Below, piece after piece: positions 1 to 64,000 of a DNA stretch of 64,000 bases. How positions within the stretch are numbered: position 1 is the stretch's first letter; the number at the start of each line of letters is the position of its first letter. The stretch is from Hydractinia symbiolongicarpus (taxonomy: Eukaryota > Cnidaria > Hydrozoa > Anthoathecata > Hydractiniidae). Position numbers and translations under genes: made by a program. The notes under the pieces were generated by a model. The model had not been told where the DNA came from, ran no database searches, and worked only from the letters and a program-made list of their open reading frames with translations. Location: NCBI RefSeq assembly GCF_029227915.1, contig NC_079880.1, forward strand, positions 8,461,501 through 8,525,500. The letters run 5' to 3'.

Positions 1-3669
<3,669 letters not shown>

Positions 3670-5318
3670 TAGTTGATATAGCGAATACGAACTTGTTGGT
3701 AGATAAAATATTTGCTAGTAGACTGGTTAAAAGATATACTTTAAAAAACTTCAGTATTTTGACGAATTTATTTATTGAAGAACAGTTTTTTTTATTTTAA
3801 ATTCGTCGTTTTTGACCAGTCTGATGCTTACAAGAAATGTATACCACTTTGTGTCCAGCAGCGAAGATATTCCAATGTTTTTTGGATTAGTATACCAGAA
3901 GGTTTTCTAATAAATTTAATTTTTTTAATTTGTAAAACTGTTCTAAAGAACTTGTTGATGAAGTATTTATTTTTTGTTTTTCTCAATTTTTAAATTTAAG
4001 TTAAACCTAGAAGGACAGCGCTAGATTTAAAATTATAACCTGACTAATACACCAGCTTGTTTCTAACGGACAGTGTAGCAGAAAAAATATAGTTTGTTCT
4101 CCCTCTCTTTTTTTTGTCCTTCTAATTTAAGCACATCCTTCTTAAAATTGCGATCAAATTTAAAGTGAACTTATTTTCTAATCTGCTACACTTGACGAGG
4201 GAAAACGTCGACCAGCAACGCGTCATTACTCCGCGTGGAATTTCAGATAATAAAAAACGACTTCACAATGCAAAAAAAAACAGATCATGATTTTGCAGGA
4301 ACCGATAAAAGTATCTCTTAAAATATCTCATTTTTTATTTGTCTCTATTGTGGGATTTAAATCATTTGATGTTATTAGTTTTTTCACTTTTGCATGATAG
4401 ATAATCATACGAAAAGAAAAGCGAGTCAGCAGAAAGGACGGTCTACATGTCAAGCACACTGTTGTCTCGAAATCAACCACTAGATTAAACGCGTCTGTAT
4501 GTTAATGCTGTGACACAGCTAAATAAAAATTGCGCATGCGTAATAATGCAAAAAAACACTTGGAATGTTTTTGTCAATTCAATAATGTTGGACGAAAGTG
4601 CGTGAAAGTTCCAGTAAATAAATTTGGATAAAGTAGCAAAAACGTCGTCAAACTTCTTGCCCTCAACAGAACCTTCACCGGCCTATGTGATAAACTGTTT
4701 ATCATTGACTTTAGATTATAAAAAACCTCGGAACAAAAATGGTCGTGAGAAAATATAGTTAGCTGCGGCAAGCGATTTTTTAACATGCTACGATTTTTGT
4801 ATAACGTCTTCTGTGTTTTATTTCAACAATCGGATGTTGATTCCGTTTTTCATCGTAATTTAAACTACAGCAAATAATGGTTGTCATAATCTCCTTAATG
4901 CGTGCAAGAGAAAATCTCCTGCGTAGATATTGTACACGAAAGATCTAACATCTTTTATCAAAGCAACGGTGAAGGGTGCTCGGTTATAAATGCATATCCA
5001 ACGAAGCTTACCATGAAATTGATATCGATGACTCTTAAGTTGGATTAAATAAAAAGAACAATCGGAACACGTGATTCGGATTAAATAGAGCGGGAAAATA
5101 TTTTATTGACGTCATGGTAAAAGAAGAGAAAAAAATATGAATCAGTAATATTGACAGAAGTCGGTTTAATTGAAGACTGCACAGAACTTAAAAATATAAT
5201 TGCCAGTTATTATTGTGTGCAAACCGACTTCATGAATGTTGTGGTATGAGAAGTAAACACAGTCAGTAATTTCGAAAAAAAAGGATATTAAAAGATATTA
5301 ATAAGTTGAAAAGCAACA
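3670..5318. other. Intergenic region between PSMD14 and ANTXR-like gene
   Basis: No ORF or exon can be supported here. It holds the presumed 3'UTR of PSMD14 (AATAAA at 3909-3914) and the promoter side of the ANTXR-like gene. No clear TATA box is assigned. Confidence 0.5.
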
Positions 5319-8300
5319 ATGTTAAAATTTGTTTTTGTTGCTGCTGGCGTAATTACGTTAATATCGTTGTGTGAATCTAAATATAGTTGTTCGAGTGGTT
5401 TTAATGTGTATTTTATACTTGACCGGTAAGTTGTTGTAAAACTTTTTCGCAGAATATTTCACCTACAGTCATCAAAAGCAAAAAAAATAAAAACAAGGTT
5501 CTTCAGTTTGTTTCGTTCTTAGATTTATTTTGTGTTTTTGTCTTTTATATATATTATTATCCATAATCAGTTCTTTCGTGTTTACCTTTGTTAAGACGTT
5601 CTCGTGCTTGAGCAAATAAAAATATGATTCATATGGCATTAACATTAGTTATATTGTTATCGAGTTTTTATTCTTTCAAATCCAGAAAAAATCAATTACC
5701 TTACACTACTAAAACATACATAAAACACTACTTGAAATTAAAAGGGGATGATTTCTAAACCTATTTTTACTTATAGGAGTCTTATAGAACGAAGTTATAA
5801 GGGTTTTAGTGGTGGGAATGAATGGTCTGAATTCAGTGTAACCTATAGACCACTTGCCATGCGACGTAATGTTTTGATTTTGTTTTGAGAACAATAGGCA
5901 TGCGCACTCAATCCTATAGGTAGAAAACATATTCGCTTAAAATGGTGAAAATATTTAAACAAAAAAGAAAATAGTTAAAAGAAACAATTCACTACCTTTT
6001 GGAAATTGTGCTTCCAAAAGGTATGAATTTCAATAATAGTCATCTTAGCTCGTAATGGTCCTGCATTTTTACCTACAAGGTTGTGTGCGCATATTTACAA
6101 CAATTCGTAAAGTTCCATGAACTTTAAACATTGGCGAGTCATATCTATCTGAAGCACGAAATGTCGTTTTTGACATCGCGATGACACATTCGAAATATAA
6201 AAGGGAATTGTGGCAAAAGTTAAATTGGGAGAATGCAGTGACGTGAACCCATTTCTTGGCTTTATCACATTTACCTGTTCGCCATTCATAATTTCAGCGC
6301 TGTTAAAACAAAAAAGATCGGTATGTCTTTTGGAATTCCTTAAAATTTTCGACGTGTAAATAAAAAGCATTTTGTTTGTAATGGAGAGAAGCTGCGATCA
6401 GCTGTGTATCACCTGTGTAGTCAGGAAACTTACATCTTGTTACCAGTTTGTTTTTTGCTTCTTCTATTCCCATAAACGAAAAAGAAAACAAAAAACCGTC
6501 CAACAAACGCATGTAGACTACCCTCTGTTATTCTAAGCGGAGATAGTGTGTAGTGGTAGACCGGCTGTTTTTAGATTTGAGTCCTCACTCCGGTGCATTT
6601 TAAATGTAGTGTTGTCAGCCCATATGGAGCAACTTTACTTATTGTAAACCTGGTTGTGTGGCAGTCAAGCAAGTGGAGCAATGCGATACGTATCTCTGGC
6701 GGTAATGTAAAAATACTAACAGCCAAAAAGGAGAAAGAGTCAACAATTAGGATGGAATTCCCAACATGTAAAACTTCCCGTTATTTATTTAATCAGTAAC
6801 TTTTAAAAGAAACTTGATACACTGTGTTATAGTATATCAAAATTTTTCAGAGAAAGTGTTTCAACACAAAATGTGAATGTTAATAATATCTTTTCACAAA
6901 GTAAATCCATTTTTAAAAGTTTGAACACAATGGCATCACATGATCACCGGTTTACTAACCTATAATTAGAAAAAGGAAAAAGATTGTAGAAATTTTAATT
7001 CGTTTTAATTGAATTAAATTAAGTAACATTAAAGATAGTCAATTAAAAGTCAGATGAGTGATACTACCTTTGACCCTACTCTAAACATAAATCGAAGGTT
7101 GTGCGTTCAAACCTTATGTCAGACATGAGCTTTGATAGCGTTATAAAAACAGCTAAAATTTAGGCTTAGCGCTCAGCATAACCTTTGAGGTTATGTATTC
7201 TTTCCTCCAAGGCATAACAATAGAATGGATGTATTCTAAATTAGCCATTTTTCGCTTGCCGTGCGTATATCATTATATTCGTTGCCAAAGAGAAAGCTTC
7301 ACGGGACATTTGGGAAGATAACACCTGTATAGCTAAGAAATTATCTTAGCTAAGTATTACTAAAGATAAAAGTATAAACAATTTCTTCGGTCTAATAGCT
7401 TAAAGTAAAACGGTACGTAGTTTTTAAAACATCTATTACATTTCAATATCTACTGATATTTTACTTAAAATAATGGATGTTTGCTGGTTATCTGTCCGCC
7501 ACTAGCAACTTAAACAAAAAGACGACTGACCAAGAGACGGCATTTTTACGTCATATGTTACGTCATGTTTACCGCGGTCGGTTTGAAATGATGTTTATGT
7601 ATAACAGAAGTGTAGAAAAGAAGTTTAGTATTAAGCATTAAAATGTTTAATGTCCAGAGATGTCACTTGCAGTGCATGATGAAAATCAAATCGATGACGT
7701 CATATTGCTTCTTCTTTATTACATAAACAGTTTTGATAATTCTGACTTCTCATGCTTGCAGTTTGATCATTTTGAGCATTCAGGAAATAAAGGTAGCGCA
7801 TAAAACTACTTCTTTCATGAAATTAAATTCCCGCAAATTGATATTTTTAAAATCTCGTTTTCAACAAAATCTGGAAATAGTCATTGTGTCCATGGTAATT
7901 CTTAAATTTTCGACCGCACGTTATTAATAGAAATAAGTTTTTCTTTCGCTGACATTGTGCAGCTGCGGAGGTGGAGAGTACAGTTATCAGTCAGTGATTT
8001 CCTACACAGGTTCTGAGATCTCTTACTTGATGTAAGGTGGAAATAGAGATGACGATTCTTTTGATGAATTTGATCGAAATGTCTACAGAAATATTTGGTG
8101 AACAATCATAAAATTGTGCCAAAATAAATACAATAAATATGCAAATATGTAACATTAATTAACCATTCGCGAAAATAAATTCTCGCGAAATTTATTAACA
8201 CTATTTATACGCGAAATTTAATTCTCGCTACTCAGTTTTTGATATGCATAACGCTTATAAGCATACTTAAGCTCAAATTTCTCTGAAACTAGGTATAATG

Positions 8301-11300
8301 CTATGCATACCTTGAAGCTCAGAACATACCTTAAAAACCAAAAATTTCGGCTTGTAAAAAAGGTTTGAACGAGAGTTCGGAAATAAGCATATTGCTTTCA
8401 GGATCAAATTGGAAAACTTTTAAGTATACTGAGCCTCAGCCCAAATCAACTGTGTGCTTTTAAAAAAAATAAGTGTAATTATTTTCATTTACGAAATCGC
8501 GAAACTAAATCTGGTGGAAATTTATTGCATTAAGGTAATTCCAAATTTTGGTCTGTTAGTGAATTCAGTGATGTAACTTTTTATGATTTCACATATGTAC
8601 TATACCATTACCACATTACCACTTTCTCTAGTTCCAAGCTTGTAAAAAAGGCTGCACCAACATAGCATCCGAACAAAATAACTCATTTTGTAGATTCGTT
8701 CACAACATAGGAAGATTCCTAAGACCAGCCACAAAAAAAATATATATGTATATATAACTTCCTACGGCGTTTTTATACTAAATAACTTTGGAAAAGAAAA
8801 TAGTACGTTTCCTTTGTCGTCTTGACAACGGTGTAAAATTATTCCCTTAAATTCCTATGTGCCGAAAAGCTCACCTAAATTTTTTTCCACGTTACCGTCC
8901 TAGGTGCTCCCGTCCTGTTTACTGCAGTTCGTTAATCTTTATGAGTGGAGCGTTAATAGGAAAATATTAGTCAAGTGGAGTGTATTAATCGAGTGTCTAA
9001 TAGAAAGGGGAATTCATTTAGGTATTTTCTCACTTGTTTAGATCAAAGAGTGTAAAGAGCTTTAATTTTCAGAATCAAACCGTTCAATTCGTTCAAGATA
9101 TTCTTCATCATTTAACAAGGTAAGTTTTTTCTGATGTGTCTAAAAACAGCCTTGTTTGATGCTGATTTTTTATAGAGGGTAAGCGCAGGTACAAAGGTGA
9201 CTAGGGGACACGGTTGAAAGTGCTAAAAGATATTGGAACTCTCCAAAATATTTGAAATAGTGTAAGCTCTACTTAGTTTGTGTTCCACAAGATGCGATAA
9301 TATGAAGTTTTTTTTTTTAGTCCAAAGTTGAGAGCATCGTTTATTGTATTCGCTGAAAGAGCAAATACTATCATGCCACTGACTCAAAGTAGGTACGTAG
9401 TAAGTTGAATTAAAGAAGACAAACCTCGACAATTGGACCTTAACTATATCGTACATAAATAAGTGATACCTATTTCTGCAATCCAGTTTTTTTCGGAAGG
9501 TTTATGGGTGTATGATGTACAAAGTTGACATATATGATCCATTTTAGAACTGATATTGCTGTTGGGATAGAGAAACTAAAGAAAGTAACCACTAGAGGAA
9601 GAACTTATTTAGAGTTTGGTTTGGATATTGTAAGTATCTTAAACGTATGCGCATGATCCTAATGTTTTGTGTAGCGCTTTACGCAAATTAGAAACGTTTA
9701 CTGCCAGAAACGGCAGCCGAGAAATATCGCCATGCAAAAAATAACTAAAATCGTCAGTGAGCAATGTTTCGCAGCCGACTGTATGCAAACTCGCCACTTT
9801 TACGCACTCGTAAATTAGTTACACAGGGTTTAAAATATCATAGTCATGCTGACTTCAGCAACAATTTAAGTGTTTGGATCTACCAAATGACCTAAGTCTT
9901 AAATCTACTCTGAACATTTGCCAAGTGAACCTTATAAATTTAAATTGCGTGAATCTTAATACAATAATAACCGATTACCCCGGGCTGTACCGTAAAATAT
10001 AGCCCGAGGTCTAAGTGCCGACCGAGCTTGCGAGGTAGGTGCATTGAATGAGGGCGATATTTTCGGTACAGCACATGGTAATCGGTCATTATTGTATTTG
10101 TTAACCTTCTAAGTTAGATAAAAATATAAAACAAGAAGCCCTGGAGTCTCTAAGAATTTCCGCGCGCTACCAAAATATTTGATGAAAACCTGCTAATTCG
10201 TTGTGTTATTGTGCCAAACATTCGAAGGGGTTTGGTGCATGAACCTCTGAAGATAAAGCACACCAGTGACAATATATCTCACAACAAACGCAAACAAAAC
10301 GAAACGTGTCATAATAAACTCACATTTTAATAGAAATTGCCAACAAAAAATACAGCCTATCATTCATGGTTGAAAGTCTTGCGATTGAAACGTTTATGGT
10401 CTTAAACGGCATTACTTGACAAAAAATCAAAATTTTGATGTGACCATCATTTTCAGCATACATACTTTTTTTATTAAATGTGTCAATTTTTGTCGAAAAT
10501 AAAGCAATTTTAATTTTTGGATAAATTTTGACCTGAAATGACATTTAGGTGACAAAAAATCAAACTTTTGTACCATCATCATTTTCAGCATACTTTATTT
10601 GTTAACTGTGCCAGGTTTAGCCGAAAATAAAGTAGTTTTAACTTTTGGACCAATTTTGGCCTAAAATGACATTTAAGGTGGCAAAAAACCAAAATTTTGA
10701 TGTCACCATCATGTTCACCATACTTTTTTTGTTAATTGTGCCAAAATTTGTCAAAAATAAAGTAGTTTTAATTTTTGGAACAATTTTGGCCTAAAATGAC
10801 ATTTAGGTAAGAAGAAATCAAAATTTTGATGTCACCAACATGTTCAGCATACTTTACTTGTTACTGTTCCAAATTTTGTTGAAAATAAAGTAGTTCTAAT
10901 TTTTGGACCAATTTTGGCCTAAAATGACATTTAAGTGACAAAAATCAAAATTATTATGTCACCATTATGTTCAGCATACTTTTTTTGTTAACTGTGCCAA
11001 ATTTTGTCGAAAACAAATACCAATTTTGGCCTGAAGCGTCAATTCTAGACTTCACAGTAGTTAAGGAGCTTGGGTACGAAGTTTACATCTGTGACGGACC
11101 AACGTGAAATCCCAGGGTCGATCTTTTCCCAAAAATGCTCCGAAAGAAAAAAACGACGGTTCTAAAGAATTTCCTACGCCTTCGGGCGCGGAAATTCAAT
11201 AAGAATTTTAGTTTAGTGTTCTTATAATAATACAATTCATTACTTTTGTTAACACTCGAGGTCAAAATTCGAAACAGTCCTATCTAAAAAAAAACATTCT

Positions 11301-14300
11301 ATTTGGAATTCAAAAGTCCCTAAAGAATAAAACTTTGTAAACAAAACATTACGATGTTCGACACGTACAAAATAAATGTGTAAAGTTGAATGCGCAGCTA
11401 AAATATAGTGACAACGAATATTGAAGTAATTTTTTTACCTAGCTAGGTAGCCAAGATAAACAAGCTTTTATAATTGACTCGGCAACCACAAAGCTAAAGG
11501 AACGAATCCGAAAATGAGAGGAGATGTATTTTTTATAATTCCGTCGCCCTGTTTTTAGTATTTTTGATAAAATTGGATATCAGATCATCGTTTTTTTATG
11601 GACAATGTAGCTAGTAACTAGCCATGTTGAAGAAGCATCCAGACGAAATGTTGGTGAATCTGGTTATTTTAACTGTTAAACTTGACATTGTTTTGTTTCT
11701 ATCCTATGAAAATGTTTTTATCGATAAATGTATTGTATGAGTTACATATGTAATCATTTCCAAGGCTTCTTAAATATTTTTTTTTCGTGCTTATTTACAT
11801 TTTAAACTACCAGTTTTCTTGACGACGGGCAATACCGCAAAATATTGGCCCGTCGTCAAGAGCGCTAAGCTAATCAGAAAGCCTAAAATCCCGTTTTGCC
11901 CGCTTGAAAAATCTAGACGGTTAGCAAAATATAGAAATAACTCACGTAATTCTAGGTGGAAGAACTTCAAAATTAGCTGTCTAGTCTCATATAACATATT
12001 TTGACCAAGATAGCAGGCGCTACATTCAATATCAAACCAATGATGCTTCTGATGAAAAACTAAATACGCAATCGCGTCAACAAAAACTCACGAACACAGT
12101 TGTCTTTTCTTACTCGGACGCCCGTATTTCAAAAATAGGTTAATGATAATAATTTGGCTTTTGTGCCCGAAATTTTCAATTACCGAAATTTTCAATAAAT
12201 CGTTTTACGGTGAGACCACAATGTCTCACATTAAAACGATCACACGTCTCAGAGTATGAAAAGTTTACTAATATGTATGAAAAAGAAAAAGAAGGAAATA
12301 CGAAACACCATAATGACCAACTTCGATCCCAGGACCAGTTGTCTCTTTTCGCTTATCGGACGGCGAGACGAACATTGTCAGACCAATCAACGAGGTTGCA
12401 TATTGACGTAATTAATGAAATGCAGTTCTATAAGGACTGTAGGTTAAGTTTTTTTTGCTAAATTTTATCAATGTTGCAACAAAATTTTGTACTTTCTTTT
12501 ACAGGCATTGCGTCAGATCAAACAGGAAGAAGGTGAGATAAACATATTGAGGATATTTTTACAGTAAATGCAACCGTTAATTTTGTTATACTAGTTTGTT
12601 ATCCTGGTCGTTTCTGTAGTCGATAAGGCCTGTGGAGAAATCCATTCAGGCAGAAGAACGATAAAAAAATTAATTTTTTAGGTGTTTCGCTGACAGGAAG
12701 CTATTCTAGCTGAGCGTGTGAAGAGTTAGTTTACTCTAACTGCAAGAGAATTACGCCTTATTTACAACTAATTTAGGGACGTTAACTGCCAGTTTTGTGT
12801 TCATATTGACAGATGGTGAATTGAGCGAAAAAAACTCCTTTTCAAAGGTGAGAACTCTGATGTTAGTAAATCTCTGCAAGGAGTCGTATATATACGAATA
12901 AGATGTTTGTACTGTACTCTTTAAAGAAAGTTGAGTCAAGTGATAAATCACCCTCGTCCCCAGAGTTTTTTGCTTTGTTGATATGAAAGAGACTAAAAAC
13001 CTGGGCACGAGGGTGTTGATAAAGTTATCCCAAATAAGCATCCATCTTTTTACTGTCGTTTTCATTATTATTTGTTTAGGCGGATACAGTCCGAAGTTTG
13101 GGTGCAGAAATATTTGCCATTGGTGTAAACAACTACAAGCTTTCACAGGTAATTTCTCCCATGCAAAATCTGAAACTTTATTGTCCTAAAAGATTTGCGA
13201 AAAATATCTGTTTTATGTTTAGTTGAAGCAGCTAGCTAACAAACCGTCAACCGACTACGTATTTACTGCAAAAAATTATAAAAGTCTTACTTCCATTACA
13301 AACAAGGTGTGTCAGCATTTGTCAACCTCATTCCCAGGACATTTTGCCTTTGTTAATTTCAGCGGTTCCAGGGTCCTTGCCTAGGAACTTTTGCCTTTTT
13401 GACATCGAGGCCAGCAAGTAAGCACTAGCGGCTTTGGTATAGGCAACAAACACTGGGGACGGGGATGTTTGCTTACCCGATTATTTAAAGTTATATCATG
13501 TCCCAATCTCTAAAGCTTTATTCATACACAATAAGAGATAATATTCTTCCTTCTAGATTGTTGATAAAGCATGCATAGAGGTGACCAGTATTGAGCCTGA
13601 TAGTGTGTGCGTAGGAGGTGAGTGAATCAAGAGTCAACTCTTCTGCATCTTCCCCAACATTTGCTATTTATGTTATTTAGACATATGTTTTTAGAAAATT
13701 ATGATGTCACATTAACTGGAAGAGGTTTTAAGAGACGCTACGACGCTAATAAAATCATTTGTAACTTTAAACTAAATGAAACGCAAAACCACGGTAAGTA
13801 AGTTTAAAAGAATAACCTTCTGCGCCAAAACAGACTACTCGCCGAGTCTATAAAATTACTCGCTGTCCCCCCAATTTCTACATGATTATTCAGTTACTTT
13901 GGATTTAAGAAGAAGTAAATTTACACCCGTTTGGCTAAAATCACCTTTCAAATAAGCTTGCTCTTACAACCTCGACCCTAGGACCTGTTGTTTCTTTTTG
14001 CATATCGGACGGTGCAGCGCCAATGAGAGACAAAAGCCCTGGAAACAAGGTCGCTTGTTCTTACACATTAGCTACAGACTAAGGTGGGTTTTTTTTATCC
14101 TTAGTAACGAAACCAACGCATGTAACAGATACACAATTGAAATGCTCAGGATTCGTCATCGACACAATCGGAAGGTAAAAAAAAAAAATGTTTTTTTGTC
14201 TTTTTTTGTTAGCTGTTTCGCTTACCCCAAGGGTATCTCTGTTCCTAAACCGCTCTAATCGCATCATAAGTCTATACTGCCTTATAAACACCGTTGCTCT

Positions 14301-17300
14301 CCTCGCCACAAAGTTTATCTTGCATTACTAAGCTCTAGAGATAGGAAAAGGCGGATGTTAGGACAGACCCCGTTAGCACTTTACCATTCCACGTCAATTT
14401 ATAGATCATCCACGTCAAATCAACGATAGAGGAGTCGATAAAATCCATGTGCACTTTACCACTTTACGTTAAATAAGCGGGCATGCTCTATAATATCCGC
14501 CCCAACCCCCCAACCCCCGCCGTGTCCCCCGGGCCCCCTCCCCATGGGTCCCCCACCCACCCTCATCTGTCGTGCCTTATAATTTATAGTGTTATGTGTG
14601 TCTATAATGTCCTCTAGCCAGTGTGGTAAAACCATCTGTCAATCAAACGCTTATAACAATAGGATTTTACATATTTTACATACCAGAAAGTTGTTTACAT
14701 AAGAAAAAAGTTAAAACGAAAGTAGCCGTTGCTAAGGATATTTGGTATGTAAGGAATGCATTGTTTCTCTATTGTTATTCTGGCTTGATTGACATTTAAT
14801 TGACGTCATTCTTTATCTAAACAAATACCATATGAAATAACCTGTTGTCATAACAATCACAAGAGCGATCTTCTCATCTTCGTGTGTAGGAGGAGTATCT
14901 TTGTGGTAAGGTGCAGTAATGTGTTTATCTGTAGTATCCACGTGGTGTACGGTGATGTGTTTATCAGGATGATCGGGTGTTACAGGCTTCTTTTTAGTTA
15001 TCTTATGCGATTCGGTAACATTGACCTTTCGATTGATACCAATGGTAAGATCTTCACCCGATATCAAAATCTTGTTGCTGTAACCTACCACCCCTGTCTT
15101 AATTCTGAGATTCATGTCACTAGGTAACATATAAATACCTTGTCCAACCGAATAATCAACCTTACTTGAAGCGTAGTTTAACGTATCCTGATAACGTTTA
15201 ATGTCCTCCTGAATATCAACCCTACGGTTAACAATGTCTTCAAGGTTATTCATAAAAACTCTTTGGGCGGTCAGAGCACTTGAATCATTACCAAGGATGG
15301 AGGAGCGTGCCGAGGCCTGAGAACTAAGAACAAGATAGGCATAGGCCCTAACACTGCTTGAGATCTTCACAAGGCCCGTTTTTGTAAATCCATCGGATTT
15401 TTCCACAATCCACCGCGTCATGGAGTCGTTAGTGAAATAACTCAACCCGGGAGTTGGATAGTCTTTACGTATTTTTTGATATGAAGTGAAAAAGTACTGA
15501 CCTCTGTATTTCATGGGGTTGGAATCAACATCATACTCACCACAGATTTTTAGAAATTCCTCATTTGAATAAGGATTATCATATTGATTAAAACTATCCT
15601 CAAAGGGTAGAGGTGTCTGTAGGCGCTTAATGATTCGTCTAATGTGATAATACACATGAAAACGATATATTGACCTGACCATAGATCTACCATCCTTCAG
15701 GTGTTCGGAACTTACCCCACAGGCACTTGAAGCACACCAAGTGGCGAAATTTAGCTGGGTTTGCCATAGTCTAAAAGGTTGATCATTCCAAATTCTCATA
15801 CGTTGCGCGTTATGACTAAGTTCATAATTGGTAAAAATATTAGGAAAGGAAGCGGGGAAAGAGCCACTTTCAGACACAATAATGGCCTGTTTGTACAGAT
15901 CCCTAGCGCCCAATATTTGAAGATCCCGCCCTCCATTTGGCTTATATGCCGCATTCGGATTATATCTGAAAATATCATCCATTCTTTGATTTAAATATAT
16001 TAACTATCTCTAATATAATAATGTATATCACAATAAAGGACGTAAATAGCGAGAAGAAAATCTATTTGTATCAACCGATAGACAACTCACATGGTACAAA
16101 GGAGGTTGCGATCGTGGAGACGTTTTCAGATAATGTCACATATGTAGCTACAGCTCCAATAGATATACCCTTGGCCGATGGAGTTACCACGGTTAGGTTA
16201 CAACAGGGTCAGCACTACACGGGTAGGGAGTTGAATTCAATCGTGAGAGGTGATGTAAAATCAACACAACTAGCTAGAAACTCTAAGTTGAGTAAAATAT
16301 TCAATATGGAGGGTGTAACGGAACTACATTTTAATCTTAATGAATTGGATAACTCGTTAAATCTTAAAGATGGTGAATATAGCAACAACCTGATGACATA
16401 TCATATATCCGAGTATGGTGGTGATTTTACATATATTGAACCGAAAAATCCGCAATATAAGAAACTAAAGAAAGGTTTACTTCAATCACTTACCATGAGA
16501 GTCACAGGTCAGGATGGTAAGGTGTTATGGGGTGGTATGAAGACAACAGTTACCATTCACATAAGAGATACGGCGTACAGATGATACCGTAGCATTAACC
16601 GAATTAAAGTAAAATAAAATAAAAGTAATATGGAATAGCATGGAATACGGGAAAAAGTTAAACCCAGAGCGTTCACTTAGGATCGCACATGGCGTAAAAG
16701 GAACGCATCAAAAAGTAATTGTCACTCACAACCCAAGTGAGATTGATCAGAACCAGTTACTCCTGATTAGGTTCCCTAATTTAGGTAACGATGATGTCAT
16801 TGTTCCTGGTACTTCGAAAATAAGTTTCGACATTGATCTCGAATCAAAAGTCGACACGAAGAGAACATTGGTCTCTAACATAGGGAGGGCAATTGTTAAA
16901 AAGTTGGCCATCAAGTTCGAGGGTACCGAGATTCTGAGCATTGATGACTTTGATCTTTTCGGGTGCTACAGAGATTTATGGTTAACCAAGTCTGAAAAAA
17001 GAAATGCAATAAGACAAGGTATCATCTTTGATGAAGGGTGTACAGAAAACTGTATGAAACTGAGAGTTGGAGCCGCGGATAAAGACGCATCGGAGGTAGC
17101 GGACAAAGCTATTTATGATGCATACAAAAACAAGTTCACCATACCACTAGATTTTGAAATGTTAGATAGCACGATCCCATATTATCAGGCTGGATTAGGT
17201 AATAGGCTGTGTTATGAGATAACATTCAACAATTATGACAGGGTAGTATTATCAACACCAACCAAACCTTCCGGTGCCGCATCGGCACCCGCGCCGGATG

Positions 17301-20300
17301 CTAAATACAAAATCTCCAACATATCTCTCGAATATGAGATTGTGACACAACCCACACTCGCCAGATTCATCTCAAATGAATACCAAAACATGGCCGTGCT
17401 CTATGACAGATTTCTTAGACATAGACAAATTAGGGTGGATAAGTCGGACACAACATGGAATTGGTCGTTCAATACACCGTGCAAGTCTTTGAAGGGTATA
17501 TTGGTTCTGTTTGAGGAAGAGAAATCTTACAAACGAGATACAGGTAGGTTCTACAATCCTAAGATCAAAAAGGTATCCGCCATAGTTGAGGGTAAGCCTA
17601 ACCAACTTTTCGCTCAGGGGATGCAACCGTTTGAGCATTATGGTGAAATATGCAAGTATTTTGCAGAGGGTAAACAAAGGGATGGCAACGCCGGTGAAAT
17701 ACAAAAACATCTGCAACTACATGATGTGAAGGTCGCGGACTACCTAACCACGAAATATGCCCTATGGCTGGATTTCAGAACCATAGATGAAAACTCACTG
17801 CACGGGACCGGCCGCCGGATTGAAAATGCGAGCGAGGGCATCACACTGCAAGTTGAAAAGACGGCCGAAACCGCGGGATCCTTAAACGCCTACATATATC
17901 TAATCATGGATGCTCAATTAAATATTCAAAACGGTGAAATTATGGATGTACTATATTAAGATGGACTACATGAAAGATCCTCACACGGCATTATTCGTCG
18001 GTCCCACGGGCTGCGGAAAATCCCAACGCGTTGTAAAACTGCTAGAGAGCGTGTACTACAACCACTTCGATTTCATTGTGATTATATGTCCAACATTAAG
18101 ATGGAACAAGACATATATGGGGAGTAACTGGTTCTGGAGGGATAGATATGTGATTCTAATTGAGCCCATGGGCATGTTGTATGAATGGATCCAAAAGATG
18201 ACGGATTTCTGTGCCGGATACAAAACATTATTCCTGATCGACGACATCATCGCGGATGAGAAACTGGACAAAAAGAGGCAACCGCTTCTGGAGCTGGCCA
18301 TCAGCGGTCGACATCGAAACCACTCCATGTGGCTACTCACACAATCATACACCGCGATACCGAAGAACTTACGAAGGCAGGCAAAAATGTTATATGTGTG
18401 GTATCCGAAGGACAGGGATGATCTCGCAACCATCCACAAAGAGAACGATGTCATTGAATCATCGGAGATACAGAAGGTTAAGGAAAGGCTGAAAGATGGC
18501 AAATATACACATTTAGTCATGAGGATGGAATCTCCACGAACTCACGTGATTTGCTAGAATGGGCATTTTTTGTTACAAGACTCTTGTAACAAATCTATAG
18601 GAAAACTACAGTACTATCCTACAATACCATGATAGAATATATAAATTTCATATTACTGGTGACAGCCGTGGCGCTATTGCTGGTATTGGTTAGTTTTTGC
18701 CTTTTTTGTATTAAAAAATACCTATCGCTATTGAAAATGGCTGAAAACGCAATTGGCAACATAATTTTTATCGATGAACAGGATGCCCGGGATGATGGGA
18801 AGAGACAAAAATTGCTCGAGTGTGTGCTGACCGGAAATAGTAAGTTATATCTTGGTAAGATGTATACGGAGGCGGAGATCCAGAAGCTCAAGAATGATGA
18901 GGTGGATAAACTGTTCACCATATACGAGGCTAAACTATCCGGTCAAATGGTAAAGTCTTTGGGACAGTCAATAATCCACATGTACTCCATGGGCGCCTGT
19001 ACAGCTCTCGGTATAAAAAATCAAAAAGCTCTGAGTGATGACCTGGAGAATGATCCTTTCTTAAACTCGGCACTCCAAAGGTTCACATGTGATCTATATT
19101 ATAAGTTCGGATCACTACTATCACCAATCAGTGTAGGTTTAATAACAGGTAGGCATTATATCGCGGGAAAAAATTTAAACAATATCGATACGGATACTAA
19201 AGATGTCGGATACTCCAGTTCAGGTGACAACGAAGAACCCTAAAAAGGTTGAGGCCGGTAAGAGGCTGGCCGAATACAACCGTAAAAAGAGGGAGGATTA
19301 TAAAAGATTGCTCATGGCACAGACGGAGGTACAGTCGGCACCTCAGACACAAACCCAGCCGGCACCTCAGACACACTCGGCACCTCAGACACACTCAGCA
19401 CCTCAGACACAGTTGGAGGATCCTAAGGATATTGTCATTGAGGATTCTGTGACAGACGGCCCCAAACACGGCGGAGTGAACTACACAATAATGGGTGGTG
19501 GTGTGATAGTTATGCTACTAATTGGAGCGTTGGTGGTCTATAAAAATAAGGACAAAAATATTAAGGTGAAGGGTACCCCACCAAGTAACTCGGGTAATAA
19601 AAAAACTATGAGAAAAAGTAAGCTTGAAATGGAATAAAGGGATAATATCGCGATACTATAATCTTGAAGTAAATATAAGACATGTATAAGAAAAGTATAG
19701 TCAACGATATTTATAAAGCATCGGTCGTATGCGTTTTCGCTGTGGGCTATTCAATGCTCGGAAAAAAGGTATTAAAAATGACACCACCCTCAATTCAGAA
19801 GTTTGACCTGGAAGATACCGGAAAGCTTGTAGCCATAGTCGCCGCAAGTGAAATGACAAGAGAATATCTGGTTAAGCAGAAAATTATACCCGAAACTATA
19901 AATATATAATGTTGCGAATACTGGAATGGTTGGTCTGGGTTTTATATCGACGTAAGAAAGTTGAGAGTATTTTACCCAAGGTGGAATACACGGATATCGA
20001 GGTCATAGACGACTCTGATGTCATAGACTCCGAGGCTATCGTATTAAAATAACGCCACTATATTATACCGGATTATATAAACATGGCTTCAATTGCAATG
20101 ATGTTGGGAGGTGCCTTCGCGAACGCTTTGGCCTTCACCGGATCAAGCTACCTCTTTTCAAGTTTATCAAAGGATAGGATAGATAAGGAACGGAAGCGGC
20201 ATGATCTAGCCATAGAACAACTGCAGAAGGCTCAGGTTATATGGCAACGTAAAAGACAGGAGAGGGTTGACTTTATCAATAAGCAGCTCAGACTTGAGAA

Positions 20301-23300
20301 GAAGGCCGAGGGTAAATTCACGGAGCTGGATGACGCGATGCGGGAATATAAAAAAGTATTTGGAGGATCACCTCTCACAGATATTCCGCGCAGGCCCGTA
20401 TTGAGCGACTTTTATACACCCAGCAATGGCCAGCATGAACGGGAATTGGCATTTATCGCGCTAAGCATGATCGGTGTCGGGGGTGCCGTGTGGTATTTCG
20501 AAAAATAGTACTATGCCGCGGGTATTATGTTACATGTGTCATGTAACATATATTCGGAATAGCTAACGCTTTGTAACCATGTAGGTGTATATCAGACCTC
20601 CGATTCCAACTATCAAAGCCCACAGGTTTTGACTCAACCAACCGACGGCTTCCTTTGCTCTATTTAGGATCCACGATACGATGGATCCAATTATACCGGG
20701 CAGTGATGCGGCTGCGGCACCGGCTAATCTATCCAGGAGAGATCCCAGCGCGTTCAGCTTGTTCTTTATCCATTCCCTCGCACCACCTTCGGTTTTTTCA
20801 TGATTTTTTGTATTACCGGTGGATGACCCCCCACCCCCTGGTGTCAAAGTTTCAACTAGAAGGCCGATAACCATACCAAATGCCGTTAGTACACTGACGA
20901 TGGTGATACCCTGCTCACGGAATAGCGTTCGTATCTTTTCACCCAATGTAGTTTCTTTGTCAAGTACTTTGGTAATCGTCTCCCTGATGCTTTTTATTTG
21001 ACTGTTAAGTTTACCTTTTAGAATATCGATAATCTCTTGCCGGCCTTTCAACTCATTTTGCAAACCTTTCAACCTTTCTTTCGCTTCATTTTGTTGTTCC
21101 TCGGTCATATTTGGTGTGTTTTCCATCTCTTCCAACTTGTTTTTTTCTCTGTCAATATGCTGTTCGAGCTGAACCTTTTTTGCAACTTCATCCTGAAGAC
21201 TTCCTCTTATGTTTCTCAATGATCTATCCAATCCTAGCAATTCACGCATAGGATATTCAAATAGATCACCGGTCTGGGTTGCTTCATGGTCTACAGATTG
21301 TTGTTTGACCAATGAAATTAAATCTTCCGCACTGTTCACAACATCTCCAGACATGGTTTCTAATTCTATATCGGTCGCATTCTCTATTTTATCCGGTGAC
21401 GGTAGTCTCTCTTCTATTTTGTTTAGCCTAGCGGCCTGTCGGGGGGTTATACTACCTTTCGGTATATCGAACCCCAAACCGCGCAGCCTTTTCTTGCCCA
21501 ATAGATCTGCAATGGTACCGGTAGACCTTAGAGATCCACCATTTGTCAGAGGTCTGTTATCACCCTTGTAGTATAATTCACGACCACGAGACTCAAACAG
21601 ATCGGTATGTATCACGCTCGAGTTCTCGTTTGGATACATAGTTAGTAGCTTCTCATAGAGCGATTTAACCAGCTCACTGGTAACTCTGGAGCGCAGAGAG
21701 GTTTCTCCACCGAATGATGTCTCCTCATCGGGAGTATGTATCTGTACTCGTGTGCGTTCCCTCGGTACCAGAGGTGTGGAGTCATCGGTACCCTCGTCGG
21801 GTTGACCATGGTCACCAAACGGATCAATATCAATGTCCGCCATTATTTTATTTTATTTAAAGGATAGTTTTTTCCTAATATAATAGAAATGGCAGAGAGT
21901 TCTAGTACCAGAGAAGAAACTTTTAAAACGGATATATCCAATTCCCAGCTTGAGGAGTTGGTGAAATTACGAGGCAAGTTCCAAGACAGGACGCACGAAC
22001 ACGGAGGATCTCTGATCATATGGTCGATTCTGGAGGGATTATCCGGAACCGCAGCAATTACCGGCTCGATAGCGACCGCGGTGACCATTATTAGAAATTT
22101 GGGCGGTACCCATGGAAATTACATGTGGAATTCGGGTATGTGTCTATTGGGCTCGGCTTCCTATGCGGTTACCGCCCAATATGTTAGGACATATCGGGAG
22201 AAACTTATCAAATTAAGAGCCGCATATCGCGTTGTACAAAATGCCATCGATGTTTTCGATAAAACGCTACTCTGGCACACTCGGATCTGTAGAGCCGATT
22301 TTGAGAATTTGTGTGATACGTATCATAGAACTCTCAAGGATCTGGATAAACTGGATATAGGTTATTTAGAGTAAAGTTTTTTTCTTTGTAGTAACCACAC
22401 AATGGCAGAGATTTATCCGAAGCTACCCACGGCTCCCGAGTATTCGAGCGAGCAGGACAAGTTTAATACTAATACTGTGAACTCTCAACTTGGGGAGCTT
22501 AGAAAATTACGTGATAAGTTCAATACAAAATATGAGAAATATAACAAGACGCTGCACAGACTGGTGCTTTTAAATGCCAGCGCCACGGCCCTAACCGTCG
22601 CTTCGGGCATAGGTTCGGTGGTAACCGGTGCCACGCTCATCGGAATCCCCGCTTCCGTGGGATTGGGAGCCGTAGCACTGTCCGGAACCATTTTCACGGG
22701 CTCCGTCATGGCACTGATTAAAAGATATCGGAGCAAACTTGACAAGGTCATGAAATTATATGATGTTGCGACGTCCGCCATCGCCGTGTTTGAAAACTCC
22801 GTCTCGCGGGCTCTGAATAATGACGACATTAGTCACATTGAATTTCAAACCCTGAGCGGTATATACTACGAAGCTCTGAACAAGATGACGAAAACCGACA
22901 GAAAGATGGAGAGCGAAACTCGCAACCAGTTTGAAAAAGTCTAATGGACGAGGTTCAAAGCCTCAGAAGGACCGTAAATCAAGGTTAGTGATGTGCGCAT
23001 GTACACCGCTCGCATATTTCGTGTGGTACGATAAAAATTAATATTAAGGCGGTTTGTGACATTATGCGGCGCGATCGTCCCCCCAAGACTGAGCCATAGC
23101 GGCCCTATCTGCCGACCGACCCGCGCGATCCCCGGCATCATCTTTACCTGTTTCTGGCAAAGATATCGTCCCCTTTTTTCACCAACCTTGCACATAATCA
23201 GGAGGTAATTCTGTATCTTCGGGTATTAACATCAATTCCTCTTTTACAAAAGCCCGTACAGGTCCGTCTTGAACATAGTACATTACACGTTTACCAGGTT

Positions 23301-26300
23301 GCGCTATTACCTCACGCAATCTATATGTGTTTTTCGACCATATTCTATCGGTTGCCCGTCTCCGCCCATCATCATGCTCTTCACCGGGTTGTAGTAGATA
23401 TCTATACGGGCCATCTTTTGGTAATTCTACTTCGGGTGGATAATTCTCTCGTTTAGCAAGAGGCACCTCTTTCATTATAATAGCATCTTTTGGTTTCATA
23501 CCAATCATCTGCGTCTTTGTATCGTTTAGCCTATCAATCAGTTTATACAGATGCTTAACCCATGTAGATGATACCTTTTCCGAATCATTCAGTTCTTGGG
23601 CATCTTGTATTTTGAATAAATTTTCGGCAAGTATCTTGTTCAACGCCTCAACAAAAGCTGTGTGCGTATGCTTATATTTTGTAGTCGCTCTTTTAATTTC
23701 AACCTTATGCTTCTCCAACAGCTTTGATACATCTGCCTTGAATTCTGAACCGTTATCACATTGGAAAGTTTTCGGATAAGTTAATGGTCCTGCCTTGTAG
23801 ATGTCCTCAATCATAGCGGCAACCTCTTTGGCTTTCTTAGTCCTCAAAGGTCGGGCTACCTTGTATCTGGAAGCAGCATCGATTCCCGACAAAATGTACT
23901 TATATTTATTACCATACAGTATGTCACCGGGCATGTACAATAAATCGAATTGATGTAAATCATTAGGGGTGGTAACTTCATAATGTGGTCTTTCAACATG
24001 CTTTGGAGCGGGTAAATGTACTTGCCAAAATGCTTGTTTTGATAGCCACTTCTTAATCTCCTTTGGCCTGAAACCGAATCCTCTTAAGCTCTGAACAGCC
24101 TTTTGTCCTTTCCATAAATTTTGAGGTTGATAGTAAGTCTCTTGAAGTTTTGACATGTTTTATTTATGCACACCTTTATTTATCTCCTTTTTGTGTTATG
24201 ATGTGGTACGATAAAAGTGCTTAAAGTTTTTCATATATTATATTAATATGTCAGACATGGATACCACACCGGATTATAAATTGATGAAACTGAGAGAGTT
24301 GCGAGAGGTTGCCAAATCCCGCGGAATTAAGTATATCGTGGGTATGAGAAAGGCTAAACTGGTTGAGGTGATTGAGAAGAATGATCTCGACCCATCCTAC
24401 ACCATCGATCTGGATACCAAGAAGGAATGGTATGGATACTGTTCAAGGTGGAGGTCGAAAAACAGGGAGGCATATCTAAAAGCTCAAAAACGTTATAACG
24501 ACAAAAGATCCAAGTGATTGGGTATTTTTTTGTTACTCAGACGAGTAACAAATGTTGGTGGGTGGGTACCCATGGTGTACCGGTCACGACCCTCTAGGTG
24601 CCGGTGGGTGGGTACCCATGGTGGAGCGATGTTGGTATCATAAAACGTGTTTTACCGCCATGGGGTCGGGTGGTTGTCTTGCGAACGAAGCCCCTCACGA
24701 TCCTCGCGACCTCGGAGGTCCTGATTTTTTTCCCTGGGGGGGTACCCACCCACATTTACACTCCGGTGGTTGTCTTGCGAACGAAGCCCCTCACGATCCT
24801 CGCGACCTCGGAGGTCCTGATTTTTTTCCCTGGGGGGGTACCCACCCACATTTACACTCCGGTGGTTGTCTTGCGAACGAAGCCCCTCACGATCCTCCAC
24901 CCCGGTGGTTGTCTTGCGAACGAAGCCCCTCACGATCCTCCACCCCGGTTTACGATTTATAAAAATGTCTTAAAGATTACAAAATCGTATATCATAGCCA
25001 AGCATGTCTTCAGGAATCGTTCTCGATTTGATACACAGTAGAGAATATATTGATGACTTTGATCTTTTCACGGTCCCTGATTTAAGAGCCAGAGCGAGGT
25101 ACCTTGGCCTACGTGGATACTCGCGGCTCAGAAGGGCTGAGCTTATCGAATTACTGTTATCAACAGTACCCGCAAGATATCCCGATATGACTTTACCGCT
25201 CGTCATAGGGATGCTGGATCTCGAAGTGACCGAATTTTCTGGACCCGTGATGAGGCCAAATGTATCAGTGCCAAGACCGCTACCGGCACCTGGACCGATA
25301 CCGGCGCAGCTTGAGGTTGATGATGATGAGGACGCCGATGACATTGATGAAGATGATAGATGTATCATTTGTCTTTCTAAACGAAAGACCGCAACCATTG
25401 TTCATGGTAGAGCGGGGCATTTTTGCTGCTGTCTATCATGCGCATCTATATTGGAGAATAGGAGGGATAAATGTCCCATATGTCGGGCACCAATAGATTT
25501 TGTCATTAGACAATATTGAACGCGAATTCCCGGCCTTTGTTACTCGGACGGGTAACAAAAATCCCGAGGTGTCGATGGGTGGGTACCCATGGTGTATCGA
25601 TGTATGTATCACAAAGCGTGTTTTACTACAATTTAGCATGGTGGTTGCCCCACAAACTAGGACACTCACGACCCTCCAACACGGTTTACGATTTTTAGAA
25701 AAATGACTTAAAGATTACAAAATCGTATATCATAGCCAAACATCTTAAAGATTACAAAATCGTATATCACAACCAAGCATGACTTCGAGAAATACAGTTG
25801 TTGAATTAAGAGCTCTCGCTAGAGAACGCGGCCTACGTGGCTACTCAAGGCTCAGAAAGGCCGATCTGATCGAATTATTGACACCCACTACTGTGTCAGC
25901 ACCCATACCGGTGCCAAGACCCACCAGACCCGTACCCGTGCCGAGACCAATTAGACCCGTACCCGTGCCGAGACCCACTAGACCCATACCAGCACCGAGA
26001 CCCACCAGACCCGTACCCGTGCCGAGACCCACTAGACCCGTACCCGTGCCGAGACCCACTAGACCCGTACCAGCGCCGAGACCGGTACCAGCACCCATAC
26101 CGGCACCGAGACCAGGCACTAGCCAACAAGACATGGATTTGAAAAGCAAGTTGATCGAATGGAGGGACTGGTTAATAAATCATGTACCTAAGGCTATTAA
26201 GGAGAAAGCGAGCAAAGCTTTCAAAACCATGAATGATAAGATCATGGGTTTGTATAAAAAGGGCAGTGGAGAGGAAGAGGTGGAGGAAGAGGTGGAGGAG

Positions 26301-29300
26301 GAGAAAGAGGAGGAAGAGGAGGAAAACCCCTATACCCCCATTGAAGAAGCTTTTGTAGGTTCATACAAACGTTTCAAAATAAACTCGGATGGTGGGAAGA
26401 ATGTCAGGGTCTTTCTCGAAAAGGTCGAGCACGTCGTAAATAGGTTGATGAGTGACGTGCTCGGGCAGAAGAAGTCGCTGAAGACTCAGGCGACCTTGTG
26501 GGTGAAGTGGGTAAGGGAGGACACCAGCTCGACCGATGCCCCGTGTGTACATGTCGATAAAGCTTTCAATAGCTATATGGAGATACTGCACGCCCACGAT
26601 GACATTTCCGATGTTTTCGATCGGATGTGTAATAAGATAATCGAGCAGATTGAGAACCCCGCGCTGCCAGCTAGCGGATTCACAATTGATAAAATCTTGC
26701 ATATGCATGTGGACTTTCATAACCTGAAATTAACCAGAGGTAGTTCTTACTTACCGCTACCCAAGAATTTCAGTGGAAAGCGATCTGTGATTAACCCTCA
26801 TAACGAGGATGATGATAAATGTTTCAGATGGGCTATTATCGCTGCTCTCAATCATGATAAGATCGATAATCACCCTGAACGAATCTCAATCCTTAAGAAG
26901 CATGATAAGTATAATTGGGATGGTCTAACTTTCCCAATGGCGCTAAACAAGATAGATTTGTTTGAGAGAAGGAACCCCGATGTCGCTGTGCATGTTTTGA
27001 CAAAGGATGAGGGAGAAGGTATCTACATGTGTCGCAAGTCGAAGCATCTTGACCGTAAGGAGACGGTTGTTTTGTTTTTGCTGTGTGAGGGTGATAAGAA
27101 GCACTACATTGCTGTTAAGAACTTGAGCGGTGTACTGAGCAAGGTTAACTCGAAGGATGGACATAGAGAGCATTATTGCTTGAATTGTCTCTCTGGTTTT
27201 CTAAGCGAACAGAAAAGGGATGAGCACTTTGAGTATTGCAAGAATAACGATGCCGCTAAGATTCAACTCCCTAAGGATGGTAGCACCCTAACCTTCACCG
27301 ATGGTAAGTTTCAGCTCAAAGCCCCATTCATCATGTATGCCGATTTCGAAGCTTTTACAAAAGAGTTGCCAGAAGATGAGAGAAAATGCGGATCATCCAC
27401 CGAGAAAGTTGGTAAACATGTTCCCACCGGATTCTGTTGTTATAGTAAATATGCTCATGGTGAAGTGCCGGACCCTCTGAATCTTTACCGCGGTGAGGAC
27501 TGTGTTCCGCGCTTTGTAGATCATGTAGTTTCTGAGGCGGAAAGGTTATATAACATGTTTCCTCAGAAAGCAATGGATCCACTGACGGATGAAGAGCGTG
27601 ACGGTTTCAATAGAGCCAGGGTGTGCCACATTTGCATGGAAGAATTTGATGACAAGGATGACATCAAGGTTAGGGATCACTGCCATTTCACCGGTAAGTT
27701 TCGTGGGGCTGCCCATCAGAAATGTAATCTGCGTTACAAGGTTCCTAATTATATTCCGGTTGTCTTCCACAATCTGAGTGGCTACGATGCGCATTTATTC
27801 ATTAAGGAGCTTGCTAGGAAGTACGGAGAAGATGGTATGGGTGTAATCGCGGAGAATAAGGAGAAATATATCTCTTTCTCTACGGATGTTAAGGTTGGTG
27901 AATACATTGACAAAAATGGTGAGACCAAAGACAAAAAGATACAACTGAGATTCATAGACTCATTTAGATTTATGTCAAGCGGCCTAAGCTCCCTGGCTGA
28001 CAACCTATCAGATGATCAATGCAAAAACCTTCGAAAATTCTTCAATGGTGACGAATTCAAAATAATGAGAAGGAAGGGTGTATACCCATATGAGTATGTT
28101 AACTCATTCGATAGGTTTAATGAAACTAAGCTTCCGTTGAAAGATGACTTTTATAGCAAGTTGAACATGAATGGTATCAGCGATGCCGATTATGCGCATG
28201 CCCAGAAGGTGTGGAAGGACATGAAAGTTGAAAATATGGGCGTTTATCATGATATCTATCTCAAGACGGATGTTCTGCTTCTGAGTGATGTGTTTGAGAC
28301 ATTCAGAGAAACATGCTTGAGAAACTACGATCTAGACCCGGCTCACTTTTACACTGCTCCGGGATTAGCCTGGAGGGCGTGTTTGAAAAAGACCAAGGTT
28401 AGTCTAGATTTATTGTCGGATATGGAGATGGTCATGTTCATTGAGAGTGGTATTAGGGGTGGATTGTGTCAGGCTGTCCACCGCTACGCCAAGGCCAACA
28501 ATAAGTATATGGGGGACGAGTACAACACATCGGATGGGAATTGCATGGATTTATTTGAGCAGCAGGAAATGGCTAAAACCGTGCCTTTTGTAAAAAGAAA
28601 ATTGATTGAATTGAGGTACTGGTTGATGAAACATGTACCTAGGGTCATCAAGGTGAAAACTAGTAAAGCTTACAGAGCCGTGAAGGATAAGATCATGGGT
28701 TTGTATGAAAAGGTATGTTGGGGACCGTCTGTACCGAAAGAGGAAAAACAATATACCACCAAAGCCAACACATCTGAGAGTAAGGAGATGAATAGCTATC
28801 TCCAGTACCTAGATGCAAATAATTTGTACGGCTGGGCCATGATTCAGAAGATGCCGACCGGAGGGTTTGAGTGGGTTGATGACGTGGTTTCTGATTTTAC
28901 ACCCGAACTGATTTCACAATTAGCTGTGGAAAACGGTGAAAAGGGGTACATCCTTGAGGTTGATGTTAGCTATCCACGGGAGCTTCATGATTCTCATAAC
29001 GACCTTCCTTTCATGCCCGAGAGGAAGATCATTAATGGCGTCGAGAAGCTGACACCGTGTCTTTCAGACAAGAAGAAATATATCACTCATATCCGTGCGC
29101 TTGATCAAGCGTTGAAGCATGGTCTTGTTCTTGAGAAGGTTCATAGGGTCTTGAGATTTGATCAAAGTGCGTGGTTGAAGTCGTACATAGATTTTAACAC
29201 TGATTTGCGTACCAAATCAACGAATGACTTCGAGAAAGATTTTTTCAAGCTGATGAATAATTCGGTCTTTGGGAAGACAATGGAGAATCAGCGAAGGCAG

Positions 29301-32300
29301 AAGGATATACGCTTGGCTACCAAGAAAGAACAATATGAGAAGCTGGTGATGAAGCCAAACTTCAAGGGTAGCACGTGGTTCTCGGAAACACTGATGGGCA
29401 TAGAGATGTCCAAGATCAAGATCAAAATGAATAAGCCAATCTACCTGGGACTGGCAATTCTCGACTTGTCCAAGATAGTTATGTATGAGTTCCACTATGA
29501 TTACATGAGACCAAAATATGGTGTGGATGTAAAGCTTTGCTACATGGATACAGATTCATTCGTTTATCATATCAAAACCGACGACTTTTACAAAGATATC
29601 GCCGACGATGTGGCTTTGAGATTTGACACTTCGGGGTACGATAAGAAAGATGGTAGACCTCTACCATTAGGTTTGAATAAAAAGATCATTGGTCTGATGA
29701 AGGATGAGTTGGGTGGTAAGGTAATGACCGAATTTATCGCTCTTAGGGCTAAGAATTATGCTTACAAACAGCTATGTGGTAGGGAGGATAAGAGGTGCAA
29801 GGGGGTCAAGAAATGTGTGGTGAGGAAGACAATAGGTTTCGATGACTATAGGAGATGCCTGTTGGAGGGTGAAAATGTTTACAGAGAACAGATGACCTTC
29901 AGATCGATTAAGCACGATGTCCACACGATAAAAACAAATAAACTCGCGCTCAATGCGGATGATGATAAGCGCATAATTTTGGATGATGGTATTACCACAC
30001 TGGCAAGAGGACATTATAGACACACATAACACTATAACTTATAAGGCACGACAGATGAGGGTGGGTAGGGACCCATGGGGAGGGGGCCCGGGGGACACGG
30101 CGGGGGTTGGGGGGTTGGGGCGGATATTATAGAGCATGCCCGCTTATTTAACGTAAAGTGGTAAAGTGCACATGGATTTTATCGACTCCTCTATCGTTGA
30201 TTTGACGTGGATGATCTATAAATTGACGTGGAATGGTAAAGTGCTAACGGGGTCTGTCCTAACATCCGCCTTTTCCTATCTCTGTTCTCCGTCTCAGGTT
30301 TAATGTCATTTTAACGGAGAAAGAAATTTAGAGTCGCAAGTGGCTTTTGTTAAAAGAATATTCCCTTTTTATAAAGGTCGGCTTGGTATGGAATGTTTTG
30401 TTGTGGCATCTTTCATTCAAAATATAATACTGGGTTTTAATTTTCTCACAAATAGGCAAAAGTCACAAGCAGACACCGAAAGTTTCGTCATTATTGGCGT
30501 TAACCTTCTTAGCTCGGCTGCATGGTTATGATACTTCCTGGGTTATAATGTTAATCTTTAAGACACCTGCATGCCAAATGTTTAGGTTGGGGGACACCCT
30601 CCCCCCTTCCCCCTGGACATATAACGTTCAAAAAAACCCTCGACCGAGGCATTCTTTTTGTAGTTTTTTCAATCGTTAATTTAGATTTTCCAGAATGTGG
30701 CTGGCATGTTTTTAATTACTTATAAAAAATCATAAACTTTTGTGGAGCAAACACGGCCCCCCTGCCCTTTCTTTGCAAGCGAAAAGTTGTAAGTTATACT
30801 CCACGTAGGAACCATGCCAACATGGAAACAAATTTGCCTCAAAAGTTCCGTTTAAATCTTGAGGGTGCACGTACCTGTTGGAAATTAGGTTGGATTACCA
30901 CAAAAACTCATAGATTATATGCGAGCCTATTCGGTTCGGGGGAGGGGGGGGGGAGTGGGGCCCATATAAGGCTGTTGTCTAGTTGGGCTGAAATTTCCCA
31001 GAATTTTTTGTAGCAAAATGGAAGCTTTTAACACTCTAGAACCGGTTTTGTGGCACCACGTGGAAAGAATAGATAAGGTATATCTCTCAAAATTAGTGAG
31101 GCTAATCACATAAAATGTAAATCACTACTACTAACAACATGTAAATACGCGAAAAAAAAGATGAATTCATGAGCAATTTTTTTCTATACAGTTTTGTGAT
31201 GCTTGAAGTCTCAGTGAATGGAAAAACTTTTGTTTCAACAGATATTCGTGTAACAGCAGTTTCGTGCGAAAAGGTAACCATAACAAATTTTTATTTTTTG
31301 TGTTTTTTAATGTTTGTTCAAGAAGGAAGTTTTGGGAATGAGGGTGACTCTTATGAAGTTATTTGTGGGCCAATATTCGTGTATTCTCTTCGTCGCGTCG
31401 TAATGCTTTTTGTCTCGTAGCATGGTTTTTATTGTGTTGTAGTGTCCCTTTCGTCGTGGCGGATTGTTCTTTACGGCGTGACTTTTGCCGCGTCGTAGTG
31501 TTTTTCATCGTGGCGTTTTATTCTTCATTGTATGGTTTTACGTTTTGTAGAATCGTATAACTCGTTGTATTGTGTTCATTGCAGCGTACTTCACTTAATG
31601 CTCTTTTACATGGAATAACTAATTTCGTTAACTTATTTCAAGAAATCCACACAGAAGCCCCATAAGTGTGAGTCGAGTTTTTTATTTTAGCTAGCCAGCT
31701 AAAAAGAATAAAAGTAGGTTTAGATATAGTAGAAAGAATACTATTATAAATGACTTTAATTTTTATTTAATAAAAACAAAATACAGAAAGAGTGAAATTG
31801 GTGTGCTTCAAACAGAATATCAGAACGGAATATTAATCGTAAATCTTTGCTTTCTGCTATTGTCTTATTTAGTCAAATCTAACTTTAGATATTGTTTCGT
31901 TTAGTAAAATCCAACCTCAGCTATTGTCTCATTTAGTCAAATCAAACTTCAGCCAAAGTCTTATTAATCAAATCTAACTTCAGCTATAGTCTTATTTAGA
32001 CAATTCTGAATTCAGCTATTGTCTCGTTTAGTCAAATCTAACTTCACCCAAAGTCTCATTTAGTCAAATCCAACTTCAGCTATAGTCTCATTTAGACAAA
32101 TCCGAATTCAGCTATTGTCTCGTTTAGTCAAATCGAAATTCAACTTCAACAATAGTTGGGACAATTTTTGGTTTGTTGTTTCTTGCATTGTTATTGCTAT
32201 GGTGGTTTTGGATGCTGTTGCCATGCGTGGTAAGTGCAATGAGTTACGATATAACCCCAACCTCGTCCCCAGTGTTTTGTGGCCCCTGAACCGTTATTAC

Positions 32301-35300
32301 GGAGGGGCCAACACTCCGCTATCAACTTAATCAACAAGGCAAAATACCCTGGGAATGAGGTTGGACATAACCCATCTATTGTATCGCTACCTTCAAATCA
32401 AGCATCTAATCATTATTTTCTGCATCCATACTCTATTCTACATTAAGTTAATTCTTCTCTTCTAAATAGAGTCCTCCAAAATCTGCTGATTCACAACTTT
32501 TACCTGTAGAAGCCGATGTAAGTAATTTGTTTTTTGTTGATTTACACACTTAAATTACGGCGGTAATGCAGTGGCTGACGCATAGACGCACAAACTGGGT
32601 AGACGCGAATCTTCAGTAAACAGAACCAAACTGTTTTTTCATCTCACTTTGAACAAACTGTATTCTAATTCTTTTTCCAGTTGTTTTATTTGATAAAGCA
32701 AAACCCATTGATCTTTCGCAGACTAAACATTAAGCTTTTAAGACCATACTTGTTTGTCTAAATAACACTCTATTTAAGTCTGGTTTATTTAAAAAATTTT
32801 CTCCATTTTCTGTGTAAGCTAACAAAATGGTTTTGACGCAGCTCTCAAATCTCAACCGTAGGTGATAACTATTTTTCTATTATCTAATTAGGGATTTACA
32901 GCTTCATAGAGTTTTATTTCTTTTTGGTTTTAATCACAAGTAAAATAAAACCAGGACCTGCTTTAATTGGATTTCATTTTTAACGCTCATAAGTCCCCAG
33001 AAACAGTGTACATAACGCCTCGCAAAACTATCGTGCCAATCAGAAATAGTTCCGTAGCAACAAAGTAGGAAAAATGTACCGCACTTTCTATTTTGTGTGT
33101 CCGTAGCGCTACTTGTTTTCTTGCACACACACTAGACAGAATACAAGTAATATTATAACAGACTAGTGCCTGGGCACATGTCGTTGTACACCGGTTATAG
33201 CCCCTAGAGTTGAGCCTTTAGTTGCTTGTTAGCACGGAGTGTTTTCGGCAGCCATGATAATTTAAAAATAGATATTCTGCTGCTGGGGACAAGAGTTATT
33301 AACTTATTAAGAGTTAACTAGCACTATGCTAGTTATAGACAATAACATTTGTATAGTTGACTCAACCTCGTCCCCAAGGGTTGCTAGGGTTATATATTTA
33401 GACAAAGGGTTGCGCTCAGATCAATCTCCTTCCCAGGGTTTTTTATAAAGAATTAATAAGACGTAGGGGCGAGGTTGTAATTGGTCCTCAAACTACACAC
33501 TATATGATCTCCATCATAATTTGGATATGTTGAAGACAGATAGTTCGTAATATCCACAGGCTGTAGTAGCGGATAACAACAGTGACGTCTCAATCAGTGT
33601 TACGGAAAGAAGTATTTTGCATAGCTAAATTTTGTACTTCAAAGACGTTTCATACAGTATATAATACGTAATATGGAGTTGAATTATATGGATATGGAAG
33701 AGTTTATGGATACTTATGAATATAATCAATCGAAGGAGTCGCTAAGTAGTCTTTCTTTTTTGCAATCCGTTGGCAGTCTTGGTGAAATGATTAGCCAAAC
33801 TGACCCTGATGCAAACGGCACAAACAAATCCACCCCGCAAGATTTGACTGCAGATTTATTTTGCAATATGTCAGATAGTGAGATAATGAGTCATTTTATC
33901 CCTGTTCGTGGAATAGACTATGGTCTAAATTTCGAAGGTGTTGACTTATTGAAAAAAGACAAAAAAGTTGAGCAGATAGAGGAAAGCTATGACGAGTTGT
34001 TGCCACATCTAATGATACAACAGTCAAATCCTATTTATAAGATTGGTGGTGATTTTAATTCTGTTTTCCCAACAAATAAAGAATCATTACTGAATACGGA
34101 TAGTCCGCCAGAAAGGACAGCAAATGTAGATGCCACAAAGAAGGTAACAGTTTCAAACAATTACATGGGATCACAAAAAGATGGAAAATCAAATACCGGA
34201 TACCAGGATAAAGTTGTACCACGGCCTGTTAAGAAGCGAAAACCAAGAACATACAAATATAATCCAAAACCATTACAACACAAGGAATCAAGAGCATTTG
34301 TACCTGAGGATTTAAAGGATATTGATTATTGGGAAAGAAGAAAAAGAAACAATGAGGCTGCTAAAAAATCAAGAGAGGAAAGGCGAAAAAAAGAGCTGGA
34401 AATTTTAAACAATTATGATGCGATGAAAGAAGAGTACTCCCAAATTAAAATTGAAAATGTACGTTTAAGGGCCAGAAATGCTGTGCTGGAACAACAAATA
34501 GATGAATTAAAGTCAAAAAACTGAAGGAAGTATTCAGCATTGTTGGAACGTATAAATAATTTCTTTTAAAGTTGATATATATAGTCAAGTTACGATAAGA
34601 GGGTGCCGACTTGCCAAAAGCGCCGTATATATATGTGAGAGCGGCCATTTTTTGGGTCATTTTTAAGGTTTTTTTATCTGTAACCGATGGAAAAGCCTGG
34701 GCTAGTCCAAAACTGCCTGATTTGCGCCCGAAATTCAACGCACGCAAGCTCAATGTTCTCATTTAAATTTTTTTGAGAAAAGGAAGGTGCTATTTTGTTG
34801 TTGTATGCTCAGTTTCCGGCGAATCGGCATCCTCTACAAAAATGGTGAAGAGGTAAGAAGTGTAATTAGCCAAAAAGGTCCTCTCTCTATATATATATGT
34901 TTATATTTGTGTGTGATTTTCTTTCAGTTTTGGACATTATATATTGTGTCAAACATTTTAGTTACTTTATTTGTAATCAATTTATTGTTTTCGGTATATT
35001 GTTTGATAGATCAGTACTGTACTGTATATAAAAATTGTGTTAAAAAATATTTTCACAAGCCAGAGTATATATAAGGAAGGGGTTGTCATGTTTGAGGCTT
35101 GCTAAAATTATTAAACTTAGAATAATAACAGAACACTAAAAACAAATTATTTGGCATTGTATAAGAAGCCAAGGTAAGGCAGCTCGTTTTCTCAACACAA
35201 TATTGATTGGTTGTACTAACCTTTCTGGTTTCTATGATATAACCTTTAGATTTTTTTCCTACTTTACATGTCTAAAAGTCCTCAAATCCATAATGTTCCA

Positions 35301-38300
35301 TCAATATTTTTCAAAAAAATTACAAAATTTTGCAATGTTAAATTGAAATGTTCAAGAAAATGCATCAGAATGCTTTTTTTAGAATTTTATAGGCTTATTA
35401 ACCCAAAAATCAATTTTTGATTAGGTCCATGCCTACTTTTTCTTTCAAACGATATTTTCTTATCATTTAATTAAAATGCAAGTGTTTATTTTTATGTGGT
35501 TTCACAATATGGCCTCACAAAGTACATACCATGTAAATAATTTTCTCTTCTTTCTATGGTTTGACACGTAATGACCCTTCTCACGATTCTCAAGGTTGAT
35601 CATCTGTAAAAATATCACATTTAAAAACATTAGCAAATAATCAAATTACCAATACTTTCTTAACACTTTGTTATTCAAAGCAACGACACTCCATGTAAAT
35701 CTTATGATTTTGCTACTAAAATTGTCATGGTGTGATTTCTTCAGACTCAGGTGTAATTTATCAGATTAAATATTTTTGACAGTATCTATATATTGTTAAA
35801 ATATTTGAGTGCATTTTCTTTTTAAATGACAAAGTAAAATTTCTTTAAAAGCACACAGGAAAAATAAAGTATTTTTTTGGGTGAAGCAAGCAGCCCTTAC
35901 TTTGTGAAAATTTTTAGAGTTCTTAGTATGTGGTTTCTTATAAAAACTTTTGTATATAAATTCTCTGTGTATAAATATTTGTTGGAAAGGTGTGGTTTGT
36001 AAATCTTTAAAAATAATGTGATATTCAAAACAGGTGCGTAAATGCAGTCCTCGAAATAGTGCTTGGCTATAATATTAAACCACAGGAGGCATATATCAAG
36101 AATAAGAATAATTAAAATTGAGCTTCTATGCAGTTTCATGTATTCATAACAATCTTCAGCTTGTTTAAAACTTCGTGTTTGTTTTCTTAACAAAGGACTT
36201 CTAACTCTCCTTGTAAGCAAATTGCACAGGATTTACATTTGTTTGAGTAACTCTTTCACGATCGACCAATTTAACTTCGACGTAATATTTCGTTAATGTA
36301 TATATATGTGTGATATCTTCGTTTTTTCATTATAAAATTTTGTATGTCTTGAATGTTGTCCTAAAATGTCAAATAAAAAGCATTTCAGCGTTGTAAATAT
36401 TTAAAGGTCTTAAACAATGAAATATTTTGTATAAATTTAAAACTTTGTATTGATTTGGCTGGTGTTTCATTTTAGTTACAATAGCGCCTAATCAACTAAG
36501 TTATCGTTTGTCTGTTGTGCGGTTTTTATCAAGGGCTTATAGCACCTGCCCGTACGTGCCCACATTTTAAGTGATTTGATATGAGAAGTCTTTACAATTG
36601 ATACTGCCTATTAGAAAAATATTACAACCAAAGTATTAGTTTTATTATGGTTAATGCTGTGAACAATGTAAAGAATTTAACAAACAGGCAAATTGATAGT
36701 TTGCTAATAGATAAAGAAAAATTCTGGATAGGGACACTCGTCACACAACATCAGGGACTTAATGGTTCTCTTGTCTGGAATTGAACTAAAAGAAAAAAAG
36801 CAAGTTGTAGAAACCACGTGTTAAGGCGATGGTAGTATGATGGTGATTGAAGCCCTTGTGTATTTAATTTGTACAAAATTTATTTTTGAAGCTATGTCAT
36901 TTTTTACCTGTTATGACTGTACATTGTAAGTGATACTGAAGAAGTCAATGTACTGACGAAAATTTTATATAATAAAATCATTGTATTTAATTCTTGTTGT
37001 AGTCATTTCATCTTGTTGGTTGTTTCTATAGCTATGATTTGTGTTCAAATATATCGATATTATATTATTATATGTATATATATATATATCTGTTTTTTGA
37101 TTTCCGTCAACGCTACGCGGGGTAGAATCTTTAAAATCGCCTGATGGAAAATAGATAGATATATATATATATAATATATATATATATCTTCTTTTCGGCT
37201 TTTTGTTTCTAAAAGTACGTGAAAAAACTACAGGAATATTCGTAAATACACTATAAACTATTTAATTAACGTTGACGGTAGTAAATTTCGTAAGTTTGAA
37301 TGTTCTGAAAAAACTTGCCAAAACAAAGGGGAAGTGGTTAACAAGCGTGGCATGTGAAGCGATCGATCCATATAATGCTATTGTTTATATACCATGCTAT
37401 TGTTTTTATTAGCCTATATTTTTTATGGAACATAATTTTTTTAAGCTTCTAAGCTAGTTATTTTTTTGGGGTTTTCGTTTGCATAGAAAATTTATTCGGG
37501 TGTTTATAAAGGTTGATAATATCTCTTTGGATTGATGTTGTGAACAATAGATCGTGATATTATCCAGATATTATGCTTCGGACCAAATTCCGTTAGAATT
37601 TAGTCTGAAGAAAAATTTAGAATTTGTAAATATTGCGAGTGGGAGGAACTCAATTAGTTGAAAATTTGTGGCTATTAATATTTTTTTGCCGGGTATTTTT
37701 TCAATGACGTCACAACTTATTGCTCAAAACAGCCATAATAAGCCATGCTCGTCCCAGAGCTCTTTCAGATAGAACCTCCAAAGTAGTACTTTTTGTTATT
37801 TATTCGAACTTTTAGGTTTATCTCCAATTCGCTAATTAGAATGAGCACAATTTCGTTCCTGGGTCTATTTTTCAGAGAGAAATAATCATTTCTTCGCATC
37901 GTGTCCGATATGAAAAAGCGAAAAAATCACTTGGAATGGACATTTTATCTAGTATTGTTCCCAGAAATTCTTCCATCTGCACGAGATAGCCAAAATGCTA
38001 CAAAAATACAAAGTAGTCTAAGAACAAGGTTGCCTCATTAAAATTTGTTACTGCAAAATTACTGTGTGTATACATTTCACGAATGTTTTCTTTGCAGACT
38101 GCGACAAAAAAATGGCCAACAGTGGATGCCTCATATTATGGTGGAGGTGGTGTTGGTGGTGTAAAGCCAGTTCGTGTAAAGTGGGGAGATAAAGGCGCTA
38201 CGGAAGCAGGAAACAAGCTAACAAAAACCCCAGTAAGTTCACGCTTAATATTTGGACAACATATACGCCATTGATGTCGTATATTTCTCAAGTCGTACTG

Positions 38301-38769
38301 TTTAAGATCATCGGTTTTAATAGTGTATGCAAATTACTTTTGATATTTACGCGTCCATAATCTGCTCCTTATACTTTTGGGTGCTCACCCTGTGACCGAT
38401 GTTTATATTCAGTAAATGGAAATAGCGGGTACTAGTTTTTAACATTGATGTATTTTTACCAGGATGCTAAAATTATATCAGCCAAAGAGAACAACTCACA
38501 TTCAAATAATTCATCGAAGCCGTCTTGTTTTAGTAGAACAAAGGTAAGTCGACTGGGGGCGTTATTTAAAAACAGGACGGTAATTACATCTATTGTTATT
38601 TGTGCAGTGCAATGTTTGTTGTTATGTCGTAACTATAGGAGTTGTCAGGAGGCTGCATACACTGGAGAACAAGGTTGAAATGCCGTCTTTAGCCTATCAT
38701 TCACGCCGCAGTATAAGCGTTTTAACGTTAAAAATAAAGGCAGATTTACTGGAGAAAAAGGAATATTAG
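5319..38769 (+). CDS. ANTXR-like: Anthrax toxin receptor-like protein (VWA, Ig-like, TM, cytoplasmic tail), spliced
   Basis: ANTXR/TEM8-CMG2 family proteins are type I membrane receptors that bind extracellular matrix through a VWA domain. Exons: 5319-5425, 9042-9119, 9321-9392, 9548-9629, 12505-12532, 12777-12847, 13080-13148, 13223-13306, 13557-13617, 13695-13793, 14105-14174, 31192-31273, 32128-32229, 32470-32517, 38098-38232, 38463-38543, 38608-38769. All phases agree (476 aa). Exon 1 gives a signal peptide and YFILD. Exons 2-8 are the VWA domain, with MIDAS DRSKS (D-x-S-x-S) and LTDG in exon 6. Exons 9-12 are the cysteine-bearing Ig-like domain ([13 protein letters not shown], then LTGRGF). 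Exon 13 is the membrane span (LLLLWWFW). Exon 15 is the conserved tail ([13 protein letters not shown], then VRVKWGDKG). Exon 17 is least certain. Intron 11 holds the Polinton and intron 14 a bZIP gene. In the MIDAS the usual SGS is SKS. Confidence 0.93.
5993..6023. repeat. Perfect 12-bp hairpin in ANTXR-like intron 1
   Basis: Arms TACCTTTTGGAA (5993-6004) and TTCCAAAAGGTA (6012-6023) surround a 7-nt loop. It stands alone in intron 1 and no function can be assigned. Confidence 0.6.
9958..10098. repeat. MITE-like element with 22-bp inverted ends
   Basis: It lies in ANTXR-like intron 4. Left end 9958-9979 and right end 10077-10098 are inverted copies with one mismatch (AATACAATAATAACCGATTA at the left). 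The interior contains GGGCTGTACCGTAAAATATAG, which resembles the loop of the hairpin at 11818-11860. It is non-coding. Confidence 0.7.
10386..11040. repeat. Tandem repeat, about five ~130-bp units
   Basis: Five imperfect copies in ANTXR-like intron 4. Each carries blocks like GACATTTAAGTGACAAAAAT, TCAGCATACTTT and GAAAATAAAGTAG. Unit starts are near 10411, 10538, 10666, 10797 and 10927. The copies have diverged by substitutions and small indels. No coding capacity. Confidence 0.8.
11818..11860. repeat. 13-bp hairpin repeat
   Basis: CTTGACGACGGGC (11818-11830) pairs exactly with GCCCGTCGTCAAG (11848-11860) across a 17-nt loop containing TACCGCAAAATATT. It is probably a very short MITE related to the element at 9958-10098. 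Confidence 0.65.
12949..13015. repeat. CCTCGTCCCAGG-type hairpin repeat copy
   Basis: CACCCTCGTCCCCAG at the left is answered by CTGGGCACGAGGGTG at the right. It is one of many copies in the window of a short palindromic repeat with the core AACCTCGTCCCAGG. It lies in ANTXR-like intron 6. Confidence 0.7.
14337..14636 (+). repeat. Polinton left terminal inverted repeat
   Basis: It matches the reverse complement of 29985-30283. It is identical from the tip through GGGTCCC near 14555; the inner ~80 bp have about four substitutions and one 1-bp gap. It contains C-rich runs around 14505-14570. Its inner end carries a copy, on the opposite strand, of the last codons of PolB. Confidence 0.97.
14637..14794. 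repeat. 158-bp imperfect palindrome directly inside the left TIR
   Basis: Three 10-bp blocks occur in order on the left arm and as reverse complements on the right: TGTCAATCAA (14637-14646 and 14785-14794), ATAACAATAG (14652-14661 and 14769-14778), TTACATACCA (14676-14685 and 14743-14752). The palindrome begins on the first base after TIR similarity stops. It lies downstream of the leftward 389-aa gene. A perfect CRE/ATF-type palindrome TGACGTCA follows at 14801-14808. It could be an origin, a 3'-end structure or a small nested insertion. Confidence 0.7.
14813..15982 (-). CDS. Polinton conserved protein, 389 aa, C-terminal membrane anchor
   Basis: I do not know its function. It looks like a protein that recurs in cnidarian Polintons beside the capsid genes. 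The body (residues 1-320) is soluble, with recognisable stretches such as [30 protein letters not shown] and [10 protein letters not shown] His/Lys/Thr-rich linker follows (about 325-370) with repeated DKHIT units. The end is a hydrophobic span [17 protein letters not shown]. It is transcribed away from the minor capsid gene across a 38-bp divergent promoter region. The C-terminal anchor and neighbours suggest a virion or membrane-associated structural role, by inference only. Confidence 0.9.
   Translation of the reverse strand: MDDIFRYNPNAAYKPNGGRDLQILGARDLYKQAIIVSESGSFPASFPNIFTNYELSHNAQRMRIWNDQPFRLWQTQLNFATWCASSACGVSSEHLKDGRSMVRSIYRFHVYYHIRRIIKRLQTPLPFEDSFNQYDNPYSNEEFLKICGEYDVDSNPMKYRGQYFFTSYQKIRKDYPTPGLSYFTNDSMTRWIVEKSDGFTKTGLVKISSSVRAYAYLVLSSQASARSSILGNDSSALTAQRVFMNNLEDIVNRRVDIQEDIKRYQDTLNYASSKVDYSVGQGIYMLPSDMNLRIKTGVVGYSNKILISGEDLTIGINRKVNVTESHKITKKKPVTPDHPDKHITVHHVDTTDKHITAPYHKDTPPTHEDEKIALVIVMTTGYFIWYLFR
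15983..16020. promoter_or_regulatory. Divergent promoter region with CTAATATAATA motif
   Basis: Only 38 bp separate the start codons of the 389-aa gene (-) and the minor capsid gene (+). CTAATATAATA at 16010-16020 directly precedes ATG 16021. The identical 11-mer recurs in the other divergent gap (21875-21885), 3 bp before ATG 21889. It is a candidate Polinton promoter or initiator. Confidence 0.55.
16021..16584 (+). CDS. mCP: Polinton minor capsid protein (penton, single jelly roll)
   Basis: 187 aa, upstream of the major capsid gene in the standard order minor capsid, major capsid, ATPase. In Polintons, virophages and adenoviruses the minor capsid protein is a single jelly roll that forms the vertex pentamers. 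The sequence is rich in short beta-type stretches; the C-terminal part ([17 protein letters not shown], then TTVTIHIRD) is typical of the family in this position. There is no membrane span or signal peptide. The start follows a CTAATATAATA motif directly. The role rests on position, size and resemblance. Confidence 0.8.
   Translation: MYITIKDVNSEKKIYLYQPIDNSHGTKEVAIVETFSDNVTYVATAPIDIPLADGVTTVRLQQGQHYTGRELNSIVRGDVKSTQLARNSKLSKIFNMEGVTELHFNLNELDNSLNLKDGEYSNNLMTYHISEYGGDFTYIEPKNPQYKKLKKGLLQSLTMRVTGQDGKVLWGGMKTTVTIHIRDTAYR
16640..17959 (+). CDS. MCP: Polinton major capsid protein (double jelly roll)
   Basis: 439 aa; the expected trimeric capsomer protein of an icosahedral virion. The N-terminal half has [15 protein letters not shown] and, further on, [18 protein letters not shown]; the middle has [19 protein letters not shown]; all recall Polinton MCPs of cnidarians. 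The C-terminus carries beta-rich stretches expected of the second jelly roll. It starts 55 bp after the minor capsid gene, and its stop is 1 base before the likely ATPase start, so the three genes form a packaging and capsid block. There is no membrane span. It is somewhat shorter than many animal Polinton MCPs. Confidence 0.88.
   Translation: MEYGKKLNPERSLRIAHGVKGTHQKVIVTHNPSEIDQNQLLLIRFPNLGNDDVIVPGTSKISFDIDLESKVDTKRTLVSNIGRAIVKKLAIKFEGTEILSIDDFDLFGCYRDLWLTKSEKRNAIRQGIIFDEGCTENCMKLRVGAADKDASEVADKAIYDAYKNKFTIPLDFEMLDSTIPYYQAGLGNRLCYEITFNNYDRVVLSTPTKPSGAASAPAPDAKYKISNISLEYEIVTQPTLARFISNEYQNMAVLYDRFLRHRQIRVDKSDTTWNWSFNTPCKSLKGILVLFEEEKSYKRDTGRFYNPKIKKVSAIVEGKPNQLFAQGMQPFEHYGEICKYFAEGKQRDGNAGEIQKHLQLHDVKVADYLTTKYALWLDFRTIDENSLHGTGRRIENASEGITLQVEKTAETAGSLNAYIYLIMDAQLNIQNGEIMDVLY
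17961..18557 (+). CDS. ATP: Genome-packaging ATPase (FtsK/HerA, A32-like)
   Basis: 198 aa from ATG 17961, which I prefer because it follows the MCP stop by one base; an in-frame ATG at 17934 would overlap the MCP. Walker A is GPTGCGKS (about residues 14-21) and Walker B is LFLIDD (about 90-95). A polar motif, [10 protein letters not shown], follows as in A32-type packaging ATPases. It would pump DNA into preformed capsids. Size and position after the MCP match other Polintons. A 10-bp hairpin lies 11 bp after the stop. Confidence 0.93.
   Translation: MDYMKDPHTALFVGPTGCGKSQRVVKLLESVYYNHFDFIVIICPTLRWNKTYMGSNWFWRDRYVILIEPMGMLYEWIQKMTDFCAGYKTLFLIDDIIADEKLDKKRQPLLELAISGRHRNHSMWLLTQSYTAIPKNLRRQAKMLYVWYPKDRDDLATIHKENDVIESSEIQKVKERLKDGKYTHLVMRMESPRTHVIC
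18569..18593 (+). terminator. TTTGTTAC hairpin after the ATPase gene
   Basis: TTTGTTACAA (18569-18578) pairs with TTGTAACAAA (18584-18593) over the 5-nt loop GACTC. It follows a run of T. It belongs to a set of four matched hairpins at Polinton gene ends and is a candidate transcript-end signal. Confidence 0.6.
18629..19243 (+). CDS. Polinton conserved membrane protein, 204 aa
   Basis: The N-terminus is one strong membrane span (about residues 6-28), followed by a soluble part. The stretch [20 protein letters not shown], then MGACTALGI and [14 protein letters not shown], looks conserved in cnidarian Polintons, but its function is unknown to me. The last 41 bases overlap the start of the next gene in another frame. 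It sits in a run of small membrane-associated genes downstream of the packaging block, suggesting a virion membrane or assembly role by inference. Confidence 0.85.
   Translation: MIEYINFILLVTAVALLLVLVSFCLFCIKKYLSLLKMAENAIGNIIFIDEQDARDDGKRQKLLECVLTGNSKLYLGKMYTEAEIQKLKNDEVDKLFTIYEAKLSGQMVKSLGQSIIHMYSMGACTALGIKNQKALSDDLENDPFLNSALQRFTCDLYYKFGSLLSPISVGLITGRHYIAGKNLNNIDTDTKDVGYSSSGDNEEP
19203..19637 (+). CDS. Polinton small membrane protein with PQTQ repeats, 144 aa
   Basis: The N-terminus is basic ([20 protein letters not shown], about residues 11-30), a pattern I associate with Polinton and virophage virion proteins. A repeat region with SAPQTH/PAPQTQ units follows (about 45-70), encoded by a short DNA tandem repeat, then one membrane span (about 95-113) and a basic tail. 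It starts 41 bp inside the preceding gene. Function unknown. Confidence 0.82.
   Translation: MSDTPVQVTTKNPKKVEAGKRLAEYNRKKREDYKRLLMAQTEVQSAPQTQTQPAPQTHSAPQTHSAPQTQLEDPKDIVIEDSVTDGPKHGGVNYTIMGGGVIVMLLIGALVVYKNKDKNIKVKGTPPSNSGNKKTMRKSKLEME
19682..19909 (+). CDS. Polinton small membrane protein, 75 aa
   Basis: A short protein with a hydrophobic segment near residues 10-27 and a charged, probably helical end. It starts 44 bp after the previous stop. Its stop overlaps the next ATG by one base (TAATG at 19907-19911), which suggests translational coupling or termination-reinitiation. Function unknown. Confidence 0.7.
   Translation: MYKKSIVNDIYKASVVCVFAVGYSMLGKKVLKMTPPSIQKFDLEDTGKLVAIVAASEMTREYLVKQKIIPETINI
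19909..20052 (+). CDS. Polinton micro-protein, 47 aa
   Basis: A small ORF that begins [17 protein letters not shown] and ends in an acidic tail rich in Asp, Glu, Ile and Val. The amphipathic, Trp-rich N-terminus followed by basic residues suggests membrane contact. Its ATG overlaps the stop of the upstream gene by one base, and the next gene starts 30 bp downstream, so it fits the compact gene row exactly. Codon use and spacing support a real gene. Function unknown. Confidence 0.65.
   Translation: MLRILEWLVWVLYRRKKVESILPKVEYTDIEVIDDSDVIDSEAIVLK
20083..20508 (+). CDS. Polinton conserved protein, 141 aa, two hydrophobic ends
   Basis: The N-terminal hydrophobic stretch (about residues 4-27, [18 protein letters not shown]) is followed by a charged helix with coiled-coil character (about 33-80), a Pro-rich linker and a C-terminal membrane span (about 120-138). 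It resembles a protein commonly found in cnidarian Polintons. Function unknown. It is the last gene of the left rightward block and converges on the leftward 426-aa gene, with a hairpin between them. Confidence 0.82.
   Translation: MASIAMMLGGAFANALAFTGSSYLFSSLSKDRIDKERKRHDLAIEQLQKAQVIWQRKRQERVDFINKQLRLEKKAEGKFTELDDAMREYKKVFGGSPLTDIPRRPVLSDFYTPSNGQHERELAFIALSMIGVGGAVWYFEK
20526..20550. terminator. TATGTTACAT hairpin between convergent genes
   Basis: TATGTTACAT (20526-20535) pairs perfectly with ATGTAACATA (20541-20550) over loop GTGTC. It lies in the 54-bp gap between the convergent 141-aa and 426-aa genes, so it could end both transcripts. Confidence 0.6.
20563..21843 (-). CDS. Polinton coiled-coil membrane protein, 426 aa
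   Basis: The N-terminal half is acidic and soluble, beginning [20 protein letters not shown], a start I associate with cnidarian Polintons. Residues about 205-300 form a long coiled coil. A hydrophobic span lies at about 312-333, next to a glycine run, with more hydrophobic segments at about 372-393 and 406-423, ending in a short basic tail. The shape (rod plus C-terminal membrane anchors) would suit a surface spike or membrane-remodelling protein, but no known domain is recognised. It is divergent from the 161-aa gene across a 45-bp gap with the shared CTAATATAATA motif. Confidence 0.85.
   Translation of the reverse strand: MADIDIDPFGDHGQPDEGTDDSTPLVPRERTRVQIHTPDEETSFGGETSLRSRVTSELVKSLYEKLLTMYPNENSSVIHTDLFESRGRELYYKGDNRPLTNGGSLRSTGTIADLLGKKRLRGLGFDIPKGSITPRQAARLNKIEERLPSPDKIENATDIELETMSGDVVNSAEDLISLVKQQSVDHEATQTGDLFEYPMRELLGLDRSLRNIRGSLQDEVAKKVQLEQHIDREKNKLEEMENTPNMTEEQQNEAKERLKGLQNELKGRQEIIDILKGKLNSQIKSIRETITKVLDKETTLGEKIRTLFREQGITIVSVLTAFGMVIGLLVETLTPGGGGSSTGNTKNHEKTEGGAREWIKNKLNALGSLLDRLAGAAAASLPGIIGSIVSWILNRAKEAVGWLSQNLWALIVGIGGLIYTYMVTKR
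21844..21888. promoter_or_regulatory. Divergent promoter region with CTAATATAATA motif
   Basis: A 45-bp gap between the 426-aa gene (-) and the 161-aa gene (+). CTAATATAATA at 21875-21885 is identical to the motif at 16010-16020. AT-rich blocks serve the other side. Confidence 0.55.
21889..22374 (+). CDS. Polinton membrane protein A of a tandem pair, 161 aa
   Basis: Two hydrophobic segments (about residues 43-69 and 80-98) lie between a charged N-terminus with [15 protein letters not shown] and a helical C-terminus ([14 protein letters not shown], later [13 protein letters not shown]). The same layout and related motifs occur in the next gene, so the two are paralogues from a tandem duplication. 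No domain is recognised; a membrane or virion role is inferred. Confidence 0.8.
   Translation: MAESSSTREETFKTDISNSQLEELVKLRGKFQDRTHEHGGSLIIWSILEGLSGTAAITGSIATAVTIIRNLGGTHGNYMWNSGMCLLGSASYAVTAQYVRTYREKLIKLRAAYRVVQNAIDVFDKTLLWHTRICRADFENLCDTYHRTLKDLDKLDIGYLE
22402..22944 (+). CDS. Polinton membrane protein B of a tandem pair, 180 aa
   Basis: Paralogue of the preceding gene: [15 protein letters not shown] matches [29 protein letters not shown] matches [14 protein letters not shown], and [13 protein letters not shown] matches [13 protein letters not shown]. The central hydrophobic region (about residues 49-103) is Gly/Ala/Thr/Val-rich and long enough for two spans. It starts 27 bp after the previous stop. 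Its own stop overlaps an ATG (TAATG at 22942-22946) that opens only a 14-codon frame. Confidence 0.82.
   Translation: MAEIYPKLPTAPEYSSEQDKFNTNTVNSQLGELRKLRDKFNTKYEKYNKTLHRLVLLNASATALTVASGIGSVVTGATLIGIPASVGLGAVALSGTIFTGSVMALIKRYRSKLDKVMKLYDVATSAIAVFENSVSRALNNDDISHIEFQTLSGIYYEALNKMTKTDRKMESETRNQFEKV
22945..23178. other. Gap between the tandem pair and the integrase 3' end
   Basis: It contains a 14-codon frame from 22944 followed by a splice-donor-like CAAGGTTAGTG, and the 15-mer TGTGGTACGATAAAA at 23022-23036, which recurs at 24202-24216 beyond the integrase. The right half is unusually GC-rich. A leftward frame (22941-23195) is open but unsupported. Confidence 0.45.
23179..24156 (-). CDS. INT: Polinton RVE-family (DDE) integrase
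   Basis: 325 aa. It inserts the element DNA by strand transfer, like retroviral integrases. The catalytic triad is visible: D71 (HQFDLLYM), D134 (FQCDNGSEF) and E170 (FVEALNK), with exactly 35 residues between the last two (DD35E). The N-terminal ~60 residues are basic. The C-terminus (about 270-315) has an SH3/chromo-like stretch: [18 protein letters not shown], then [14 protein letters not shown]. It is leftward, opposite to PolB and capsid genes. It is intact with all three acidic residues present. TGTGGTACGATAAAA occurs upstream of its start and downstream of its end. Confidence 0.97.
   Translation of the reverse strand: MSKLQETYYQPQNLWKGQKAVQSLRGFGFRPKEIKKWLSKQAFWQVHLPAPKHVERPHYEVTTPNDLHQFDLLYMPGDILYGNKYKYILSGIDAASRYKVARPLRTKKAKEVAAMIEDIYKAGPLTYPKTFQCDNGSEFKADVSKLLEKHKVEIKRATTKYKHTHTAFVEALNKILAENLFKIQDAQELNDSEKVSSTWVKHLYKLIDRLNDTKTQMIGMKPKDAIIMKEVPLAKRENYPPEVELPKDGPYRYLLQPGEEHDDGRRRATDRIWSKNTYRLREVIAQPGKRVMYYVQDGPVRAFVKEELMLIPEDTELPPDYVQGW
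24202..24216. promoter_or_regulatory. TGTGGTACGATAAAA repeat upstream of integrase and HeH gene
   Basis: An exact 15-bp copy of 23022-23036, in the same orientation, lying in the divergent gap between the integrase start (24156) and the 89-aa gene (24248). It is a candidate regulatory site or integrase-related site. Confidence 0.4.
24248..24517 (+). CDS. Small helix-extension-helix (SAP/Rho_N-like) protein, 89 aa
   Basis: Residues about 13-44 ([16 protein letters not shown], then [13 protein letters not shown]) have the two-helix pattern of SAP/Rho_N-type nucleic-acid binding domains. The same module opens the RING protein and PolB further right. The C-terminal half is basic with Trp and Tyr ([20 protein letters not shown]). 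It is probably a DNA- or RNA-binding protein. A 10-bp TTTGTTAC hairpin follows the stop by 11 bp. Confidence 0.82.
   Translation: MSDMDTTPDYKLMKLRELREVAKSRGIKYIVGMRKAKLVEVIEKNDLDPSYTIDLDTKKEWYGYCSRWRSKNREAYLKAQKRYNDKRSK
24529..24552 (+). terminator. TTTGTTAC hairpin after the 89-aa HeH gene
   Basis: TTTGTTACTC (24529-24538) pairs with GAGTAACAAA (24543-24552) over loop AGAC. It is near-identical to the hairpin at 25536-25559. Confidence 0.65.
24553..24955. repeat. Tandem GC-rich repeats with GGGTACCC palindromes
   Basis: GGTGGTTGTCTTGCGAACGA occurs at 24669, 24765, 24861 and 24904. The first two units are 96 bp; the third is truncated to 43 bp. GGGTACCC occurs at 24564, 24610, 24740 and 24836. 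The block lies between the 89-aa gene and the RING promoter; a degenerate single copy lies at 25562-25695 before PolB. Open frames across it are by-products of the repeat. Confidence 0.85.
24951..25003 (+). promoter_or_regulatory. Promoter/leader of the HeH-RING gene
   Basis: TTTACGATTTATAAAAATG followed by CTTAAAGATTACAAAATCG and TATATCATAGCCAAGC up to ATG 25004. TATAAAAA at about 24957-24964 is TATA-like. The same leader stands before PolB, where its 37-bp core is doubled. Confidence 0.65.
25004..25519 (+). CDS. HeH-domain protein with C-terminal MDM2-like RING (probable E3 ubiquitin ligase)
   Basis: 171 aa. Residues about 25-52 ([20 protein letters not shown]) are an SAP/Rho_N-like module almost the same as the start of PolB. 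A Pro-rich then acidic linker follows (about 84-118). The RING uses C120, C123, H134, H139, C143, C146, C157 and C160: C-x2-C-x10-H-x4-H-x3-C-x2-C-x10-C-x2-C, the C2H2C4 spacing of MDM2/[12 protein letters not shown] matches MDM2 IVHGKTGH. The protein ends [11 protein letters not shown], so its last Tyr aligns with the C-terminal Tyr that MDM2 needs for activity. Inferred role: a DNA-tethered ubiquitin ligase acting on host proteins. It may derive from a captured host gene. Confidence 0.88.
   Translation: MSSGIVLDLIHSREYIDDFDLFTVPDLRARARYLGLRGYSRLRRAELIELLLSTVPARYPDMTLPLVIGMLDLEVTEFSGPVMRPNVSVPRPLPAPGPIPAQLEVDDDEDADDIDEDDRCIICLSKRKTATIVHGRAGHFCCCLSCASILENRRDKCPICRAPIDFVIRQY
25536..25559 (+). 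terminator. TTTGTTAC hairpin after the RING gene
   Basis: TTTGTTACTC (25536-25545) pairs with GGGTAACAAA (25550-25559), with one G-T wobble, over loop GGAC. It lies 16 bp after the stop codon. Confidence 0.65.
25562..25778 (+). promoter_or_regulatory. PolB upstream block with duplicated 37-bp leader
   Basis: A second, diverged copy of the RING upstream block: GGTGGGTACCCATGGTG, a GTGTTTTAC segment, GGTGGTTGCC, then TTTACGATTT. The core leader of 37 bp beginning CTTAAAGATTACAAAATCG occurs twice in tandem, at 25707-25743 and 25744-25780, the second reaching into ATG 25779. This suggests shared control of RING and PolB. Confidence 0.65.
25779..30029 (+). CDS. PolB: Protein-primed DNA polymerase B with N-terminal fusions
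   Basis: 1416 aa; replicates the element. In order: HeH module (7-34); Pro-Arg repeats in 9-residue units (about 42-113); conserved segment (121-161); acidic run (164-182); a region with C348 ([12 protein letters not shown]) and H442 (KHYIAVKNL) that might be a cysteine-protease-like fold; C2HC finger C467/C470/H483/C487; ExoI D522-x-E524; an endonuclease VII-like zinc module (C616, C619, DHCH 633-636, H646, C649); ExoII HNLSGYD (664-670); ExoIII Y827-x3-D831; a second copy of segment 121-161 at 938-978; Pol A DANNLYG (1012-1018); Pol B NNSVFG (1160-1165); Pol C YMDTDS (1255-1260); KNY (1325-1327). All catalytic motifs are present. The last 45 bases lie in the right TIR. Confidence 0.97.
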   Translation: MTSRNTVVELRALARERGLRGYSRLRKADLIELLTPTTVSAPIPVPRPTRPVPVPRPIRPVPVPRPTRPIPAPRPTRPVPVPRPTRPVPVPRPTRPVPAPRPVPAPIPAPRPGTSQQDMDLKSKLIEWRDWLINHVPKAIKEKASKAFKTMNDKIMGLYKKGSGEEEVEEEVEEEKEEEEEENPYTPIEEAFVGSYKRFKINSDGGKNVRVFLEKVEHVVNRLMSDVLGQKKSLKTQATLWVKWVREDTSSTDAPCVHVDKAFNSYMEILHAHDDISDVFDRMCNKIIEQIENPALPASGFTIDKILHMHVDFHNLKLTRGSSYLPLPKNFSGKRSVINPHNEDDDKCFRWAIIAALNHDKIDNHPERISILKKHDKYNWDGLTFPMALNKIDLFERRNPDVAVHVLTKDEGEGIYMCRKSKHLDRKETVVLFLLCEGDKKHYIAVKNLSGVLSKVNSKDGHREHYCLNCLSGFLSEQKRDEHFEYCKNNDAAKIQLPKDGSTLTFTDGKFQLKAPFIMYADFEAFTKELPEDERKCGSSTEKVGKHVPTGFCCYSKYAHGEVPDPLNLYRGEDCVPRFVDHVVSEAERLYNMFPQKAMDPLTDEERDGFNRARVCHICMEEFDDKDDIKVRDHCHFTGKFRGAAHQKCNLRYKVPNYIPVVFHNLSGYDAHLFIKELARKYGEDGMGVIAENKEKYISFSTDVKVGEYIDKNGETKDKKIQLRFIDSFRFMSSGLSSLADNLSDDQCKNLRKFFNGDEFKIMRRKGVYPYEYVNSFDRFNETKLPLKDDFYSKLNMNGISDADYAHAQKVWKDMKVENMGVYHDIYLKTDVLLLSDVFETFRETCLRNYDLDPAHFYTAPGLAWRACLKKTKVSLDLLSDMEMVMFIESGIRGGLCQAVHRYAKANNKYMGDEYNTSDGNCMDLFEQQEMAKTVPFVKRKLIELRYWLMKHVPRVIKVKTSKAYRAVKDKIMGLYEKVCWGPSVPKEEKQYTTKANTSESKEMNSYLQYLDANNLYGWAMIQKMPTGGFEWVDDVVSDFTPELISQLAVENGEKGYILEVDVSYPRELHDSHNDLPFMPERKIINGVEKLTPCLSDKKKYITHIRALDQALKHGLVLEKVHRVLRFDQSAWLKSYIDFNTDLRTKSTNDFEKDFFKLMNNSVFGKTMENQRRQKDIRLATKKEQYEKLVMKPNFKGSTWFSETLMGIEMSKIKIKMNKPIYLGLAILDLSKIVMYEFHYDYMRPKYGVDVKLCYMDTDSFVYHIKTDDFYKDIADDVALRFDTSGYDKKDGRPLPLGLNKKIIGLMKDELGGKVMTEFIALRAKNYAYKQLCGREDKRCKGVKKCVVRKTIGFDDYRRCLLEGENVYREQMTFRSIKHDVHTIKTNKLALNADDDKRIILDDGITTLARGHYRHT
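25899..26120 (+). repeat. 27-bp tandem repeat encoding PolB Pro-Arg units
   Basis: Repeated GAGACCCACTAGACCCGTAC-type units encode PRPTRPVPV nonapeptides. The copies are very similar at DNA level, so copy number may vary between element copies. Confidence 0.8.
29985..30283 (-). repeat. Polinton right terminal inverted repeat
   Basis: Inverted copy of 14337-14636. Its inner 45 bp are the end of the PolB coding sequence including the stop codon at 30027-30029. The outer ~217 bp are identical to the left TIR. Confidence 0.97.
31873..32127 (+). repeat. Minisatellite, eight 32-bp units with acceptor-like ends
   Basis: Units such as TCAAATCCAACTTCAG followed by CTATAGTCTCATTTAG repeat head-to-tail (one is 31 bp). 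Nearly all end in CTCATTTAG or CTCGTTTAG, which reads like a 3' splice site. The array stops exactly where ANTXR-like exon 13 begins (32128); the exon's first bases continue the repeat. Confidence 0.9.
32257..32364. repeat. CCTCGTCCCAGG-type palindromic repeat copy
   Basis: CCAACCTCGTCCCCAG is answered by CCCTGGGAATGAGGTTGG, with a GTGGCCCCTGA and GGAGGGGCCAAC inner arm. A close relative is at 39757-39852. It lies in ANTXR-like intron 13. Confidence 0.75.
33673..34524 (+). CDS. PAR/NFIL3-type bZIP transcription factor, intronless, nested in ANTXR-like intron 14
   Basis: 283 aa. The C-terminus is a full bZIP: an extended PAR-like stretch ([14 protein letters not shown], about 207-220), basic region [20 protein letters not shown] (222-241, N-x2-A-A-x2-S-R) and a leucine zipper to the end. 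The N-terminal 200 residues are acidic and Ser/Asn-rich, suitable for activation, with a basic nuclear-localisation-like KKRKPR (187-192). PAR-bZIP factors bind TTAYGTAA-type sites and control circadian, metabolic or stress genes. The gene has no intron and lies on the same strand within the host ANTXR-like intron. A long A/T-rich 3' region follows, with AATAAA near 36371. It could be an ancient retrocopy or a single-exon gene. Confidence 0.92.
   Translation: MELNYMDMEEFMDTYEYNQSKESLSSLSFLQSVGSLGEMISQTDPDANGTNKSTPQDLTADLFCNMSDSEIMSHFIPVRGIDYGLNFEGVDLLKKDKKVEQIEESYDELLPHLMIQQSNPIYKIGGDFNSVFPTNKESLLNTDSPPERTANVDATKKVTVSNNYMGSQKDGKSNTGYQDKVVPRPVKKRKPRTYKYNPKPLQHKESRAFVPEDLKDIDYWERRKRNNEAAKKSREERRKKELEILNNYDAMKEEYSQIKIENVRLRARNAVLEQQIDELKSKN
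34599..34834. repeat. GAGGGTGCC-ended MITE-like element
   Basis: The left end GAGGGTGCCGAC (34599-34610) faces the right end AATCGGCATCCTC (34822-34834). Related to the element at 48821-48949. It lies just after the bZIP coding region and probably in its 3'UTR. Confidence 0.5.
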
Positions 38770-41700
38770 GGAGACAGAAATATTAGAGAGGCGGGAGTAT
38801 TAGGGAGACAAGAATATTAGAGAGACAGGAATAATAGAGAGACAGGAGTATTGGAGAGAAAATTTTACCCGCCTTCCTAATACTCCTGGTATATTTTAAA
38901 TCATAGAATTTTCGTACTACTTTTCACGAAAAAAATTAAGCAACTTCTTAAACAATTCGCAAAATTATGATGTGTAAAAAGCATAAAAACACAAATTGGT
39001 TAAGTGCATTTCTTAAAAAAATCAACTTTTACGATTTTTGTATACATGCGGAAATTGCAAAGCATATACCGTACAATTATATAGAAATATACAACTGTCC
39101 TGCATGAAGGAATTCTTAGAGATTACTTTAAAGTACTTTTTCAGTTCATGTCAAAAGACAAGTTTACTACAGTTGCGAGAATATTATATTGGAGTAAATA
39201 CGGTGAATATACATGTATTTCAAGTTGTACCTTTTAGAGTGCAATTGTATCATTGGCAACTTCATGCTACAATAAAGTAGCAGCATTGAGACCACAGAAG
39301 GGAGGAAGTAGCGTAAGTGATATTTAAACACAGTTCACTTCTTTTATCTCGAACTGCATGAGAAGTATGCAAGCAAAGATGAAAATAAGTATGGATGGAA
39401 GTTGGGTTTTTTTATTTCGAATTCATTTTCTCGCAGTCCCATTTAAAACGTAAAACTCAATTTCACAATACGTTTTATATTTTTATATATCACATATTTA
39501 TATAATTTTTGTTATAGAAGCTGTATTCAAAGTCGTGAGTTAGTAATGAATGGTAGATGAAAGTTCCTACTTAACAATCTCACTTTCAATGAGGAAGGAA
39601 AACTCGTTGTAACTATGGTTCGTGTTATATAAAAAAATGTGTATATATTTAACGCGTAAAAAACTCTTTCTTAATAAATTATTTGTGCTATATGGATACC
39701 TAACCCCTGAAAAGTTTTTCTTTCGTGAATAGCAGTCCTTGGTATAAAATATTATACCAACTCGTCCCCAGGGTCTTGTGGCCCCTGAGCCGTGTTATTA
39801 CGGAGTGGCCAACAACTTCATCAACAAGGCAAAATGCTTTGGGAACGAGTCGATTTTTGTTAAATTCTGTTTGCAAAGTGCGTTTTTCTTATCATATATA
39901 TTCTCGCTAGATTCTCTGTAGACTTGACAGAATAGTAATTCAGCCGTTTGAACTTACTACAACAGGGAAGTTTTTTCATGATCAAATTTCCTTACCACCA
40001 ACCTCGATCCCAGGTTTTTTTTCTCTTTTTTATATAAGACAAAGAGCCCGAGGGTCAGGGTTGGCTCACCACTTATATAGTGATTATGTGGTTATGTGGC
40101 TTCACTATAGAGATTTTACGACTCACACCTGAAGCAGAGCGTGTTGTTGACGATATTCGCGTATAACCAACAGTAGTGACGTCAATAGTCAAACTCGTAT
40201 CCAGTGCTTCTTCGGTTTTTTCCATTGGGACGGAAACCTGAAGAACCTAAGAAGCGCTGTGAACGAGTTTGGTCAATAGTGATGGAGAGATCATTTTTTT
40301 AATAAAAACCCTAACGTAATCAGAAGACACAATAGAAAAACGGAATAAATAAATATTTGAAAGAAATCTTTTTTTATGGACATTGATTGATGACGTGATC
40401 AAAATTTGTAAAAATCACGCAGGGTTTACAACTAATAAGCTTTCGTAGGTTTATAGTCACGGATATTTCGTAAATGTTTTTTTTTCTCTAAGTAGAAAAA
40501 AGGTGGAAAATATTTCCTACCTGCTTCGAGCGCATAGAATATCAGAGAATCCGCTTTTGTGAACGCTTACTTCATGTAGATAAGTTTTCCTACACATTGC
40601 AAAAAATTCCCAGTCCGGGCTTCTTCAACAACCTATTTATTGAGGTCATTGAATATCACAATAAATTTGCACAAAGCACACAATCTTACCTTTCAAACAT
40701 TTGTGAGACAATGATTGCGTCAGTGGTTATCCGCGGAGGCCATGTGCGCCAAATTTTGCTCTTAATCAGGAAAAACTCCCATGATTTCATACACAAAGAA
40801 GTTTAAGTTTTAATAATTAAACCATTTGGAATTCGGTTACCACGGAAACCAGAGTTTTGAAAGGGATTCTGGACTTTCATACTTTAGTTTCACGAAATAA
40901 AGTAAAAACAATTGCTCCTTTTACGCATACACAAATCTCGACACCAAATATTCGTCATAAAACAGTATTGTGCAAAGCCTCCCTTAAACATCGCTTTCCT
41001 GGGGGTAAAAAGTCGTTTTCTGGAGTAGCTAGAATGTTTTTAAAAGTAACAGGGCTTTTATGGTTATGCTTGAGAAAAAACATAGTTGTAAATGTTTGTA
41101 GTATTTTTTTATAGTTTTTATGAACAGATTTTACAGTTATGTTCACATACAAAATAAGTCTATCTATTGCAAAAAAATATCTCTGCACTCTGCATCCACA
41201 AGCCTTGGAAGTAAATGCACCCAATGAAATAGAGCGACAAATTTAAAAAAAAATAAAGAATATATAAACAACCTCGCCTCAGGTTTCTTTACTAGAAATA
41301 ATGACAGTCTAAATTCCGTTCTTACACCGCGGAAAAACCCTGCCAAAACAGACCTGCAACGCAAACCTGCAGAGCAGACTCGCAAAGCAAACCCGCAGAA
41401 GAGAAATCTTGACAGACGTGTTGATAATAGTGTTGTAATAAAATAAAATGTTAAACTACAAAAATTTAATTTTTCACGAAAATATAAGTGTATGAGTAGA
41501 CGACATTCATGTTAATTTTTTGCATTTTCAATAGATAAAATTTTATACGAGATATGTACATTTGTAAACACAGAATCAAAATTTCAGATTGTTGTTCAAA
41601 CATCATGGAAACAGCTTGAAAAAAAATTGGCAACAAAAATAGTAAGCCGCTAATGTTAGTTGTGTATGTACACCAAACTGAAACGATATCGTTATATAGT

Positions 41701-42274
41701 TGCATGTATTACATGAAAAATATATATTCAATTCTAACCTATATGCTTAAAATACAATATCAAACAAAAGTGCTTGTGGTTTATAGATTTTAACAGGCGG
41801 CGACCAAATGATATATTTTACAATCATGCCCGTTCACAGTGAAAACAAACCGTCTTCTAAAACTTGCGGGCTTGTTAAAACATATAAATTGTTACGATTG
41901 GTAAAAAAATGTCTTTAATAATTAATAAAGGCAGATGTTCGCTTAAAATCGTCATAATTGACAGCTGTGAACATATTCAACAATAACTGAACGTTTTTAA
42001 AAGTTTTGACTTCTTTGTTGTCACAAAAACGTGCTGGTGTTTTTAAAATAGTTGTGTTGCGTCCTTCAATCCTTACTATCTATGGCGAGAAAGAAAAAAC
42101 ATAAAAAAACAACCCAATGTTCAATCGGGACAACAAAATCAACATCATTTGAAATGAGTAGGAAACAAATTCAACTTTCATAATACTGTAAACCAGGTAG
42201 TAAAAAATTTAAACATTTTATATCTTCTCTCGTCAACTCATTCATGCAACATATCAGAAGAAAGAAAGGAGTTT
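38770..42274. other. Intergenic region between ANTXR-like and JNK 3' ends
   Basis: No gene supported. It contains CCTCGTCCCAGG-type palindromes at 39757-39852, 39999-40070 and about 40194-40272, and TGTATGTACACCAAACTGAA near 41663, which is repeated near 43804 inside the kinase gene. Confidence 0.6.
39757..39852. repeat. CCTCGTCCCAGG-type palindromic repeat copy
   Basis: ACCAACTCGTCCCCAGGG at the left and TTTGGGAACGAGTCG at the right, with the inner GTGGCCCCTGA arm shared with 32257-32364. Confidence 0.75.
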
Positions 42275-60099
<17,825 letters not shown>

Positions 60100-62562
60100 T
60101 TATTCGTTGTATTGCTCGTTAGTACAAGTCCTTACATGATCCCAATACAATGAAGACGGCATTCTGGCATTACAATGTTCACAAGTATACAAGTTATCAC
60201 GTATAGAAATGCCTAAGTTTTCCATATAAGTTGGAGATCTAACATTTTGTCGCAAATCAGGTGTTGACTGGTTACGTTTATACACTGGAGAGTTTTCTGT
60301 GGGAGGATTTCTTTTTTCTTCTGTACCATGTCCTCGTTTTACTTCTGGACCATCAGAAACTACGATTTCTTTTGGCATATTCATCCATTGCGGGCCAGCC
60401 ATAGGAGAATTTGTAATATAAGGTTCCGATGGAGGTGGACCACGACCCTAAAATAATGGTAATATTGAAAAATTGTCCGCCCTTTGAAACTTAGTTTTGA
60501 TATCAATGCAAGAAAGCACAGAGAGCCTGGCAGTAATAAGAATACTCACCAATGGTACAAATTGATGTCTCTGATGTTCGTCCAATGGCTCCCTTGCATA
60601 ACTTGATGATGCAGTCTGTCCAACCTGCTTTGAGTTTAACTGAAAAAAAAAAAGAAAAAAAGTACATTTTTCAAACCACCCTTAATAACAAGGTCAAAAT
60701 ATTAGCTTAACCTTAATAGACGAAAGCTTTCCATTTTTTTGCAACAATCCTAATCGTGTAAACATGTCAAGTTTAATACAAAACACTTTAAATCTTGCAG
60801 TTACATTTTTGAACGAAAAAGTTGAGGTATATATATATATATGTATGTACGGCTTTGTGCTTGCGTTATAAAGAGAACCTCATGCAAGTAGAACCAGCAA
60901 AATAAAAAAATTACAAGAAGATTTTTGAATTTTTAGTTTAGTTCAGGTTTAGAAAACTTACTAGATAGGTAGTTTTTTGTTGCACTTTAATAATTGTTTA
61001 AAACTAACCAAAACACTTTGTAAACATAGTTATCTTCAAATATATTTATTGCAATTGTAATGCTTAATTCTTTTTAAGTTTTTTTTAAATTTATGACCCT
61101 TAAAAATGCATAAAAAAATTGAAAAAAAATATATTTTGCTTTATTTTATTGGGTAACTAAATCTAGAACAATCACAAAAATTATTATTACATACCTCTCT
61201 TAGCTTATCATATTGACTTTGTATAATGGATTTGAGTTTTGTATTTTCCTTCTTACAGTTTTCATAATCTTGAAGTTTCGTACGACAATTGTTTAACTCA
61301 TTTTCCATTTCATCCATTTCCATTTTAAATTGTCGAGCCTCATTATTAGCTTGTGTAAGCTATAAAATTGATAAATAGATAAACAAACAAGTCTTATAAA
61401 GTATATAACATATAGAACTAAGTCATATATATATATTTTAAGTATAACTTACTGCTGTTGTCCAGGATGCAATTTCATTAGATTGTACTTCATTATTCTT
61501 ATTTGCTTTCTCCACTTGGTCAACAAGATCATTATGAAACTGCTTCAGATTTTGTATTTCACTGTTACTTTTCGATAATTCTAAATTCAATTTGTTATTT
61601 TCCACTTCCAAAATTTTATATTTTTTTTCCATCTCAAAGATTTCAGCCTTGGCAGCATTGAAGTCCGAGATTTTGAATGGACCGCTGGAAAAAGTACCCA
61701 AACCAGAGTCACACTGGCTATCAGCTGAGTACTGTGATGTTGGCAAATTTACAGGTTCAATGTCTGGTCCAACAATTGACATTACATCTGTATTTGTGCC
61801 CTGGTCATTGCTCAAAGGTATTGTGAGAAATTCTGGAATTTCATCCTCCAGTCCTTTTAACTGACTAAAAAAGTTTGTTTCGTCCTCATTATATGCCTTA
61901 ATAAATCTCTTTGTTAAATCTGTGGTTAGGGCATCAAATTTTGCTTTTAAATATTCCATCACATTATGCTTCTGAATTAAATAAGACTTTAGTTCTGTGT
62001 TATCTTTCTGCAGAGAACTAACTTTTTGTTGAAGTCTAAATAGTTCTTTGTGAATAGAGTTAAATCCAACTTTTTCATCTAGTAATTGTTCTAGTCGTCT
62101 ATTTTCTTTGAACTTTCTTTCAAGCTCCAGTTTTAGAGAAGAGACATGTTCCTGTGTTTGATCTAACTGTTTGATAATCTCTGCACCCTTCTTGTTTTTC
62201 AACTCTTCATTCCATTTATTTATCAGCATACTGTTTTCTTTGAGTAACATATCAGTTATTCTTTTAACTGAAGAGTCATAAAAAATTTCAGCTGCATTCT
62301 TTGATTTATTCGAATTTATTCTTGAAAGTCGATCATTAGCATCATTAGCATTATTCCTCCAATGGTACAACTGTATACTAAGTTTACGGTTTTCTTTTGT
62401 CAAAATTTCATTTTGCTGTACGAGCCATTTGCTTGCATCAACAGTTTGTTTACTGTTTAATTTTGTATCTTCTAACTCTTTTGACAATGCTTGAATAACA
62501 ACCTTGTGTCTTTCATTTTCTGCTTTTATATCTTCTGTGTTTGGAAATGATTTTTGTGCCAT
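60100..62562 (-). CDS. Coiled-coil protein with C-terminal C2HC zinc finger, spliced
   Basis: Exons from the start: 61453-62562, 61195-61359, 60550-60639, 60100-60447; all GT-AG and phase 0; 570 aa. Exons 1-2 are almost wholly coiled coil (long heptad runs), interrupted by an acidic, Ser-rich patch with SQCDSGLGTFSS. Exons 3-4 are Pro/Ser-rich and end in a zinc finger, C-x2-C-x11-H-x3-C (CEHC, then H and C), the spacing of RAD18-type UBZ fingers and close to the NEMO/optineurin finger. I do not recognise the orthologue. The architecture suggests an adaptor that dimerises and binds ubiquitin. Start chosen at the first Met of exon 1. Confidence 0.85.
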
Positions 62563-63054
62563 TTCAATGTTTTCTATTTAGTCAGCTAGCTTACCTAGTT
62601 ATCAATCTTATATTCCTAAAAAATGAGTAAATCATAACATACAACATATATAAAAACAGTTTGCTTGGTAAGTCCTGTAATCTTTAAGATACAACAAACT
62701 TATTTCCCGGTGTAAACTTCTGCACGTTTTCTTGGAGGTAGGAAGGGAGGGACCCAAGTTAAGTTTTTTTTTTTGTACTTACCATATTATGGGAAATTCT
62801 TTAAAAAAGACACAGGTCCGCTTTGCACGTAAAATTGATCGCTGGTATGAAGTAAATATAACAGTAATTACCCTTGAAAATGATTGTTTCTGGGACTTTC
62901 TCTTCCTTGTTTTGTTTTTACTAGGATTCCCTTTGCAAGGTTAATTCCCAAAATTAGCGAGGAAAAAGATAATCGAGACAAGTCAGTTGGCAGCGAGAAG
63001 CGTAAACCTCGTTCCCATTTTTTTTTATCTTTTAGTGTTTTATATATATAGTTG

Positions 63055-63094
63055 CAACCTCGTTCCCAGGGCAAAAGGCCCTGGAACAGGCTGG
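63055..63094. repeat. CCTCGTTCCCAGG palindrome
   Basis: CAACCTCGTTCCCAGGGC is followed after a short loop by GCCCTGGAACAGGCTGG. It is the shortest copy of the dispersed family. Confidence 0.7.
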
Positions 63095-63245
63095 TCACAT
63101 GATCGCTTATAACTTATGATAATTTTAACCCAAAAATAATTTATGAACAGTTTTGCCCTGTAGAAATTTGTGTCTGGCCTGCGCGGGAGTTTTATGTAAC
63201 AAGAGTACAACAAATATGGCGGCGGTCGATTTATTTTATCGTAGT

Positions 63246-63425
63246 GTATATTCGTACGCACTTTTGCCCATTTTTGAGTACGTATATGTTCATCCGCTAT
63301 TCGTACGTAAAGTGCTTTAGGGTTAGGGTTAGGGTTAGGATTCTTTTTCCTTTTTTCTACGTATGAATAGCGCTACGCACTAATAATACGCACTTTATGT
63401 CATATTAAAGTGCGTACGAATATAC
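63246..63425. repeat. MITE with 19-bp perfect TIRs and internal telomere-type repeat
   Basis: GTATATTCGTACGCACTTT (63246-63264) is the exact reverse complement of 63407-63425. The interior carries about three and a half copies of TTAGGG (63317-63339) and further copies of the ACGCACTTT motif. Total 180 bp, non-coding. Confidence 0.8.
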
Positions 63426-64000
63426 AGTTCCTTATTTTGTAGAGTGGATAAAAAGACCAGCTACAGTTTGCACTAACTTTAGGGAGGCTTGTTTGAGAAA
63501 TATGTTAAAAAAAGACACCATTTTTAGTTCTACATGATTTCAAGCAAATTTATCTTAATAATTAAGTTGATATATGTGAGGTGTCTTCCCCAGCAACTGA
63601 TAGTTCTAGCTGCCAGATTACCGTCCAAATTGCGTGAACGTCTTAATTAATAGCTAGTAACCAATGTATCAATGTTGTTAAATTCATTATCCTAATTGGG
63701 CACTGTGATATCTGCGTTGCCTCTCGCGCACGCGGAGCTTACATGCCTTCCGACATCGCCTTTGCTTTTATATTTTGTTACGGATCTGTAGGTCATTGTT
63801 TAGTAGATCGTAAGATGGACCTGAAAAGTAAACATATGTTTTGAATCATCACACTGGCGCTGCGAGTTTATCTTTGTTAATCCTGACGAATCTCCCTACA
63901 TACAGGACAATTTTACTTTTTCTACTTCCTTTGTGATATCTAGAACGATATTATTCAATTATTTCTGCTTACCCACTTCGAGAGCTAGCCACAGAGACGT

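Follow-up and report, generated by a model that had tools for sequence, protein, structure and literature searches.

Cys2His2Cys4 has been described as an MDM-specific RING motif (PMC5543598), and in the parts of the literature available RINGs of the MDM type are mostly described within animal p53 regulators; mdm2 homologs are also reported in an alga (PMC11371579). In MDM2 itself, I440 is needed for E2-ubiquitin binding, the I440K substitution abolishes E3 function, the chain continues two residues beyond Y489 (F490 and P491), and the last three residues pack on ubiquitin in trans in the homodimer (PMC7190642). C449 lies at the dimer interface, where C449N blocks MDM2-MDMX pairing; pairing persists with Ala at this position and, perhaps more weakly, with Ser (PMC6465955). 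A likeness of another kind is offered by RAD18, a RING ligase joined to a SAP-type DNA-binding module that binds single-stranded DNA in vitro and is required for PCNA ubiquitylation (PMC3157352). The RING of RAD18 differs in being of the C3HC4 type, and the protein has in addition a zinc finger that binds ubiquitin and a domain that binds E2. For Polintons, no report of an MDM2-type RING was found in the partially available literature that was searched; one paper there describes a SWIB/MDM2-domain protein of an algal virus. Here we describe a gene that joins an MDM2-type RING to an HeH (Rho_N/SAP-like) module inside a Polinton-type element of Hydractinia symbiolongicarpus, as one member of a large family of copies.

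The Polinton-type element and its HeH-RING gene

The window, by which we mean the whole analysed stretch of 64,000 nucleotides, contains an element of 15.9 kb (14337-30283) bounded by identical 216-nt terminal inverted repeats (Table 1). Its initial annotation as a Polinton is borne out by these repeats and by the genes for PolB, for an integrase of the rve family and for a packaging ATPase, which, together with a probable capsid gene, are the features shared with Polinton/Maverick/adintovirus elements; integrase and ATPase both score above their Pfam cut-offs. It differs from them in the HeH module on PolB and in the MDM2-type RING gene directly upstream of the PolB gene. For an adenain-type protease, a Polinton/Maverick trait, the scanned ORFs of the element gave no Pfam match, although a diverged protease could escape such a scan. 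The DNA_pol_B_2 domain was not listed when whole PolB was searched, and was found with 3.5e-11 when residues 480-899 were scanned alone. Polinton/Maverick target-site duplications are 5-6 bp long; none is present here, the flanking six bases being AGCTCT and GTTCTC. Measured in 2-kb steps, GC content is about 0.39-0.47 inside the element versus 0.28-0.37 in most of the flanks. Because the repeats are identical and the genes open, a recent insertion is suggested.

Two repeats were observed within the PolB gene. Segments 26142-26262 and 28593-28713 are 82% alike, so that a part of the N-terminal linker, about 40 aa long, is repeated ahead of polymerase motif A, and a proline-rich linker is encoded by 27-nt tandem repeats (25901-26083). 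Outside the element, 33673-34524 and 61438-62562 are probable host genes, the first for a bZIP and the second for a coiled-coil protein.

Table 1. Features of the element and of the HeH-RING gene (positions in the window)
Feature	Position	Strand	Evidence
Left terminal inverted repeat, 216 nt	14337..14552	+	100% complementary to right repeat
Probable major capsid protein	16640..17959	+	weak: Capsid_N 0.009, under cut-off; no solved-structure match
Packaging ATPase	17934..18557	+	Pfam Pox_A32 1.3e-8
rve integrase	23179..24156	-	Pfam rve 7.9e-10
Stand-alone HeH protein, 89 aa, basic C-terminal part	24248..24517	+	Pfam Rho_N 32.9 bits
Duplicated segment (upstream region, leader, HeH) of RING gene	24904..25156	+	aligns with 25640-25880
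25-nt leader, 9 nt upstream of RING start codon	24970..24994	+	sequence comparison
HeH-RING gene	25004..25519	+	intact, 171 aa; first 62 listed of at least 197 same-genome matches near full-length, 80-100% identity
HeH (Rho_N/SAP-like) module, residues 21-54	25064..25165	+	Pfam Rho_N 26.9 bits
Proline-rich linker, residues 81-101, akin to PolB linker repeats	25244..25306	+	direct reading
Acidic stretch, residues 104-118	25313..25357	+	direct reading
MDM2-type C2H2C4 RING and C-terminal tail, residues 119-171	25358..25516	+	Pfam, structure-database search, alignment
Duplicated segment, other copy, PolB 5' end	25640..25880	+	aligns with 24904-25156
Leader copy 1 upstream of PolB	25708..25732	+	
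Leader copy 2 upstream of PolB	25745..25769	+	
PolB, 1416 aa, N-terminal HeH, endonuclease-VII-like zinc insert	25779..30029	+	Rho_N 30.5 bits
Right terminal inverted repeat, 216 nt	30068..30283	-	100% complementary to left repeat

The HeH-RING ORF stands as first annotated, open over 171 aa and ending in ...VIRQY. Two Pfam families score above cut-off in it, zf-C3HC4_3 (43.2 bits, residues 117-165) and Rho_N (26.9 bits against a cut-off of 24.9, residues 23-52); SAP stays below (12.8 bits against 23.9), and there is no Pfam match to a p53-binding domain. The proposed fusion of a RING to a Rho_N/SAP-like module is thus upheld through Rho_N. The best solved structure for the module is the SAP domain of Ku70 (listed as thyroid autoantigen), with an E-value of just 0.025; helices are predicted at residues 24-34 and 44-58, the HeH block having a pLDDT of 56-77. 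Modules of the HeH/Rho_N kind can also bind RNA or proteins. Both single-sequence structure models are of low confidence (mean pLDDT 40.9, and 48.6 for the RING alone), and we give no weight to the Foldseek search with these poor models, which ranks MDM2/MDMX first at a non-significant E of 0.25-0.5.

The assignment of the RING is carried by sequence. Its zinc ligands C120, C123, H134, H139, C143, C146, C157 and C160 have the spacing C-x2-C-x10-H-x4-H-x3-C-x2-C-x10-C-x2-C, and all eight align without gaps with C438, C441, H452, H457, C461, C464, C475 and C478 of MDM2. Against three MDM2 RINGs, likewise without gaps, 22 of 53 positions are invariant; a DNA pattern for this spacing has a single match in the window, and none of 100 shuffles has any. 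By phmmer against solved structures the protein matches MDM2 with 52.6 bits (4.7e-13), followed by MDM4 (36.2), MGRN1, the nearest family outside MDM in this search (29.4), and XIAP (25.7). A profile of seven element RINGs gives MDM2 66.1 bits (2e-17), MDM4 54.1 (1e-13) and, as the nearest non-MDM family, MUL1 29.5 (5e-6). The initial reading of a spacing distinct from common C3HC4 fingers, and of membership in the MDM rather than the IAP or C3HC4 family, agrees with these searches; an IAP-like or ordinary C3HC4 RING was rejected on the bit scores (XIAP 25.7 vs MDM2 52.6; MUL1 29.5 vs MDM2 66.1).

The likeness to MDM2/MDMX further includes the IVHGxxGH core, the residue at I440 and the tyrosine at 489. 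The core and the terminal tyrosine had both been pointed out beforehand, and Y171 does fall on MDM2 Y489, though MDM2 extends two residues further: the window copy ends at this position, without the Phe-Pro that completes the MDM2-length tail, and has Thr at position 449, as do the element RINGs in general. The 171-aa protein does not have the full-length MDM2 architecture, with p53-binding, acidic and zinc-binding domains beside the RING. An acidic stretch can be read in it, but neither a p53-binding domain nor a RanBP2-type finger was found, the HeH module standing in their place; cnidarian MDM likewise is without a p53-binding domain (PMC5543598).

Relatives were also sought among prokaryotes and viruses. 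A bacterial origin was considered and rejected: the single match to the spacing pattern in a prokaryote genome collection was treated as chance, because its frame has a stop within the pattern and a 417-aa ORF runs across the place in another frame. No relatives were found among phage records, and none was confirmed in IMG/VR with the protein, polymerase, capsid, RING alignments or pattern; the IMG/VR negatives say little, because a control pattern with IAP spacing found two stretches there that are not RINGs.

The leader, the HeH module and the polymerase gene

The HeH-RING gene is tied to its downstream neighbor by both coding and noncoding sequence. The N-terminal HeH of PolB is 66% identical to that of the RING gene, and the local DNA alignment of the two 5' regions (24904-25156 and 25640-25880) scores 92, compared with a maximum of 14 in 200 single-base shuffles, so that the earlier claim of a module common to both proteins was confirmed. 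Over 29 shared HeH codons dN is 0.18 and dS 1.0, and a leader run of 33 nt is identical between the two regions; therefore the leader and HeH were duplicated together. The leader may have been kept afterwards by selection or gene conversion. Judged by its position it would be a promoter, and its presence before both genes suggests joint expression of RING and PolB. The two proteins may also act on the same DNA, as the initial annotation proposed. Upstream of the RING gene lie tandem repeats with units of 96 nt and 43 nt (24669-24949), the 96-nt unit containing GGGTACCC, and a TATA-like word, TATAAAAA (24958-24965), is located about 40 nt before the start codon.

One could imagine from this arrangement that the ligase is a regulator of the element itself, trimming PolB or the stand-alone HeH protein, or acting in replication as RAD18 does, with no host target. 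The HeH and leader held in common with PolB speak for it, as does the row of three consecutive HeH genes (24248-24517, the RING gene and PolB). However, the unrelated fronts that replace the HeH in other copies, described below, fit no single substrate within the element, and we find this explanation improbable.

Copies across the genome, selection and varying fronts

The genome searched, which contains the window, comprises 481 Mb in 76 contigs. With the 171-aa protein as query it yields at least 197 matches (150 of 575 candidates were scored; individual matches are fragments, and a single gene is at times represented by two), and the first 62 listed cover almost the whole protein with no inner stops. 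We examined 48 loci, namely 40 stretches picked for diversity rather than at random and eight other matched loci. At least one RING fitting the ligand pattern is present in 45 of them, amounting to 52 RING ends (37 distinct as proteins); of the other three, L018 has Tyr in place of the second ligand His, L031 is interrupted by a break in the frame, and L045 carries an additional Cys. A frame of 53 RING columns accommodated 48 of the 52 ends, four being dropped, and left 36 rows distinct at the DNA level.

That these 36 rows agree in all zinc ligands follows from their having been picked by ligand pattern. The same selection did not bear on I122 (MDM2 I440), T131 (at the position of MDM2 C449), L150 (L468) and R161 (R479), which are found in every row; P158 and Y171 are kept in 35. 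In MDM2, L468, P476 and R479 contact E2 or ubiquitin. The dN/dS of the RING has a median of 0.22 and is always below 0.5 (445 non-independent pairs, restricted to dS 0.3-1.5 and to proteins that are not identical), and at the level of sequence the RING is under purifying selection in many copies. For the HeH the median is 0.48 (51 pairs, 19 rows). The tail varies among copies, with no residue after the Tyr, one (Ile or Asn) or two (Met-Ser).

The part in front of the RING differs between copies. By a rough pattern count the 52 ORFs comprise 26 with one HeH, 12 with two, seven in which acidic runs come after an FTDDEN-type front, and seven others, where one (L049) is by eye a diverged HeH and another, the minus-strand ORF of L035, has no Met before the RING. 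Three of the non-HeH fronts, the FTDDEN type among them, gave no Pfam domain over cut-off. The leader is present whichever front follows, be it one HeH, two or an unrelated one: in 48 of 51 RING ORFs it is found, with up to 8 mismatches, no farther than 60 nt from an in-frame ATG, and in 40 it stands exactly 9 nt ahead of it, a count favored by taking the ATG with the best leader where there were several. As a control, 52 of 2000 random 60-nt pieces of the same loci pass, true leaders being included among the pieces. The leader also recurs downstream of the RING in other copies, and a PolB-type HeH follows the RING gene in at least 18 of the 28 loci L004-L031 (exact pattern, short stretches). 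Six loci (L032, L033, L034, L035, L039 and L048) hold two or more RING genes each, with fronts of different kinds, facing one another or in tandem.

The likely host RING and the proposed function

Searching the same genome with the MDM2 RING yields at least 150 places (150 of 165 candidates scored), several of which are absent from the matches listed for the 171-aa query. One of these was examined, on contig C12 at about 20942800 (L069), and is likely a host exon: its surroundings are AT-rich (GC 0.29), a pyrimidine-rich stretch ending in AG upstream of the RING is a likely splice acceptor, and the closest approach to the leader in the stretch, with 8 mismatches, is on the opposite strand. It resembles the element RINGs in the Thr at 449 and in an acidic stretch before the RING, and differs from them in the features just named and in a tail ending in HFNS. 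Five element RINGs share 66-73% identity with its RING, compared with 43-47% for three vertebrate MDM2 RINGs; the same five element RINGs are 41-52% identical to the vertebrate ones. Because the likely host RING is closer to the element RINGs than to vertebrate MDM2, the element probably captured its RING from a host MDM-type gene, which would be the simplest account; capture by the host from the element, the opposite direction, would be less simple. Same-strand ORFs with zinc-finger-like repeats were observed upstream of the host RING exon (L073 from 9370, L074 from 5882), possibly as part of one gene.

Taken together, we see about an even chance that the gene encodes a ubiquitin ligase of the Polinton-type element, one that stems from a host MDM-type RING and is probably co-expressed with the polymerase. 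The RING would recruit host E2-ubiquitin, as expected because the I440 residue is kept, Thr stands at 449 as in the host exon, and tails are often short; its partner may be another copy or the host protein. The HeH module, by analogy with the SAP of RAD18, would tether the ligase to DNA, probably the replicating DNA of the element or host chromatin, where it could ubiquitylate DNA-bound proteins, be they host silencing or damage factors or replication proteins. A ligase with the front of the window copy is probably tethered to DNA; this cannot be the general function of the family, because some copies are without HeH. Because the front module differs in other members, the family may work as an array of ligases in which the catalytic end stays constant and the aiming end differs.

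The initial annotation had suggested that p53-family or DNA-damage responses of the host could be targeted. A ligase degrading a host p53-family protein would be in keeping with the MDM2 type of the RING, and p53-family exons do exist in the genome (11 matches in three clusters). Against p53 as the target, Pfam finds no p53-binding domain in the 171 aa, relatives carry other N-termini, the front modules varying among copies, and the tail is short of two ubiquitin-packing residues; we consider this target very improbable.

The short tail bears on another explanation, in which the element RING would pair with a host MDM-type RING and redirect or block it, as MDMX does with MDM2. The tail of the window copy, two residues shorter, may weaken homodimer activity, and the I440 residue is retained despite the short tail. 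MDMX rescues tail mutants of MDM2, its own last residues standing in for the tail (PMC8459461, PMC6465955, PMC7190642). The Thr at the C449 dimer position, common to all 36 element rows and the host exon, would also suit such a pairing, yet the substitutions met at MDM2 449 are Asn, Ala and Ser, with Thr not among them in the part of the study available (PMC6465955). Moreover, in many copies the Tyr is followed by one or two further residues, which may make a partner unnecessary, and both single-sequence structure models are too poor to lend support. We consider this explanation unlikely. A wider scenario, which we put forward tentatively, is that of an element-borne ligase arsenal, where the captured MDM-type RING and the fixed leader are kept, the fronts are swapped, and short-tailed RINGs pair with the host MDM-type RING.

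Returning to the ligase of the element as the preferred reading, a large, selected, element-borne family with an MDM2-type RING would offer a natural set of redirected ligases. It would open a route to the functions that MDM-type ligases have apart from the p53-binding domain, which is reported to be absent in cnidarian MDM (PMC5543598), and it makes testable the idea that Polinton-type elements counter host control via ubiquitin.
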